A DNA stretch of 64,000 bases. Origin: Clostridiales bacterium (GTDB lineage Bacteria > Bacillota > Clostridia > Lachnospirales > Lachnospiraceae). The stretch covers positions 1 through 64,000 of the forward strand of contig JAJQAA010000034.1 of the NCBI GenBank assembly GCA_021204045.1, given 5' to 3'. The position numbers and the translations under genes are program-made. Shown here piece by piece: positions 1-64,000 of the stretch. The first letter of the stretch is position 1, and every line of letters starts with the position of its first letter. Under the pieces are notes generated by a model that saw nothing but the letters and a program-made list of their open reading frames with translations, ran no database searches and had not been told where the DNA came from.

Positions 1-92
1 AAATTTAAAGTCAAAATCTCAGTCCGTCTTTTCCCCACCCCGTGAATAGTAACAATTTCCCCTTTTCCGCATAAAAAGCTTTTGAAATACCC

Positions 93-121
93 TTGCAATA
101 TTCCCGTTTGATGGTTATAAT
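93..121 (+). promoter_or_regulatory. Sigma-A type promoter of the lacI-type gene and uxaC
   Basis: TTGCAA at 93-98, a 17-nt spacer and a perfect TATAAT at 116-121. Transcription should begin near 128, immediately before the palindrome at 131-146. Bases 1-92 hold nothing else that I can support. Confidence 0.8.
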
Positions 122-130
122 GAAAACAAA

Positions 131-146
131 TTGTAAGTACTTTCAA
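131..146. promoter_or_regulatory. LacI-family operator overlapping the start site
   Basis: The 16-bp sequence TTGTAAGTACTTTCAA is a palindrome with a single mismatched pair. LacI-family operators have this form of two inward half-sites around a central dinucleotide. It sits just after the -10 box of the promoter for the adjacent LacI-type gene, where a bound repressor would block transcription, so autoregulation is the simplest reading. Binding by this regulator is inferred from position. Confidence 0.65.
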
Positions 147-198
147 AAACATGACGCAGCAGGCTCACAGTGCAAAAGGACAAAAAGGAGGCAGCGGC

Positions 199-1200
199 AT
201 GAATATTTACGATGTATCCAGCCAGGCCGGGGTTTCCATCGCGACCGTCTCCCGCGTCCTCAACGGCAATCCCAACGTCAGCGAAAAGACCCGTTCCCGC
301 GTTCTCGCGGTGATGGAGGAACTCGGCTACACACCCAATGTTTTCGCCCGCGGGCTTGGCCTGGGGACGATCCGTACGGTCGGCATCATGTGTTCCGACT
401 CTTCCGACCCCTATCTGGCCCACGCGATCTACTATCTTGAGCGGGAGCTGCGAAGCAACGGCTACGACGCAATCCTCTGCTGTACCGGCAGCCTGCTTGA
501 CATCAAGCGCCAGTATTTCGACCTGCTCCGTTCCAAAAAGGTGGATGCGATCATCCTTGCCGGTTCCAAATTTATTGAAATGCGCGCAAAGGACAACAGC
601 TACATCATTGATGCCTCACAGGAGATCCCGATTCTGCTGATCAACGGCTATCTCGAGGGCGACAACATTTATTCCACCCTCTGCGACGACCACATGGCCA
701 CGTACCAGGCCACCGACCAGCTGATCGCTTCCGGCTGCCGCGATATCCTCTACCTGTTTACCAGCGTCTCGTACAGCGGCGCCAACAAACTGGAAGGTTA
801 CCGCGACGCGCTCACCGCCCATGGCCTGGAGATTCGCAGCGAATACATTCACCAGTGCAAGAAAGACATTCTTTCCGCCCGCGACCTGCTGCTCCGCCTT
901 CATCATTCCGGCCTGATTTTTGATGCGGTTCTGGCCTCGGACGACCAGCTGGCCGTCGGCGCCGTCAAATACGCGCACGCTGAGAGCCGCGCCATTCCCG
1001 ACGATCTCAGCATTATCGGGTACAACAATTCCAGCTACGCGATCTGCACCGACCCGGAGCTGACCTCGATCGACAGCAAAGTGGAAGCATTGTGCACCAC
1101 CGCCGTCAACACCCTGATGGGCGTATTCAACGGCAGCAACGTCCCCAGCCGGACGACGATTGCAGCCGATTTGATAAAAAGAGCTACCACCAAATTTTAA
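199..1200 (+). CDS. LacI/GalR-family transcriptional regulator
   Basis: A 333-residue DNA-binding repressor or activator that probably senses a sugar acid. Residues 1-25 form the LacI helix-turn-helix (IYDVSSQAGVSIATVSRVL). A hinge helix follows near residues 45-55, and the rest is a periplasmic-binding-protein-like effector domain. I chose the ATG at 199 because AAGGAGG at 184-190 is ideally spaced and the HTH then begins at residue 2; an upstream ATG at 151 is in frame but lacks a site. uxaC follows after 22 bp, so the regulator probably controls glucuronate or galacturonate use. The effector itself is not visible from the sequence. Confidence 0.9.
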   Translation: MNIYDVSSQAGVSIATVSRVLNGNPNVSEKTRSRVLAVMEELGYTPNVFARGLGLGTIRTVGIMCSDSSDPYLAHAIYYLERELRSNGYDAILCCTGSLLDIKRQYFDLLRSKKVDAIILAGSKFIEMRAKDNSYIIDASQEIPILLINGYLEGDNIYSTLCDDHMATYQATDQLIASGCRDILYLFTSVSYSGANKLEGYRDALTAHGLEIRSEYIHQCKKDILSARDLLLRLHHSGLIFDAVLASDDQLAVGAVKYAHAESRAIPDDLSIIGYNNSSYAICTDPELTSIDSKVEALCTTAVNTLMGVFNGSNVPSRTTIAADLIKRATTKF

Positions 1201-1222
1201 TCTAGCAAGGAGGAGTTACCCA

Positions 1223-2638
1223 ATGAAAGCATTTATGGACAAGGACTTTCTGTTGTCGACCGATTCCGCGAAGCAGCTGTTCCATGACTATGCGGAGAAC
1301 ACGCCGATTCTCGACTATCACTGCCACATCAACCCGCAGGAGATCGCCGAGGATCGTCATTTTGACAACATTACGCAGGTCTGGCTGGGCGGCGACCATT
1401 ACAAATGGCGCCAGATGCGCTCCAACGGCGTCGAGGAGAAATACATCACCGGCGACGCTACCGACCGTGAGAAATTTCAGAAATGGGCCGAGACCCTGGA
1501 AAAGCTGATCGGCAACCCGCTGTATCACTGGAGTCATCTGGAGCTGCAGCGCTACTTTGGCTACACCGGCCATCTGTGCGGCGATACCGCGCAGGAAGTC
1601 TGGGATCTGTGCAACGAACAGCTGCAGAACAAATGGAGTGTCCGCAGCCTGATCAAAGCCTCCAATGTCACCCTGATCTGCACCACCGACGACCCGGTCG
1701 ACTCGCTCGAATGGCATAAGAAAATCGCCGAGGATCCGACCTTCGACGTCAAGGTACTCCCGGCCTGGAGACCGGACAAAGCGGACAACGTTGAAAAACC
1801 GGATTACGCCGCCTATATCGCGAAGCTCTCCGAAGTCAGCGGCGTCGCCATCAAGGACTTTGCGACCCTGAAGGAAGCCCTGATTAATCGTCTCGAGTTC
1901 TTCAACTCGATGGGCTGCAGTGTCTCCGACCACGCTCTGGAATATGTCATGTATGTACCGGCCTCCGATGACGAAATCGACGCGATCATCGCCAAGGCTC
2001 TCGCGGGCGGCGCGATCACCAAGGAAGAAGAACTCAAGTACAAAACCGCTTTCATGCTCTTCGTCGCCAGACAGTACAACCGTCTCGGCTGGGTAATGCA
2101 ACTTCACTATGGCTGCAAACGCGACAACAACGCCTACATGTACCAGCAGCTTGGCCCGGATACCGGTTTTGACTGCATCAACAACTATGCCCCGTCGGCC
2201 CAGATGGCAGACTTTCTGAATGCCTTGAGCGCCACCAATGAGATTCCGAAAACGATCATCTACTCGCTGAATCCGAACGATGACGCCGCGATCGGCACGA
2301 TCATCGGCTGCTTCCAGGATTCCGCCGCGGCCGGAAAGCTGCAGCAGGGCTCGGCCTGGTGGTTCAATGACCACAAGCTCGGTATGACCGCGCAGATGTC
2401 CAGCCTGGCCAACCTCGGCTGTCTCGGCAACTTCATCGGCATGCTGACCGACTCCCGCAGCTTCCTCTCCTACACCCGCCACGAATATTTCCGCCGCATC
2501 ATGTGCGCGCTGATCGGCGGCTGGGTAGAAAACGGCGAGTATCCGGACGACCAGAAAGCTCTGAAAGCCATCGTCCAGGGTATCTGCTACAATAACGCTG
2601 TTAAGTATTTCGGCTTTGATCTGACTCCCACAGAATAA
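1223..2638 (+). CDS. uxaC: Glucuronate isomerase
   Basis: A 471-residue cytosolic enzyme that converts D-glucuronate to D-fructuronate (and galacturonate to tagaturonate), the first step of hexuronate catabolism. The full-length match to the UxaC amidohydrolase-fold family is clear, including the metal-binding DYHCHINP near residue 31. Length is normal. AAGGAGG lies just before the ATG, and the gene shares a transcript with the LacI-type regulator. No other hexuronate genes (uxaB, uxuA, kdgK) are in the window, so the rest of the pathway must be elsewhere. A strong terminator follows. Confidence 0.95.
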   Translation: MKAFMDKDFLLSTDSAKQLFHDYAENTPILDYHCHINPQEIAEDRHFDNITQVWLGGDHYKWRQMRSNGVEEKYITGDATDREKFQKWAETLEKLIGNPLYHWSHLELQRYFGYTGHLCGDTAQEVWDLCNEQLQNKWSVRSLIKASNVTLICTTDDPVDSLEWHKKIAEDPTFDVKVLPAWRPDKADNVEKPDYAAYIAKLSEVSGVAIKDFATLKEALINRLEFFNSMGCSVSDHALEYVMYVPASDDEIDAIIAKALAGGAITKEEELKYKTAFMLFVARQYNRLGWVMQLHYGCKRDNNAYMYQQLGPDTGFDCINNYAPSAQMADFLNALSATNEIPKTIIYSLNPNDDAAIGTIIGCFQDSAAAGKLQQGSAWWFNDHKLGMTAQMSSLANLGCLGNFIGMLTDSRSFLSYTRHEYFRRIMCALIGGWVENGEYPDDQKALKAIVQGICYNNAVKYFGFDLTPTE

Positions 2639-2665
2639 GGTAAAATGTAAAAATCATCGACCACT

Positions 2666-2709
2666 AAGGCTCCGCCGCGTGATTTTACTCTCGCAGCAGA
2701 GCCTTTTTC
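2666..2709 (+). terminator. Intrinsic terminator after uxaC
   Basis: AAGGCTC at 2666 pairs with GAGCCTT. The inner arms pair further with two mismatches, and TTTTTC follows. It closes the lacI-type/uxaC operon. Confidence 0.75.
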
Positions 2710-2823
2710 ATTTAAATCCGGCAATAATTTTTAAGACTGTAAAATGGATGATAGTTTTTCAAAGTACATAGGGAGTATACTATTGATGGGAAAATAGTAT
2801 TGTGGAACAGGAGGGTACCCGAA

Positions 2824-3696
2824 ATGAATTCTGATTCGCAGAACAGCCGAAGATCCCTGCTTGCCCTGGCGGCCTCCATGGTAATATTCGGCACGGTTCC
2901 TTTGATGCTCCGGTATATTTTATTGTCATCTCCGGTAATTGCCTTTGCTCGCAGCCTGTTGGGAGCTTCTTTTCTGCTGCTGATCATGCTGATTACCCGC
3001 CAACGTTTTGCTTCGGCATACTTGCGTAAGAATTGCGGGCGTATTATGATCTCCGGCATTTTGCTCGGGATCAATTGGATCGCCTTATTTGAGTCCTTTA
3101 ATTATACAACGGTAGCAGTCGCTACATTATGTGACAACCTTGCACCTGTTTTTGTCGTACTTGTCTCGCCGATCATTTTCAAAGAAAAACTGACAAAAAC
3201 AAAGCTACTATGTGTGGCGGCTTCTGCCGTGGGCATTCTGTTGGTTTCAGGAAAAATTGGCGGAAATGTGACGGGCAGCCCCAGAGGTATCATTTTCGCA
3301 CTATGTTCCGCGATCCTTTATGCGCTTGTTATTATTTTAGGCAAGACGATCGTGGGCGTGCCTGCCCATTCCAGAACCGTATTGCAATTAGCTACCTGCT
3401 CATTGGCGCTGCTTCCGTATGTTCTGCTCACGGAAAAAACAGGGACGGTACAGATTGGTAGGCTGGGGCTTGCTATGCTTGTGGTATTGGGACTTCTTCA
3501 TACGGGAGTAGCTTATGCGCTATACTTCGGCAGCATGGACGGAATAAAAGCCCAAACATTTGCATTGATGAGCTATATAGGGCCATGTGTTACCTTGTTT
3601 GTCAGCGCAGTGGTGCTGAAAGAGCCGATGACCCTACCGCAGGCTATCGGCGCAGTGTTTATTTTTAGCGCGGTATTTTTCAGCAACAAAGAATGA
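2824..3696 (+). CDS. EamA/DMT-superfamily membrane transporter
   Basis: A 290-residue membrane protein with about ten hydrophobic segments arranged as two EamA repeats, the pattern of drug/metabolite exporters. A start at 2824 is preferred because CAGGAGGG precedes it by 9 nt; an upstream in-frame ATG at 2800 has no site. The substrate cannot be read from sequence. It lies 45 bp before an Asp/Glu racemase-like gene on the same strand, which suggests amino-acid or metabolite efflux. Codon use here is clearly more AT-rich than in uxaC, which marks the start of a compositionally different block running to about 9.2 kb. Confidence 0.85.
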   Translation: MNSDSQNSRRSLLALAASMVIFGTVPLMLRYILLSSPVIAFARSLLGASFLLLIMLITRQRFASAYLRKNCGRIMISGILLGINWIALFESFNYTTVAVATLCDNLAPVFVVLVSPIIFKEKLTKTKLLCVAASAVGILLVSGKIGGNVTGSPRGIIFALCSAILYALVIILGKTIVGVPAHSRTVLQLATCSLALLPYVLLTEKTGTVQIGRLGLAMLVVLGLLHTGVAYALYFGSMDGIKAQTFALMSYIGPCVTLFVSAVVLKEPMTLPQAIGAVFIFSAVFFSNKE

Positions 3697-3741
3697 CAAC
3701 GGAGCAAACGCGATTGTTATATCAAATTGAGGAGGTATTTC

Positions 3742-4455
3742 ATGAAAATACAAAAAGGATTTTCCCATTATGGGCAGGAGATCGGTATTCTTGTAAACGC
3801 TTCCGTATCCCCTCGTGTGCCGGGTGATGCAGGACACGCAGCGAGCTTTGGCTACCCTGTACAGTATCAGATCACGGGTACCAGCTTTATGGATATGGTC
3901 GAGGGAGCGCCCGATGCACGGGAGAAGCTGATCAGAGCTGCCCGCACCTTGAAGAACGCGGGCTGCCGGGGAATCGTGGCAGACTGCGGGCTGATGTCAC
4001 TCTACCAAAATGATGTCGCTCGTGAAGTGGGGATTCCCTTTGTGGGGGCCTCGCTCATTCAGATCCCGATCGTATGGCATATGGTCGGGTGCAACGGAAC
4101 AATCGGCATCATTACCGGACATTCGGATTTTTTAAAGCCATGCCACCTCTGCAGCTCCGGCTGGACTGATGAAATCCCATTGGCGATCGAGGGAATGCAG
4201 ACGTGCGCACATTTTCATGAGATCGTGATTTGCGGAGGGATGAATCTGAATACGAGCCAGATGTGTGATGAAGTCGTTGATGCGGCGCTGGCATTAAAGC
4301 GGCACTATGCTGATTTGAAGGCCGTTATTTTGGAATGTTCCAACCTTGCCACCTACAGCCGCGCGGTAGCCGAAGCCATCGAACTACCGGTATTTGATAC
4401 CATCAGCGCCGCCAATCTTTTACAGTATGGTCTTTGCCCGCCCCAATATATCTGA
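3742..4455 (+). CDS. Aspartate/glutamate racemase-family protein
   Basis: 237 residues. The Asp/Glu/hydantoin racemase fold uses two cysteines as acid and base. Here C82 in VADCGLM and C199 in ILECSNL sit at the expected places in the two half-domains. Racemization of an amino acid or related compound is likely, but several relatives are decarboxylases or isomerases, so the exact reaction is open. I chose the ATG at 3742 because AGGAGG at 3730-3735 precedes it. It shares direction and close spacing with the EamA transporter, so the two may form an operon. A bidirectional terminator separates it from the convergent Crp-type regulator. Confidence 0.8.
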   Translation: MKIQKGFSHYGQEIGILVNASVSPRVPGDAGHAASFGYPVQYQITGTSFMDMVEGAPDAREKLIRAARTLKNAGCRGIVADCGLMSLYQNDVAREVGIPFVGASLIQIPIVWHMVGCNGTIGIITGHSDFLKPCHLCSSGWTDEIPLAIEGMQTCAHFHEIVICGGMNLNTSQMCDEVVDAALALKRHYADLKAVILECSNLATYSRAVAEAIELPVFDTISAANLLQYGLCPPQYI

Positions 4456-4480
4456 ATCTTTCGCAGAATCGACCATCATG

Positions 4481-4520
4481 AAAAATCCCCGGACCTGAAA
4501 AACAGGCCCGGGGATTTTTT
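4481..4520. terminator. Bidirectional terminator between convergent genes
   Basis: AAAAATCCCCGG and its partner CCGGGGATTTTTT form a GC-rich stem flanked by A- and T-runs. It can serve both the racemase-like gene and the opposing Crp-type regulator. Confidence 0.9.
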
Positions 4521-4528
4521 CATATACG

Positions 4529-5239
4529 CTAAAAGTCAATGATATCCTCCGCCATATTCATCAATTGATCAATGGAGACGACAATATAACGGCTATCTTC
4601 CTTTTTCAGAATTTTTTGCCGCTGAAAGACCAGCAAAACATTATTTGCCGTCACACGGCTGATCCCTACAATAGCAGCAATGTCACTACAGGTAAAACGC
4701 AAATTAATATGTATTCCGTCAGGACACACCTTCCCGTATCTGTCGCATAGGTACAAAAGGTATTTTGCAACGCGAACCTCAGCGGTATCAAAGCTCAGAT
4801 TGGCCTGCTGCACAATCAACATTTGTGATATGCGGGCTTCATATTGCAGCATTAAATCAGCGAGAGTACGGTCACTGTGAAACAGGGATTGCAGTTCCTT
4901 GCTGGGGATCCGAACAACCTCTGTGGGGACAATAGCTATTGCGGTCATACTATGCGGCTTGGAGAGAATACAGGAAATTTCTCCGACCAATGCGCCGGGA
5001 CAGGCGATATACAGCTGCTTCTCCTGCCCATCCTTGCTAAAGACGCTGTGACGAATGCGGCCACTTATAATGACAAACGTATCCCGAAACGGATCGCCCG
5101 CCGAAAAGAGGATGGCTTCCGCAGCGTACCTTACGATGGGACGGTTTTTGACGAGAATATCCCATATTTGAATATCCGCGCCGATCCACGGGGAACTGAT
5201 GTTACCCCAATCATAACTGTCAATGAACATATCCGCCAT
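4529..5239 (-). CDS. Crp/Fnr-family transcriptional regulator
   Basis: 236 residues. A cyclic-nucleotide-binding-like beta-roll covers about residues 35-130, and a Crp-type winged helix (SDIAAIVGISRVTANNVL) lies near residues 180-205. No cysteine cluster for an Fnr iron-sulfur centre is seen, so a small-molecule effector is likelier. A GAGG site lies about 9 nt ahead of the ATG. The gene is divergent from ridA and the downstream PLP-enzyme genes, whose promoter has an extended -10 but no good -35, as expected for an activator-dependent promoter. Control of that operon is inferred. Confidence 0.88.
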   Translation of the reverse strand: MADMFIDSYDWGNISSPWIGADIQIWDILVKNRPIVRYAAEAILFSAGDPFRDTFVIISGRIRHSVFSKDGQEKQLYIACPGALVGEISCILSKPHSMTAIAIVPTEVVRIPSKELQSLFHSDRTLADLMLQYEARISQMLIVQQANLSFDTAEVRVAKYLLYLCDRYGKVCPDGIHINLRFTCSDIAAIVGISRVTANNVLLVFQRQKILKKEDSRYIVVSIDQLMNMAEDIIDF

Positions 5240-5364
5240 TCGTTATATCCTCATCTGTTTCCGCAAAAACTGTTCATTCTGTCCGTCTTTCAGCAGGTTT
5301 TTCCCTGAGTATACATGAAATTGCCCAAAATGTAAAGTATTTAGCAGAATGTTTTGATGACATT

Positions 5365-5373
5365 TGCTATACT
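5365..5373 (+). promoter_or_regulatory. Extended -10 promoter for the ridA operon
   Basis: TGCTATACT is an extended -10 element 55 nt ahead of ridA, in the gap shared with the divergent Crp-type gene. No convincing -35 lies 17 nt upstream. I could not identify a clean Crp-type palindrome by eye. Confidence 0.5.
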
Positions 5374-5427
5374 GCAAGGGAAAGAAAGCGAAAAGCTTTT
5401 AAAAAATATCAATGAAAAGGAGAATGA

Positions 5428-5895
5428 ATGGTTATGTCTAAAGTAGAAGAACGACTGACGGCCGCAGGGGTTACAATTCCGGATGTTCCTATTCCATTGG
5501 CGGCCTATGTGCCGGGCCTGATCTCCGACAATCTGGTGTATACGTCGGGGCAGCTTCCCATGGCTAATGGGCAATTGGCGTTCAAAGGGCGTTTGGGTGA
5601 AAACGCGACCATGGAGGATGGTTATGCAGCGGCTAAGCAGTGCGCCTGCAATTGCCTGGGTGTGGTGAAGTCGCTGATCGGTGATCTTGACCGGGTGACC
5701 CGTGTAGTCAAGGTAGTGGGGTTTGTCAATAGCTCTGCTGATTTTGAAGCACAGCCCAAGGTCATCAACGGCGCTTCCGAGCTTCTGCAGCTGGCATTCG
5801 GCGATATTGGCGCACATGCCCGCAGCGCTGTAGGCGTCGCCGCACTTCCTTTAGGTGCTATGTGCGAGGTGGAGATCGTAGTAGAATTTGCGTAA
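5428..5895 (+). CDS. RidA/YjgF-family enamine/imine deaminase
   Basis: A 155-residue RidA-fold protein. RidA proteins hydrolyse reactive enamine or imine intermediates released by PLP enzymes. This member is of the longer variety with an N-terminal VEERLTAAGVTIPDVPIP and a C-terminal GAMCEVEIVVEFA. The arginine and glutamate typical of active RidA are not both obvious, so catalysis is likely but unproven. The start may be 5428 or 5434; AAAGGAG at 5417-5422 precedes both. The next gene encodes a PLP enzyme, which fits the family's usual partnership. Confidence 0.88.
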   Translation: MVMSKVEERLTAAGVTIPDVPIPLAAYVPGLISDNLVYTSGQLPMANGQLAFKGRLGENATMEDGYAAAKQCACNCLGVVKSLIGDLDRVTRVVKVVGFVNSSADFEAQPKVINGASELLQLAFGDIGAHARSAVGVAALPLGAMCEVEIVVEFA

Positions 5896-5967
5896 TGCAC
5901 ATAAAACACACGAATTTACGGATGCATTATAATGAAAAATTATTATAATTTGAAAAGGAGAATTATC

Positions 5968-7218
5968 ATGAGTAACATTGATTGGAAAAAGATCCGCAGC
6001 GAAGAGTTCCCCGTTCTGGACACCATGACGTTCCTGGATGCTGCCTGTGTCAGCTTTGCACCCCAGCGTTCCGTTCGTGCTGTCAAGGCTTTTGCCGATA
6101 TGACCGCTACGCAGGAAGAGGCAAATTCCAGCGCTCACCACATTGCAATGGATAGTCTGCGCGGCAAAGCATACGACGAGGCATGCAAGCTGTTCAATGC
6201 CGATCCCGAAGAGATCGCTCTGGTGGAGAGCACCTCTCATGGCCTGAATATTGCCGCTTCCGGCATTGAATTGCATGATGGCGACAGTGTGATCACCACC
6301 AACCTGGAATTCATTCAGGTGGCACTGCCTTGGTGCCTGATGCGTAAGGAAAAGAAGATTGACATCCGTGTCTGCAAAACACCGGATAATCGCTTCCGTG
6401 CATCTGACTTTGCCGCTTTGGCAGATGAGACCACCAAGATTTTGGTGATGTCCACCGTCGAGTGGTGCAACGGTTGGGCATCTGATTTGACAGAAATCGG
6501 CGCGTGGTGCCAGGAGAAAGGTATTATGTTCGTGGTTGATGCCGTTCAACAGATGGGCGTTACCAAGATTGATACTAAGAAGTGCCATATTGACCTGCTG
6601 GTCGCCGGTGGTCACAAATGGGCCAACAGCCCCTATGGTACCGGTGTGATGTACGTCAACAAAAACAGCCTCAATAAGATCAAGCAGAGTTACGGTGGCT
6701 ACTTGAATACCAGCGTTCCGGAAGGCGGATGGGGTGCCTACTGGGAGAAGCTGGACTCTCAGGCTGTAAGCGATTGGACATTCCCCAACACTGCCCGCAA
6801 GTATGAGATCGGCGGCACCACAAACTATACCGGCTGCATTGCCTTGGGTGAGTCCTTGGGTCTGGTCAACGAAATCGGCATCGAGAACATTCAGGAGCAT
6901 GTTTGGGAGCTGGGCGAGTATTGCATGGATCAAATCGAGAGCATCGGCGGTTATGTGGTAACACACCGCGACCCGGAACGTCGCGCCGGCATTATTATTG
7001 CCCGCCTGTATAACGATATCGAGATCGATCGTCGCATTTTGAAGGATCTGCATGCCCGCCGGATATTCATTGCACAGCGCTTTACCGATAATGTGGGCGG
7101 CTTCCGTATCAGTTGCAACTGGTTCAATGTCAAGGAGGATATTGACACCTTGATCGCAGCAATGAAGGAAATTATCGCTTTGATCGACAAGGAGCCGGAT
7201 TATAAAGATCATCACTGA
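5968..7218 (+). CDS. Class V aminotransferase-fold PLP enzyme
   Basis: 416 residues of the aminotransferase class V / cysteine desulfurase-like family. The PLP lysine is K217 in AGGHKWANSPYG, and D191 in VVDAVQ should hold the pyridine nitrogen. It lacks the active-site cysteine loop of true NifS/IscS proteins and resembles the isopenicillin-N-epimerase-like branch, so it is probably a lyase, epimerase or transaminase on an amino acid. A start at 5968 is preferred because AAAGGAG precedes it; an ATG at 5932 is in frame but has no site. It is cotranscribed with ridA. Confidence 0.85.
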   Translation: MSNIDWKKIRSEEFPVLDTMTFLDAACVSFAPQRSVRAVKAFADMTATQEEANSSAHHIAMDSLRGKAYDEACKLFNADPEEIALVESTSHGLNIAASGIELHDGDSVITTNLEFIQVALPWCLMRKEKKIDIRVCKTPDNRFRASDFAALADETTKILVMSTVEWCNGWASDLTEIGAWCQEKGIMFVVDAVQQMGVTKIDTKKCHIDLLVAGGHKWANSPYGTGVMYVNKNSLNKIKQSYGGYLNTSVPEGGWGAYWEKLDSQAVSDWTFPNTARKYEIGGTTNYTGCIALGESLGLVNEIGIENIQEHVWELGEYCMDQIESIGGYVVTHRDPERRAGIIIARLYNDIEIDRRILKDLHARRIFIAQRFTDNVGGFRISCNWFNVKEDIDTLIAAMKEIIALIDKEPDYKDHH

Positions 7219-7282
7219 TCGCACTTTTAAACCCTACAACAAAATATGGGCGGGCTCTACATAAACCTTTATATCCACACTG

Positions 7283-7318
7283 AGACCGCAGACGCAATTC
7301 TTGTTCCGCGGTCTTTTC
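7283..7318 (+). terminator. Candidate terminator or attenuator before the GNAT gene
   Basis: AGACCGC pairs with GCGGTCT across an 18-nt loop, followed by TTTC. It may end the ridA/PLP transcript or reduce read-through into the next two genes. Confidence 0.45.
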
Positions 7319-7345
7319 TATCACAGGTTTTATAGGAGAAGTACG

Positions 7346-7816
7346 ATGGACTTTCATATTTACTCTTTTGATGAATTGACAACGCAACAGCTGTACGACA
7401 TCATGGCTCATCGTTTTGAAGTGTTTGTATTGGGTCGGGGCGATATCTATCGAGATTTCGATTACTTCGATCAAAAGGCCAAGCATTTGGTAGCCACAGA
7501 CCAAAACGGAACCATTCAAGGCTATGTCCGGCTTTTGCCAAGTGAGCTTCATTACGATGGTTATGCTGAAAATTCATTTGGTCGGCTTTCTGTCAAAAAG
7601 AGTTGCCGCCGCCACGGCCTTGGCGCAGAGCTGGTGCGTCGGGCCTGCGACTATTTGATTGAAAATAAAAGCTGCAAAGCAGTTCGTATCTCTGCAATGG
7701 CGTATCTTGAAAATTTCTACGCAAACCTTGGCTTTGTCAGAACCTCAGATGTATTTGATATTCAGGGCGTTGCCCATATAACAATGCTATATCAGAGAGG
7801 AGTTATCCATGAATGA
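7346..7816 (+). CDS. GNAT-family N-acetyltransferase (ElaA-like)
   Basis: 157 residues with the GNAT fold. The acetyl-CoA loop is suggested by VKKSCRRHGLGAELVRRA near residues 85-105. The N-terminal FDELTTQQLYDIMAHRFEVFV resembles the ElaA/YjcF branch, whose substrates are unknown. The ATG at 7346 follows AGGAG; an upstream in-frame start at 7301 would lie inside the hairpin. The gene overlaps the next one by 8 bp, so the two are translationally linked. Substrate is not predictable. Confidence 0.85.
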   Translation: MDFHIYSFDELTTQQLYDIMAHRFEVFVLGRGDIYRDFDYFDQKAKHLVATDQNGTIQGYVRLLPSELHYDGYAENSFGRLSVKKSCRRHGLGAELVRRACDYLIENKSCKAVRISAMAYLENFYANLGFVRTSDVFDIQGVAHITMLYQRGVIHE

Positions 7817-9218
7817 GAAGAAACGCATTGAATTTCACGGCGGAATGTTTGGGCTCCTGATGCCCTTCGTCGTAATGTTGGCCGGGATTCTCTATTTATC
7901 CATCAACGGCAAGGCACTGCCGATGGCCTTTTGGGTGCCTACACTGGCCGGTATCGGCGTTGCGCTGCTTTTGGCAAAAAAGCCCGCTGAATGCGCGGAG
8001 TGCTTGATCGAAGGGATTGCCGACAAAACCGTTATCATGATCGTTGTCGTTTTGATCTTTGCCGGTATGGTGGCACAGATCATGAAGACGACTGGTTTAG
8101 TGGAAGGCCTGACTTGGCTGTGCACCACCATCGGTGTGAGCGGTGCACTGTTCCCTGCTATCATATTTATCTGCGGCAGCATGCTCTCCACTGCTACCGG
8201 TACAGCGTTAGGTACCGTTATGTCCCTTGCTCCGGTACTGTATCCGGTTGGTGTTGCTCTTGGTGCCAATCAGGCATTACTCTTAGGCGCTATTGTTTCT
8301 GCATCTTATTTTGGTGATAATATTGCTCCCGTTTCCGATACAACCATCGCCTCGGCCTATTCGCAGAATGTGCCTGTTTCCAAGGTGGTAGGTTCCCGTT
8401 TGAAATACGCTTTGGCAGGTGCTGCGCTGGCTTTAATCCTCTTTGTTATTTTCGGATATAGCACCTATTCGGCACCCGAAGTGGCTCCGGAGGTATACGC
8501 GCATCAAGCAAAGGGTCTGATCATGCTGATTGTACCCGCCATGCTGATTTTCTTAATGATTCGCGGCTGTCATATGATGGTGGCATTGTCCACTGCCATT
8601 GTCGTTGGTCTGATCATGGGCTGCGCTACAGGGTTGATGAATGTTTCCGACATCCTTGTAATCGACATGAATTCCTTTACGGTTAGCGGGACACTGGTCG
8701 ATGGTATCAACGGTATGATGGATACAGTCATCTTCGCCATGCTGATGATGTCCATTGTCCACCTGCTGGAGTATGGCGGATTGTTCGACACCTTGATCGC
8801 AAAGATCGACCCTGTCACCAACACGGAAACCAAAGCAGAAGGCTTTATCGCTGTTGCCAACATAATCCTGAATATCCTGACGGTCTGCAATTCCGTGGTT
8901 ATCCTCATGTTGGGGCCGGTCGCCAAGAAGTTGCTTACCGAAAAGTATAATATCAGTCGTGACCGTGCGGCCAATATGCTGGATGCCGTGTCCTGCGTGG
9001 CCATGTGCTTGATCCCCTACGGATTTGCTCCGATGCTGGCATTTAGCTTTGCTGCTGGTTCCGGCACCGCTGTTGATTGCAGTTTATTTGACATCGTGCT
9101 GCACAGTTTCCACGGCTATGGCCTTGGCATCGTTATGGCGATTGCGATCATTACCGGTTGGGGTCGTACCTATGAGTCCCCTGCAGAACGTGAAGCTGCA
9201 ATTGCCCGCGGCGAATAA
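7809..9218 (+). CDS. NhaC-family Na+/H+ antiporter-like transporter
   Basis: 469 residues with about eleven or twelve hydrophobic segments. The NhaC/YkuK-type signature region around SASYFGDNIAPVSDTT (near residue 165) is well preserved. Family members exchange Na+ for H+ or carry organic acids and amino acids, for example malate-lactate antiport. GAGAGGAG precedes the ATG, which overlaps the GNAT gene. In this cluster a role in exchanging an amino acid or organic acid is plausible but inferred. A strong terminator follows. Confidence 0.88.
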   Translation: MNEKKRIEFHGGMFGLLMPFVVMLAGILYLSINGKALPMAFWVPTLAGIGVALLLAKKPAECAECLIEGIADKTVIMIVVVLIFAGMVAQIMKTTGLVEGLTWLCTTIGVSGALFPAIIFICGSMLSTATGTALGTVMSLAPVLYPVGVALGANQALLLGAIVSASYFGDNIAPVSDTTIASAYSQNVPVSKVVGSRLKYALAGAALALILFVIFGYSTYSAPEVAPEVYAHQAKGLIMLIVPAMLIFLMIRGCHMMVALSTAIVVGLIMGCATGLMNVSDILVIDMNSFTVSGTLVDGINGMMDTVIFAMLMMSIVHLLEYGGLFDTLIAKIDPVTNTETKAEGFIAVANIILNILTVCNSVVILMLGPVAKKLLTEKYNISRDRAANMLDAVSCVAMCLIPYGFAPMLAFSFAAGSGTAVDCSLFDIVLHSFHGYGLGIVMAIAIITGWGRTYESPAEREAAIARGE

Positions 9219-9292
9219 ACCATTCTTTCGCGGCTTGGTGCATGCACGAAAACAATCCTTTTGTTATGAAGTGATGATATTACTCGAAATTA

Positions 9293-9327
9293 TCCCGGGC
9301 TTGGTATACCTTGCCCGGGACGTTTTT
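9293..9327 (+). terminator. Intrinsic terminator after the NhaC-type gene
   Basis: TCCCGGGC and GCCCGGGA pair around a 12-nt loop, followed by CGTTTTTTCG and more T residues. Confidence 0.85.
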
Positions 9328-9396
9328 TCGTTTTTTGAATATTCACTTATAAATTCTTCCACAAATTTGCCAAACTGTCAGCATACTGTTTTAAAA

Positions 9397-11739
9397 TTAT
9401 TCTCCCGCGTTAAACAGCGGCGCCAGCTCCTCCTCATGCGCTTCAAAAATCTCCAGGAGGCATCGGTTCCAATGCCGCGCATCCCGCTCCCGGTTACCGA
9501 AAACATAATCTTCCTGGCCGTAATCGATAACATCGAATCCCGGAATCGCCTTGCTCGCCCCCGCCGTGCGGTAAGCCGCGGCGTCCGCAAGCGTGAAGGA
9601 CACCTGACCGGCGTCATTCATCTGCACCCAGCCGCTGATATCCGTCCCGGATGCTTCCCCGGCCGTGCCGTTCTCCGTCTGAGGCGTGGCGGCTGCCTTC
9701 GTAATCGTGCTCCCGTTTTCATGCTTCCCATACATTTCGTCAACATACAGTGAAAATGAATCGCCAAGCACCTCAGATGGCACATGACCGCCATCCCACT
9801 GCCAGGCAATCTCGGCGTCCGTCCCGGCATCCAGCCAGGCAAGCTGGAGATTGAGCGAGGTAAACATGGACATATCGCCTTCCGCCGCTCCCATAAGGAT
9901 GCGGCTCCAGGTCGGATCTTCCATCCCTTCCGCACCGATATAATTCAGCGGATGATACAGAGAAACCAGATTTTTGCCATACGCGTCGCCGGCTTCAATC
10001 TCCTCGATATCCTCCCGGTAAGCGCTGACCATATCCGCGTAGGTTTCATAATTGGCAGAATCCGTCCTGCTTGTGGCAGACTGCGTCGTGCCCTCATCCG
10101 GCGTGCCCACAATCATCGTGTCGCCGCCCTGACGGCCGCCAGCCGTGCCATGATCTCCGCCCGGGCCGCCATTTCCCCGATTTTCCACGCCATCCGGGCT
10201 GCCCGCACCATTCGGTGCGCCCATGCCATCCATGGCCGTGCCGCTCGGACTTTCCATGTGATCCGGCATTGCACCGCCCGGACCGCCACCCATACCGCCA
10301 TGACCACCACCCATGCCGTTCGGACCGCCGCCCATGCCGCCCATCATCGCGCGGCCGGCCGAAGCCCCTTTCGCGTAGCGGCCGGTGAGAAACGCCTGCG
10401 CCTTATCCGCCGTGCTCATCGCCGCAACCGCCTCATCGCTCAGAGCGGAACCATTCTCATCAAACCAGGTCCAGTCCGAGGCATAATCCAGGCTGTCGAT
10501 ATACCACTGCAGGTTTTCCGTAAACTCCGCAAGATAGAGATCCAGATAGGTCCCGTAATAACCGTTTGTCTCCGGATGGCTTTCCGGGTCGTATTCGATA
10601 CGCAGATCGATGACGTCATCCAGATCGCCGTCCTGGTTTAAATCAAAACCGACCTCGGATTCTTTGACCGAAAGCTCCTGATCATTGATATAGTCCATGT
10701 AGGCAATGGAAAGATAGCTGGCCAGTTGTTTCTGGAACGGCGTATTAAACGTATAATCGGTATCGAGATAATATTCAAACGCCATCGCCATGTCGCCCTC
10801 ATAGAGCGAAGTGATCGCGCTGTAAGCAATGCAGCCCCAGGCTCCATCGGAAATCTCGTAATCGGTGCCGTCGATGGTAACTGTGGTCGAATAGCCGCCG
10901 TCCGCCGTCTTATAGACGCCGACCGCCCCGGCCGCGATCTCGTAATCATAGAAATCCGGATGGTTTGAGGTCGCCGCGAACATCGTCGCGTGCGCTCCGC
11001 CGCCCGAACCGCCGGTAGAGACAAAATGATCGACGCTGCCGGGCAGATTGCCGAGCAGAATATTATACTTTACAAAGCGTGTCGCGGCCTTCTGATCCAC
11101 CAGGCAGGACGGCGCGTCGCCGGTATAGTAGGTATTGCCGTCCGCGTCCGTCGCGGTATCCTGCTTGCCGCGATTTCCGCAGGCGACATTAATATAACCA
11201 TCTTCCGCGTAGGTCGTGGAAGCGGTGGAATTGATCGAAGAACCATAACCGGCTGCCCCTGTATTCAGGATGACCGGCGCCGTCGCGGCGGTATAAGTCT
11301 GGCCGTTTGGGCTGGTAATCTTCGTCTCATAGTCGATCACAAGAGAACCCATCGCGGCTTCCGCGTAATTCATGGCTGTGATATCGGCCGTCCCGTCGCC
11401 GTCCGTATCGATGCCCGTCACATAAGCGCCCGGTACACAGACGGACACGCCCTGCTGGTCCGGCAGCTCCGGATATGCGACAGCCGGAACAATGGAAAGC
11501 ACCCAGGCGTCACTGTCGCGCTCATAGCTCCAGGTCTGCTCTTCATTGTTTGCCAGGTTCAGCGTATATTCGATGTAAGCCCGGCCTTCCGCCTCCTCAT
11601 CCGTTTCCGGAACTGCTTCCGCCTCGACCGCCGTACTCTCCTGCGCCGTACTCTCCGCCTCACCCGACCGGCTGCCGCAGGCCGTCAGCAAAAACGCCGC
11701 CACGGCGACACAAAACGGAATGATCATCGTATGTCTCAT
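9397..11739 (-). CDS. Secreted alpha/beta-hydrolase lipoprotein, subtype A tannase-like
   Basis: 780 residues. The signal peptide ends in the lipobox LLTAC (C21), so it should be anchored outside the cell. The central part has the pattern of subtype A tannases: an early CVPGAYV strand, GNRGKQD, DQKAATRFVKYN, and a nucleophile elbow TGGSGGGAH with S245. Tannases hydrolyse gallate esters of plant tannins; an aromatic-ester esterase is the likeliest role. Two calcium-loop-like stretches (DTDGDGTAD near 111, DLNQDGDLDD near 366) are visible. Residues 461-541 are an unusual Gly/Met-rich low-complexity insert. GGAGGTG precedes the ATG. The exact ester substrate is not known. Confidence 0.8.
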   Translation of the reverse strand: MRHTMIIPFCVAVAAFLLTACGSRSGEAESTAQESTAVEAEAVPETDEEAEGRAYIEYTLNLANNEEQTWSYERDSDAWVLSIVPAVAYPELPDQQGVSVCVPGAYVTGIDTDGDGTADITAMNYAEAAMGSLVIDYETKITSPNGQTYTAATAPVILNTGAAGYGSSINSTASTTYAEDGYINVACGNRGKQDTATDADGNTYYTGDAPSCLVDQKAATRFVKYNILLGNLPGSVDHFVSTGGSGGGAHATMFAATSNHPDFYDYEIAAGAVGVYKTADGGYSTTVTIDGTDYEISDGAWGCIAYSAITSLYEGDMAMAFEYYLDTDYTFNTPFQKQLASYLSIAYMDYINDQELSVKESEVGFDLNQDGDLDDVIDLRIEYDPESHPETNGYYGTYLDLYLAEFTENLQWYIDSLDYASDWTWFDENGSALSDEAVAAMSTADKAQAFLTGRYAKGASAGRAMMGGMGGGPNGMGGGHGGMGGGPGGAMPDHMESPSGTAMDGMGAPNGAGSPDGVENRGNGGPGGDHGTAGGRQGGDTMIVGTPDEGTTQSATSRTDSANYETYADMVSAYREDIEEIEAGDAYGKNLVSLYHPLNYIGAEGMEDPTWSRILMGAAEGDMSMFTSLNLQLAWLDAGTDAEIAWQWDGGHVPSEVLGDSFSLYVDEMYGKHENGSTITKAAATPQTENGTAGEASGTDISGWVQMNDAGQVSFTLADAAAYRTAGASKAIPGFDVIDYGQEDYVFGNRERDARHWNRCLLEIFEAHEEELAPLFNAGE

Positions 11740-11768
11740 AAAACACCTCCACTATCTCTGCTTTAAAA

Positions 11769-11811
11769 GGCGATTGTTACGACGGTTTCCCCACATCCGC
11801 AAACAATCGCC
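11769..11811 (-). promoter_or_regulatory. Hairpin in the tannase-like gene's 5' leader
   Basis: GGCGATTGTT (11769-11778) and AACAATCGCC (11802-11811) form a perfect 10-bp inverted repeat around 23 nt. It lies between the promoter and the ribosome binding site. It could be an mRNA stem or a repressor site. No U-run follows on the minus strand. Confidence 0.55.
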
Positions 11812-11833
11812 CGCTTGCTCCTATCCTTCCCAT

Positions 11834-11862
11834 TTTATAACACAGAAATTCATGAAAAGCAA
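11834..11862 (-). promoter_or_regulatory. Sigma-A type promoter of the tannase-like gene
   Basis: Reading the minus strand: TTGCTT (11862-11857), 17 nt, TATAAA (11839-11834). The leader is about 90 nt and contains the hairpin at 11769-11811. Confidence 0.65.
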
Positions 11863-11882
11863 TTCCGGTCACAGAACGTTCA

Positions 11883-11966
11883 TTAATTGTAGATATCCTC
11901 CAGTGTCCGCAGTGCGACTTTTCCCTGTTTTTCCAGTTCCAGCAGTGCCGGAGTAAAGCCGCTTAA
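11883..11966 (-). pseudogene. C-terminal exon fragment left beside a group II intron
   Basis: 27 codons plus TAA, with good codon use for this genome, beginning LSGFTPALLELE and ending TLEDIYN. The reading frame starts at the predicted 3' splice end of the intron remnant. It is the tail of a gene once split by the intron. The rest of that gene is absent, and its identity is unknown. Confidence 0.55.
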
Positions 11967-11967
11967 A

Positions 11968-12540
11968 ATCGAGTAGGAGGAAATTTCTCCGATAGAGAAA
12001 TTTCCGACCTCTCACACCACCGTGCGTACCGTTCGGTACACGGCGGTTCAATCAACTTAACATGTAACACACCTTTTGGTGTAATAATCTAACATTGAGA
12101 CTAATCCAAATGCGGTTAGTCTCTCCGTGCTTATAGCCTTATGCACCCATCCATTGTGGGCTATCCTCGCATATCGGTTGCCACAGTAGGCGATTTCAAA
12201 TGCTGCCCATCTTGGTACATCAAGCTTCATCAGATTCCTTGCCCGATTTTGTGGAGTTTTCCAATGTTTCCATATGCACATGCGTAGCCGATATCGAATC
12301 CTGCTATCCATTTTCCTGCACAGTCCTTTCATGCTCCCAATCTTGAAATAGTTAATCCATCCCCTTGTGAGCTGGTTGAGCCTCGTTATCTTATAGCTGT
12401 TGCTCACGCCCCAACCTCTGCATGTGAGCTGTTTCATACGTGCTACGAACTTTTCTACCGATTTCGCATGTGGTTTTGCCTTGTAGCTATGTGACCGACT
12501 ATCAAAGTAGAATCCGAATCCAAGGTATTTTATTTGTTCT
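11968..12540 (-). mobile_element. 3' remnant of a bacterial group II intron
   Basis: On the minus strand the fragment runs from the end of a reverse transcriptase into the intron 3' structure. Domain V is visible at about 12050-12010 as a hairpin starting GAACCGCCGTG and closing ACGGTGGTGT. Domain VI follows as a stem around GGAAATTTCTC. The element ends CTACTCGAT, a common 3' end for this intron group. The 5' intron half and most of the coding sequence are missing. The breakpoint is at about 12540, at the very end of the DUF1445 gene. Confidence 0.8.
12057..12540 (-). pseudogene. Group II intron reverse transcriptase/maturase, C-terminal fragment
   Basis: The open frame begins without a start at about 12540 (EQIKYLGFGFYFD) and runs to a stop at 12057. 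It covers the last part of the reverse transcriptase and the maturase X domain, with the typical KPHAKSVEKF, LTRGWINYFKIG and RRLRMCIWKHWK-like stretches. The family is normally about 420-600 residues, so over half is lost. The product cannot copy RNA. It sits inside the intron remnant and ends just before domain V, as in intact introns. Confidence 0.85.
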
Positions 12541-13342
12541 GCTTTTTCGCCTCCAGGTAATCGTTTAAATCCGTATTCAGCACATTGGTTATAAACATAT
12601 GCCCGGGCGCGTGCGTAATCACAATCGGGAGTTTAGCATTTTCAATTGCCGCCTGTGGCGTCACACCACAAGCCCAGAATACCGGGATTTCTCCTTCCCG
12701 TATCTCTACGGAGTCGCCGTAATCCGGTTTATTGATGTCTTTGATGCCGATCGCTTCCGCGTTTCCGATCTGGACCGGCCCTCCGTGTACATTCGGATAA
12801 CGATCCGTGATCTCTTTTGCTTTCTGCGCGTTCTCCGGCGTCATGGGGCGCATGCTGACCACCATCGGCCCCTTAAATACGCCTGCCTCGGCGCAGGCAA
12901 TGTTTGTCTTGTACATCGGCACGTTGCAGCCCATGGCAATATGCCGCACCTCAATTCCTTCCCGTATGAGAGCCTCTTCAAAGGAGAAGCTGCATCCAAT
13001 GAGAAATGCCACAGAATCATCCTGCCAGTAGGCCGAGACGTCAGTAAGTTCTTCTGTCCGGACGCCATTGCGATAGACATAGTATCTGGGAATATCCGTT
13101 ACAATGCTGGCGCCCTCGCCCATATCGTGAATGTCGGGAGTCCCCTCAACAATCTCCAGGATCGGGCACGGTTTGGGATTTTTCCGCGCGAATTCCCTGA
13201 AATCATCCGCATATTGCTTTGGCAAAATAACCAGGTTCGCCTGCGCATACCCGGCGCACATCCCGGCTGTGGGAAAATCGATTTCTCCTGCGCGGATCAG
13301 TTTCCAGATTTCCTCAGGCGTCGTTTTGCTGTAATCCTTCAT
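12530..13342 (-). CDS. Putative hydro-lyase, DUF1445 family
   Basis: 270 residues matching the DUF1445/D-glutamate cyclase-like family along its length, including the conserved C-terminal VITHAPGHMFITN. Relatives include mammalian D-glutamate cyclase; bacterial members are called putative hydro-lyases, so dehydration or cyclization of an amino-acid-like substrate is a guess. AAGGAGGAG precedes the ATG. The end of the gene touches the intron remnant: its stop codon at 12530-12532 lies at the junction, and the final KKQNK may not be the native terminus. The function in this organism is unproven. Confidence 0.85.
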   Translation of the reverse strand: MKDYSKTTPEEIWKLIRAGEIDFPTAGMCAGYAQANLVILPKQYADDFREFARKNPKPCPILEIVEGTPDIHDMGEGASIVTDIPRYYVYRNGVRTEELTDVSAYWQDDSVAFLIGCSFSFEEALIREGIEVRHIAMGCNVPMYKTNIACAEAGVFKGPMVVSMRPMTPENAQKAKEITDRYPNVHGGPVQIGNAEAIGIKDINKPDYGDSVEIREGEIPVFWACGVTPQAAIENAKLPIVITHAPGHMFITNVLNTDLNDYLEAKKQNK

Positions 13343-13404
13343 GGTCGTAATCTCCTCCTTCCAAATTTGCTCTTATTATAGCCCATGGAACGGCAAATCT
13401 GCAA

Positions 13405-14121
13405 CTAAATTTCCAGTGCTTTTACCGCGTGGGCATCCAGTCCAAAAATAATCTGTGCCCCCATTTCTTCTGCTATTTTCCAGAATTGCGGCCAGTAATA
13501 CCATTTATTATGCATGGACTCCATATTCCGCTCCAGCGGGATACTCCGTTCAACCGCCGCGGCAATCATCTCCCGCGACAGGCGCTCCATTTCCACTGTC
13601 CATTCTCTTCTCCTCCGGAAGATCCGGTCCGGATGGGCGACAGCGCCAAAACATCCCGAACGGATCCCCTGTATAATGGCTTTTCCAAGTATACCGTGTT
13701 CTTCTTCCCTTTTCCGCTCCGGATTCCAGGAAAATGAATATTTCCCCGGATTTTTATCTTCTTCCGCCATATGCTGTCCTAACATGAGAAGCTCTATACG
13801 TGGATCAGCGATAAGCTTCGCATAATACCCCTCCTGATCAAACGAAGGGAAATATTCTGCTTCCAGCCCCGCATGTACGGCAATCTGGTCAGCGTATTTA
13901 TTCTTAAGGCCAGAAAGAGTATTCAAATATTCTTCCAGTTCTGAATACCTCATCCGATTCCCGAACAGATCGCCGGGAAACGGCGCATGATCCGTAAACC
14001 AGATCGAATCTGCCCGCATGCTGACTGCTTTCGTAATATAGGCTTCATCTGGTACATTTTCCGCATGCCCGCAGCGAAATGTGTGCACGTGAAATAATGA
14101 CCGGCCTGTTAATTGTATCAA
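13405..14121 (-). CDS. PHP-domain phosphoesterase (histidinol-phosphatase-like)
   Basis: 238 residues of the PHP metal-dependent phosphoesterase fold. Metal ligands are visible in HVHTFRCGHA near the N terminus, FTDHAPF, GLEAEYFP, GQHM, AHPDR and GLDAHAV at the C terminus. The family includes HisK-type histidinol phosphatases, but no his genes are nearby, so the substrate is open. The best start is TTG at 14121 after a GGGTGA site; the nearby ATG is out of frame. It precedes mtaB's stop-side gap by only about 50 bp in the minus-strand run. Confidence 0.8.
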   Translation of the reverse strand: MIQLTGRSLFHVHTFRCGHAENVPDEAYITKAVSMRADSIWFTDHAPFPGDLFGNRMRYSELEEYLNTLSGLKNKYADQIAVHAGLEAEYFPSFDQEGYYAKLIADPRIELLMLGQHMAEEDKNPGKYSFSWNPERKREEEHGILGKAIIQGIRSGCFGAVAHPDRIFRRRREWTVEMERLSREMIAAAVERSIPLERNMESMHNKWYYWPQFWKIAEEMGAQIIFGLDAHAVKALEI

Positions 14122-14171
14122 ATTTCATCACCCGCTCTTTCCTGATCCGCTGAAAACAGCAAATCTTTCAA

Positions 14172-15584
14172 TTATTCCGTCAGCAGCAGGATTTCATTCG
14201 TGAGCATCGTTTTTGCTCTCCCGGAAACGATCTCATTGTGGCTGTACCCCGCGGCCGGAACCGCCGCCTTGACATACTGCGGATTGTGACCGATCAGGTA
14301 TGCCCGGCCATCAATCTCGACCGATTCCTCAAGCAGCACTTCTATGGGCTTTTCAAGAAAGCTTCTGCGGTAATCCAGCGATTGCTCCCGCTCCAGCTTC
14401 AGAAGGATATCGCTGCGCGCGGATTTGACCGGCTCCGGCACCTGACCGGGCATTTTGTCCGCCCGGGTGCCCGCGCGTCGGGAATACTTAAACACATGCA
14501 TCTCATAAAAATGGATGCGCGTAAGGAATTCCTTCGTACATAAGAATTCTTCCTCCGTCTCGCCGGGGAAGCCGACAATGACGTCGGTTGTGATCGCCGG
14601 ATTGTCAAAAGCCGCGCGCAGAATCTCACAGCGCCGCGCGTAATCCTCCGCCGTGTAATGGCGGTTCATGCGCTGCAACGTCGCATCACAGCCACTCTGC
14701 AAAGAAAGATGAAAATGCGGGCAGACCTTCTTCATGGATGCCAGCGCAGCGGCAAACTCCTCCGTGATGATGCGTGGTTCCAGCGAGCCGAGGCGGATGC
14801 GCCGCAGGCCCTCGATCTCGTTCAGTCTACGGATCAAACTAAGCAAATCAGAAGAACAGCTTTTAGCGTCCTCTCCAGTCGTAATACCATAGTCAAACTG
14901 GACGTCTTCCTCAGATTCTATCGCCCCCGCCTTCGCGAAATCGATCCCGTAAGAAGACAGATGGATCCCGGTGAGCACGATCTCCTGATACCCCGCGGCC
15001 ACCAGGGTCCGCGCTTCCCGCTCCACTTCCCGCGGATCGCGGCTGCGCACGCGGCCGCGCGTGTAGGGAATAATACAATAGCTGCAAAACTGGTTGCAGC
15101 CGTCCTGCACCTTGATAAAGGCGCGGGTATGTTCGGAAAGATGGCTGATCGCAAGATTCTCATATTCGGAAGTCTTTGAAATATCAAGGATATCCACTCC
15201 CGGAATCGTTCCTCCTGCTTCTTTCGACCTCTCCCGTGTGGTAAAATACTCCTCCAAAACCGGCACCAGGTCTTTTTTGCGGTTGTTTCCGATAATTACA
15301 TCCACTGCCCCGTCGCGCAGCAATTCCTCGCTCGCTGACTGTACATAGCAGCCCGCCGCGACTACGACTGCTTCGGGATTCCGTTTGCGTGCGCGGTGCA
15401 GCATCTGCCGCGACTTTTTATCCGCCACATTGGTCACCGAACAGGTGTTGACAATATAAACATCCGCTTTTTCGGTAAACGGTACAATCTCATATCCCGC
15501 CGCTTCCAGCATCTGTCCCATCGCCTCAGTTTCATACGCGTTTACTTTACAGCCCAGATTATGCAGAGCCGCTTTTCTCATCAT
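14172..15584 (-). CDS. mtaB: tRNA (t6A37)-C2 methylthiotransferase
   Basis: 470 residues. MtaB converts t6A37 to ms2t6A37 in tRNAs that read ANN codons. The N-terminal UPF0004 domain carries cluster-binding cysteines in LGCKVNAYE, NTCSVTN and AGCYVQ. The radical-SAM motif is CNQFCSYC near residue 165, and a TRAM domain ends the protein. An acidic insert around residues 215-245 (AGAIESEEDVQFDYG) lengthens it beyond the usual 430-450. The ATG follows GGGAGAG. It is divergent from the HPr-like gene. Confidence 0.93.
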   Translation of the reverse strand: MMRKAALHNLGCKVNAYETEAMGQMLEAAGYEIVPFTEKADVYIVNTCSVTNVADKKSRQMLHRARKRNPEAVVVAAGCYVQSASEELLRDGAVDVIIGNNRKKDLVPVLEEYFTTRERSKEAGGTIPGVDILDISKTSEYENLAISHLSEHTRAFIKVQDGCNQFCSYCIIPYTRGRVRSRDPREVEREARTLVAAGYQEIVLTGIHLSSYGIDFAKAGAIESEEDVQFDYGITTGEDAKSCSSDLLSLIRRLNEIEGLRRIRLGSLEPRIITEEFAAALASMKKVCPHFHLSLQSGCDATLQRMNRHYTAEDYARRCEILRAAFDNPAITTDVIVGFPGETEEEFLCTKEFLTRIHFYEMHVFKYSRRAGTRADKMPGQVPEPVKSARSDILLKLEREQSLDYRRSFLEKPIEVLLEESVEIDGRAYLIGHNPQYVKAAVPAAGYSHNEIVSGRAKTMLTNEILLLTE

Positions 15585-15686
15585 TCTCTCCCATCCACTC
15601 CGGCGGTTTGCCGTTTGTGGTTTTTCCTTTATATTTTTCCGTTTATAATTTCTGTCCGGAACCGCCGATTTTTGGGAATCTGCCTA

Positions 15687-15714
15687 TTGACTTTTTCATC
15701 GGTTCTGATAGTAT
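15687..15714 (+). promoter_or_regulatory. Sigma-A type promoter of the HPr-like gene
   Basis: TTGACT at 15687-15692, a 16-nt spacer and TAGTAT at 15709-15714, about 50 nt ahead of the start codon. Confidence 0.6.
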
Positions 15715-15766
15715 TGTTAAGTATCGGACAAACCGTACCGACAGAACAATCAGAGGAGGTTCCATT

Positions 15767-16000
15767 ATGAAAACCGTACGTATTTCTTTAAATTCTATTG
15801 ATAAAATAAAATCCTTCGTGAATGATCTGACCAAGTATGACGTGGATTTCGACCTGGTTTCCGGCCGCTATGTCATTGACGCCAAATCCATCATGGGGAT
15901 CTTCAGTCTCGACCTTTCCAAGCCGATCGACTTAAACATCCATGCTGAGTCCGGCATCGAGGAGATTCTCGAAACACTGTCGCCTTACATTATCAAATAA
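15767..16000 (+). CDS. Small HPr-like protein lacking the phospho-histidine
   Basis: 77 residues starting MKTVRISLNS; AGAGGAGG at 15752-15759 fixes the ATG at 15767. DAKSIMGIFSLDLSKPIDLNIHAE (residues 38-61) matches the helix-2 region of PTS HPr, where the regulatory serine (here S41) lies. The catalytic HARPA segment with His15 is missing from the N-terminal part, so it cannot carry phosphate from PEP in the usual way. It may be a regulatory HPr paralogue. It has its own promoter and terminator. Confidence 0.75.
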   Translation: MKTVRISLNSIDKIKSFVNDLTKYDVDFDLVSGRYVIDAKSIMGIFSLDLSKPIDLNIHAESGIEEILETLSPYIIK

Positions 16001-16049
16001 TGACGCGAGGGGCAGATGGTCACAGACCGGATTCCCGCCCCTCAATTCC

Positions 16050-16075
16050 GAATGCGCTCCGGCGCATTCTTTTTT
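16050..16075 (+). terminator. Intrinsic terminator after the HPr-like gene
   Basis: GAATGCGC and GCGCATTC pair around TCCG, followed by TTTTTT. A second pairing of GAGGGGC with GCCCCTC lies just upstream. Confidence 0.9.
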
Positions 16076-16084
16076 GTCCAAAAA

Positions 16085-17278
16085 TCAGTTTCCATCCGCT
16101 TCGCACCAGATCACTTCTTCCGTGTCCAGAGCCGTCTGCACCAGTTCCTCAATCCGCTCCGCCAGCTTCTTTTCCGAACGGCGGATGATACCGAGATTCG
16201 GTTTGATCACCGGATGCTTGGCGACAAAGATCGTGCAGCAGTCCTCATAAGGCTGAATTGAGGTCTCAAACGTGCCGATTTTCTCGGAAATATCAACGAT
16301 CTCCTGCTTGTCAAACGCGATCAGCGGGCGGAACACCGGCATCGTACAAACCTCATTTGTCGATGCCAGCGACTGTACCGTCTGCGAGGCGACCTGGCCA
16401 ATGCTCTCGCCGGTCACCAGCGCCAGCGCGCCGTTGCGCGCCGCGATCGTCTCGGCAATCCGCATCATGTAGCGACGCATGATGATCGTCAGCTCCTCGT
16501 GCGGGCACTGCTCGTAAATGTAGAGCTGAATATCCGTAAAATTGACGACATGCAGCGGGATCGGACCGGAATAGCGGGCCACAAGCTTCGCCAGATCGAT
16601 CACCTTCTGCTTCGCGCGGTCGCTCGTATAGGGCGGCGCGTGGAAATAGACCGCGTCAATTTTCACACCGCGTTTGGCGATCATATAACCGGCCACCGGG
16701 CTGTCGATGCCGCCGGAAAGCAAAAGCATCGCCTTGCCGTTCGTGCCGACCGGCATGCCGCCCGGTCCGGGAAGCATGCGCGAGTAAATATTGACCAGCT
16801 TGCGGATCTCCACCTTCAAAAGCACATCCGGATTGTGGACATCCACGCGTGTTTCCGGGAATTCGTCCAGGATCACCTCGCCGAGATCACGGTTGACCTG
16901 CTCGGAATGAACCGGATATTTTTTGTCCGCACGGCGACAGTCTACCTTGAAAGTGAAATTCTGATCCGTATATTCTTCGCGGATATAATCGACCACCGTC
17001 CGCTTCAGATTCTCATAATCCTTGTCCGCGACCTGCAGTACCGGACAAATCCAGGCAATGCCGAAGACCCGGCCAAGCGCCTCGATCACCTCATCATAAT
17101 CGTAATCCGTCAGTGCCTGCACATAAATGCGGCCGGCTTCTTTTTCGTAGTTAAAGCTTCCATCCACATGTTTGAGCGCGTTTTTTACCTGTTTGATGAG
17201 CGCGTCCTCAAACAGATAGCGGTTCTTTCCTTTCGTACCGATCTCCGCGTATTTAATCAAAAATGACTGGTATTTCAT
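16085..17278 (-). CDS. thiI: tRNA 4-thiouridine synthase ThiI
   Basis: 397 residues. ThiI adenylates U8 of tRNA and transfers sulfur to form s4U; it can also supply sulfur for thiazole. An N-terminal ferredoxin-like/THUMP region (residues 1-165) precedes the PP-loop domain with LLSGGIDSPVAGYM. There is no C-terminal rhodanese domain, as is usual in Firmicutes, where a dedicated NifS-like desulfurase gives sulfur directly. That desulfurase is the gene immediately upstream, 18 bp away. The ATG at 17278 follows GGGGAG; the preceding in-frame GTG is less likely. Confidence 0.95.
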   Translation of the reverse strand: MKYQSFLIKYAEIGTKGKNRYLFEDALIKQVKNALKHVDGSFNYEKEAGRIYVQALTDYDYDEVIEALGRVFGIAWICPVLQVADKDYENLKRTVVDYIREEYTDQNFTFKVDCRRADKKYPVHSEQVNRDLGEVILDEFPETRVDVHNPDVLLKVEIRKLVNIYSRMLPGPGGMPVGTNGKAMLLLSGGIDSPVAGYMIAKRGVKIDAVYFHAPPYTSDRAKQKVIDLAKLVARYSGPIPLHVVNFTDIQLYIYEQCPHEELTIIMRRYMMRIAETIAARNGALALVTGESIGQVASQTVQSLASTNEVCTMPVFRPLIAFDKQEIVDISEKIGTFETSIQPYEDCCTIFVAKHPVIKPNLGIIRRSEKKLAERIEELVQTALDTEEVIWCEADGN

Positions 17279-17296
17279 CACATTCTCCCCGTTTTA

Positions 17297-18451
17297 TTAC
17301 ATCCTCTGAAATTTTCTCAGCTTTGGCAGCAGCTCCTGCAACGTCTTGACGCAGGCATCGATCTCCTCGCGTGTATTAAACAGGCCGAAGCTGAAACGCA
17401 GTGTCGATTCCAAAAGCTGTTTTTCCAGCCCGATTCCCTGCAGGGTACCGCTGATCCCCGGATGATGCGAAGAGCAGGCCGAGCCGGAGGAAACATAGAT
17501 TTCCCGCTCCTCCAGAGCGTGCAGCAGCACCTCGGCGCGCACCCCGGCGAAACTGAGGCTGACGATCTGTGGCGCGCCCTCGCTGCCTTTTTTGCTGTTT
17601 ACGGTCACGCCTGGAATTTCCTCCGCGCGGTCGATCAGATAATCCTTCATCTCCGTGAGATAACGCACCTTCGCTTCATGATCCGTATACATCTCCCGCG
17701 CCGCCTCGCCAAGCCCGGCGACGCCGGGCACATTTTCCGTGCCGGAACGCAGATTGTACTGCTGACCGCCTCCGTAAATCAGCGGCTTCACCTTGACGCC
17801 GCTGTTGATATAGAGAAAACCGACACCCTTGGGACCATGGATCTTGTGTCCGCTGACGCTCAGCAGATCGATCCCCTGGCGTTTTGGGCGGATGACAAAC
17901 TTTCCATAAGCCTGAATCGCGTCGACGTGGACAATCACTCTGGGATTTTTGGCCTTTGCGATGCGGGAAATCTCTTCAACCGGCTCAATCGCGCCGATTT
18001 CATTGTTGACATACATTACAGAAACCAAAATCGTATCCGGCCGCACGGCCGCCGCGAGATCATCCAGGCTGATATGTCCGTCGCGGTCCACCGGCAGCAG
18101 CGTCACCTCAAACCCCAGCTCCTCCAGATAAAAGAGCGGATTGTAGACCGACGCGTGCTCGATTGCCGTGCTGATGATATGTTTTCCCGCGCGCTGGTTT
18201 GCCAACGCTGTGCCGATCAGAGCCATGTTGTTGGACTCCGAGCCGCCTGAGGTAAAAAGAATTTCCTTCTCCGCCACCTTCAGCGTACGGGCAATCTGTG
18301 TCCGCGCACGGCGGATATACTGTTCCGCCTGCATTCCCTTGCGATGCAGGGAGGCCGCGTTGCCGTAATCCTCCGTCATCGTTTTCACCACAATATCTTT
18401 TACTGAATCGAGCGCCCGTGTCGTCGCCGAATTATCAAAATAGATTTCCAT
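17297..18451 (-). CDS. Cysteine desulfurase partner of ThiI
   Basis: 384 residues of the IscS/NifS class. The PLP lysine is in SVSGHKIHGPKG and the persulfide cysteine in SSGSACSSHHPG near residue 328. It removes sulfur from cysteine and passes it on as persulfide. Its position directly before thiI matches the NifZ-ThiI pair of Bacillus, which makes s4U in tRNA. It sits 4 bp from rsmE, and all run in one minus-strand operon. Confidence 0.93.
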   Translation of the reverse strand: MEIYFDNSATTRALDSVKDIVVKTMTEDYGNAASLHRKGMQAEQYIRRARTQIARTLKVAEKEILFTSGGSESNNMALIGTALANQRAGKHIISTAIEHASVYNPLFYLEELGFEVTLLPVDRDGHISLDDLAAAVRPDTILVSVMYVNNEIGAIEPVEEISRIAKAKNPRVIVHVDAIQAYGKFVIRPKRQGIDLLSVSGHKIHGPKGVGFLYINSGVKVKPLIYGGGQQYNLRSGTENVPGVAGLGEAAREMYTDHEAKVRYLTEMKDYLIDRAEEIPGVTVNSKKGSEGAPQIVSLSFAGVRAEVLLHALEEREIYVSSGSACSSHHPGISGTLQGIGLEKQLLESTLRFSFGLFNTREEIDACVKTLQELLPKLRKFQRM

Positions 18452-18455
18452 TTCT

Positions 18456-19193
18456 TCACTGCTCCAGCTGAAACATTAAAATCGAAAGAGCCGCCAGTCC
18501 CGCCGTCTCCGTGCGCAGGATGCGCCGTCCCAGCGTGACCGGGACAATACCGGCCTCCGCCGCCATCTCTACCTCTTCCTTTTCAAAGCCGCCCTCCGGC
18601 CCGATCAGAATGCCGATCTGCATCCCCGGACGCAGAGAAGCAATCAAACCACGCGTCCTTGCCATATCGTCCGCACACTCATAGGGGATTAGAGCGCGCT
18701 CCATCGCCGCCGCACGGCGCACCGCCTCCGCAAAACGGCACACCGGACTGACCCTGGGGATCATCAGTCGGCCGCACTGCTTCGCGGCGCTCTCCGCGAT
18801 CGCGTTCCAGCGGCGGCATCTGCTTTCCGCCTTCTTCTCGTCCAGACGCACCACGGCACGGCGCGTCTCCATCGGGACAATTTCGTGAACGCCCAGCTCC
18901 ACCGATTTCTGTATGATCAGTTCCATCTTGTCCGCCTTGGGCAGCCCCTGAAACAAATAAATCCTGGCCGCAAGTTCGCTTCCGACCTCATCCGTCTTAA
19001 CAATCCGAGCGCTGATTTCCTCGCTGCCAATCTCCGTCAGTTCGCAGATATAACTGCGCGAAATGCCGTCGCGCACGCCGATCCGTTCTCCCGGCTTCAT
19101 ACGCAGCACATTGCGGATATGGTTCACATCCGGTCCCGTGATCCTGCAATATCCATCCGTGATCTGCTCCGGAGCGACAAAAAAATGATTCAC
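18456..19193 (-). CDS. rsmE: 16S rRNA (uracil-1498-N3) methyltransferase
   Basis: 245 residues. RsmE methylates U1498 of 16S rRNA with SAM. An N-terminal PUA-like domain begins NHFFVAPEQI, and the C-terminal SPOUT knot shows GILIGPEGGFEKEE and ILRTETAGLAAL. The start is a GTG at 19193 after AGGAG. A longer in-frame reading to 19340 would run through the end of prmA and is not credible. The gap to prmA is 10 bp, the usual rsmE-prmA arrangement. Confidence 0.94.
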   Translation of the reverse strand: MNHFFVAPEQITDGYCRITGPDVNHIRNVLRMKPGERIGVRDGISRSYICELTEIGSEEISARIVKTDEVGSELAARIYLFQGLPKADKMELIIQKSVELGVHEIVPMETRRAVVRLDEKKAESRCRRWNAIAESAAKQCGRLMIPRVSPVCRFAEAVRRAAAMERALIPYECADDMARTRGLIASLRPGMQIGILIGPEGGFEKEEVEMAAEAGIVPVTLGRRILRTETAGLAALSILMFQLEQ

Positions 19194-19203
19194 GGCGCCG
19201 CTC

Positions 19204-20160
19204 CTATCTTCTGCGGGCGGTGATCGATACCCAGTCGCCCTGATATGTAGTTTCGATGATCGCAAGCTCCGGGTTGGCTTCGATCGCGGCGCGCACCTCG
19301 GCCTCCTTGGTGTTGATAATACCCGAGCTGATAAAAACACCGCCTGACTTCAGGTGACGCGGAATCTCCGCCTGCAGCAGAATGATCACCGGTGCAAGAA
19401 TATTTGCCACTACGATATCATAGCAATCCAATCCCGCCGCGCGCTGCACGGCCTCATCATCGATAATATTGCCGCACACCGCGGGGAATAACTCCGAAGC
19501 GATCCCATTCGCGGCAACATTCTCCCCGACCGCGGTGATCGCGTTCTCATCCAGATCGGTACCGAAGGCGATAGCGGCGCCCAGTTTGAGAGCGGTGATA
19601 CCGAGAATCCCGCTGCCGGTACCGACGTCAAGCACACGGGAACGCGCGTCCACATACTTGCGCAGCTGACGGATACACAGCTGCGTCGTCTCATGCTTGC
19701 CGGTGCCGAACGCCGTGCCCGGATCAATCTGGATCAGCAGCTTGTCCGCGTGCTCCGCCGGGATCTCCTCCCAGGTAGGTTTGATCAGAATATCATCGAC
19801 CGTAAATGGTTTGAAATACTGTTTCCAGTTGTTGATCCAGTCCTTGTCCTCGGTCTGCGAGACCGTCACCTTCCGCTCGCCAAGGTCACAAAAATCCGCC
19901 AGTTCGTCCAGCCCGGCCTGTACCCGGCTTGCCGCATCCTCCGGATCCGCGTCATCCTCCAGATAAAAGCTCACCTTCGCGGTTCCGTCGTCCGGCGGCA
20001 GTTCGGGCAGAATGTCAATAAACATCCCTTTCGTGTCCGCCTCCGAGAGCGGCACGTTGTCCTCGATCTCAATGCCTCCGAACCCCAACTCATCCAGCAT
20101 ACAGCTGATCAGATCGACCGCCGCAGTCGTCGTCGTTATCGTAAATTTTGTCCATTTCAT
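19204..20160 (-). CDS. prmA: Ribosomal protein L11 methyltransferase
   Basis: 318 residues. PrmA trimethylates ribosomal protein L11. The N-terminal substrate-recognition domain is followed by a Rossmann methyltransferase domain with the SAM motif VLDVGTGSGILGI near residue 178 and VANILAPVI further on. Length is normal. It precedes rsmE in the operon. Confidence 0.95.
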   Translation of the reverse strand: MKWTKFTITTTTAAVDLISCMLDELGFGGIEIEDNVPLSEADTKGMFIDILPELPPDDGTAKVSFYLEDDADPEDAASRVQAGLDELADFCDLGERKVTVSQTEDKDWINNWKQYFKPFTVDDILIKPTWEEIPAEHADKLLIQIDPGTAFGTGKHETTQLCIRQLRKYVDARSRVLDVGTGSGILGITALKLGAAIAFGTDLDENAITAVGENVAANGIASELFPAVCGNIIDDEAVQRAAGLDCYDIVVANILAPVIILLQAEIPRHLKSGGVFISSGIINTKEAEVRAAIEANPELAIIETTYQGDWVSITARRR

Positions 20161-20195
20161 ATGATGATTTCCTTTCGCGGCTTTTGAATCATTTC

Positions 20196-20927
20196 CTAAC
20201 CATTTACCAGCGACAACGCCGCCTCATCGGCAACCACCGTCACATCATGGTGCAGGCGCAGAACCGAGGCGGGCAGCCACGATGTGATCGGACCTTCCAG
20301 AGCTCCGCGAAGGGCTTCCGCCTTGTCCTCGCCGCTTGCCAGGAGCACAATTTTCTTTGCGCGCATGATCGTGCCGATTCCCATCGTGTAAGCCTCGCGC
20401 GGCACATCCTCCTCCCGCGTAAAGAACCGTTTATTGGCCTCGATCGTACTCTTTGCCAGCGCCACGCAGTGACAGGTTTCCGTGAAGCTGTCACCTGGTT
20501 CGTTAAATCCGATATGGCCGTTACGCCCAATCCCCAGAAGCTGCAGATCAGCGCCACCTAAGAGACGAATCAGCGTCTCGTATGCCTGCGTGACTGCCTC
20601 GGCGTATGATCCGCATCCATCCGGGATATGGGTGTTTTCCGGGCGGATATTCACATGGTCGAACAAATGCTTTTTCATAAAATAATAATAGCTCTGCTCA
20701 TCATCCCTGGAAATTCCCCGGTACTCATCAAGATTAACCACCCGCACTTCCGAAAAATCAAGCACGCCCGCCTGATACCAGGAAACCAGATATTCGTACG
20801 TCCCCACCGGTGTAGAACCGGTAGCCAGACCCAGTATGCTATCCGGTTTGGCTATAATCTGGGCAGACAGAAGAGCCGCCGCCCGCCTGCTCATCTCCTG
20901 ATAGTCTTTCACTTTATAAATCCACAT
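20196..20927 (-). CDS. nagB: Glucosamine-6-phosphate deaminase
   Basis: 243 residues. NagB converts glucosamine 6-phosphate to fructose 6-phosphate and ammonia, feeding amino sugars to glycolysis. The motifs GLATGSTPVGTYEYL, NLDEYRGI and GIGRNGHIGFNEPG are all present. AAGGGAG before the ATG at 20927 fixes the start; upstream in-frame codons are leader sequence. It has its own near-consensus promoter. No nagA is adjacent. Confidence 0.95.
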   Translation of the reverse strand: MWIYKVKDYQEMSRRAAALLSAQIIAKPDSILGLATGSTPVGTYEYLVSWYQAGVLDFSEVRVVNLDEYRGISRDDEQSYYYFMKKHLFDHVNIRPENTHIPDGCGSYAEAVTQAYETLIRLLGGADLQLLGIGRNGHIGFNEPGDSFTETCHCVALAKSTIEANKRFFTREEDVPREAYTMGIGTIMRAKKIVLLASGEDKAEALRGALEGPITSWLPASVLRLHHDVTVVADEAALSLVNG

Positions 20928-21005
20928 TTTGAAACTCCCTTCATCCCGCAGTGTACGGATGCCAGATTCAAAAAAACTTTTGATCCGGCAGTACCATGTT
21001 CTTTC

Positions 21006-21034
21006 ATTATAGGGTGTATGCGCTGAAAAGTCAA
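21006..21034 (-). promoter_or_regulatory. Near-consensus promoter of nagB
   Basis: Minus strand: TTGACT (21034-21029), 17 nt, TATAAT (21011-21006). This is the strongest sigma-A promoter seen in the window. Confidence 0.85.
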
Positions 21035-21073
21035 AAAGAACCGCTCTGCAAGCGCGCAACCGATACGGATTTT

Positions 21074-22090
21074 TCAGATTTCCCGGCTTCCAAATACCGC
21101 CCCATGGATACCTTCTGAGATCGTAAAGCTTAAATACCCGATCAGCTCATCAATGTTGGGCGGCGTCACGTAAAAACTGCCGAATTCCGGTTCCAGCAGC
21201 TCACGAATCAGCTCGTAGCGATCCGCTTCCTTCATGGCCCGCACATACTGACCCATTTTTCTCAGTTTCGTGTCCGCACATAACGCCTCTGCCAACGCGT
21301 CAACCGTATCGTGAACAATTGCCGCCGCTCCCACAACTGTCGGTACGCCAATCGCCAGCACAGGTATACCCAGGCTCTCTTTTGTCAGGCTGTGGCGGTG
21401 ATTGCCAACACCGGACCCCGGATGGATACCGGTATCCGTCAGCTGAATCGTCGTGCCGAGACGGCGGATGCTGCGCGCCGCCAGCGCGTCAATGACAATC
21501 AGCAGATCGGGCGCTGTTTCCCTTATCACACCGCGCAGAATCTCCGCTGTCTCCATGCCGGTCTGTGCCATAACCCCGGGCGATAACGCGCTGATCCGGG
21601 GCACGCTCTCACAGCAAAACTGATTTCCATACCGCCCATCCAGATGCCGCGTTACCTGCAGCTGGCCAACCGTCTTAGGACCAAGCGCATCCGCCGTCAC
21701 CTGGACATTTCCAAGACCAACCACAAGGATATTCACGCGCATCAGATTGTTCTGTTCCGTTCCCAGCATATCAGAAATACGTTCCCGCAGCTGTCCTGCC
21801 AGCTCCGCGGATACTTCGCGATGATAATCCTCATCTTTTCCTGCGAGCTGATCTGCCTCCAGCGTCAGGTAAGTTCCTCTCGGTTTGCCCATTGCCCGTT
21901 CGCCGCGCCCGTCGAGAATTTTTACTTCAGTCAAACGGATTCGCCCATTTCGTCCCTGCCACTCCCGCAACGTAACGCCGCTGATTTTTTCTCCATCATC
22001 CGGCCGTCTCTCCCGCTCTTCCAGCGCCAGGTCTGTGCGCACCGTAAACTCCGCTCTGCTCGTTTTGTCTTCCACGGTCCATCCCTCCAT
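21074..22090 (-). CDS. gpr: Germination protease GPR
   Basis: 338 residues. GPR is made as a zymogen in the developing spore and degrades small acid-soluble proteins at germination. The protein matches the family throughout, including RTDLALE near the N terminus (part of the cleaved propeptide region), NILVVGLGN, ALGPKTVGQL and the PGSGVGNHRHSLTKESLG segment. Its presence says the organism makes endospores. The ATG at 22090 has only a weak GGA site. A sporulation-sigma promoter is expected but was not identified. Confidence 0.95.
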   Translation of the reverse strand: MEGWTVEDKTSRAEFTVRTDLALEERERRPDDGEKISGVTLREWQGRNGRIRLTEVKILDGRGERAMGKPRGTYLTLEADQLAGKDEDYHREVSAELAGQLRERISDMLGTEQNNLMRVNILVVGLGNVQVTADALGPKTVGQLQVTRHLDGRYGNQFCCESVPRISALSPGVMAQTGMETAEILRGVIRETAPDLLIVIDALAARSIRRLGTTIQLTDTGIHPGSGVGNHRHSLTKESLGIPVLAIGVPTVVGAAAIVHDTVDALAEALCADTKLRKMGQYVRAMKEADRYELIRELLEPEFGSFYVTPPNIDELIGYLSFTISEGIHGAVFGSREI

Positions 22091-22171
22091 ATTCCTGTCT
22101 TTGTGTTAGTTTCTGTTAAGATCAGGAAAATTATGTGCCGATTTTTCGGAGACTGGCCATCCTGTTTTAAA

Positions 22172-22200
22172 TTGCAATTTCTCCCGGGCTGTGATACACT
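22172..22200 (+). promoter_or_regulatory. Sigma-A type promoter of aroK
   Basis: TTGCAA at 22172-22177, 17 nt, TACACT at 22195-22200. This leaves a leader of about 120 nt before aroK in which no structure was recognised. Confidence 0.55.
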
Positions 22201-22327
22201 GCTCACAGAGTGCAAAGCCGACAAATCTTTTTCAACGAATGTGCGGCTCATAAAAACCAAAACCGGCAATGCTTTCGCAGCAGCCGGTGGATCCGCACTT
22301 CAGGCATATTTGCAAAAAGGAGAACCT

Positions 22328-22852
22328 ATGGAAAACATGAATCATGTCCCTTACAACATTTTCCTCATCGGCTTCATGGGAGCCGGAAAAACGACCGTGT
22401 CCGCCAGCCTCGCGAAGCGGCTTAACATGGACTGTGTCGAAACCGACCAGCTGATCGTCGACAAAATGAAAATGAGTATCAATGATATCTTCGCTCAATA
22501 CGGCGAACCCTATTTTCGCGACATCGAGAGCAACACGCTCATCGAACTGCAGCAACGCGGCGGCACCGTCGTTTCCTGTGGCGGAGGCATTGCCATGCGA
22601 CCGGAAAACAGCAAACATATGAAAAAAAACGGCCGTGTCGTCCTCCTCGCCGTGTCGCCGGAAGCCGTCTACGACCATATTAAAGGCAGCACGGATCGTC
22701 CCGTGCTCAAAGGGCATATGAACATTCCCTACATCGCCGAACTGATGGAAAAACGCCGCCCGTACTATGAAGCGACCGCCGATATTACGGTGCTGACCGA
22801 TCAGAAGACGGTTTCGGAAATCTGTGACGAGATCATCGCAAAACTCGGCTGA
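22328..22852 (+). CDS. aroK: Shikimate kinase
   Basis: 174 residues. It phosphorylates shikimate at O-3 in the chorismate pathway. The Walker A is GFMGAGKTT, the substrate site shows ETDQLI and SCGGGIA, and the lid has STDRPVL. AAAAAGGAG precedes the ATG at 22328; in-frame codons upstream belong to the leader. It is convergent with aroE, so two pathway genes face each other here. Confidence 0.94.
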   Translation: MENMNHVPYNIFLIGFMGAGKTTVSASLAKRLNMDCVETDQLIVDKMKMSINDIFAQYGEPYFRDIESNTLIELQQRGGTVVSCGGGIAMRPENSKHMKKNGRVVLLAVSPEAVYDHIKGSTDRPVLKGHMNIPYIAELMEKRRPYYEATADITVLTDQKTVSEICDEIIAKLG

Positions 22853-22936
22853 TGCCGCATCCGGCGGACCGGCCGACGGGATCCTGTCGGCTCCGCGGGG
22901 CACGCCGACGCAGGCTCAGAGGAACCATCAGGGAGA

Positions 22937-23803
22937 TCATTCTGAAAAATACTTTTCCCTTACCTCTTCCACCGGCATATCAAGTCCGGTGTAAAGACGA
23001 AACGCCTCGACGCCCTGCCACAGCAGCATACTGATGCCCGGAACGTTCCGGCATCCGGCCGCCTGCGCGTCGGCGAGTAGTTTCGTCGTGCGCGGATTAT
23101 AAACGACATCAGAGACTACCAGATCCTTACGGAAGGCACTCTTATCCTCAATCAGACTCATCTCATCCATCGGTTTCATACCGACGCGGGTCGCATTCGT
23201 AAAAATATCGCTGTTCGAGATTTCCGCGTAAAAGCGCTCCTTATCCGCAAGATCATAAAGACTGACCTTACACCCCGGCACATGCCCCCGGATCTTCTCC
23301 ACCGTAGCTTCCGCATTGGCAAAGAAATGATCCCGCTGTGCAAAGATCGCAAGCTCGCCAAGCCCTTCCAGCGCCGCCGTGATCGCGATCGCGGTCGCAG
23401 CACCTCCGGAGCCGGCGATCATCATCTTTTTCCCGCTGATATCAAAACCGCTCGCACGACAGCCGCGCACCCAGCCAAGACCGTCGGTATTATGGCCGAT
23501 CAGACGGCCGCCTTCATTGACCACCGTGTTGACCGCTCCGATCAGCCTGGCCGCTGTGGAAAGCTCGTCACAGCATCGCAGCGCCGCCGTCTTGCATGGC
23601 ATCGTAATGTTGAAACCTTTCGCGCCAAATAACCGCAGCGCCTGAAACGCGTCCGCGGTCTCCTCTTCCTTCACGTCAAAGGCCAGATAGGCATAATCCA
23701 GACCCAGACGATCAAAGCTGTAGTTATACATCGCCGGGGAGCCGGAATGCCCCACAGGACTGCCAATCAGGCACAGAAGCTGTGTATGTCCACTGATCTC
23801 CAT
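22937..23803 (-). CDS. aroE: Shikimate dehydrogenase
   Basis: 288 residues. It reduces 3-dehydroshikimate to shikimate with NADPH. The substrate-binding domain has GSPVGHSGSPAMYN and FNITMPCK, the catalytic lysine and aspartate lie in the latter and in NTDGLGW, and the Rossmann part has AGSGGAATAI. Length is normal. It is the last gene before aroK on the opposite strand; the 84-bp gap has an inverted repeat CCGACGGGATCCTGTCGG without a T-run. Confidence 0.94.
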   Translation of the reverse strand: MEISGHTQLLCLIGSPVGHSGSPAMYNYSFDRLGLDYAYLAFDVKEEETADAFQALRLFGAKGFNITMPCKTAALRCCDELSTAARLIGAVNTVVNEGGRLIGHNTDGLGWVRGCRASGFDISGKKMMIAGSGGAATAIAITAALEGLGELAIFAQRDHFFANAEATVEKIRGHVPGCKVSLYDLADKERFYAEISNSDIFTNATRVGMKPMDEMSLIEDKSAFRKDLVVSDVVYNPRTTKLLADAQAAGCRNVPGISMLLWQGVEAFRLYTGLDMPVEEVREKYFSE

Positions 23804-23827
23804 ATCGATATCATCTCCCGAAAACGC

Positions 23828-24385
23828 TTACGCCCTGGAAAGATACTCGCCGGTACGGGTGTCGATCTTGATCTTATCGCCATTGTCAACAAACAGCGGC
23901 ACATAGACCACCGCGCCGGTCTCAACCGTAGCCGGTTTGGTCGCGCCCTGGGCGGTATCACCCTTGAAGCCCGGTTCTGTATTCGTAATCTCCAGCTCCA
24001 CAAACAGCGGCGGCTCTACCGAGAAGACATTGCCATTGTAAGAGCAGACCTTGACGCTCTCATTCTCCTTCACAAACTTCAGCGCGTCGCCGATCACGTC
24101 CGAAGACAGGGCGATCTGCTCGTAGTTTTCCATATTCATGAAATTATACAGGTCTCCATCCGCATACAGATACTGCATCTCCACACGGTCGATACGCGCG
24201 GACGGGAATTTCTCAGTCGGGCGGAACGTGCGCTCCACAACCGCACCGGTTATGACGTTTTTGATCTTGGTACGGACGAAAGCCGCTCCCTTTCCGGGTT
24301 TTACGTGCTGAAACTCGACGATCTGGCACACAGAACCATCGATTTCCAGCGTAACTCCGTTTCTAAAATCACCTGCTGAAATCAT
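23828..24385 (-). CDS. efp: Elongation factor P
   Basis: 185 residues. EF-P relieves ribosomes stalled at polyproline. The N-terminal KOW-like domain has the loop [14 protein letters not shown], whose lysine is the residue modified in bacteria, followed by two OB domains. GGAGG precedes the ATG. An SDR at 37.6 kb resembles the aminopentanone reductase that finishes EF-P modification in Bacillus, but the link is only inferred. Confidence 0.95.
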
Positions 24386-24458
24386 GTGATATTCCTCCTT
24401 GCATGTTGTTCATTCTTGCTCATAATCGATAACATTTTACTCTAAAAGCAGCCTTTTT

Positions 24459-24974
24459 TCAACTACTTTTATGGCTTTTTGCTTCCCTTTTCCGATAAAA
24501 GTACAAAACGACCGCTTCCAGGCGGCGTTTGAGCACAATCTGGATTTCTTCCTTAGGATGAATGGGTTCCACAAGGATCGCGTAAATACCGCAGCGGTTC
24601 GCTCCCCAGACGTCCGTAAACAGCTGATCGCCGACAAACAGCGTCGTCTCCGGCGCCGTCCCCATCTGTTCCATCGCGCAGCGATACCCCCGTTTTGCCG
24701 GCTTGTCCGCCTTGCAGATATAAACGGACTGCACTGCTTCCGCAAACGGAGCAACGCGCGGCTCTTCATTGTTGGAAAGCAGGCAGGTCCGCAGTCCCGT
24801 CTTTCGCAGGTGCGCGAACAACTGTATGACCCGCTCATCCGCCCTGGCCCCGTGCGGCGTCAGCGTATTATCGATATCGAAAATCACACCGCGCATCCCC
24901 CGCGCGTACCACTCTTCCCAGGGAATGTCCCAGACGCTTCCGGCGCATTCCCGCGGATAAAACGCTTCCAGCAT
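24459..24974 (-). CDS. YqeG-family HAD-type phosphatase
   Basis: 171 residues. The HAD motif I is FDIDNTLTPHG near residue 33, motif II LLSNNEE, and motif III/IV FVGDQLFTDVWGANR. YqeG proteins are phosphatases of the HAD IIIA class, related to phosphatidylglycerophosphatase GEP4, with unproven substrate in bacteria. It lies 12 bp from nrdR in a minus-strand run with efp. Confidence 0.9.
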   Translation of the reverse strand: MLEAFYPRECAGSVWDIPWEEWYARGMRGVIFDIDNTLTPHGARADERVIQLFAHLRKTGLRTCLLSNNEEPRVAPFAEAVQSVYICKADKPAKRGYRCAMEQMGTAPETTLFVGDQLFTDVWGANRCGIYAILVEPIHPKEEIQIVLKRRLEAVVLYFYRKREAKSHKSS

Positions 24975-24986
24975 CCGCCGCTCCTC

Positions 24987-25439
24987 CTACTTTTTCAGGA
25001 GCTTTCCCAGCTCCTCCATAAACGTATTAACGTCCTTGAACTCCCGGTACACAGAAGCGAATCGCACATAGGCGACCTCATCGAGATCCTTGAGCTTTTT
25101 CATCACAAGCTCCCCGATCACCGACGTATCCACTTCCTTCTCCTCCATACCAAAAATCTCATTTTCAATCTCGTCGATCGTCTGCTTGATCTGCTGGGAC
25201 GACACCGGCCGCTTATGACAGGAACGGATAATGCCGGACTCAATCTTCGAGCGGTCGTAGGCTTCGCGGGAACAATCCTTTTTTATCACCATAAACGGCA
25301 TGGTTTCCAGCTTTTCATAAGTAGTAAAACGCCTGCCGCAGCCCTCGCACTGCCGGCGGCGGCGGATCGCGCTGTTTTCCTCCGCCGGGCGGGAATCAAT
25401 CACCTTGGTGTCGATCGCGTTGCAATATGGACATTTCAT
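24987..25439 (-). CDS. nrdR: Transcriptional repressor NrdR
   Basis: 150 residues. NrdR represses ribonucleotide reductase genes in response to ATP/dATP. The zinc ribbon is CPYC...CEGCGRRF at the N terminus, followed by an ATP-cone domain. Length and order match the family. No nrd genes are in the window. Confidence 0.95.
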   Translation of the reverse strand: MKCPYCNAIDTKVIDSRPAEENSAIRRRRQCEGCGRRFTTYEKLETMPFMVIKKDCSREAYDRSKIESGIIRSCHKRPVSSQQIKQTIDEIENEIFGMEEKEVDTSVIGELVMKKLKDLDEVAYVRFASVYREFKDVNTFMEELGKLLKK

Positions 25440-25458
25440 GAGGTTTTCTCCTGCTGTT

Positions 25459-25570
25459 AATATAATGATGCTACGGACCCAAAGTCATGAATCCAGATGC
25501 CCTAAAGGACTGGCTTTGCGTCGCAAGCATCTGATTCATGGTCTTTTGTCCCTTGCATCATCATTATATG
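25459..25570. repeat. 112-bp imperfect palindrome between nrdR and ylmC
   Basis: The outer arms AATATAATGATGC (25459-25471) and GCATCATCATTATAT pair. The inner arms 25475-25500 and 25527-25552 pair over about 24 bp around CATGAATC/GATTCATG, with a loop at 25501-25526. It could fold as one long hairpin. It has the form of a miniature inverted-repeat element or a REP-like sequence. Confidence 0.75.
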
Positions 25571-25600
25571 CCCGCATCGAACGCTTCGCAAGCGTTTTCC

Positions 25601-25867
25601 TCACTCCATCGCGCATGTTTTTTCGATATCCTTCAATTTTAGAATCTCCACGAGAATGATATCGTCCCCGATCTGGCGCACGTCGCAAAATGGGATGACA
25701 AACTCCTTTTCCCTCCCAAAAATCCCGCACAGGCAGCCGGGTCCGGGCACAATCAGGTGCGTGACGCATCCCGTCTTCGGATCAAAATCCACATCTCCGA
25801 CAAAACCGAGACGGCGGCAGTCGCAGATATTGATCACTTCTTTTTTCTTTAAATCAAAAATACGCAT
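25601..25867 (-). CDS. YlmC/YmxH-family PRC-barrel sporulation protein
   Basis: 88 residues with the PRC-barrel pattern MRIFDLKKKEVINICDCRRLGFVGDVDFD. The family is conserved in spore formers, and its role is not settled. The ATG at 25867 follows AGGTG; a GTG three codons earlier is less likely. CLCGIFGREKEFVIPF is typical of the Clostridia branch. Confidence 0.88.
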   Translation of the reverse strand: MRIFDLKKKEVINICDCRRLGFVGDVDFDPKTGCVTHLIVPGPGCLCGIFGREKEFVIPFCDVRQIGDDIILVEILKLKDIEKTCAME

Positions 25868-25969
25868 AAAATACACCTGTAAGCGGCCAGCACCAGGCGC
25901 TGCAACCGTCTATTCTGTGTATTTTATGCGCATAATCTCTTTTTTGTTCCTGCCCTATCCGACCCTATC

Positions 25970-26032
25970 GCGAACTATAAGTCCCAGTATGCGAACTATG
26001 CATCTCAATACGTGAACCATAAGTCTCAATAT
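25970..26032. repeat. Three 21-bp tandem repeats after prfB
   Basis: Three diverged copies of a 21-bp unit (GCGAACTATAAGTCCCAGTAT at 25970, then copies from 25991 and 26012) lie between ylmC and the prfB stop. They share GAAC-AT and TC-CA-TA positions. Confidence 0.7.
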
Positions 26033-26041
26033 TACAGACTA

Positions 26042-27179
26042 TCAGTCTTCCGCCGACGCCCGTCTGTCCGGGCAGCCAAGACTTAACCAGCGCAGATAAG
26101 CGCTGATAAACGCGTCCAGGTCGCCGTCGAGCACCGCCTGTACGTTTCCGGTCTCCTCTCCGCTGCGCAGATCCTTCACCATCGTGTAGGGCTGCAGCAC
26201 ATAGGAACGGATCTGGCTGCCCCAGGCGATCTCCTTGATGTCCCCGCGGATGTCGGACAGCTTTTCGGCATTCTGCTGCTGCTTGAGCATAAAAAGCTTT
26301 GCCTTCAGCATCTGCATCGCCTTGTCCTTGTTCTGGAACTGGGAACGCTCATTCTGGCACTGCACCACGATCCCGGTCGGAATGTGCGTGATCCGCACCG
26401 CCGAGGACGTCTTGTTGATGTGCTGGCCGCCCGCGCCGCTCGAACGATAGGTATCGACGCGCAGGTCATCCGGATTGATATCCACATCCAGATCCTCCTC
26501 GATATCCGGCATGACATCGCAGGACACAAATGAGGTCTGACGCTTGCCCGCCGCGTTGAACGGCGAAATGCGCACCAGACGATGCACACCGCGCTCGGAC
26601 TTCAGATAACCGAAAGCATTCTCGCCGTTAATCTGGATCGTGACAGATTTGATGCCGGCCTCGTCGCCATCCAGGAAATCCAGCACCTCACAGTGATAGC
26701 CCATACGGTCGGCGTAACGGCAGTACATGCGGTAAAGCATACTGCACCAGTCACAGGACTCCGTGCCGCCCGCGCCGGCATTGAGCCGCAGGATCGCGTT
26801 GCAGTTGTCATACTCGCCGGTGAGCAGCGTCTTTAAGTGCAGCTTCTCCAGCTGCGTGGAAAACTCCGCAAGCATCTGCTCGACCTCCGGGACCAGCGAC
26901 AGATCTTCTTCCTCGTCGCCCATCTCGATCATCACCTGGATGTCCTCATACTGCTGTTTGAGATCTTGGTAAAGCTGCACCGTATCCTTGAGGTTTTTCG
27001 CCTCCTGAACCAGCTTCGCGGACTTCTCCGCGTCCTCCCAGAAACCCGGCTCCTCCATGGATTTGTCTAATTCATCGATTCTCCTGACCTTGTTGTCGAG
27101 GTCAAAGTGAATCCCTCACTTCCACTAATGGTTTTTCATAGGTCGATAACGTGTATCGAAACGGATCGTATTCTACCAT
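26042..27179 (-). CDS. prfB: Peptide chain release factor 2 (programmed +1 frameshift)
   Basis: 378 residues once the frameshift is counted. RF2 ends translation at UGA and UAA. The first 25 codons (MVEYDPFRY...VRDSL) run from the ATG at 27179, after AGAGGG, to an in-frame TGA. A +1 slip on CTT-TGA-C joins DLDNKVRRIDELDKS and the main body. The GGQ loop (SSGAGGQHINK) and the SPF anticodon-like motif are present. The in-frame UGA makes RF2 limit its own synthesis. Confidence 0.95.
27102..27113 (-). promoter_or_regulatory. RF2 programmed frameshift site
   Basis: On the minus strand an internal AGGGA is followed closely by CTT TGA C. TGA occupies 27104-27102 and CTT 27107-27105. This matches the standard prfB autoregulatory frameshift signal, with a Shine-Dalgarno-like sequence just upstream. 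Confidence 0.92.
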
Positions 27180-27211
27180 CGTGTCACCCTCTTTCTTAAA
27201 TGAAATATTTG

Positions 27212-29782
27212 CTACGCCGGCTTCCGCCCGTGGCACTGCTTGAACTTCTTGCCGCTGCCGCACGGGCAGGGATCATTCGGATAGATCTTGCGCACCTCGC
27301 GCTTTTTCGGCGCGCGCGCAACGCTCGTATCGCGGTTCGTACCGGTCACCTTGGCCGCCGGTTCGCGCTCCACCTTCTGCTCGACACGGATATGGAACAG
27401 GATGCGCACGGTATCCTCGGTGATCGCCGCCGTCATCGCCTCAAACATCTCAAAGGCGCTCATCTTGTACTCGACGACCGGATCTCTCTGGCCGTAAGCC
27501 TGCAGGCCGATGCCTTCGCGCAGCTGATCCATATCGTCAATATGGCTCATCCACTTGTTGTCGATCACCTTCAGCAGGATCACGCGCTCGATCTCACGGA
27601 TCTGCTCCGCCTCAGGAAACTCCGCTTCCTTCGCCTCGTAAAGCTTGATCGCTTCCTCTTTCAGCACGTGCTTTAACTCATTTTTCCGGCTGATCTCACG
27701 GCCTTCCAGCGTCACCGGCTTCAGCGGAATAATCGGTAGGAGCAGTGTATTCAGCTCCTTCAGATCCCAGTCTTCCACGGCCTGATCGTCCAGGATTGAC
27801 ATATCGACCGCGTTTTCCACGATATCGGTGATCATCTTCAGGATCACATCGCGCATGTTATCGCCGTCCAGCACCTTGCGGCGCTCCGCATAGATAATCT
27901 CGCGCTGCTCGTTGTTCACCTCGTCGTAGCGCAGCAGGTTTTCACGAATGCCGTAGTTGTTGTTCTCGATCTTCATCTGCGCCTTTTCGATCGCGCTCGT
28001 GAGCATCTTGTGCTCGATCTGTTCACCCTCCGGCACGCCCAGCGCCTCGAACATATTCATCAGACGCTCCGAACCGAACAGGCGCATCAGATCGTCCTCA
28101 AGCGAAATATAGAACCGCGACTCGCCCGGATCGCCCTGGCGGCCGGAACGTCCGCGCAGCTGATTGTCGATGCGGCGAGCCTCATGGCGCTCCGTACCGA
28201 TGATTTTCAGGCCGCCCAGCGCTTTGGACTCCTCGTCCAGCTTGATATCCGTACCACGGCCGGCCATGTTCGTGGCGATCGTCACCGCGCCATGGATACC
28301 GGCGTCGGCAATGATCTCCGCCTCCATCTCGTGGAACTTCGCGTTCAGTACCTTATGCGGAATGCCGCGGCGGTTCAACATCCTGCTGAGCATCTCGGAA
28401 GTCTCGATCGTGATCGTGCCGACCAGCACCGGCTGTCCCTTCGCATGCGTCTCCTCAATATCACGCACCACCGCGTCAAACTTTTCTTTCTTGGTCTTGT
28501 AAACCGCGTCCTCATGATCAATACGGATCACCGGCCGGTTCGTCGGGATCGCGATCGCGTCCATGCCATAGGTATTGCGGAACTCCTTTTCCTCCGTCAG
28601 GGCCGTACCGGTCATACCAGCGCGCTTGTTGAATTTATTAAAGAAATTCTGGAAAGTGATCGTCGCCAGCGTGCGGCTCTCGCGGCGTACATTGACATGC
28701 TCTTTCGCCTCAATCGCCTGGTGCAGACCGTCCGAATAACGACGGCCCGGCATGATGCGGCCGGTAAACTCATCGACAATGAGCACCTCGTCGTCCTTGA
28801 CCACATAGTCCTTATCGCGGAACATCAGGTTGTTCGCGCGCAGCGCGAGGATGATATTGTGCTGGATCTCCAGATTTTCCGGATCGGCGAGGTTTTCAAT
28901 ATGGAAGAACTCCTCCACCTTGCGCACGCCGTCCTCAGTCAGATTGACCACCTTATCCTTCTCATTGACGATAAAATCGCCCGTCTCCTCGATATCCTCG
29001 CCCATGATCGCGTTCATCTTAGTAAACTCGCCGGACGCCTCGCCGCGCACCAGCTGATGAGCAAGCACATCGCAGACCTCATACAACTTCGTGGACTTGC
29101 CGCTCTGACCGGAAATGATCAGCGGCGTGCGGGCTTCATCGATCAGGACAGAGTCAACCTCGTCGATAATCGCGAAATCAAGGTTGCGCAGTACCATCTG
29201 CTCCTTGTAGATCGCCATGTTATCGCGCAGATAATCGAAACCGAGCTCATTGTTCGTCACATAGGTAATGTCACAGGCGTAGGCGGCCTTGCGCTCCTCA
29301 TTGCTCATCGAGTTGAGCACGACGCCCACGGTCAGACCGAGGAACTCATGAACGCTTCCCATCCACTCCGCGTCACGTTTGGCCAGGTAATCATTGACCG
29401 TGACGATGTGGACGCCCTTGCCCGCCAGCGCGTTGAGATAAGCCGGGCAGGTCGAGACCAGCGTCTTTCCTTCACCGGTCCGCATCTCGGCAATGCGCCC
29501 CTGATGCAGGACAATGCCGCCAATCAGCTGTACCGGGTAATGCTCCATATTCAGTGTCCGGCGCGCCGCCTCGCGGACAGTGGCGAAGGCTTCCGGAAGG
29601 ATGTCGTCCAGCGTCTCCCCCGCGGCCAGCCGCTCTTTGAAGATACGCGTATTGTCACGCAGCTCCTCGTCGGTCTTCTCCATCATCTGCGGCCGCATCG
29701 CTACGATCTTATCAACGATCGGATAGATCATTTTCAGCTCGCGCTCGCTGTGTGTGCCAAACACCTTTTCAATGAGATTCAT
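27212..29782 (-). CDS. secA: Preprotein translocase ATPase SecA
   Basis: 856 residues, a normal compact SecA. It drives unfolded precursors through SecYEG. Motifs include [10 protein letters not shown] (Walker A), the DEVDS box (Walker B) and the C-terminal zinc site [14 protein letters not shown]. Only one secA is seen in the window. It is followed directly by prfB, a common Firmicutes order. Confidence 0.97.
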
Positions 29783-30003
29783 ACTTCATTCTCCTGTTAT
29801 GCACGTTTTCCTGCCAGTTGATATCCGTTTTCCTGTATCCGCCTGGTTTTCGTCAATCTACGTAATTGTAACACCAACACCGGATTTATTCAAGTTTTCC
29901 CCGTCTGTTCATAAAAAATTTACACCTCGTTCCTGTTATTAACATAACGATAAAATTACCGTCAACCGGACAACATGCACAAAAAATTTGTTCGATTTTA
30001 AAG

Positions 30004-30116
30004 TTATCCACATTATCCACAATTTTTTGAAGGTCTTTTCAAAATTTATCCACAGGGAAAACTTCCCTTTTTCCGTTGATTTTTATTTATACACCAAGTT
30101 ATCCACATTATCCACA
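30004..30116. other. Cluster of five perfect DnaA boxes
   Basis: TTATCCACA occurs at 30004-30012, 30013-30021, 30046-30054, 30099-30107 and 30108-30116, all in one orientation. Two of the sites form immediate head-to-tail doublets. The surrounding 29.8-30.2 kb is AT-rich. The stretch 29783-30082 has no gene. This is the layout of a DnaA-binding cluster; whether it is an origin, a titration site or a fossil is open. Confidence 0.8.
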
Positions 30117-30274
30117 ATCTTTATACCCATCCGCTGCTCGTCCTTTTTGCTGTCAAGTTCTTTTTTCAACTTTGTACATAACTCATAAACTTTCCCATTT
30201 CGACAAAAAATACACCAATCCCCCTTGACTTTTCCATCAGCTCTTAATAGTGGCCGTATGTTCTGTTCGAACAT
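30083..30274 (-). CDS. Small hypothetical protein overlapping DnaA boxes
   Basis: 63 residues starting MFEQNIRPLL and ending VDNLVYK. The ATG follows the TSUP gene's stop after one base, so translation could be coupled, but there is no ribosome binding site. It has CIFC and many lysines but no known domain. Its last codons are written by a DnaA-box doublet (the IVDNVDN stretch). It may be a chance frame. Confidence 0.3.
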   Translation of the reverse strand: MFEQNIRPLLRADGKVKGDWCIFCRNGKVYELCTKLKKELDSKKDEQRMGIKIVDNVDNLVYK

Positions 30275-30275
30275 T

Positions 30276-31037
30276 CTACGCGACCAGTTCCGAACATACC
30301 TTTACAAAAAATATAACAAGGACCGTCAGCATCAGCGGCTTTACGGATTTTGCGCCCCAATGCGAAAAGAAGCATGTCCCGGCATAATTTCCCACCACGC
30401 TGAAGCATCCCGCCGTCAGGCCGAGCGCCAGGATTACTTTTCCATTTAAAAGATAGACGGCAAGCGCGGAAATGTTTGTGGTCAAATTGATTACCTTGGC
30501 CACTCCGTTTGCCGAGCGCAAAGGCATGTGGGCCACAGCTGTCAAAAGCAGGATCAGAAAAGTGCCCGCTCCCGGACCGTAAAATCCGTCGTAAACGCCG
30601 ATCACCAGCGCCACAGCCATGCTCAATGCCGTAGTTTTTTCCATGCTGTAGGGCGTCTTCTGTATATCAAATGATCGGCAATGGAGCACGTAAGCGGCGG
30701 TCAGCGGCAAAATCACGAGCATAATCATTTTAAAATACGCATCGCTGATCAGCAGCGCGATATTCGCCCCCGTGGCTGAACCCACCAGCGCGCAGACAAC
30801 ACAGACGATCGCCTGTTTCCAGCAAATATATCCTTTCCTGGAAAACCTCCAGGTCGCCACAGAGGTTCCCATCCCGGAGCTTAATTTATTTGTCCCGATG
30901 GCCATATGTACCGGCAGCCCCGCGATCATATAAGCCGGCAGAGAGATCAGCCCGCCTCCGCCCGCAATCGCGTCCACGAATCCGGCCAGAAATACCAGCG
31001 GACATATGATCATAAACTGTAATTTTGTAATATCCAT
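30276..31037 (-). CDS. TSUP-family (TauE/SafE) membrane permease
   Basis: 253 residues with about eight hydrophobic segments and the TauE/SafE signature FVDAIAGGGGLISLPAYM near the N terminus. The family moves sulfite, sulfoacetate or other organosulfur anions. No sulfur-metabolism gene is adjacent, so the substrate is open. Confidence 0.88.
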   Translation of the reverse strand: MDITKLQFMIICPLVFLAGFVDAIAGGGGLISLPAYMIAGLPVHMAIGTNKLSSGMGTSVATWRFSRKGYICWKQAIVCVVCALVGSATGANIALLISDAYFKMIMLVILPLTAAYVLHCRSFDIQKTPYSMEKTTALSMAVALVIGVYDGFYGPGAGTFLILLLTAVAHMPLRSANGVAKVINLTTNISALAVYLLNGKVILALGLTAGCFSVVGNYAGTCFFSHWGAKSVKPLMLTVLVIFFVKVCSELVA

Positions 31038-31140
31038 GTCGAAGCCTCCGAAGTTTTAACCGATCTTAACACAAGAATGGGGCAAACGCAACATTACGCA
31101 AAATATTTTGCAAAATCGTCCGACAATTTGCGTGTTCTCA

Positions 31141-31169
31141 TTGAAATTCTCTAAAAAACATGCTATACT
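31141..31169 (+). promoter_or_regulatory. Promoter of hpf
   Basis: TTGAAA at 31141-31146, 17 nt, TATACT at 31164-31169. The start codon follows about 30 nt later. Confidence 0.75.
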
Positions 31170-31200
31170 TGGAATATCTCTTAGGAAGGAGCTGAAGATT

Positions 31201-31728
31201 ATGCGTTATACGATTACAGGAAGAAACATCGAAGTAACTCCGGCACTGAGATCCGCCGTTGAAGAGAAGATCGGCAAGCTGGAGCGCTATTTCCAGCCGG
31301 ACACCGAGGTCATCGCCACGCTGAGCGTGCAGAGGGAGCGACAGAAAATCGAAGTCATGATCCCCGTAAAAGGCAGCCTGATCCGCGCGGAAGAGTCCAG
31401 CAACGATATGTATGTCTCCATTGACCTGGTTGAAGAGATCATCGAGCGGCAGATAAAAAAATATAAGAGAAAGCTGATCGACAAAAAACAATCCGCACAG
31501 TCCTTCTCTGATCTTTTCATTAAAGAAGAAACGCCTGCGGAGGAAGAAATTCAGATTGTCAAGACCAAACGCTTCGCCGTAAAACCGATGGATCCGGAGG
31601 AAGCCTGCGTACAGATGGAACTGCTCGGGCACAGCTTCTACGTGTTCCTCAACTCTGAGACTGAGCAGGTAAACGTCGTTTACAAGCGCAAAGGCAGCAC
31701 CTACGGTCTGATTGAGCCGGAAACGTGA
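31201..31728 (+). CDS. hpf: Ribosome hibernation-promoting factor, long form
   Basis: 175 residues. The N-terminal HPF/RaiA domain (MRYTITGRNIEVTP...) binds the 30S decoding region. The C-terminal domain (about residues 115-175, VVKTKRF-like start to YKRKGSTYGLIEPE) dimerizes 70S into 100S ribosomes. AGGAAGGAG precedes the ATG at 31201. It forms a single-gene unit with its own promoter and terminator. Confidence 0.95.
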   Translation: MRYTITGRNIEVTPALRSAVEEKIGKLERYFQPDTEVIATLSVQRERQKIEVMIPVKGSLIRAEESSNDMYVSIDLVEEIIERQIKKYKRKLIDKKQSAQSFSDLFIKEETPAEEEIQIVKTKRFAVKPMDPEEACVQMELLGHSFYVFLNSETEQVNVVYKRKGSTYGLIEPET

Positions 31729-31768
31729 TTAGCAACGTTATCATTCATCTCTAAATTTTAAAAAAATT

Positions 31769-31802
31769 GGAAAGGGTCGTTCGGATCCTTTCCTTTTTAT
31801 TT
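31769..31802 (+). terminator. Intrinsic terminator after hpf
   Basis: GGAAAGG and CCTTTCC pair around an 11-nt loop, followed by TTTTTATTT. Confidence 0.8.
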
Positions 31803-31878
31803 GTACGAGATTGCGAATGAAGGATAACGGCCGTGAATGGTAACTGCATGATGCAAGAGTTAAAGGAGCATCATTTTC

Positions 31879-32919
31879 TCACACCAGCATCCGCAACCAG
31901 CGTCCCTTCTCTGTCTCCGACAGCCGCGTCATCGCCCAGGCAAAGATCAGCAGCGGGATCATGATCATCAGGGTCACGGTCTTACTCGTAAACGGTACCG
32001 GGATCCATGGCCGCAGCCAGCCGAGAAAATAGAAAAAGTAAAAATGCGACAGATAAATCCACTCACTCATACCGCGCAGACGGCGATAGACTGGCCGGTT
32101 TTTCAAAGGCAGCGCAGACGCGAACAGAAACAGAAAAAGCGCAGACGGCGCAGCGCCAATCACAAAGTTTGTGTAACTGGTCGGATCTGTAAAATGCCAG
32201 ACCTCGGCAAACATCCCCGCAAACGAAACCAGGAAACCGATCAGCGACAATCCCAGCGGCACCCGCGGCCGGTACAGCGCCAGGCACAGACCAAGCGCGA
32301 CATAAAACAGGCCATAAAAAATTCCGTTGCGCAGGGTAACAAACACCTGGAGATAATACCAGAGCAGGTTAAACGCCCACTCCGGCAGGCGCTGATTGAA
32401 ATACCAGTTGTCGCCGATCACGCCGATTGCCAGAAAAACCGCGCCTGCGGCCAGGATCAGCAGCGGGTGCAGACTAAGCTGATACGCTTTCCATACCAGC
32501 CAGCAGGCCAGCGCCAGCGCCGGCAGGTACCAGAGCTGCACGATCGAGCTGCAGAAGACAAATTTGTGCAGCCAGTCAAGCAGCCCGGCAGCCACATCGC
32601 GCTCCCCGTGATACCATATATACCAGTCGATCGGCAGATAAAGCACAGACCAGGTCACATAGAGCCGCAGGATCCGCCCGCAGTAGCGGCGCACCTGCAC
32701 ATTATCCAGATGCGGTTTTCCGCGGAGCTTGCAAAACAGGAAAAAGCCCGCGATTGTAAAAAACACTGGCACTCCGAGGTTGGACAGCCAGTTGCCGATC
32801 AGAATCCGCCATTTGCTGTCCGTTCCAAAATAGATCTGGACGATGTGGCGCTGCGCGATCAGCAGCGCCAGGATAAACTTAACCACATCCAGACCATTGT
32901 ACACTTTTTTCCCTGCCAT
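31879..32919 (-). CDS. Acyltransferase 3-family membrane O-acyltransferase
   Basis: 346 residues with about ten hydrophobic segments. It matches the acyltransferase 3 (OafA/YrhL) family, beginning VYNGLDVVKFILALLIAQRH with the conserved histidine of the first segment. Family members O-acetylate envelope sugars. GAGGAG precedes the ATG at 32919; the upstream in-frame reading to 33018 would overlap the NlpC/P60 gene. It lies 25 bp after that wall hydrolase, which suggests an envelope role. Confidence 0.85.
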   Translation of the reverse strand: MAGKKVYNGLDVVKFILALLIAQRHIVQIYFGTDSKWRILIGNWLSNLGVPVFFTIAGFFLFCKLRGKPHLDNVQVRRYCGRILRLYVTWSVLYLPIDWYIWYHGERDVAAGLLDWLHKFVFCSSIVQLWYLPALALACWLVWKAYQLSLHPLLILAAGAVFLAIGVIGDNWYFNQRLPEWAFNLLWYYLQVFVTLRNGIFYGLFYVALGLCLALYRPRVPLGLSLIGFLVSFAGMFAEVWHFTDPTSYTNFVIGAAPSALFLFLFASALPLKNRPVYRRLRGMSEWIYLSHFYFFYFLGWLRPWIPVPFTSKTVTLMIMIPLLIFAWAMTRLSETEKGRWLRMLV

Positions 32920-32944
32920 CTCAACCGCTCCTCGCAACTGCAAA

Positions 32945-34135
32945 TCAATCCAGGAAGCTGACCGCCTTACAGGGCGTCCGGTAATTGTATGGCGAAATGA
33001 TAATACCCGTCGTCTCATTGCTGGCGTGGATCACCTGACCACCGCCTATGTACAGCGCAACGTGGTTAATATAATCGCCGCTGGCGTAGAACAGCAGATC
33101 GCCCGGCTGCGCCGCATCGACCGCGATTGCCTGCCCGTTTTCCGCCTGGTCACGGGAGCTTCTCCCGGTTTCGATACCAAAATGAGCATAAATCGCCTGC
33201 GTGAAACCGGAGCAGTCCGCGCCGTCGGTCAGGCTCGTGCCGCCGTAAACATACGGATTGCCGAGGAACTGCCTGGCATACGCCACAATCGCCGTCCTGG
33301 TCGCGGAAACCACCGCCGCCGTGCTGCCCGGGCTTGACGAGCCGCTGAGCACACTGCCCACGCCGACCGTCGGTGCCGAAGCGCGCTGCGAATTGTCGCT
33401 GACCTCCGGATTGGCCTCGATGATAAACTCCGTCGGGGACGTGGATGTCGCACCGCCATTCGCAAGGCCGGTCTCCACCTCAATCACCTGCTGCAGAGCC
33501 GCGATCGCGTCATCCGCCTCCTGCTTACGCTGGGTTTCTTCCGCAAGCTTCTGCTGCTCTTCCTCCAAAGAAAGTGCCTGGTCAAACTCGACCTCGGTCG
33601 TACAATAAGCCTTCGCGATATAGCCGACCAGATCCGCATCGACCTCGATCTTATAGAAATCGCCTTCCTCTCCGGCCACCACATAACGGGCGCCATTGGA
33701 AAGCAGCGTCAGCACGGTGCTGTCCAGGCTCGGCGCCTCCCGCAGACGCAGGCTGTCCGTCGTGATCGTCGCGAATTCCCGCCCGATCGACTGCGCCAGC
33801 TGCTCCGCCGCCTCGCCGGTGATAAAATACTGCGCCTTGATGTAGCCGGTCACCGTGCCGGACTGAATCCGGTACCACTCGCCGCCCTCGCCGCTTACGC
33901 TCTCAAGAATCGTCGCCGCACAATTGTTATAAATTTTACCGACAATCGCGCTCGACGTCGTCGCTTGCTCACGGATATTGACATAATCGGTCACCTGGGA
34001 AACCGCGATATTTGCATAATTCTGCTGCGCCGCGACCAGCACCACCTCCGCGGACACGGTCTGACAACACAGCGTTCCGCCTCCCAGAATCGCACAGAGA
34101 CAGCCGATTATCCGTATTTTATCGATCTTTCTCAT
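32945..34135 (-). CDS. Secreted NlpC/P60 peptidoglycan hydrolase with two SH3 domains
   Basis: 396 residues with an N-terminal signal peptide. Two bacterial SH3 domains (about residues 45-105 and 120-180) precede a coiled-coil-like segment rich in E and Q (185-225) and a Ser-rich linker. The C-terminal NlpC/P60 domain has the triad C308 (GADCSGF), H358 (INHVALY) and H370 (VIHASN). It should cleave stem peptides in the wall. It sits between trxB and an acyltransferase on the minus strand. Confidence 0.92.
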   Translation of the reverse strand: MRKIDKIRIIGCLCAILGGGTLCCQTVSAEVVLVAAQQNYANIAVSQVTDYVNIREQATTSSAIVGKIYNNCAATILESVSGEGGEWYRIQSGTVTGYIKAQYFITGEAAEQLAQSIGREFATITTDSLRLREAPSLDSTVLTLLSNGARYVVAGEEGDFYKIEVDADLVGYIAKAYCTTEVEFDQALSLEEEQQKLAEETQRKQEADDAIAALQQVIEVETGLANGGATSTSPTEFIIEANPEVSDNSQRASAPTVGVGSVLSGSSSPGSTAAVVSATRTAIVAYARQFLGNPYVYGGTSLTDGADCSGFTQAIYAHFGIETGRSSRDQAENGQAIAVDAAQPGDLLFYASGDYINHVALYIGGGQVIHASNETTGIIISPYNYRTPCKAVSFLD

Positions 34136-34152
34136 TTGTCGCCTGTCTCCCC

Positions 34153-35193
34153 TTAAATTCTCGAAAGATACCGTTCTATGCTGGTTACCGCATTCGCGCC
34201 GTCCGCCGCTGCCGTCACAATCTGCCTCAGCTGCTTCGTGCGCACGTCCCCCGCCGCGAAAATCCCCGGAACAGAAGTCTCGCCGCTCTCTCCCGCCCGG
34301 ATATAGCCGTCTTCCATCTCCACCAGACCCTCATAAGGCTGGCTGTTCGGCGCGATCCCTACCGCGAGGAAAACCGCGTCCGTATCGAGCACGGAGCGCT
34401 CGCCGCCTTTCACCTGACGCAGCCGCACGCCGCTCACCATCTCATCGCCCAGGATTTCTTCCACAACGGTATCCCAGATCACCATGACATTTTCCAGCGC
34501 AAAGATCCGCTCCTGCAAAGAACGCGCGCCGCGCAGCTTATCGCGACGATGGATCACATACACCTGACTGCACAGCCGCGCCAGAAAAGCCGCGTCCTCC
34601 AGCGCCACATCGCCGCCGCCTACCACGACCGCTGTCTTTCCGCGGAAAAACATGCCGTCGCAGGTCGCGCAGTAACTGACGCCCATACCGGCCAGCCGCT
34701 CCTCGCCGGGCACGCCAAGCTTCCGGTGAGTCGCACCCATGGCGATCAGCACCGCACGAGCGAAATATTCACCCTTTTTTCCGATCACACGCTTGTAGTC
34801 ACAGGATTCCGTGTGCAGCTCCGCGGCCTGCAGTTCATTTTCATAAATATCGGGATGTGAGGATTCTCCCGCTTCGTCCGGCTCGTAGTTCTCTCCATTC
34901 ACAATGGACAGCTCAATGCGCTCTACCTCGTCGGTGACAAACTGTCCTCCAAACCGGTCCGCGTGTTCGCGGAACTTCATGCCCAGGTCGAACCCATTGA
35001 TCCCCGGCAGCCCCGGATAATTATCCACCTCGCTGGTCGTCAGCACCTGGCCGCCGCTGGCCGCTTCCTTCTCAATCACCAGCGTGCGCAGCATCGCGCG
35101 CTGCGCGTAAATCGCTGCCGCCAGCCCTGCCGGACCGGAGCCGATAATCACCAGATCGTAATCGTTCTCTTTTTTCGTTGTACTGTCTGACAT
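34153..35193 (-). CDS. trxB: Thioredoxin reductase
   Basis: 346 residues, about 30 more than usual. The FAD site is IIGSGPAGLAAAIYA, the redox pair is C175 and C178 in YCATCDG, and the NADPH site is VVGGGDVALEDAA. It reduces thioredoxin with NADPH. The excess is an acidic insert at about residues 97-136 (starting NGENYEPDEAGESS) in the FAD domain. A TGn-type extended -10 TATACT lies upstream. Confidence 0.93.
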   Translation of the reverse strand: MSDSTTKKENDYDLVIIGSGPAGLAAAIYAQRAMLRTLVIEKEAASGGQVLTTSEVDNYPGLPGINGFDLGMKFREHADRFGGQFVTDEVERIELSIVNGENYEPDEAGESSHPDIYENELQAAELHTESCDYKRVIGKKGEYFARAVLIAMGATHRKLGVPGEERLAGMGVSYCATCDGMFFRGKTAVVVGGGDVALEDAAFLARLCSQVYVIHRRDKLRGARSLQERIFALENVMVIWDTVVEEILGDEMVSGVRLRQVKGGERSVLDTDAVFLAVGIAPNSQPYEGLVEMEDGYIRAGESGETSVPGIFAAGDVRTKQLRQIVTAAADGANAVTSIERYLSRI

Positions 35194-35222
35194 AAATTCT
35201 CCCTGTTTCCGTTTATGCCGCT

Positions 35223-35231
35223 AGTATAACA
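35223..35231 (-). promoter_or_regulatory. Extended -10 promoter of trxB
   Basis: Minus strand TGTTATACT about 30 nt ahead of the trxB start. No good -35 is visible. Confidence 0.5.
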
Positions 35232-35295
35232 CAATTCCGTTTAAAGATATACACCGTTCCGAAAATTGTAATTGTTTCGTAACAAAAAGTTCTGT

Positions 35296-35796
35296 CTAAT
35301 ATCTGCGGATGGTATCCCCGCTGCTGTCAGTATTTTCAATGCGACGGATCGTCACGTAATAGCTGTATGTCTCGTTTGCTTTTATCAGCACCCGGTCACC
35401 GACCTTGTGGTGCAGAATCGCACGCCCGAGCGGTGATTCCGTGCTGATCATATTGTTCATGGAGTTGCCGCGGATACTGGTCACCAGCTTGTAGACCTCC
35501 TCCTCGCCGTCGTCCTCCATGAACAAAGTCACGGTATTGTTCAGACCAACCTCATCATCGCGCGACTCGTCTGAGATTACGATCGCGTTCTTCAGCATAT
35601 TTTCCAGATAACGGATGCGGCTCTCATTCTGGTTCTTCGCCTGCTTCGCCGCGTGGTATTCAAAATTTTCGCTCAGATCGCCCTGTGCCCGGGCCTCCCT
35701 GACCGCGGACAGGCACTCCGGCCGCACCACGAGCTTGCGGTGCTCGATCTCCTCCTCTATTTTCTGAATATCGGTTTTGGTAAGTTTCTCTCTCAT
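35296..35796 (-). CDS. GreA/GreB-family transcription elongation factor
   Basis: 166 residues. Gre factors rescue backtracked RNA polymerase by stimulating transcript cleavage. The N-terminal coiled coil (residues 1-75) has REARAQGDLSENFEYHAAKQ at its tip with the acidic residues, and the C-terminal FKBP-like domain has STESPLGRAILHHKVGD. It may be greA or a paralogue. It is 10 bp from the next gene on the same strand. Confidence 0.93.
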   Translation of the reverse strand: MREKLTKTDIQKIEEEIEHRKLVVRPECLSAVREARAQGDLSENFEYHAAKQAKNQNESRIRYLENMLKNAIVISDESRDDEVGLNNTVTLFMEDDGEEEVYKLVTSIRGNSMNNMISTESPLGRAILHHKVGDRVLIKANETYSYYVTIRRIENTDSSGDTIRRY

Positions 35797-35806
35797 CGTG
35801 TTCTCC

Positions 35807-36562
35807 TTAAATTGTCAGAGGATGGTATTCTCCGTAGCCGACAAAGGCTCCCTGCGGGTCGGCATAACCGGTCTGGCCGTCCATATCTATAATCACCCAC
35901 TGATGAGTATTCTCATTCTCATGCGCATGCGTCCAGGAATATCCCATAAAGTCAAGCACACGCCCCAGCGCCCTGGTTTCTCCGGCGCACGTAAAATTCT
36001 TCATCACGAAAACTCCATACGGTGAGCGATAGTCAATCCCCACCGCTTCCTCGTACGGTTCTTTATAACAATACAGATCGATCAGCTGCGCGGCTGCCGT
36101 AACCTTTTTAAAATCGGTATCATTGGCAGAATCATTGAGAACCATCGATGCCAGCAGCTGCGCGTGAAGATCCGCCTCCGCCGCCTGCTCCGCGGTCAAA
36201 CCCTTGTAATAATTGTGTCCGTTATCCGCGGGATTCTCCACAGTTGCCACCGTAGGCGCATAAAAACCATCCGCGTCAAAATAATAACCGGCAATTTCCG
36301 TGTCAACCGCCAGCGAACCGTCCTGCGTCAGATAACACCATTTCCCGTCCTTGGGAACCCAGCCGGTCACCATCCAGCCGTCCTCCTGAAAATAGTACCA
36401 CTTTCCCTGATCCTGGAGCCAGCCGGTCACTTTATTTCCATCCTCACCCCAGTATATCCATTCTTCTCCTTCCATGGCCCATCCCGCCGCGTAGGACGGC
36501 GTCACCCAGACAGCCATACTCATCATCGCCGTAAGTGCAAGCATCAGCATTTTCTTTTTCAT
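35807..36562 (-). CDS. Secreted wall-repeat protein with transglutaminase-like domain
   Basis: 251 residues. A signal peptide ends near PSYAA. Residues 25-90 hold aromatic choline-binding/glucan-binding-like repeats (WIYWGEDG, GWLQDQGKWYYF, GWVPKDGKWCYL). The C-terminal part has a transglutaminase-like triad C192 (NFTCAGETRAL), H220 (THQWVIID) and D235 (YADPQG). GGGAGGG precedes the ATG at 36562. It resembles the protein at 57.3 kb in domain order. The role may be protein or peptidoglycan crosslinking or proteolysis outside the cell. Confidence 0.82.
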   Translation of the reverse strand: MKKKMLMLALTAMMSMAVWVTPSYAAGWAMEGEEWIYWGEDGNKVTGWLQDQGKWYYFQEDGWMVTGWVPKDGKWCYLTQDGSLAVDTEIAGYYFDADGFYAPTVATVENPADNGHNYYKGLTAEQAAEADLHAQLLASMVLNDSANDTDFKKVTAAAQLIDLYCYKEPYEEAVGIDYRSPYGVFVMKNFTCAGETRALGRVLDFMGYSWTHAHENENTHQWVIIDMDGQTGYADPQGAFVGYGEYHPLTI

Positions 36563-36608
36563 CGTGTCCCTCCCGTAAATCACGCAAAATAAATTATGTA
36601 ACCTCAAT

Positions 36609-36638
36609 ATTATATTCTGAAACGGATTCGTTTGTCAA
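36609..36638 (-). promoter_or_regulatory. Sigma-A type promoter of the wall-repeat gene
   Basis: Minus strand: TTGACA (36638-36633), 18 nt, TATAAT (36614-36609). It differs from the ECF-like motif found upstream of the related 57.3-kb gene. Confidence 0.8.
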
Positions 36639-36838
36639 TCCGGCAGGGAAACAAAATACAATACGCAAACATAAGATAGAATTATAATTTTTCTTGCATT
36701 TTCTCCCCAGATATGCTACTCTTTATTCACTTCGATAAGCATTCTTGCTTATATGATTTCTGGGTATTCACGGCACTTCGCCGGAAGATCTCCTAGATAC
36801 AACAATTTTTATAAATCCAAGTCAAACTGGATAAACCA

Positions 36839-37549
36839 TTGCGCCACATGTTATATGACGCATTACGTTATAATGACCAATACGAACAGCTGACGAAAGG
36901 GCACACAAAAGGAAAAGATTTACACAACAGCGAAGAATTTTTAACCGGAATATCGAAATTCGAACATTTGTATCCGATAATCACTCTCTGCATTTACTGG
37001 GGTGTAAAGCCATGGGATGGCCCAAAAAATCTTCATGAAATGCTTGACATTTCGCCCGCCATGGCGCAATATAAAGACAGGATTGGTAATTACCCGCTGA
37101 ATCTCCTGGAAGTCCGTAAAATCGAAGACCTGGACCACTATCAGGGAGAACTAAAAGCCTTGCTCGGATTCGTCAAATATCAGTCAGACAAAAAAGCGCT
37201 TGATCACTTTGTCCAGGAAAACACAGACATGTTTCGGAACATCTCTACGGAAACCCTTTACGCAATGTCCATACTGGGAAACTCCCGGGAACTACAAGAA
37301 CGAATTACACAAATAAAAGAGCAATCAAAAAATCTTGAGGAGGTACATATTGATATGTGTCAGGCAATCAGAGAAATGATTGAAGAAGGACGTGCAGAGG
37401 GGCGTGCAGAATCTGAAAATTTCCTCAATCGTCTTTATCTGCAGCTACTGGATGACGGACGTCTGGAAGACCTGCGGCGTTCCATGACAGACAGAGACTA
37501 TCAAAAAACTCTTTGTTCAGAATATGACCTTCCCTATGTCTTCCAGTAA
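36839..37549 (+). pseudogene. Rpn-family PD-(D/E)XK nuclease, N-terminally truncated
   Basis: About 236 codons that start inside the family (RHMLYDALRYNDQY) and end with the typical acidic EEGRAEGRAESE tail. Rpn proteins are recombination-promoting nucleases, often annotated as putative transposases. The N-terminal portion with most of the catalytic core is missing: the frame is closed by a TAA nine codons upstream, and no start with a site is present. It is probably a dead remnant. Confidence 0.75.
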
Positions 37550-37579
37550 AAATACGAAATAAAATAAGGATACCAGTCA

Positions 37580-38311
37580 ATGACAAGAAAAACCGTTCTG
37601 ATCACAGGCGCTTCCCGCGGCATCGGCAAAGCGATCGCTCTCCGTTTCGCGCAGGAAGGCTATGAGGTAATCATCACCTGCGCGCACCGCGAGCAGGAGC
37701 TTTTTCAGACACAGCAGGAGATCAAGGCACTTCATGCCGGCTGCATGGCCTGTCTCTGCGACGCGGGAGATTTTGGTGCCTGCGAAAAATTATTTGAACA
37801 GATCCACACGCGCTGCGGCGGCCTGGATGTGCTTGTCAACAACGCCGGCGTCTCTTATGTCGGCCTCTTACAGGATATGAGCTTAGCCGACTGGGAAAAC
37901 ATCCTGCACAACAACCTGACCTCCGTCTTCAACTGCTGCAAGCTGGCCATCCCGCCGATGCTGAAGGCCGGTCAGGGGAGAATTATCAATATTTCCTCCG
38001 TCTGGGGCAACGTCGGCGCCTCCTGCGAGACCGCCTACTCCGCCTCCAAAGGCGGAGTCAACGCGTTTACCCGGGCACTCGCGCGGGAGCTTGCTCCCAG
38101 CAATATCCCGGTCAACGCCATCGCCTGCGGCGCGATCGATACGGAGATGAACCGGTGGCTTTCCGAAGATGAGCTTCGCAGCCTGAAGGATGAGATTCCG
38201 GCCGGCCGGCTCGGACGCCCCGGCGAAGTCGCCGACCTCGTTTTCCGGCTCAGCCAGGAAAGCACGTACCTCACCGGACAGGTCATCAGCCTGGACGGCG
38301 GCTGGACGTAA
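37580..38311 (+). CDS. SDR-family oxidoreductase (FabG/YmfI-like)
   Basis: 243 residues. The NAD(P) site is LITGASRGIGKAIAL, NNAG is present, and the catalytic S-Y-K appears in NISSVWG and AYSASKGG. The protein resembles the YmfI branch of SDRs, which in Bacillus reduces the 5-aminopentanone on EF-P Lys32. A FabG-like ketoreductase role cannot be excluded. ATG lies after a weak AAGGA site. It stands alone, about 30 bp after the Rpn remnant. Confidence 0.82.
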   Translation: MTRKTVLITGASRGIGKAIALRFAQEGYEVIITCAHREQELFQTQQEIKALHAGCMACLCDAGDFGACEKLFEQIHTRCGGLDVLVNNAGVSYVGLLQDMSLADWENILHNNLTSVFNCCKLAIPPMLKAGQGRIINISSVWGNVGASCETAYSASKGGVNAFTRALARELAPSNIPVNAIACGAIDTEMNRWLSEDELRSLKDEIPAGRLGRPGEVADLVFRLSQESTYLTGQVISLDGGWT

Positions 38312-38403
38312 AACAGCGCCTCCATTTTTCAACAAAATATCCGTTGTTTGTCAAAAATTTTTAGCAAATTATTATAAATTTTTCAAATTGTTAATTTATT
38401 CGC

Positions 38404-38432
38404 TTGACAATCCGGTTTTTCGAGCGTAAATT
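38404..38432 (+). promoter_or_regulatory. Promoter of the amt-P-II gene
   Basis: TTGACA at 38404-38409, 17 nt, TAAATT at 38427-38432. Transcription should start near 38440, giving a leader of about 130 nt. Confidence 0.75.
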
Positions 38433-38447
38433 ATAGCAAAAGCAAGG

Positions 38448-38483
38448 GCGCTTTGAGATTCGTCTCAGAGCGCTTCTTTCTTT
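38448..38483 (+). promoter_or_regulatory. Terminator-like UUCG hairpin in the amt leader
   Basis: Eleven base pairs (GCGCTTTGAGA with TCTCAGAGCGC, one G-U) close a TTCG tetraloop, followed by TTCTTTCTTT. It begins within about 10 nt of the predicted start. It has the form of an intrinsic terminator placed between promoter and gene, so attenuation is possible. Confidence 0.65.
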
Positions 38484-38495
38484 ATCAACGGACAC

Positions 38496-38538
38496 AAGGG
38501 CGTGTGTTTCGCGGGACTGCCACGGAATACGCGCCCTT
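38496..38538 (+). promoter_or_regulatory. Second hairpin in the amt leader
   Basis: AAGGGCGTGTGTTTC and GGAATACGCGCCCTT can form 15 pairs (four G-U) around 13 nt. CAAGGGCG is repeated at 38443 and 38495, so the 3' arm could also pair with the first hairpin's 5' side. Confidence 0.55.
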
Positions 38539-38572
38539 TCTGTTCACACTATGGGAAATGGAGGATATGATT

Positions 38573-40321
38573 ATGACAGAAGAAATTATGAATGCCGTCA
38601 ATGGACAGCTGTTCGCGGTATGGTTTCTGATCGGCGCCGCGCTGGTGTTCTGGATGCAGGCCGGATTCGCCATGGTAGAGGCGGGCTTCACCCGAGCCAA
38701 AAACACCGGCAACATTCTGATGAAAAACCTGATGGATTTCTGCATCGGTACGATCATGTTCATCCTGATCGGCTTCAGCCTGCTGCTGGGCGAGGACATG
38801 ATCGGGCTGATCGGCAGACCCGGTTTTGATATTTTTACCAGCTACGCGGATTTTGACTGGTCCAACTTTGTATTCAACCTGGTGTTCTGCGCGACCACCG
38901 CAACGATTGTCTCCGGAGCCATGGCGGAGCGCACGCGTTTCCTGTCCTACTGCATTTATTCCGCCGTGATCTCCGCGCTGATCTATCCCGTCGAAGCACA
39001 CTGGATCTGGGGCGGCGGCTGGCTGGCACAGCTCGGCTTCCATGATTTTGCCGGTTCCTGCGCCATCCATATGGTCGGCGGCGTCTGTGCTCTGATCGGC
39101 GCGAAAATACTCGGACCGCGCATCGGCAAGTTTGATAAAGACAGCTCCGGCAAAATCATCCGGGTCAACGCCTTCCCTGGCCACAACCTGGCGATCGGCT
39201 GCCTCGGCTGTTTCATCCTCTGGCTGGGCTGGTATGGTTTCAACGGCGCCGCCGCAACTTCCGTAGAACAGCTCGGCTCAATCTTTCTGACCACAACGGT
39301 CGCTCCGGCAACCGCCATGGTCGTCTGCATGATTTTTACCTGGATCAAATACGGAAAGCCGGACGTCTCCATGTGTCTGAACGCCTCTCTCGCGGGTCTG
39401 GTGGCCATCACCGCTCCCTGTGACGTCACGGACTGCTTCGGAGCCCTCATCATCGGCGCGGTATCCGGCGTCCTGGTTGTCTTCGGCGTCTGGCTTCTGG
39501 ACAACGTGCTCCGCATCGACGACCCGGTCGGCGCGGTCGCGGTCCACTGCCTGAACGGAATCTGGGGCACCATCGCGGTCGGCCTGTTCGCGACCACCTC
39601 CGCTCCCGGCAATGATACTTACACCGGGCTGTTTTACGGCGGCGGTTTCTCCCTGCTCGGCCTACAGCTACTCGGCATGATCTGCGTCATCGCCTGGACC
39701 GTCGTCACGATCACCCTCGCTTTCTCGATCATCCGCGCGGCGGTCGGCCTGCGCGTCACCGAAGAGGAAGAGATCATCGGCCTGGACGCCACCGAACACG
39801 GTCTCCCGTCCGCGTACGCCGGCTTCAGTATTATGGATATTTCCAACACGATGACCATGGAGGTCAACGAAAATACCAGCCTTGGCAACGACAATTACAT
39901 GACGGCTTCCGAGACGCAGAAAAACGCTGCGGTCAAGGTCGTGCAGACCGCACCCGCGCTGGCCACCGGCATTTACAAAGTATCGATTATCGCGAAGCTC
40001 TCCCGCTATGACATGCTCAAGAAGGCCATGAACGACATCGGCGTCACCGGCATGACCGTGACGCAGGTCATGGGCTGCGGCATCCAGAAGGGTGCCGGTG
40101 AGAAATATCGCGGCGTCGAACTCGACGCTACCCTGCTTCCGAAGGTCAAGGTTGAGGTGATCGTCGGCAAGATCCCCGTCGATACTGTGATTGAAGCAGC
40201 CAAGAAAGCGCTCTACACCGGCCATATCGGCGACGGCAAGATCTTCGTCTACAGCGTGGACCGCGTCGTCAAGGTACGCACCGGCGAGGAAGATCTCGAC
40301 GCGCTGCAGGATGTGGAATAA
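38573..40321 (+). CDS. Ammonium transporter fused to a C-terminal P-II domain
   Basis: 582 residues. Residues 1 to about 410 are an Amt/Rh channel with some eleven membrane segments and the typical histidines. After a linker, residues 466-582 are a full P-II (GlnB/GlnK) domain. Its T-loop tyrosine lies at about residue 512 in EKYRGVELD, and GDGKIFVYSVDRVVKVRTGE closes the nucleotide site. P-II normally plugs Amt as a separate trimer; here the gate is covalent. GGAGG is 8 nt before the ATG at 38573. No separate glnK is adjacent. Confidence 0.93.
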   Translation: MTEEIMNAVNGQLFAVWFLIGAALVFWMQAGFAMVEAGFTRAKNTGNILMKNLMDFCIGTIMFILIGFSLLLGEDMIGLIGRPGFDIFTSYADFDWSNFVFNLVFCATTATIVSGAMAERTRFLSYCIYSAVISALIYPVEAHWIWGGGWLAQLGFHDFAGSCAIHMVGGVCALIGAKILGPRIGKFDKDSSGKIIRVNAFPGHNLAIGCLGCFILWLGWYGFNGAAATSVEQLGSIFLTTTVAPATAMVVCMIFTWIKYGKPDVSMCLNASLAGLVAITAPCDVTDCFGALIIGAVSGVLVVFGVWLLDNVLRIDDPVGAVAVHCLNGIWGTIAVGLFATTSAPGNDTYTGLFYGGGFSLLGLQLLGMICVIAWTVVTITLAFSIIRAAVGLRVTEEEEIIGLDATEHGLPSAYAGFSIMDISNTMTMEVNENTSLGNDNYMTASETQKNAAVKVVQTAPALATGIYKVSIIAKLSRYDMLKKAMNDIGVTGMTVTQVMGCGIQKGAGEKYRGVELDATLLPKVKVEVIVGKIPVDTVIEAAKKALYTGHIGDGKIFVYSVDRVVKVRTGEEDLDALQDVE

Positions 40322-40368
40322 GAAAAACGGCTCACAGTGTCAGCCAGGCGTCATCAAATTCTGTAAAA

Positions 40369-40527
40369 TCACGAATACAGTGGCCTGCTCCGGATTCGAT
40401 CTGGGCAGGCCACCCAGACCTGTCTCCAGGCCTCCAGATGAAACTTTGAATCGAAAAAAAGAGTTCCGTTGAAATCAAAGATCACGGCGGCACATCGCCG
40501 CCCGGAATGTTCCTGTTCCCTTCTCAA
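40369..40527 (-). pseudogene. N-terminal fragment of a HAD-family hydrolase
   Basis: 52 codons from a TTG at 40527 behind AAAGGAG, reading ...CAAVIFDFNGTLFFDSKFH, which is the HAD motif I. The frame leaves the family after HLEAWRQ and stops at 40369. The core and later motifs are absent. Bases 40322-40662 hold nothing else recognised. Confidence 0.6.
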
Positions 40528-40662
40528 TTGATGTCTCCTTTGTTATTTTTCTTCGTTTTGAAAATGACATTTTAAAGTTTATGGGAATAAGCGCCCGAAG
40601 TCAAGCAATTTACGCAACAAAGCCGCATGCCCGCTGAACGCGGGCTGCGGCCGTCATCTCTC

Positions 40663-42243
40663 CTATATTCGTTCAATCACACAGGTATGTTTCTTTATCC
40701 TGGCATTCTTATCATAATTGATTCCTACTAAAAGCAGATTCCCAAAATACTTTTTTAAATCTCCATCATAACGATTATCATGAATCTGCCTGATGGCACT
40801 ATTCGCATTCTTATCATATTTTAATTCGATAATCAACGCCGGTTTATCCACATCCTTACCAGGTACAAAAGCCAGATCAGCAAATCCTTTTCCTTCCGGA
40901 AATTCGGGAATGATTTTATAAAATCTTCTGGCTGTATAATATGCAATCATAATCGCACTGCTCAAAGATGCTTCATTATTATAACGAAGCACAGAAGAAT
41001 TTAAGTCATGCACTCTCTCCAGCGCATCAGCCACAGCATCGCTATCTCCGCGGATTGTCGCATCCAGCAAATCCTCCGAATCGCGAAGCAATTTTGCCAC
41101 ATCTTCCCATTTATCACCATTCACCGCGTCAGCAAACGCTTCCGAGACTTCCCGATTTGGAATAAACACCTTTTTTTCTGTCGCATTGTACCCAAGATAT
41201 CCTAGATGAATCAGCAAAGTTAATACGTCATCCCTGTTTTTAAAAGAAGTAATGTCATTCTGAAATGTCCCGATCCTGACTCTCACCGCTTCCCCGCCAA
41301 GCATGGAAATGACGGCGTCCCTCAATCCATCATAGTTCATACTGATATAGTTCTTTAATGAATCATAGGACTCGGAATCTGTCCAGTAATTTCCAAATTC
41401 CTCGTTGGTTATGGCATTCATAACAGAATTCGGGCTATATACATGCTGAATCCGGCTAAACGAATATCCGTCATACCACATGCTCATGTTTTCAAAATCC
41501 ATATGGTATTTTTCGCAGAGCTTCTTTACCTCCAGCTCCGTAAAACCCACATATTCCGCAAGCTTTGCCGGTCTTGTCATTGTAAATTCCTTAAAATCCG
41601 TCAATGCAGACTGCGTCCCATATTTTTTTATGGGAAGTATTCCCGTCATATAAGCAGCTGCAATTGTTTTATCAGTAGCAGGTCCAGCCTTGAAAAGGCC
41701 ACGAAGCAACTGAATATATTCCTCCTGCAGATCCAAATCATCCTTGGCCTCACGAAATAAAGCATCCCATTCGTCAATGATAATTACAAATTTCTTTTTT
41801 GTTTTTTCCACGATTGCGGACAACACATACGGTAAGGCCATTTCATCAATGCCATCAATCTCCGGGAAATTTGCTTTCAACTCCCTGTTAACTCTTTTCT
41901 GCAAATCCTTCACAACATTTTTCTTATCCATACAGTTTGAAATAAACCGGACAATATCAAGATAAAGAACATCAAACTTATTCAGATAAGTTCCAAAGGA
42001 TCTCGATTTTGATATTTCAAGGCCATCAAATAACGTACGCGAATCACAACCCTTATCATAATAAGCACATAACATCTTCGCAGCGAACGATTTTCCAAAG
42101 CGCCTTGGACGACTGAAGCTGGTAAGCTTGCGAGGTGTATTGATCGTATCATTAATATAGGCAATTAGGCCTGTCTTATCTACATAGATATCCTCTGCAA
42201 TCATTCGAAACGCTTCATTTCCCGGATTCAGATATTCCCCCAT
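40663..42243 (-). CDS. AAA-ATPase-like protein with C-terminal PD-(D/E)XK nuclease domain
   Basis: 526 residues of the common AAA-ATPase-like/DUF1703-type family. The N-terminal domain has the P-loop SRPRRFGKSFAAK near residue 40 and IIDEWDALF (Walker B). The C-terminal domain has LIIELKYDKNANSAIRQI, a nuclease-like ELK motif. These genes occur in many copies in gut Clostridia and Bacteroidetes; their function is unknown. GGAGGTG precedes the ATG at 42243. Codon use is AT-rich against its neighbours, consistent with transfer. Confidence 0.85.
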   Translation of the reverse strand: MGEYLNPGNEAFRMIAEDIYVDKTGLIAYINDTINTPRKLTSFSRPRRFGKSFAAKMLCAYYDKGCDSRTLFDGLEISKSRSFGTYLNKFDVLYLDIVRFISNCMDKKNVVKDLQKRVNRELKANFPEIDGIDEMALPYVLSAIVEKTKKKFVIIIDEWDALFREAKDDLDLQEEYIQLLRGLFKAGPATDKTIAAAYMTGILPIKKYGTQSALTDFKEFTMTRPAKLAEYVGFTELEVKKLCEKYHMDFENMSMWYDGYSFSRIQHVYSPNSVMNAITNEEFGNYWTDSESYDSLKNYISMNYDGLRDAVISMLGGEAVRVRIGTFQNDITSFKNRDDVLTLLIHLGYLGYNATEKKVFIPNREVSEAFADAVNGDKWEDVAKLLRDSEDLLDATIRGDSDAVADALERVHDLNSSVLRYNNEASLSSAIMIAYYTARRFYKIIPEFPEGKGFADLAFVPGKDVDKPALIIELKYDKNANSAIRQIHDNRYDGDLKKYFGNLLLVGINYDKNARIKKHTCVIERI

Positions 42244-42336
42244 ACGCGTGTTCACCTCCAGGTATATAAACAAACGCAACAACAATGCCATTTAAAGTAT
42301 AGCATTCAAAATTTCCATCTACAAGAACAAGTTATC

Positions 42337-45300
42337 CTATAGTTTTATCTCCCGCCGCATCGTCAGCGAGTAAATCAGCTTCTCCTTCACCGGTTTTCCC
42401 GTCGCCATCTCCAGCGCCTTCTGATAATATTCCAGCTGGCGGCGGTAGTTCGCAACCAGAATCTCCGGTTGCCGGACCCGGTCTGTCTTATAATCGATCA
42501 GCACCAGGCCATCCGCTTCCTCCATATAGGCGTCGATCACGCCCTGGATGACCACGAGCTCCCGGGAATGGTTCTCCTCATCCCCCGCATACAGTTCTGC
42601 CGCCGGGATCCCCATCACAAATTGCCGCTCACGGTGCAGGAGGCCTTCCCGCTGCGCCCGGCGCATGCACTGACCGAGCGGCGAGGACAACAGACTCCAT
42701 ATTTCGCCCGCATCAACCAGTTCGCGATTCTCCTGGCTGAAACGCCGCTCCTTTACAAGGCGGTCCAGAAACGCGGTTACTTCCGCCTCCCTGCCTAACC
42801 CGTCAAACGGCAGAAGCTGCAGTACGCGGTGGTAAGCGGTGCCGCGGGTGGCGCCGGATTTCACGTTGTTTCGCACGTTTTCTGTATCTTTTGCCATTCC
42901 TGTCTGGACATTTTGTTCCTCTGGCATTTCCGGCCCGACAGTTTCCTGCCTGTATACATCCTCGAATGCAACGCAGCTTCCATAAGAGGACGGCTCCGGC
43001 ACCTGTCCGGCCTTTTTCAGCTCCGACACGGACAGCTCCGTCTGCAGGGAGATATCGGATTCATAAGGATACGGGGTATCCAGACGCAGACGCAGCAGTT
43101 TTGCATATTCCGGATCTGTGTTTTTACCATGATCCGCATTTTTTTCGCGATCCACACTTTTTCCGCAATCTATGCTTTTGTCACATTCCGCCTCAAGCCA
43201 CTCCCGCAGGCTGCGCCTTTGCACTTGCCGCACGACCTCCCCGCCGACAAGATCCGCGAGCGCAACCTCCCTCAGGGACACGCGCACGCCGCCGCTTCCG
43301 ATGCTCATCAGCAGCCAGTCCAAATATGAACTCGCTGTGGAAAGCAGTGTGTAGGGAAGCTGGCCGTCGACCAGGGGCGGCTGTGCGTATTTTTCCAGAG
43401 ATTTTTCCAGATACCGGTCTGTTCCGGTCATAATCAGGCGTTCCCGCGCCCGCGTCATCGCCACATAGAGCACGCGCAGCTCCTCGCCGAGATTGTCCAG
43501 ACCAAGCTTGCGGCGCAGGACATTCTTTTTCAGGGTCGGCGCTTTCAGGCGGTACTCCGGATCGAGATAATCGCTGGCAATCCCCAGATCCGCGTCGATG
43601 AGAATTTTCCCATAGGTGTCCTGGCGGTTGAAGCGTTTCCCCATTCCGGCCAGGAAGACGATCGGGAATTCCAGTCCTTTGCTCTTGTGAATGCTCATGA
43701 TGCGCACGGTGTCATCTTCCTCCCCCACCGTGCCGGCCTCGCCAAAATCGGTATTGTATTTTTTCAGATTCTCAATGTAACGGATAAAATGGAACAGCCC
43801 CTTATAGCTGGTCTGCTCATAGCTCACCGCCTTCTCCACCAGCATATCCAGATTTGCCCGCCGCGTTTCACCTGCCGGCATCGCCGAGACATAGCGGTAA
43901 TAACCGCTTCTCTCATAAATATCGTAAAGCAGCTCATGGATCGGCAGATAAGCGCTTTCCCGGCGGAAATGATCCAGCAGAGTAAGAAAATCCCGCAGTT
44001 TCTGCGCGAGCGCCTGGTCGCTGATGGATTCCTGCTCCTGCTCCACATACGACTTCACCGCCGCATACAGCCCTCTGTCCTGCCCTTTTTCGGCACGGGC
44101 GCGAAACTCCGCCGTCAGGCAGGCCAGCTCCACATCCGTCACCCCGGCAACCGGCGAACGCAGCGCCGCCGCAAGCGGGATGTCCTGCATCGGGTTGTCG
44201 ATGACCGCGAGCAGGCTGAGTACCGTCTCCACCTCCGTCGTGTTAAAATAACCGGTTTTCGACTCCGCGTAGGCAGGGATTCCTTCGTTTGTCAGCACGT
44301 TGAGGAAAACCTCCGTCCAGCCCTGCGTGCTGCGCAGCAGGATTACAATATCGCGGAAACCGGCGCTGCGGTACCCGCCGCCGTCCGGCATTTCCTTATC
44401 AAAGATTTTCAGACCCTTCTCCGGATCCGTCAGCTCGCGGATCCGTGCCGCGATCAGCCGCGCCTCGATCTCCTTCGCCGTAAAATCCGCAGCGTCCTCA
44501 TCCAACTGCGCTAGGGCGTCGCCGCCCGTATCCACAACCACAAGCTCCGGCTGTGCCCCGTCGCCCTCATAGGACGCGCCCGCGTGCAGAGCGATCTCAT
44601 CGGTATAACGGATCCCGCCCAGATTTTCCGTCATAATCCGGAAAAACACGTCATTGATCCCGTCCAACACCTCAGAGCGGCTGCGGAAATTCTGCCGCAG
44701 CTCGATTTTCCGCTTCTTCGCCGCCGCGTCCTCATCGTAGGGCGTATAGGCCCTGTACCGCTCCAGAAACAGCTCCGGCCGCGCCAGGCGGAATTTGTAA
44801 ATGCTCTGCTTCACATCGCCGACGAGGAATACGTTCGGCCTTCCGAAGCGTTCGCCCGAGAGCGCCTCCAGCAAGGCCTCCTGCACCAGACTGCTGTCCT
44901 GGTACTCGTCGACCAGCACCTCCACATATTCTCCAGCCAGTTCATCCGCGACCGCCGTGTATTGATAACCGCCGTCCGCTCCCACCAGCGGCCGGTCTTC
45001 CTCGTGCGCGATCAGGACATTCAGCGCCTCGTGTTCCAGATCGTCAAAGTCAACGATATTACGTTCCTTCTTTTTTCCGGCAAAGCGGGCTGAGAATTCT
45101 CCGGCCAGCTCCAGAAGCATACGCACGGCCTCCGCCGTCCCCGCCTGCCCGGCCTCCATCTCCTGCGGCGCGGCGAAGCAATAAAGCTCCCTCATGCGGG
45201 CGACGGCCTTTTTGGCGCGGTCGCGGCTGCCGGTTACCCGGGCTTTTTTCTCCGCGTCGACCTCCTTGCTGCGCACGGTTGCCAGCCGCTCCCATTTGAA

Positions 45301-46110
45301 ACCGGCAATCTGAGGAAACAGTTCCTCCCCTTTCACTTCCGCCAGCGCCCGCAGCTGACAGATATCCGACTGCAGCATCGGCGCGTAGGCGCACAGGAAT
45401 TCATCCGCTTCGCATAGCGCGAGAGATTCCCGCAGCTGTTCCGTTAATTCTCTCGCCTGCCGCCGCACGTCCTGCTCCAGAAATTCCATCCAGGAAGCAC
45501 GGCTGCCGCCCTCCAGCTCCGCCAGACAGTCATCCAGCCATACCGCCGGATAGGGATTGCTCTGCGCGAAGTTGTAAACCTGCAGGATATAATCCTCCAT
45601 CCCGGCGTCGTTCTTTCCCTGCGCGTAGGTCTCCACAAAACGCAGGAAACGCTCGCCGCCGTTTGCGTAATACCACTCCAGCAGCTCTCCCATCACGTCA
45701 GCACGCAGCAGCGCGCATTCTCCCTCGTCCGCGACGCGGAAGGACGGATCCAGATCCAGACTGTCAAAATGGCTGCGAATCAAATTCAAGCAAAAGCTGT
45801 CGATCGTCGTGATCGGCGCATGGTGTACCAGAGTCGCCTGCGCCTGCAGATGGACATCGTCCGGCTGCTCCTCCAGCCTGCGGTTCACCGCCGCGAGAAC
45901 CCGCTCGCGCATCTCCGCCGCCGCCGCATTTGTGAATGTCATCACAAGAAGCCGGTCGATATCGGCCGGCTCGTCTCCCTCGGTGATCAGCCGGATGATC
46001 CGCTCAACCAGCACCGCCGTCTTGCCGCTTCCGGCTGCCGCGCTGACCAACAGGCTGCTGCCACGACTTGTGATCACCTGCTCCTGCTCCCTCGTCCAGC
46101 TTACTGACAT
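42337..46110 (-). CDS. addA: AddAB helicase-nuclease subunit AddA
   Basis: 1257 residues. AddA is the UvrD-like 3'-5' helicase and nuclease subunit that, with AddB, resects double-strand breaks for RecA. Walker A is SAAAGSGKTAV and the C-terminal nuclease has LIDYKTDRV. The linker near residue 980-1000 has four copies of a hexapeptide encoded by an 18-bp repeat. Its start overlaps addB by 10 bp. Confidence 0.96.
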   Translation of the reverse strand: MSVSWTREQEQVITSRGSSLLVSAAAGSGKTAVLVERIIRLITEGDEPADIDRLLVMTFTNAAAAEMRERVLAAVNRRLEEQPDDVHLQAQATLVHHAPITTIDSFCLNLIRSHFDSLDLDPSFRVADEGECALLRADVMGELLEWYYANGGERFLRFVETYAQGKNDAGMEDYILQVYNFAQSNPYPAVWLDDCLAELEGGSRASWMEFLEQDVRRQARELTEQLRESLALCEADEFLCAYAPMLQSDICQLRALAEVKGEELFPQIAGFKWERLATVRSKEVDAEKKARVTGSRDRAKKAVARMRELYCFAAPQEMEAGQAGTAEAVRMLLELAGEFSARFAGKKKERNIVDFDDLEHEALNVLIAHEEDRPLVGADGGYQYTAVADELAGEYVEVLVDEYQDSSLVQEALLEALSGERFGRPNVFLVGDVKQSIYKFRLARPELFLERYRAYTPYDEDAAAKKRKIELRQNFRSRSEVLDGINDVFFRIMTENLGGIRYTDEIALHAGASYEGDGAQPELVVVDTGGDALAQLDEDAADFTAKEIEARLIAARIRELTDPEKGLKIFDKEMPDGGGYRSAGFRDIVILLRSTQGWTEVFLNVLTNEGIPAYAESKTGYFNTTEVETVLSLLAVIDNPMQDIPLAAALRSPVAGVTDVELACLTAEFRARAEKGQDRGLYAAVKSYVEQEQESISDQALAQKLRDFLTLLDHFRRESAYLPIHELLYDIYERSGYYRYVSAMPAGETRRANLDMLVEKAVSYEQTSYKGLFHFIRYIENLKKYNTDFGEAGTVGEEDDTVRIMSIHKSKGLEFPIVFLAGMGKRFNRQDTYGKILIDADLGIASDYLDPEYRLKAPTLKKNVLRRKLGLDNLGEELRVLYVAMTRARERLIMTGTDRYLEKSLEKYAQPPLVDGQLPYTLLSTASSYLDWLLMSIGSGGVRVSLREVALADLVGGEVVRQVQRRSLREWLEAECDKSIDCGKSVDREKNADHGKNTDPEYAKLLRLRLDTPYPYESDISLQTELSVSELKKAGQVPEPSSYGSCVAFEDVYRQETVGPEMPEEQNVQTGMAKDTENVRNNVKSGATRGTAYHRVLQLLPFDGLGREAEVTAFLDRLVKERRFSQENRELVDAGEIWSLLSSPLGQCMRRAQREGLLHRERQFVMGIPAAELYAGDEENHSRELVVIQGVIDAYMEEADGLVLIDYKTDRVRQPEILVANYRRQLEYYQKALEMATGKPVKEKLIYSLTMRREIKL
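43113..43184. repeat. Four 18-bp tandem repeats inside addA
   Basis: Units begin at 43113, 43131, 43149 and 43167. The protein reading on the minus strand is a hexapeptide of the form xxKxxD, for example CDKSID and HGKNTD. They sit in a poorly conserved linker, so the frame is kept while copy number could vary. Confidence 0.8.
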
Positions 46111-49100
46111 AATTCCTCCCAGATCTCCTCACTCTTTTTGGACTTTAATCGCCGCCAGGAAAAGCCCGGCGTCTTGCGGTCAAAGCCGCAGACCGCATGA
46201 TACGGACAATAATCGCAGGCCGTACGTTCCCCGCTGCGGTACGGTTCCACGCCGGTCTCCCCGTCGAGGATTTCCCGACCCGCCGCCTTCACTCGGCCGC
46301 GCACAAACTGCCGCAACGCCTCAAAGCGCGCGCCGTTCGCCACCGAAGACCGCCCCTCCTGCACTTCTTCATCCTTGAGTACCACCGGAATAATATCCGA
46401 TTCCTTCTCAATGCTCCTGTCCAGATGACGGATCGCCGCCAGCTCGCTGTTGACCAGACCGTTCATGCGCAGCTTCCGCAGGATTTCCCGATCGATCGTT
46501 TCCTTATCCTGCACCCCGTCCGGCGCCGCGGCGTCACGGTCCACCAGCGGATCGTCGATATTGTAATACAAAATCCCCGCCGGTACGATCTCCTTGTCCG
46601 GATTCGCCCGCTTCGTCAGCTCCATCACCGCATCCATGTAGACGACCAGCTGCAGCTGCAGCCCGTAATAAAGCGCCGTCAGATCAAAGGCCGTGCGGCC
46701 GGATTTATAATCAATGATCTTCACATAGATCCGCCCGTCGTCCTCGCAGAGATCCAGCCGGTCCACGCGGCCGCGCAGGCGCAGCTCCTCATCCTCCGAG
46801 AGCGGAATCCGCAGCGCCGAGAGATTATCCGCCGCCGTAAAGCTCACCTCAAAGCCCACCGGCTCGAAATCGCCGCGGCACAGCTGCTTCTGCAGCGCCC
46901 AAATCGTCCGCTGCGTCATGTGCTCCACGCGTCCGGCCAGCCAGGCATTGCGCGACGAACTGCCAAGAATCGCGCTGCCGTACTCCGCCGTCACCTGCTC
47001 CACGCAAGCGCGCACCAGCGCCTCGCGGTCCCCGTCCGCGACCGTGCGCCAGTCCCTGCCCTCCTCGCGCATTTTCCGGAAGCAGAGGTCGATCGAATCA
47101 TGAAAGAGATTGCCAATGTCGGCCGCGCGCAGCTCATAGCGCTGCCGCTCCTCCAGCTCCAGGCCGTATTTGAGAAAATGCCCGTAGGCGCAGGCCGCGT
47201 ACTGTTCCAGCCGCGTCACGCTGCCGCTCAGGATCTTTCCGTACAGCGCCCGCGCCGCGGCACGGCCAATCCCCTGCTTTTCATATACATAGAACGCCGC
47301 GTCCATCAGAAGGCGCAGATCCCGCCGCCAGCTGTCATTCCCCGCAAAATAACGGTAAATTTCCACCAGCTGCGGGCTGATCTCACCACCCTCGCGCAAG
47401 CGGGCAAGACCGTCCGCAAGCACCGCGAACGCCTCCTGGACGGAGTAAACATCCGTCTCCGGCGTCTCCTCCCGGCGCTCACAGCGCAGATCCGGGAAAA
47501 GCTTGCGCAGCTCGCCGATCAGAAACGAGGGACGGCGGCTTTTTCCGTCCGCACCCATCATCGCGAATGAAACGATCAGCTTTCTCTCCGGCTTTGTCAT
47601 GATACGATACAGGAAAAAGCGCTGCTGGAAGCTGTCCTCGCGGGCGGTGGGGGCAAGCTCCAGCTGCTGCGCCCCGAAGAATTCCCGTTCCTGATCGGAA
47701 AGCAGACTGCCGCCCTCCTTGCGCGACGGCACAATTCCATCGTTGACGCCGACGAAAAAGAGCGCCTTCACATGAGCCAGGCGCGTGCGCGTCAGATCGC
47801 CCACCACAACGCGGTCCACGGTCGCCGGTATCACGCCGAGCGAAATCTCGGCAAAGCCCGCGTCAAGGATCTCCTGGAATTCCTTCTGCCCCGGGCATTC
47901 CTCACCGAGCAGCTGCTCCAGGCGATCCAGAAGCTCCATCACCACCTCATAGATCTGGCCGTATTCCTTTTCCAGGCGGAACTCGTCCCGCGCGGCAAAA
48001 TCCTGCCGCATCCGCTCCAGCCGTTCCTCTATCTGACATGCCTCCAGAAATTCCCGCAGCGCGGTTACACGTTCACCGACCGTGAGCTTTCCGCCATGGC
48101 CACTGTCCGGGCCATCCTCACTCGTTCCGGCACGCGTGATCACCTCGTTTTTCCCGGAATTCGCAGTCTCCCCATCATCCGGAGAAGCTGCCGCATTTTC
48201 CCCGCGGAATGCCGCGCGCAACGCAAAAAGTGGCGCCATCACCGTGTCACGGAACGCATTCAGCTCGACGAGATTTACGTTCGCGCCGCCCCGGTACGTC
48301 CGCTCCCAGGATTCCCGCCAGCGCGAAAAACCGCGGATACCGAGCGCGATCACATAATTCTCCATGCGGTCCGTCATTTCCCGCTCATCTGTCATCAGCC
48401 CGGTACGCAGACAGCGAAACACCGACTCATAGGAAAAATCCCGCCGCACAGTCTCAAGCGCCGCGCGGATCAGCTCCACAAGCGGATGATCAAGAATATT
48501 CTTTTTATCATCCAGGAAACAGGGAATGTGGTTCTGCGAAAACTGGCGCGTGATTTCGCCGCCGTACCCGGCCAGATCGCCGGTAACCACAGCGATATCG
48601 CGGTAACGCAGCCCTTCCTCGACAACCATGCGGCGGATGCGCCGCACCACCCGGGTAATCTCTGCCGCGGGCGTCACGGCCTGGTACAGCTCGATCGCGC
48701 CCTCCGGCGGTTTCCCGAACACTTCCCGGCGCGGCCGGAACAGATTTTTCTCCAGATGCTCCAGCTCCGGCGCGCGCCAGCCGCATTCTGTTACCCAGAT
48801 ATCCTCCCGTTTCCCGGCCGGACTGTTTTCCGAAAGCTTTGTCAGGCGGCAGACCATCTGGCTGCTCATCGCGAACAGCTCCTGCATCCCGGCCGGACGA
48901 TAGACATTCACGCGCGGATCGGCCGTGACCGTCACATACACTTCACGCGCACAGGTCAGGAACAGCTCAATCAGGCGATATTGTACCGGCATAAACCCCG
49001 CGTAGCCGTCCAGCGCGATCACACTGCCGCGGATCAACTGTGATTCCGGGAGGCGGCGGCAAAGCACGTCCAGCACCTCCTCCGACGTGATATAATGCCC

Positions 49101-49610
49101 CGCGATATAATCCTCAAAATACTGAAAGACCTCCGCGAGGTCATCCAGTTTCTGACGCGACAGCGGCGTCGCCGCCCGCGGCGCCAGCTCGCGCAGAATC
49201 TGCGGCGTGATGCCATACTGACAGAACTCCGAGATCGTCGTCTTGAGCTGGTTGATAAAACCGGTCTGGCTCAGATGCCCCTGAAACAGCTTCAGATTGC
49301 GTCGGCAGCCCGCCGCGACCCTGCGCAGTACCATGGATTTTCCCATGTCGTCAAGCACTTCCAGCTGCTCCACAGCCAGCTCTTCAAACACGCGGTAGGC
49401 CAGGCGCTGAAAACTGACCACGTCGATGTTCATCATCGCGTGGCGCGGGTGCAGGGACACCAGATCTTTCTGGGCCTGCATGGTAAATTGTTCCGGGACA
49501 ATCACGAAGCAGAGCTGCTCCGGATATTGAATCGATCGGTCAATGATGATCTGATAAAGACGGCTCGTTTTCCCCGAGCCGGAACCGCCGAGAATCAGCT
49601 GCAGCACCAT
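46101..49610 (-). CDS. addB: AddAB helicase-nuclease subunit AddB
   Basis: 1169 residues. AddB is the second nuclease subunit of AddAB. It starts LQLILGGSGSGKTSRL (P-loop). The C-terminal nuclease ends with an iron-sulfur cysteine group including ACDYCPYHAVCGF, and IIDYKSGRTAF is the nuclease motif. The ATG at 49610 follows AGGAAGGA; a longer reading to 49637 lacks a site. A charged insert of some 45 residues (around DDGETANSG) lies in the middle. Confidence 0.95.
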   Translation of the reverse strand: MVLQLILGGSGSGKTSRLYQIIIDRSIQYPEQLCFVIVPEQFTMQAQKDLVSLHPRHAMMNIDVVSFQRLAYRVFEELAVEQLEVLDDMGKSMVLRRVAAGCRRNLKLFQGHLSQTGFINQLKTTISEFCQYGITPQILRELAPRAATPLSRQKLDDLAEVFQYFEDYIAGHYITSEEVLDVLCRRLPESQLIRGSVIALDGYAGFMPVQYRLIELFLTCAREVYVTVTADPRVNVYRPAGMQELFAMSSQMVCRLTKLSENSPAGKREDIWVTECGWRAPELEHLEKNLFRPRREVFGKPPEGAIELYQAVTPAAEITRVVRRIRRMVVEEGLRYRDIAVVTGDLAGYGGEITRQFSQNHIPCFLDDKKNILDHPLVELIRAALETVRRDFSYESVFRCLRTGLMTDEREMTDRMENYVIALGIRGFSRWRESWERTYRGGANVNLVELNAFRDTVMAPLFALRAAFRGENAAASPDDGETANSGKNEVITRAGTSEDGPDSGHGGKLTVGERVTALREFLEACQIEERLERMRQDFAARDEFRLEKEYGQIYEVVMELLDRLEQLLGEECPGQKEFQEILDAGFAEISLGVIPATVDRVVVGDLTRTRLAHVKALFFVGVNDGIVPSRKEGGSLLSDQEREFFGAQQLELAPTAREDSFQQRFFLYRIMTKPERKLIVSFAMMGADGKSRRPSFLIGELRKLFPDLRCERREETPETDVYSVQEAFAVLADGLARLREGGEISPQLVEIYRYFAGNDSWRRDLRLLMDAAFYVYEKQGIGRAAARALYGKILSGSVTRLEQYAACAYGHFLKYGLELEERQRYELRAADIGNLFHDSIDLCFRKMREEGRDWRTVADGDREALVRACVEQVTAEYGSAILGSSSRNAWLAGRVEHMTQRTIWALQKQLCRGDFEPVGFEVSFTAADNLSALRIPLSEDEELRLRGRVDRLDLCEDDGRIYVKIIDYKSGRTAFDLTALYYGLQLQLVVYMDAVMELTKRANPDKEIVPAGILYYNIDDPLVDRDAAAPDGVQDKETIDREILRKLRMNGLVNSELAAIRHLDRSIEKESDIIPVVLKDEEVQEGRSSVANGARFEALRQFVRGRVKAAGREILDGETGVEPYRSGERTACDYCPYHAVCGFDRKTPGFSWRRLKSKKSEEIWEELCQ

Positions 49611-49720
49611 TCCTTCCTCGCTTTCTCCGCCGCGCATTCCTGCTCATTCCTGCTTTCGGATGCAATCATAAATCAGGCGCGCCCGGAATAGACTGTATCA
49701 AATACGCATGGAGGCCACCC

Positions 49721-50155
49721 ATGAGCTCCAAAACCAAAATCGTCGTCCTGCGAATGAAAGAAATTATATACACGGCCATCTTTCTCGGTCTCGGAATTCT
49801 CCTGGTACTGCTGCTGTTCATCATGTTCCGGCCGGGCAGGGATACCGAACCGGAAGCCGCCCCGTCCGCCTACATACCGGGAGTATATTCCGCCTCACTG
49901 AACCTCGGTTCACAGGAAATCAATGTCGAGGTCAGCGTCGACGCCACCCGCATCACCGGCATATCCATGGTTCCCTTAAGTGAAGCGGTGACAACAATGT
50001 ATCCGCTGATGCAGCCCACCTTACAGAGCCTGGCCGCGCAGATCTGCTCCACCCAGTCGACCGAAAATCTGACCTATGCCGAGGAAAGCCGCTATACCTC
50101 TCAGGCGCTGATCCGCACGATCGAGCGGGCGCTTGAAAAAGCGCGGACAGACTAA
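49721..50155 (+). CDS. Membrane-anchored FMN_bind-like protein
   Basis: 144 residues. One hydrophobic segment (about residues 15-35, IIYTAIFLGLGILLVLLLFIMF) is followed by an outside domain. IPGVYSASLNLGSQEINVEV and TYAEESRYTSQALIRTIERAL follow the outline of an FMN-binding (FMN_bind) domain. The usual SGAT flavin-attachment motif is replaced by EESRYTS, so covalent FMN is doubtful. GGAGG precedes the ATG. It converges on ftsH with a 4-bp overlap. A structural or electron-carrier role cannot be told. Confidence 0.65.
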   Translation: MSSKTKIVVLRMKEIIYTAIFLGLGILLVLLLFIMFRPGRDTEPEAAPSAYIPGVYSASLNLGSQEINVEVSVDATRITGISMVPLSEAVTTMYPLMQPTLQSLAAQICSTQSTENLTYAEESRYTSQALIRTIERALEKARTD

Positions 50156-52128
50156 TCGCTCATCGGCGTTGACGTTGTCTCTTCCCGAGACGGAGCTGCC
50201 GTCTCCGCCACGGCTTCTGCCTCCACTACGAGTTCTGCCTCCGCCATGGTTTCGGTCTCCGCCGCTGTCCCTGCCTGCTCCTCCTGGCGGGCACGGCAGC
50301 GGTGGAAAATCTCCATAAATTCCTTGCCGGTGATCGTCTCGCGCTCAATCAGGAATGCGGCGATCTCATCCATGATCGCCCGGTTGGCGGAAAGAAGCCG
50401 CTTCGCCTCCGCATAGGATTCCTTCAGAATCCGCATCACCTCACTGTCGACCGCCGCGGCAGTCGCTTCGCCGCAGTCCATCACCGTGCGGCCGGTCAGG
50501 TAGCGATCCTGCTTACTTGCCAGGCTCATCAGACCAAATTTTTCAGACATGCCGTACTGCGTGACCATCGCGCGCGCAATGGAGGTCGCCCGCTCAATGT
50601 CATTGGCCGCCCCGGTCGTTACCGTATCGAACACAATCTCCTCCGCCGCCCGGCCGCCGAGCAGGCCGGCCAGCATCGCGTAGAGCTCTTTCTCTGAATT
50701 CAGGTATTTCTCCTCCTCCGGCACCTGCATCACATATCCCAGCGCGCCCATCGTACGCGGCACGATCGTAATTTTCTGCACCGGCTCGGAATCCTTCTGC
50801 AGCGCGCTCACCAGCGCGTGTCCCACCTCATGGTAGGAAACAATGCGCCGCTCTTCCTTATTCAGAACGCGGTCCTTTTTCTCCTTGCCGACCAGTACCA
50901 CCTCGACCGCCTCAAACAGATCCTTCTGGCAGACCGCGCTGCGCTGGTGCTTGACCGCGAGAATCGCGGCTTCGTTGATCATATTCGCGAGATCCGAGCC
51001 GACCGCCCCGGACGTCGCCAGGGCAATGGCGTCCAGATCCACGGTATCGTCCAGGGAAACATCCTTCGCATGCACCTTGAGGATTTCCACACGTCCCTTC
51101 AGATCCGGCTTATCGACAATAATCCTCCGGTCAAAACGGCCCGGGCGCAGCAGCGCCGGATCGAGTACCTCCGGACGGTTTGTCGCCGCGAGGATCAGCA
51201 GGCCCTTGGAGGAATCAATGCCGTCCATCTCGGACAACAGCTGGTTTAAGGTCTGCTGCTGCTCGGACTCTCCGCCCCCGCCGTAATTGCTGCGGCTGCG
51301 GCCGATTGAATCAATCTCATCGATAAAAATAATGCACGGCGACACCTGCTGCGCCTGCTTGAACAGATCGCGCACACGCGAGGCGCCGACGCCCACATAC
51401 ATCTCCATAAAATCCGATCCGGAAAGGAAGAAAAACGGCACCTGCGCCTCCCCGGCCACCGCCTTGGCCAGCAGCGTCTTGCCCGTGCCGGGCGGTCCCA
51501 CAAGGATCGCGCCCTTGGGGAGCTTCGCGCCGATATGCGTGTATTTACCGGGATTCTGCAAAAAGTCAACCAGCTCGACGAGCGACTCCTTCGCCTCGTC
51601 CTCACCGGCCACATCGGCAAAGGTCACGCCGGTATCCTTCTGCATATACATCTTCGCGGTGCTGCGGCCAACACCCATGATACCGCCGCCCATCCGCTTC
51701 ATCATGAAATTCATAAATATAAAAATACATACAAACGGCAGTACCAGGCTGATAATATCGCGCCACAGCGTATTGTCCTGATAGATGCGCCGGACCTCGA
51801 CGTCATTATCAACAAGGCGGCTGACAAACTCATAGTCGCCCTCCAGGCGGGTCACATAATATTCCAGGGAGGGATCCTTTTCCAGCACATCCTTGTAGAC
51901 GATGATCAGCTCGCTGTTTCCCACCTCGACGGAGGCGACCTCACCATTCTCAACCTCGGCAACAAACTGGTTGTAATCGACTTCCTGACGCTGTCCGACC
52001 GACGCGGCGTTGCGCATAATCATCACGGTTCCCATCGCGATCAGGGCCGCGAGGAGCATGATGAGGAACTGGTTCTTTGGGGATTTATTGCGATTGCCGC
52101 CGCCTGACGGCCGGTTGTTATTTTCCAT
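50152..52128 (-). CDS. ftsH: ATP-dependent zinc metalloprotease FtsH
   Basis: 658 residues. FtsH is a membrane AAA protease for membrane and regulatory proteins. Two N-terminal membrane segments flank an external domain. The AAA core has [14 protein letters not shown] and the metal site [12 protein letters not shown]. The C terminus ends in an E/A-rich tail. AGGAGAAG precedes the ATG. It is a single gene convergent with the preceding small protein. Confidence 0.97.
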
Positions 52129-52149
52129 AATAATGTCTTCTCCTGTCGC

Positions 52150-52261
52150 TGCTTCGGGCAGAGCTGCGAAAAGCCTGCGGTTTTTCTCGCTCGCCTGCCT
52201 CCCGCTACTTCGGGCAGAGCTGCGAAAAACCTACGGTTTTTCGCGCTCGCTTCGCTCGCCA
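52150..52261. repeat. Two 56-bp tandem copies upstream of ftsH
   Basis: The unit containing CTTCGGGCAGAGCTGCGAAA begins near 52150 and again near 52206, exactly 56 bp later, with few differences over the first 45 bp. Confidence 0.8.
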
Positions 52262-52327
52262 GATGACCGTCCATCTGTCCGCTCGTGTAAACACGGCGGA
52301 CTTCTGGACAGTCATCTGGCTCTGCCC
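52212..52327. repeat. 116-bp imperfect palindrome overlapping the tandem copy
   Basis: GGGCAGAG at 52212 pairs with CTCTGCCC at 52320-52327. Inside it CCAGATGAC pairs with GTCATCTGG, and GTCC and TCCG with their complements. An inner stem lies around GAAAAACC/GGTTTTTC. It looks like a REP or miniature inverted-repeat element. Confidence 0.65.
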
Positions 52328-52403
52328 TTTTCGAACATTATACCAAATCGGGTATGGAAATCAAGGAAAGGGGGCGGAAAAATAATTTTTTTGTGAAAAG
52401 CTC

Positions 52404-52432
52404 TGGATTTTGCTGCCATGGGGTTGTATAAT
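52404..52432 (+). promoter_or_regulatory. Candidate pyrG promoter
   Basis: TATAAT at 52427-52432 with a weak TGGATT 17 nt upstream. Leader about 60 nt. Confidence 0.5.
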
Positions 52433-52496
52433 GTATAAATTGTTGTTTCTAAAAGTGTTCTACACGCCTATTACATGCCCATAAAGGAGGTTCCCC

Positions 52497-54095
52497 ATGC
52501 CAGTTAAGTACGTCTTCGTCACCGGCGGTGTCGTATCCGGCCTTGGCAAAGGCATTACCGCCGCATCCCTGGGCCGTCTGCTTAAAGCGCGCGGCTACAA
52601 GGTCACGATGCAGAAATTTGATCCCTACATCAACATCGACCCCGGTACCATGAACCCGGTGCAGCACGGCGAGGTGTTTGTGACCGACGACGGGGCTGAG
52701 ACTGACCTGGATCTCGGCCATTATGAGCGTTTTATCGACGAGAGCCTGACCAAAAATTCCAACGTCACCACCGGCAAGGTCTACTGGACCGTCTTACAAA
52801 AGGAGCGCCGCGGCGACTTCGGCGGCGGCACGGTACAGGTCATCCCTCATATTACCAATGAAATTAAGAGCCGTTTTCATCGCAATTTCTCGACTACGGA
52901 AACAGAAATCGCGATCATTGAAGTCGGCGGCACCGTCGGCGATATTGAGAGCCAGCCTTTCCTGGAGGCCATTCGCCAGTTCCAGCATGAGGTCGGCCAT
53001 GAGAACGCGATCATCATCCATGTCACGCTGATTCCCTACCTCAAGGCTTCCGGTGAACTTAAAACCAAACCCACCCAGGCCAGCGTCAAGGATCTGCAGG
53101 GGATGGGCATCTGGCCGGATATCATTGTCTGCCGCAGCGAACATCCGCTCGATACCGCGCTTCGCAGCAAGATCGCCCTGTTCTGTAATGTACCCAAGGA
53201 TCATGTCCTGCAAAACCTGGATGTCGAGGTTCTCTACGAAGCGCCGCTGGCCATGGAGGAGGAGCATCTCGCGCAGGTCGCCTGCGAATGCCTGCGTCTT
53301 GACTGCCCGGAACCCGATCTTGGCGAATGGCGCGCGATGATCGACGACTGGAAACATCCGCTGACCGAGGTGGAAATCGCCCTGGTAGGCAAATATATCC
53401 AGCTCCACGACGCCTACATATCAGTCGTAGAAGCACTCAAGTACGGCGGAGTCGCCAACCGCACCTCCGTCCATATCCGCTGGATTGATTCCGAAACCGT
53501 CACCCCTGATAACGTCGGCGGACTTCTCTTCGGCGTCAAGGGCGTGCTGGTGCCGGGCGGTTTTGGCGACCGCGGCATCGACGGCAAGATCTGCGCGATC
53601 CAGTGGGCGCGGGAAAACAACATCCCCTTCCTTGGCATCTGTCTCGGCATGCAGCTCGCGATCGTTGAGTTCGCGCGCCATGTCATTGGCATAGAAGACG
53701 CGCACAGCATCGAATTTGACTCGGCCACCGCGCACCCGGTCATCCATCTGATGCCGGATCAGGACGGCGTTGAGGATATCGGCGGCACGCTGCGGCTCGG
53801 CTCCTACCCCTGCGTTCTTGACCCGGAATCCAGAGCCTACGAGGTCTACGGATACAGCCCCATCCATGAGCGCCACCGCCACCGCTACGAGGTCAACAAC
53901 GATTTCCGCAACGCCCTCACTGAAAACGGCATGCGTCTGTGCGGCATGTCCCCCGACAACCGCATCATCGAGATGATCGAGATTCCGGATCATCCGTGGT
54001 TTATCGGCACGCAGGCGCACCCGGAGCTCAAATCCCGGCCCAACCGCCCGCATCCGCTGTTCGCCGGATTTATCGGTGCGGCGCTGAAGGTGTAA
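52497..54095 (+). CDS. pyrG: CTP synthase
   Basis: 532 residues. It makes CTP from UTP, ATP and glutamine. The amidoligase half (residues 1-270) has [17 protein letters not shown], and the glutaminase half has the catalytic cysteine in GICLGMQ. Length is normal, and AAAGGAGG precedes the ATG. Bases 53623-53918 recur downstream as a separate fragment. An intrinsic terminator follows. Confidence 0.97.
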
Positions 54096-54128
54096 AATTA
54101 ATTGTTGCTATTCTGAAATTGAAAAAGC

Positions 54129-54174
54129 AAGGAATAGCCGTTCTGCTCGGAAACAGCAAACGGCTATTCCTTTT
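54129..54174 (+). terminator. Intrinsic terminator after pyrG
   Basis: AAGGAATAGCCGTT and AACGGCTATTCCTT pair around 15 nt, followed by TTTT. Confidence 0.85.
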
Positions 54175-54237
54175 ACCTGATAACAGGTCAGGGATGTCAT
54201 CCTCTGCTGACTGCTCTCTCGGCGGTGCCAAGAGAAA

Positions 54238-55248
54238 CTACTCATCATCAACTGCCGTTTCTGCCAACTCAATATACTCTTTCAATTTCTTCTGAAGCAA
54301 TTTCTTATCTATCAGCTTTAAATTGTACTCTGACACCATTGTCGGGGAAAGACTGCGGCTCAGGGCAAATTCAACTACCTCGTCATCCTTGCTTGCACAG
54401 AGGATGACCCCAACACTCGGATTTTCATTTTCCTTCTTCACTTCACGGTCAAGCGCTTCCAGGTAAAGGTTCATCTTTCCTACATATTCCGGCTTAAATT
54501 CACCTATCTTCAATTCAAATGCCGCAAGACAGGAAAGTCCTCTGTGGTAAAACAGCAGATCAATATAATAATCGTGTTTCCCGACCTGCACACGGTATTC
54601 CTCTCCAATAAACGTGAAATCCTTGCCTATTTCAAGTATGAAGTCCTTCAAATTTCGTATAATGGATTTTTGCAGGTCATACTCTGACGCTGTATCTGGA
54701 ACATCAAGAAAATCGAGAACATAATTATCAAGAAAAACATTACCGGTTGCTTTTCTTGCTTCTTCAACGGCTGGCGGTAATGGCTTTTGTGACAGCATAT
54801 ACCTTTCATAGTAGCCGCTGTCAATCTGCCTTGCCAGCTCCCTTGCGCTGTATTTTTCTTTGATGCACATACTCATATAGAAAATGCGCTCGTCCATCGT
54901 CTTACAGGCCGACATGATTTTCAAATGATTCGACCAGCTCAATTGTGTCAACAGCGTTGACACTTTTTCCTCGTCCTTGTATAGCTCATAAAATTGCTTC
55001 ATTCTATAAAGTCCACGGCGATTGAAGCCTTTCAGATCAGGATAGTTTTCAGCAAAGAAATCTGCCAGTTTCTGCACAAAAGCGTCGCCATACTCAGCGT
55101 TTTCAGATTGCTTGCTGATGTATTCGCCTATGTCACGATACATCAAAATCAGTTCTTCATTTATCTTGCGGTATGCTCGTTCCCTTGCAGACTCTATGAT
55201 CGCGACAACCTTTTGAAACTGCCCGCCATAAAGCATCAGTTCACCCAT
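54238..55248 (-). CDS. YhcG-type PDDEXK nuclease (DUF1016)
   Basis: 336 residues. The N-terminal DUF1016 helical domain (residues 1-170) is followed by a PD-(D/E)XK nuclease domain with DYYIDLLFYHRGLSCLAAFELK, whose D, E and K are the active residues. Such proteins occur in mobile regions and next to restriction systems; the job is not established. It stands alone here, with no restriction genes nearby. The ATG at 55248 has no strong site. Confidence 0.85.
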   Translation of the reverse strand: MGELMLYGGQFQKVVAIIESARERAYRKINEELILMYRDIGEYISKQSENAEYGDAFVQKLADFFAENYPDLKGFNRRGLYRMKQFYELYKDEEKVSTLLTQLSWSNHLKIMSACKTMDERIFYMSMCIKEKYSARELARQIDSGYYERYMLSQKPLPPAVEEARKATGNVFLDNYVLDFLDVPDTASEYDLQKSIIRNLKDFILEIGKDFTFIGEEYRVQVGKHDYYIDLLFYHRGLSCLAAFELKIGEFKPEYVGKMNLYLEALDREVKKENENPSVGVILCASKDDEVVEFALSRSLSPTMVSEYNLKLIDKKLLQKKLKEYIELAETAVDDE

Positions 55249-55358
55249 TGTGTTATTCCTCCAATCTGACGCATATACAACTCATCGGAGTTCTCTATGC
55301 CCATGATACCATAATCAACCTGCTTTCTCAATCGGGGACTTTACTGATTTTTTTCCCG

Positions 55359-55390
55359 GTTTTTTAGTCCCGGGTTTACATCATCTAAAA
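55359..55390. repeat. 32-bp piece of an Rpn gene, copy 1
   Basis: Bases 55359-55390 match 56894-56925 with one difference. The second copy lies in the Rpn-family pseudogene, so this is a detached fragment of a related gene. Confidence 0.75.
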
Positions 55391-55411
55391 TAACTGGCGT
55401 TACCCCTTTCC

Positions 55412-55438
55412 AAAACTCGCACCACTGGCGCGAGTTTT
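55412..55438. repeat. Perfect inverted repeat
   Basis: AAAACTCGC and GCGAGTTTT, 9 bp each around 9 nt, upstream of the YhcG-type gene. It could be an operator or a terminator for the pseudogene to its right. Confidence 0.5.
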
Positions 55439-55464
55439 AACCGACATGCATATAGCTTTTCGTC

Positions 55465-56058
55465 TTAATAATCCTTTACTTCCCAATACCCGTAACGTTT
55501 GCCGCCTTTTCGCCCAACAATGCCTTTATCAACCAAGCTTTTTATTACACGTTTTACGGTACTTCTGGAAATCTGAAACTCCTCTTCCAGATCTGAATAT
55601 GTTGTTTTCGGTCTGGTAGCAAGAATTCTCTTGATTTTCATTTCCAAAGGCTCATCTAAAGGTTCATTTTGAACCTTTAGACCTTTAGGAGCTGAACCAT
55701 TGGCACCCATATCTGTTCCCCATCCTTCACTGCAATGGCGGTAAAAGCGAACGGTGAAACCATATTCATCTCCATAGTACTCAACTTTGCAATCAGCGGA
55801 TTCCTGCGAATTGGCTTGCGAATTTCCCTGATGAACATTTCCGGCGTTACTCCGTCAGGAAACTTGCCCGGACTATAGATTTCCATAAAGCTGCGGTATA
55901 TCGCCACTTCTACGCTTTGACCGGATTCTATCAGCCGGTGCGCAAAGGCATTTATCACTGCTTCTCTGGGTCATTTGTGCAATGGTCGCTTCCGGATTTT
56001 CTTCCAGGAATTTCTGGAAATCGGTATAATTCCGTTCGATACGGCATCCACGATCCAC
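55465..56058 (-). pseudogene. AlbA/RecG-like ATP-binding protein, C-terminal half, frameshifted
   Basis: Three minus-strand frames must be joined. The first reads RNYTDFQKFLEENPEATIAQ, the second INAFAHRLIESGQSVEVAIY and SPGKFPDGVTPEMFIREIR, and the third ends in a winged helix (TYSDLEEEFQISRSTVKRVI). This is the HATPase-like and wHTH end of the AlbA_2 (Schlafen-like) family often called RecG-like. Frameshifts lie near 55965 and 55700, and the N terminus is gone. It is inactive. Confidence 0.75.
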
Positions 56059-56171
56059 CTTGAATTCAAGCTGTTTATATCACAGAAAAGAGACCAACTA
56101 TCCAGTCAGTCTCCATCTATTTGTAAAAGGAAATCCATACTTTTCTTTTACACCAGTAACTATTAACTTTT

Positions 56172-56467
56172 TCCCCTTCCTTGGTATCTGTCTCGGCATG
56201 CAGCTCGCGATCGTTGAGTTCGCGCGCCATGTCATTGGCATAGAAGACGCGCACAGCATCGAATTTGACTCGGCCACCGCGCACCCGGTCATCCATCTGA
56301 TGCCGGATCAGGACGGCGTCGAGGATATCGGCGGCACGCTGCGGCTCGGCTCCTACCCCTGCGTCCTTGATCCGGAGTCCAGAGCCTACGGGGTCTACGG
56401 ATACAGCCCCATCCATGAACGCCACCGCCACCGCTACGAAGTCAACAACGATTTCCGCAACGCCCTC
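56172..56467 (+). pseudogene. Second copy of an internal pyrG segment
   Basis: 296 bp match pyrG 53623-53918 with eight differences (about 97 percent identity). It begins within the glutaminase domain at the catalytic GICLGMQ and ends at NNDFRNAL. Seven of the differences are synonymous and one changes E to G. It is open within a longer frame but has no start of its own and lacks the rest of CTP synthase. Confidence 0.92.
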
Positions 56468-56584
56468 TTCCTTTTTTTCTGATACAATGAGCGAAAGTGA
56501 GCCAGAAGAACGCTTACACAAGGTACACCCTTCGGGTATGCGCACACATGGCGAACAGCGAATGTTGATCGTGATAAAATCACC

Positions 56585-57052
56585 TTATCTTGACTGTTTA
56601 ATATATTGCTCTGCTTCCTCTCTTGTCAGATAATACACAGACTGCAACTCATTCGCGATCTGGTCATCTGGGATATGGTATTTTTTGCAAACAATGACCA
56701 TATTTAGAATACTCTCCTTCCGCTCTTCCCGGCGACCTTCCTGGCGACCAATTTCCTGATTTTCTTTATCTCTCATTAACATTGTCATATACTCTCGCCT
56801 CCATGTCCTGTTTTTTCTGGCCAGGGTCACTTCCTGTTCCAGGGCTTCTGTGAACGGATCATTTGTTGCTGCATTGGCCACATAATCTAAAAAGTTTTTT
56901 AGTTCCGGGTTTACATCATCTAAAACACCTGACGCATTCAGAAAAATCTTTATCGCTTCATCTCCCAGAGATACAGAAGTGTCTTCCTGGCAAATATTTG
57001 CAAATGTGTACTGGTGCCGTCCTTTGCCGAAGACATATATTATATATGAAGG
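56585..57052 (-). pseudogene. Rpn-family nuclease/transposase, C-terminal part
   Basis: An open frame of 155 codons is closed upstream by TAA at 57053-57055. It reads YVFGKGRHQYTFANICQ, then VNPELKNFLDYV, RRREYMTML-like residues and an acidic tail, typical of the C-terminal half of Rpn/PD-(D/E)XK transposase-like proteins. The N-terminal nuclease core is missing. A shorter start at 56881 would give 98 residues, but that is likely not a real gene. Confidence 0.75.
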
Positions 57053-57127
57053 TTACAGCTGATTCAAGAGCAAACAAAAATTTCATAATTTGGTAATGGA
57101 TTCCCTACTCTGATTTCAGTTTTCCTT

Positions 57128-57277
57128 CTACCCATCCGCGTCCCCATCCCTTTTCCCACAGGTCAGTTTTTTCTGATTCAACGCCCTGACGATCATCTGC
57201 CACATGCTGACCAGGCGATTCTGAGGCACGACATATTCATTCGCCAGATCCTTCAATACCAGAGATAAGAAACTCAT
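57128..57277 (-). CDS. Possible 49-residue protein after the transglutaminase gene
   Basis: Starts 8 bp beyond the stop of the preceding gene with GGAG upstream; it begins MSFLSLVLKDLANEY. No domain is recognised. Another frame over the same bases ends in a W/G-rich LWEKGWGRGWVEG stretch, so this may be decayed sequence. Confidence 0.25.
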   Translation of the reverse strand: MSFLSLVLKDLANEYVVPQNRLVSMWQMIVRALNQKKLTCGKRDGDADG

Positions 57278-57285
57278 GGCCCCTG

Positions 57286-59154
57286 TCACTCCTCATCTGC
57301 TTCCGCCTTATTCTTTTCCATTGCTTTCGTTTTTTCTTTCGCCGCGGATGTTTTTTCTTCCCCGTTTTCTTTCTCTTCAGTCTCTTTCTCTTCGGTTTCT
57401 TTCTCCCCAGTCTCTTTTTCCCCGGTCTCTTCCGCCTCAGTTTCTTCTGCCTCAGTTTCCTTCTCTGCCTCAGTTTCCTCCGCCGCGGACATTTCTTCCG
57501 TCTCGGCTCTTTCCGCCGCAGTCATTTCTTTCGTCTCGGCTTCTTCTTCCGCTTCTGAAGATTCTTCTGCCTCCGTGGATTCTTCCTCCTGCCCGGTCTT
57601 TCCGATCGATGCCGCTTCCGTTTCTGCTTTTTGAGAGATTGCTTCTGTCTCCGTCTCCGTCTCTACCTTTTCCGCGGTTGTCTCCGTTTCCGCATTCTTC
57701 GTTTCTTCTTTTTTCACCGCTTCCGGCTGCGTCTTCTTTGACGTGGCTGCTGCCTTCACCGGCACGTCGATATCAATGGTTTCCTGACCCCGGATCGTAA
57801 TGCTTCTCCCTGCCGTGTAATAAATTACGCCGGAGCGGATTGTGGCGTCCGTGACCGATTCGAGCACCCATTTATAATTTTCCGGATAATCCAGCATGAT
57901 TTTCGTACCTTCCGCCGCGGAGCCACTCTGCACCGCCACCTCATTGCCTTCCGTATCGATAAAGTGGATTGTATACGCTACCATTACCGCTCTCTCCACC
58001 GCTTCCTTCTTCATATATTCCGCGACCGCGTCGTATCCATAGGCGCTTCCCTTCGCCTTGACGGAATCCGGAGACCAGGTTTTATGCGAACGGATTTCTC
58101 TGATCTGGCTGTCCTTCAGATTAATGTATTTGTTTCTCAGGTCTCCGAAGCCATAACGATTGCTGCCGAGGGGATCTTCCCAGGTCACATCCACATGATA
58201 CCAGTCGCCCTCCAGCTGAATCAGATTCCACGCGTGCGTGCTGTTGCTGACATAGCGGGCTTTCAATCCGCAGGATTTCGCCATCTGCAGGAACGCGTCC
58301 GCATATCCGGCGCACTGTGCCTCCCCATTGACAATGCAGCTGTAGGCTGTCGCATTCTCCCAGCCTTCTCCCCTCTTGTATTTGCAATTCTCCACGATCC
58401 ACTGGATGATCGTCATCTCCTTTTCAAAATCGCTCATCCCGGAGGTAATATATTCATCCTTAAATTCTTCGATCGCATCCTCCATCTCATCCCGTTCATC
58501 CGCGCTCATCTTGTAATAATTTCCCATGGTGAAATCGTTGGCGGAATAACAGACGGAGCTGTCGCTGTAATCGCTCCAGTCCTCATCATCCGACGTTGAG
58601 AATGTCTGCACAACCGCGCTTCCCGTGATGCCTGCTCCCATACTCCCCGCCGTACTTCCTCCCGCGCCGCTTCCCATGCCTGCAGCGGAGGCATCCGCGG
58701 CATTGCCGGAGGAAATGCCTTTCCCCTGCTCATAATAAGCGACGCCGTTTTCATCCGTCCACGCCCCGCTCGCATCTACCGGATAGCCGTCCGGCGTGAC
58801 GGAAGCCGCCGCCATCGCCCCGCCATTATCCGGATTCAGATAATAACAACGCCCGTCAATCCACTGCCAGCCGGTCAGAAGCGCGCCCTGCGGTCCGTCC
58901 GCGCGCGTGTCCAGGAAATACCAGTTCCCGTTTTCCTGAATCCAGCCGATCTGCATATAACCATCCGCGCCTATGGAGTACGACCTCTCCCCATCCTGCA
59001 CCCAGGCCTGCGCGACCATCCGGCCGTCATCCGCCTGATACCGCCAGCCTTCCGCCTCGCTGTGCCAGGTCCCGGCAAACGCGCTCGTGCCCGACAACAC
59101 GGTAAACAACGCCGCCATACCAATCTTTCCCACGATTCTCTCTGCCTTTTTCAT
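57286..59154 (-). CDS. Secreted wall-repeat/transglutaminase protein with acidic tail
   Basis: 622 residues. A signal peptide (1-27) is followed by aromatic glucan/choline-binding-like repeats (30-145), a Gly/Ala/Ser linker, and a transglutaminase-like domain (about 215-345). The triad is C281 (GEAQCAGYADAF), H307 (STHAWNLI) and D322 (YHVDVTWEDP). A beta-rich segment with internet-like repeats (390-475) precedes an E/T/K-rich tail of about 140 residues. AAAGGAG is upstream; a 3-codon ORF overlaps the start (its TGA lies in ATGA). The promoter matches that of the sigma-factor operon. Confidence 0.85.
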   Translation of the reverse strand: MKKAERIVGKIGMAALFTVLSGTSAFAGTWHSEAEGWRYQADDGRMVAQAWVQDGERSYSIGADGYMQIGWIQENGNWYFLDTRADGPQGALLTGWQWIDGRCYYLNPDNGGAMAAASVTPDGYPVDASGAWTDENGVAYYEQGKGISSGNAADASAAGMGSGAGGSTAGSMGAGITGSAVVQTFSTSDDEDWSDYSDSSVCYSANDFTMGNYYKMSADERDEMEDAIEEFKDEYITSGMSDFEKEMTIIQWIVENCKYKRGEGWENATAYSCIVNGEAQCAGYADAFLQMAKSCGLKARYVSNSTHAWNLIQLEGDWYHVDVTWEDPLGSNRYGFGDLRNKYINLKDSQIREIRSHKTWSPDSVKAKGSAYGYDAVAEYMKKEAVERAVMVAYTIHFIDTEGNEVAVQSGSAAEGTKIMLDYPENYKWVLESVTDATIRSGVIYYTAGRSITIRGQETIDIDVPVKAAATSKKTQPEAVKKEETKNAETETTAEKVETETETEAISQKAETEAASIGKTGQEEESTEAEESSEAEEEAETKEMTAAERAETEEMSAAEETEAEKETEAEETEAEETGEKETGEKETEEKETEEKENGEEKTSAAKEKTKAMEKNKAEADEE

Positions 59155-59226
59155 AAATCCATGATCTCCTTTTTCCCGTTTTCTGATTCGCGGATGCTGC
59201 GCTCCGCGTTTTTTCCTTTACACTAC

Positions 59227-59255
59227 TATGACAACGGAAATGTGCTCCGGGTTTT
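59227..59255 (-). promoter_or_regulatory. ECF-like promoter of the transglutaminase gene
   Basis: Minus strand: AAAACC (59255-59250), 17 nt, GTCATA (59232-59227), then GTGTAAAGGAAAAA. The same boxes at the same spacing lie at 63943-63971. No good sigma-A boxes are seen here. Bases 59155-59374 hold this and nothing else recognised. Confidence 0.7.
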
Positions 59256-59374
59256 ATTTTCCAGGAAAATTTCAGAAAAAAATTCAGGGGGCCGAAGTTA
59301 CTTGCATAATACCAGCGTCAGTGCTATAATAAATTCGCGCACACTTATATTGTGTCTGTGTTCAAATTTAATAG

Positions 59375-59998
59375 ATGAAAGCTGGTGAACCTGTGAATAT
59401 TCGCGAACTTGCACGGCAAGTCATTACAGAAAACGGCGGCATTGCCAAGGCCGCTGATTTCGTGAATGCCGGAATACGGGCAGCCGATGTCGTAAATATG
59501 TGCAATGCAGGATTCCTTAACCGTGTACGTCATGGCTATTATCAGCTTGCCGGGCAGGACATTTCTTCCGAAGAGCAACTGCTCGCCACACTGATTCCGA
59601 AAGGGATTGTGTGCGTTGAGTCTGCTCTTTTCCACTATGGATATACTGACTTCATTCCCCGCAAATGGTCAATCGCCGTTCCACGGTCTATGTCGAGGAA
59701 AAAACTGGAAGTGGATGTTCTTGCGTTGCAGCCCTATTATGTTCAGTCTGAGATCTATGAGCTGGGTAAGACTACTGATGATTTTAACAATGTTACGCTT
59801 TCTGTATATGACCGAGAGCGAACCATTTGCGATTGCTTCAAATATCGTTCAAGACTCGACAATGAACTTTTTTGCAGGACTCTTAATGCTTATGCCAATG
59901 ACACAAAGAAGAATCTGCAAAACCTATCTATATACGCGAAAAGGCTCAGAGTGCATAAAAAACTTACAGAACTGATGGAGGTATTGCTCAATGACTGA
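59375..59998 (+). CDS. AbiEi-type antitoxin (type IV toxin-antitoxin)
   Basis: 207 residues. An N-terminal wHTH (NIRELARQVITENGGIAKAADFVNAGI) binds the operon's DNA in this family, and the C-terminal domain (residues 75-205, SALFHYGYTDFIPRKWSIAVPR) matches AbiEi. It overlaps the toxin gene by 8 bp. The start may be the ATG at 59375 or a GTG at 59393 that gives VNIRELA. AT-rich composition suggests transfer. Confidence 0.88.
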   Translation: MKAGEPVNIRELARQVITENGGIAKAADFVNAGIRAADVVNMCNAGFLNRVRHGYYQLAGQDISSEEQLLATLIPKGIVCVESALFHYGYTDFIPRKWSIAVPRSMSRKKLEVDVLALQPYYVQSEIYELGKTTDDFNNVTLSVYDRERTICDCFKYRSRLDNELFCRTLNAYANDTKKNLQNLSIYAKRLRVHKKLTELMEVLLND

Positions 59999-60902
59999 TA
60001 TGGCTGCATCTGTGCTGGCAAGGCTTAAAAATAAGGCAAGAGAAAGTGGCCGTAGTTATCAGCTCTGTATGCAACTCTTTTGCCAGGAGGAATTCTTACG
60101 TCGCCTGGAAAAATCGGAATATGCAGAAAACCTGGTACTGAAGGGTGGCTTATTCATTTATTCCGTCACAAATTTTGACAGCCGGGTAACTATAGATGTA
60201 GACTTTCTTCTTCAGAAGGTTCCAAATACGCCGGAACAGTTGAGGATCGTGCTGGAGGGAATCATAGCAACGCCTACCGACAATGATTTTATTACCTTTG
60301 AAATCAAGAATATCGCTCCTATCACCGTTGCAAAGAAGTATGCCGGGATTGGTGCTTCTCTGGTAGCACATATCAAGAACACACGCACCCCCGTTAATAT
60401 CGATTTCGGCGTGGGAGACGTAATCGTACCAAAATCGGAAAGGCGGAAAATTCCTACCCAGCTTGCGGATTTTCCAGCACCAACTGTCAATACATATTCC
60501 CTGGAAACCACGATTGCTGAGAAGTTGGATGCCATCCTCACCCTGATGGAGTTCTCCAGCCGGATGAAAGATTACTATGACATCTACTATCTTGCCAACA
60601 AGTTTGATTTTAACGGCGAAATACTAACGGAAGCTCTAAGAAAGACCTTTGAAAATCGTGGACATAATTTCACCGTAGAACAGTTTAAACAAGTTATATC
60701 GTTTGACGGTGATAAAGCAATGCAAAAGAAATGGAAAGCATTCTGTCGGAAAATTGATACGAAAACGGATAATTTCAGCACTGTTTTGAAGGTTATTCAG
60801 GCATTTTTGACAGAGCCAGTCTCTGCTGCCGTCGATGGTTACAAATTTACAAACCAATGGGTGTCAGACAGTGGTAAGTGGTCAAATATGGAAGAAAGGT
60901 AA
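59991..60902 (+). CDS. AbiEii-type nucleotidyltransferase toxin
   Basis: 303 residues of the AbiEii/AbiGii family. LVLKGGLFIYSV is the GS-like motif and TIDVDFLL the two metal aspartates of the nucleotidyltransferase fold. PVNIDFGVGD and the KDYYDIYYLA segment are also conserved. Toxins of this family modify tRNA 3' ends or GTP-dependent targets and stop growth; with AbiEi it gives abortive phage defence. GGAGG precedes the ATG, which overlaps the antitoxin. Confidence 0.9.
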   Translation: MTDMAASVLARLKNKARESGRSYQLCMQLFCQEEFLRRLEKSEYAENLVLKGGLFIYSVTNFDSRVTIDVDFLLQKVPNTPEQLRIVLEGIIATPTDNDFITFEIKNIAPITVAKKYAGIGASLVAHIKNTRTPVNIDFGVGDVIVPKSERRKIPTQLADFPAPTVNTYSLETTIAEKLDAILTLMEFSSRMKDYYDIYYLANKFDFNGEILTEALRKTFENRGHNFTVEQFKQVISFDGDKAMQKKWKAFCRKIDTKTDNFSTVLKVIQAFLTEPVSAAVDGYKFTNQWVSDSGKWSNMEER

Positions 60903-61011
60903 TGCCTGTATAACCAAGGCTGGACAGCAACGAGTGCCATCCAGCCTCACATCATTATCATAGAAGATCATCTTTTACAGAAACATTTTCACACAGGGGA
61001 TCACGTGAGCG

Positions 61012-63693
61012 TCACTGAATCCGCTTAGCACTCGCGACCGAATAAAGGAATTTCGGGTTCTCAAAGCTGGAGGCCCACCGGTTCTTTACCAGCTCAAACT
61101 CGTATTCACCGTACACTTCCTCGTAAACACCACTCAGAATCTGCGTCCGCGCCGTACAGGTTCCGTCCGGATGCTCAATCCAGGAGCTGATCCTGGCCGC
61201 TTCATCACCGCGGTCGCCGACCACGAAATAAAATACGCCATCTTCTACCATTATACCCTCATTTCTAGCTTCTTCCTCGGATATCTCGCCGTCATAATCG
61301 GCGAACATCGCCGAGGCATATTCCCGGACAGTTTCCTTCTCCACCGGATAACAACCTCTTATTTCGCCGAATGCCTCTGCATAGTGTTCCGTATACTTAT
61401 CCCAGAAATCATATGGATAAAAATTAACCATTATTCTCATCACACTCCAGAAATAATCGGTGTCATCGGGATCATAACTACTGTAATATAACTCATAGGC
61501 AATTGAATCCATCGGTGCCTGCATATACTGCTGTTCCTCCGTGAGATTGTCCACGTCCACTTCCACGTCCTCACCCGCGTATTCCTCGGATTCTTCCACG
61601 AAATCACTTTCGGAATCTTCCTTGCTCTCAAGAGGCCAAACCACCTCGCCGTTTTTCATGATCACACCATCGCCGGGAAACATATCCTCTGTCCCTCCAT
61701 CATGCTGCCCGACATTCGACGTATTCCAGAATAAGATTGTATCGGTTGCTTTGGTTTTCGTCAAAATTCTTCTGTTAACATAGCTGACTCCTTCATCATC
61801 CGGAATATAATACTCTCGATCTTTTTTATGTTTCTCAACTTCTTCTGCATTAATATGAAAAACCAGATTCTGCTTTCCGTCTAACTTTTCCAGCCACTCT
61901 GAATCTAACAAATATTCCATTCTTCCAGAATCGCTTTTTTGATGGAGAAGTGAAGATAAGAGCGTTGATTCTCCCACCACAATATCAACTTCAAATTCTC
62001 CCGTTGGAATCTGGTTTTTATAAGCACCGGAAGTCGTCGTTATCAAACTAAATTTATCGGGATATTCTATAAAATACCACTGTTGCGTTTCAACATTCCC
62101 AACGATCGCTCCCATATCGTAATCAGTCTTTCTTATCTCGTATTGAAATCCCGGGCCAGCTTCAAAGCCTATCCAATCGTGATAGAAGTGATAAACTTCC
62201 TTTGTGCTTAATATACTTCCATTGGGGACGTTGTCAATAAAATCTCCAAAATACGCAGTTATAGTGAATGTAGGTATATAATGATAAGGATCATCTAAGA
62301 CATTTGGATTACTTGTGTGAATCGTCACCCATTCCTCTTCATCATAAAACAACTGTTCACTGCATATTTTCAGCACCAGCTTCCGACCGTCCAAATCCGG
62401 GCTCAAATTCTCCCCATCGAATATGACCAGCTGATTCGGCACATGATTGTGTTCTACCGCGTACAAGGTATAAAAATCTGAGCGAATCGCAAGAAGCATC
62501 TCATTCGCGTCCTCCGCCCCCATCGCCTGGTAGAGCCGTTTTAACGCCGCACGCTCCTCCTCGGTGAGCTCCAGAAGCGATTCGGAAGCATCGGCAACAT
62601 TCTCCGCCTCCTGACTCATATCCGTCTGAAATTCCGTTTCATCAGCCAATGTTTCCTCGATAGCGCTTTCCGGAACCGACTGATTTCTGAGGGCATAAAC
62701 GCCCCCGACCGCTCCGCCGCCCGTCAGGCATACTGCCGCCGCCACGGCAACACCCTTTGCTCCGATTGCCTTGCCAAGAATGGTAAGCCCCGTTTTCCCG
62801 GCGACACCCGCCGCTGCTTCCGCGGTGGCCGCGGATGCTCCCGCTGCGCCGGAGCCAGCCGAAGCCGCGCCAGTGGCAGTCGTTGCCGCGCCGGAACCAA
62901 CTGAAGCCGTGCCGGAGGCAGCCGCTGACATACCAGAGCCAGCCGTTGCCGCACCGGAGCCAGCCGAAGCCGCCCCCGCGGATGCACTTCCCGCCGCCGC
63001 GCTCCCGGCTGCCGTGCCTCCGGCGATGGCAGCGCCAAACGGCGCGGCCACAGCCGCCATCGCGTCCTGATGGAACATCCAAACAAGGAAGGGTACAAAG
63101 GGTACGCAGTAGAGTTTGGTTCCTTTTTTCTCCAGCTCGAGCACCTTCGCCTTGAGCGTCTTACGTCCATAATTCAGGCGGCTCTTTACCGTCCCTTCGG
63201 AGCACTCCATGATCGCGGCGATCTGCTTTACCGGGCAATCCTCCAGATAATGCAGCACAATAGCGATTCTCTGCTCTTCCGGCAGTCCGTCGATCATCGC
63301 CTGCACCAGACGTCTCGTCTCGCTGTAATCTACCGTGGCTTCCGGGGAAAACCGATCGCTCTCGTCCTCAAAATCGATCGCTGCGTCATCCTCATCCTCC
63401 GAAGCCATCTGGGAAAACAGGATCGGTTTTTTCTTTTTCAGATAGTTCTTGCTGTTGTTGACTACGATCGTATTCAGCCAGCCCTGGAATTTCCCCGCAT
63501 CCTCCAGCATATCCAGGCTGTTGAATGCCTTTATGTACGAATCCTGCAATATATCCTGCGCCTGATCCTCGTCCTTCACCAGCTGCAGCGCCAGGTAAAA
63601 GGCCCGGCCGCTGGTCCGCTCATACAGCTCAGCCATCGCCTGCTGATCGCCCTTCCTGGCCGCAAGGACCAGCTCCATCATCGACTTTTCCAT
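61012..63693 (-). CDS. ECF sigma factor fused to a membrane helix and a large extracytoplasmic domain
   Basis: 893 residues. Region 2 (about 8-88, including DEDQAQDILQDSYIKAF) and region 4 (about 125-182, LPEEQRIAIVLHYLEDCPVKQ) make a complete ECF sigma factor. Residues 195-210 are hydrophobic (PFVPFLVWMF), residues 240-284 are a G-A-A-S-A-G-S heptad repeat, and residues 313-335 form one membrane helix. The remaining 555 residues should be outside; they hold no domain I know and end in an acidic, aromatic-rich part. It follows a lipoprotein gene by 18 bp. A membrane-tethered sigma that senses outside conditions is inferred. Confidence 0.85.
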   Translation of the reverse strand: MEKSMMELVLAARKGDQQAMAELYERTSGRAFYLALQLVKDEDQAQDILQDSYIKAFNSLDMLEDAGKFQGWLNTIVVNNSKNYLKKKKPILFSQMASEDEDDAAIDFEDESDRFSPEATVDYSETRRLVQAMIDGLPEEQRIAIVLHYLEDCPVKQIAAIMECSEGTVKSRLNYGRKTLKAKVLELEKKGTKLYCVPFVPFLVWMFHQDAMAAVAAPFGAAIAGGTAAGSAAAGSASAGAASAGSGAATAGSGMSAAASGTASVGSGAATTATGAASAGSGAAGASAATAEAAAGVAGKTGLTILGKAIGAKGVAVAAAVCLTGGGAVGGVYALRNQSVPESAIEETLADETEFQTDMSQEAENVADASESLLELTEEERAALKRLYQAMGAEDANEMLLAIRSDFYTLYAVEHNHVPNQLVIFDGENLSPDLDGRKLVLKICSEQLFYDEEEWVTIHTSNPNVLDDPYHYIPTFTITAYFGDFIDNVPNGSILSTKEVYHFYHDWIGFEAGPGFQYEIRKTDYDMGAIVGNVETQQWYFIEYPDKFSLITTTSGAYKNQIPTGEFEVDIVVGESTLLSSLLHQKSDSGRMEYLLDSEWLEKLDGKQNLVFHINAEEVEKHKKDREYYIPDDEGVSYVNRRILTKTKATDTILFWNTSNVGQHDGGTEDMFPGDGVIMKNGEVVWPLESKEDSESDFVEESEEYAGEDVEVDVDNLTEEQQYMQAPMDSIAYELYYSSYDPDDTDYFWSVMRIMVNFYPYDFWDKYTEHYAEAFGEIRGCYPVEKETVREYASAMFADYDGEISEEEARNEGIMVEDGVFYFVVGDRGDEAARISSWIEHPDGTCTARTQILSGVYEEVYGEYEFELVKNRWASSFENPKFLYSVASAKRIQ
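62846..62971. repeat. Six 21-bp tandem repeats in the sigma-factor linker
   Basis: Units of 21 bp such as GCGCCGGAGCCAGCCGAAGCC begin at 62846, 62867, 62888, 62909, 62930 and 62951. On the coding strand each adds one heptad of the Gly/Ala/Ser linker. Length change by whole units would keep the frame. Confidence 0.85.
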
Positions 63694-63711
63694 ACCGTGC
63701 CTCGCCTCAGT

Positions 63712-63897
63712 CTATTTTCCGGTTGACAATGATTTCATACAATCCTTGCAGATATTGATATTCTCGCCCAGTACCTGCTTTGTCTCACACACCTTTTCCT
63801 GACCGCAAAAATCACATTTCGCAGTCTTCCCGCCGCAGGCCACCATGTTCGCCGTGAGCATCGCCACCAGCATCCATCTTATCATATTCTTTTTCAT
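63712..63897 (-). CDS. Small zinc-ribbon lipoprotein before the sigma-factor gene
   Basis: 61 residues. A signal peptide ends at the lipobox-like MVAC (C21). The mature part has a CxxC pair (C28, C31) and a second CxxC pair (C50, C53), plus C37, spaced like a four-cysteine zinc ribbon of the ClpX type (CDFCGQEK and ICKDCMKS). CGGAGG precedes the ATG. It is the first gene of the sigma operon. It could sense metal or redox state or regulate its neighbour; this is inference. Confidence 0.75.
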   Translation of the reverse strand: MKKNMIRWMLVAMLTANMVACGGKTAKCDFCGQEKVCETKQVLGENINICKDCMKSLSTGK

Positions 63898-63942
63898 GTT
63901 CTTTCCTCCGAAATAATTTTAATTTATTTTTCCTTACACCTA

Positions 63943-63971
63943 TATGACAATCAAACAACGTTTCCGGTTTT
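63943..63971 (-). promoter_or_regulatory. ECF-like promoter of the lipoprotein/sigma operon
   Basis: Minus strand: AAAACC (63971-63966), 17 nt, GTCATA (63948-63943), then GTGTAAGGAAAAA. It matches the promoter at 59227-59255 in boxes, spacing and downstream sequence, as expected if the encoded sigma factor controls both. Confidence 0.7.
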
Positions 63972-64000
63972 ATCCTTTTGAAAAAATTTTGTCATTTTGT

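Follow-up and report, generated by a model that had tools for sequence, protein, structure and literature searches.

How does an ECF sigma factor work when it shares one reading frame with a membrane helix and a very large C-terminal part? The question is raised by a gene near the end of the window, by which we mean the whole 64,000-nucleotide stretch analyzed here, the first part of a 127 kb contig of a Lachnospiraceae genome. The original prediction for this gene described a membrane-tethered ECF sigma factor with an extracytoplasmic domain. We divide the encoded protein as follows.

61012..63693, minus strand: gene for the predicted tethered ECF sigma factor, 893 aa, a single open frame with an ATG start
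63127..63693, minus strand: sigma domain, residues 1-189, with region 2 at 23-89 and region 4 at 128-180 (Pfam)
63058..63126, minus strand: juxtamembrane (JM) motif, residues 190-212; the family's commonest residues are approximately LEKKGTKLYSLAPIPFLLLLLR (family alignment statistics)
62788..63057, minus strand: low-complexity Ala/Gly/Ser/Thr linker, residues 213-302 (sequence)
62689..62787, minus strand: Gly-rich predicted membrane helix, residues ~303-335 (hydropathy and family statistics)
61981..62655, minus strand: middle module of the putative ectodomain, residues 347-571, 25% similar to a protein from an Enterocloster MAG (L257)
61015..61569, minus strand: C-terminal module of the putative ectodomain, residues 709-893, also found on predicted lipoproteins (homology, AlphaFold)

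ECF regions 2 and 4 lie, as predicted, in one 893-aa frame. Pfam matches the protein with Sigma70_r2 (37.6 bits, cut-off 24) and Sigma70_r4_2 (60.1 bits, cut-off 25.7), the NCBIfam sigma70-ECF model fits it with 101.4 bits (cut-off 42.9), and no region 1.1 or 3 is listed, which is the domain content of an ECF (group 4) factor. The C-terminal part of approximately 555 residues (338-893) is acidic, with a net charge of -76, and contains three Cys. A profile search of residues 334-893 gave no NCBIfam match and a sole Pfam match that is meaningless (E 0.54), in agreement with the expectation that this part carries no recognized domain. An AlphaFold model of residues 690-893 has a pLDDT of 90.6 and a pTM of 0.85. 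Membrane helices were assigned by hydropathy, without a trained predictor. The hydropathy maximum, at residues ~303-335, is the strongest membrane stretch, and a second, shorter hydrophobic stretch lies shortly past region 4 (19-mer from residue 211, 1.47). A linker had been predicted as well, and it is present, although as low-complexity Ala/Gly/Ser/Thr sequence and not as a repeat.

The same plan recurs widely. We gathered 137 further proteins that share it from Lachnospiraceae, Oscillospiraceae, and other Clostridia; the resulting collection of 138 was itself selected by JM motif and membrane helix. A search model, A2, comprising region 4 plus the JM motif was applied to 397 genomes of the taxonomic family, with at most 14 candidates scored per genome, so that its counts are lower bounds. 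Among the matches listed, 63 (counted by hand) have E values up to 1.6e-15, and 62 of these are frames of 369-1003 aa, found in 47 of the 397 genomes. One match, from G086, is a 223-aa ordinary ECF factor and was left out of the tethered set; matches weaker than E 1.6e-15 are mostly ordinary ECFs. Set 1 combines the 62 strong matches with one protein from a separate search (G010) and eight weaker matches with long frames, 71 in all, and sigma domain, JM motif, and membrane helix are present together in 64 of them. Seven of the eight weaker long-frame matches were rejected by the motif and helix rule, and the one retained (L113) has an ectodomain of 38 residues.

Named genomes, among them Merdimonas faecis, Pseudobutyrivibrio xylanivorans, and Faecalibacterium sp. 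An121, yielded at least 291 relatives, of which 80 loci were retained as set 2; a tethered member is present in 75 of these. Here 76 of 83 model matches are tethered. The seven left uncounted are two that leave the locus, two with weaker helices, one short frame, and two ordinary ECFs. Two of the 76 are identical to set-1 proteins, and their removal leaves 74, or 73 after the ORF non-overlap rule. Because the plan recurs in 64 of 71 and in 76 of 83 model matches, a chance or assembly fusion, the objection raised along with the original prediction, is excluded.

The window protein carries the full family plan of region 4, JM motif, linker, one membrane helix, and ectodomain. Linkers in the family are 20-200 residues long (median 62), and A, G, S, and T make up 58% of them on average. 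In its own genome the window protein is the sole tethered copy, and one further match was obtained, to an ordinary frame of 216 aa with 24% identity. In a tree of 64 tethered and 18 ordinary factors, a single change separates the two kinds, but on a branch with a support of 51 and with the JM segment among the columns used, and the window protein falls within a 36-row group with a support of 94. Some members (L004, L005, and L006) have an N-terminal zinc-ribbon-like CxxC...CxxC segment ahead of region 2.

The sigma part is constant across the family and the ectodomain is not. In an all-versus-all comparison of 136 proteins with an ectodomain of at least 60 residues, the window protein among them, E 1e-5 is reached by 9165 of 9180 pairs of sigma parts but by just 336 of 9180 pairs of ectodomains. 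The sigma parts fall into a single homology cluster and the ectodomains into 60, of which 46 have one member. The closest relative found for the window protein, L257, is 69% identical to it over residues 1-224 and is its sole ectodomain neighbor in this comparison. The L257 ectodomain matches window residues 347-571 with 25% identity (E 2e-16 without composition adjustment), a match that is not significant in a composition-adjusted comparison. On one contig (C7 of G407, loci L096 and L097), four tethered paralogues have sigma parts 85-99.5% identical and ectodomains 23-34% identical; for two of the four, the values are 99.5% and 32%. A separate observation concerns L098, where the ectodomain of a tethered sigma factor (3667-6522) shares 49% identity, over 308 residues, with the product of the adjacent upstream gene, a protein that starts with a lipoprotein-like signal. 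This likeness suggests exchange.

The side of the membrane on which the C-terminal part lies can be judged from its relatives and from charge. Residues ~709-893 have relatives at 15 places in 14 of 295 genomes (own included); within the genus, 2 of 24 genomes match, the own one and a second in which the frame runs open up to the contig start. Inspection by eye of 13 further relatives, with the window and the contig-end frame excluded, revealed a lipobox in 11 and a Sec signal followed by choline-binding repeats (Pfam) in one; one leaves the fetched DNA. Since the last ~185 residues of the window protein are thus found on predicted lipoproteins, that part most likely lies outside. Pfam scans of 64 ectodomains detected WG repeats in three, BspA LRR in two, FG-GAP in two, SH3_3 in one, and YARHG in one, with no match at E 0.01 in at least 49 of the 64; two weak ones are to zinc ribbons. 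The segment preceding the helix has a higher net charge than the segment following it in 117 of 138 proteins, the two are equal in 10, and the order is reversed in 11; of 136 ectodomains, 135 are acidic. Lipoprotein homology, surface-type repeats, flanking charges that follow the positive-inside rule, and acidic ectodomains strongly suggest that the N terminus is inside and the C terminus outside, as the predicted membrane tether and outside domain would require.

A promoter-like site accompanies the family. Upstream of the sigma genes, AAAC-N18-GTC(A/T) occurs in 11 of 63 regions and other spacings in 0-2, while shuffled sequences gave a mean of 0.38 and at most 3 (200 rounds). The longer pattern TAAAAC-N18-GTC(A/T) was derived on set 1 and confirmed unchanged on set 2. 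At spacing 18, it precedes 10 of the 64 sigma genes in set 1 and 11 of its 363 other ORFs (ten other spacings summed: 2 and 3) and 19 of 73 sigma genes and 32 of 486 other ORFs in set 2 (other spacings: 1 and 1). Over whole loci, the counts are 23 versus 3 in reversed controls for set 1 and 62 versus 7 for set 2. Lipoproteins, assigned by a lipobox rule, make up 14 of the 32 site-bearing non-sigma ORFs in set 2, versus 32 of the 454 others (Fisher p 9e-8). The full pattern stands before none of 18 ordinary ECF genes and AAC-N18-GTC before six of them, so that the spacing is generic to the ECFs of these bacteria and it is the TAAAAC box that distinguishes the family. Looser searches carry no such signal: across entire set-1 loci the short pattern is no commoner than its reversed control (49 sites, 50 controls), and in 12 whole genomes controls exceed sites in 10. 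A CATCTA variant of the site occurs in three loci. As 42 of 62 set-1 loci are without a site and the strict form precedes just 19 of the 73 set-2 sigma genes, some members may recognize different promoters.

Three copies of the site surround the sigma gene of the window, with the following neighbors.

63712..63897, minus strand: predicted lipoprotein of 61 aa (lipobox by eye) with a four-Cys zinc-finger-like motif; its stop lies 18 bp before the sigma ATG
63934..63972, minus strand: promoter-like site TAAAACC...GTCATA...GTGTAA, 37-75 bp upstream of the lipoprotein start codon
59218..59256, minus strand: second copy of the site, 64-102 bp upstream of the transglutaminase start codon
57286..59154, minus strand: predicted target of 622 aa, secreted, with choline-binding repeats and a transglutaminase-like core
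contig 67460-67498, same strand, beyond the window: third copy of the site, 59-97 bp upstream of a run of envelope genes

Given the 18-bp gap, lipoprotein and sigma factor probably form one operon. The run behind the third copy codes for a membrane protein (252 aa), a lipoprotein (378 aa), another membrane protein (145 aa), and a protein with choline-binding repeats (256 aa); the two sets together contain 17 loci with a relative of the 378-aa lipoprotein, two of these loci being one contig. Across the 2.75 Mb genome, WAAAAC-N18-GTCWWA has eight sites versus nine in reversed controls, but three of the eight are clustered at the sigma gene, on one strand and within 8.3 kb, and have a longer sequence in common. 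An extended pattern, built from these three sites themselves, found no fourth copy and no reversed control in this genome at up to three mismatches. The site ahead of the lipoprotein–sigma operon strongly suggests autoregulation, and the tethered sigma factor probably controls the adjacent surface-protein genes.

Other features of this region are recorded here for completeness. The four-Cys motif of the 61-aa lipoprotein resembles the ClpX-like C4 zinc finger (Pfam E 8.6e-4, below cut-off) and would apparently be extracellular. An AbiE-type pair at 59375-60902, made up of a toxin gene of AbiEii type (Pfam E 2e-47) and a preceding ORF with no Pfam match, separates the sigma operon from the transglutaminase target. 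A 296-bp piece of pyrG (CTP synthase) at 53623-53918 is repeated with 97% identity ~2.5 kb downstream, at 56172-56467, and a YhcG-type nuclease gene (54238-55248) lies between the repeats, perhaps as a mark of insertion or recombination.

The view that no system of this form had been described goes too far, since two such groups, ECF52 and ECF243, appear in the literature. SCO4117 of Streptomyces coelicolor (ECF52) combines an ECF sigma factor, a membrane region, and an outer domain in one chain; its sigma-only form is active in development and boosts its own expression, and it is presumed to be released by proteolysis (PMC5826349). Members of ECF52 carry a zinc finger after the sigma part as well as a Pro-rich region and a domain that binds carbohydrate; they are reported to be exclusive to Actinobacteria (PMC5826349). 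The window protein shares with them the membrane helix after the sigma domain; unlike them, the present family occurs in Clostridia. There is no Pfam zinc finger between its sigma domain and helix, where Cys 196 is the only Cys (residues 189-303), and residues 334-893 have no Pfam or NCBIfam match to a carbohydrate-binding domain, although a distant one could escape these profiles. IutY of Pseudomonas putida (ECF243) is a sigma factor fused to a membrane-bound regulatory part and freed by Prc and RseP; it contains its own anti-sigma factor and serves a siderophore system (PMC8999054). Here, too, sigma is joined to a membrane-bound part in a single protein, with no Pfam or NCBIfam anti-sigma family and with only the JM motif and the low-complexity linker between sigma domain and helix. 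A cysteine-rich C-terminal extension, as reported for ECF288 of Blautia producta (PMC8999054), is not what three Cys in residues 338-893 amount to.

Two-protein systems offer further parallels. Clostridium thermocellum has several paralogous SigI/RsgI devices with differing sensors, and RseP cuts within the helix (PMC12203970). The present family likewise includes paralogous devices with different sensors, whereas sigma and anti-sigma are separate proteins in SigI/RsgI. Sigma-I is, moreover, not an ECF factor. In Bacillus subtilis, the ECF factor SigV is held by RsiV, a membrane protein whose outer part is a receptor, and cleavage by signal peptidase and then RasP destroys this anti-sigma factor and frees sigma (PMC4183432). 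The window protein resembles this pair in having an ECF sigma factor and a membrane part with an outer portion, unlike it unites them in one chain, and has no RsiV-type domain among its Pfam and NCBIfam matches. Fusions of sigma factor, membrane region, and ectodomain are therefore known already, and the tethered clostridial family lacks features that define ECF52, ECF243, and ECF288 as the cited papers describe them. Our literature search returned, among the matches listed, no account of a clostridial tethered family, and the main ECF classification may list such a group.

Taken together, tether, ectodomain, and site suggest a receptor on one chain that would switch on its own operon and neighboring surface genes. 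We think it probable that the protein is a one-protein transmembrane signaling device, in which an outside event frees sigma to act on its own operon and on adjacent secreted-protein genes; architecture, family, changing ectodomains, and the shared site with its local placement can be read directly from the genomes. The sigma domain would lie in the cytoplasm, with the single helix as anchor and the modular acidic ectodomain outside. In the resting state, sigma would be kept off its promoters by the tether, to which the conserved JM motif perhaps contributes. The ectodomain would sense some presumed external signal, for which the original prediction suggested wall or protein damage, and an event there would lead to a cut near or inside the Gly-rich helix, probably by a site-1 protease first and then by an RseP-type site-2 protease. 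The freed sigma domain would take RNA polymerase to TAAAAC-N18-GTC(A/T) before the lipoprotein–sigma operon and the adjacent secreted-protein genes. The genome encodes one M50 protease, a family that all 14 control genomes have as well, and the presence of this site-2 protease gene makes proteolytic release possible. GG occurs in 54% of the 138 tether helices versus 7.5% of 412 control helices, a rough control that includes spurious ORFs. With an M50 protease, GG-containing helices, and the precedents of IutY and SCO4117, regulated intramembrane proteolysis would be the likeliest trigger of release.

ToxR/CadC-kind regulators work while membrane-bound, and an uncut sigma factor could do the same if the ectodomain changed state or oligomerized and the tethered sigma brought RNA polymerase to nearby promoters. 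Predicted targets at most 8.3 kb from the gene, on its own island, would be in keeping with a tethered factor, and linkers of 20-200 residues (median 62) would provide the reach. A fragment cut in an Ala-rich helix might also undergo degradation by ClpXP, as RsgI fragments do, which would counteract release (PMC12203970). The Gly-rich helices and the IutY and SCO4117 precedents nevertheless favor release, and we regard action from the membrane as unlikely, although a serious rival.

Topology would change if the JM stretch spanned the membrane: with this stretch and the later helix both inserted, the Ala/Gly linker would lie outside and the large C-terminal part in the cytoplasm. The JM stretch is indeed signal-peptide-like, being basic with ~11 hydrophobic residues (best 11-mer mean 2.25), and A/V/S-x-A occurs at offset 20 in 31 of 138 proteins. 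Its median 19-mer hydropathy is only 1.13, versus 2.16 for the helix, and basic residues cluster before the later helix; these features, the C-terminal module on predicted lipoproteins, and the surface-type repeats of some members make two spans improbable. We find it scarcely credible that the tether is a mere localization device or a fusion relic with no sensory role and that expression alone sets activity. Extreme ectodomain variability and the lack of a known ligand would fit such a relic, but the 138 collected proteins have full-length frames (in a collection chosen by motif and helix), the JM motif is conserved, and the putative self-regulatory site is shared with envelope-protein genes.

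If signaling by a freed, single-chain sigma factor is correct, common Clostridia would gain an architecture described for Actinobacteria and Pseudomonas, and in the genome of the window an island of surface-protein genes would be tied to one regulator. The recognizable promoter would make targets predictable from sequence, and the union of sensor and sigma in one polypeptide, with sensors that vary, would make receptor–ligand pairing and engineered sensing directly testable. More tentatively, and with somewhat more doubt than conviction, we propose that single-chain transmembrane sigma receptors form a large class in Clostridia, whose members keep one sigma chassis and one promoter language while ectodomains are swapped module-wise with secreted lipoproteins. 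Arrays such as the four paralogues on contig C7 of G407 would then be many-input, one-output gates for surface proteins.
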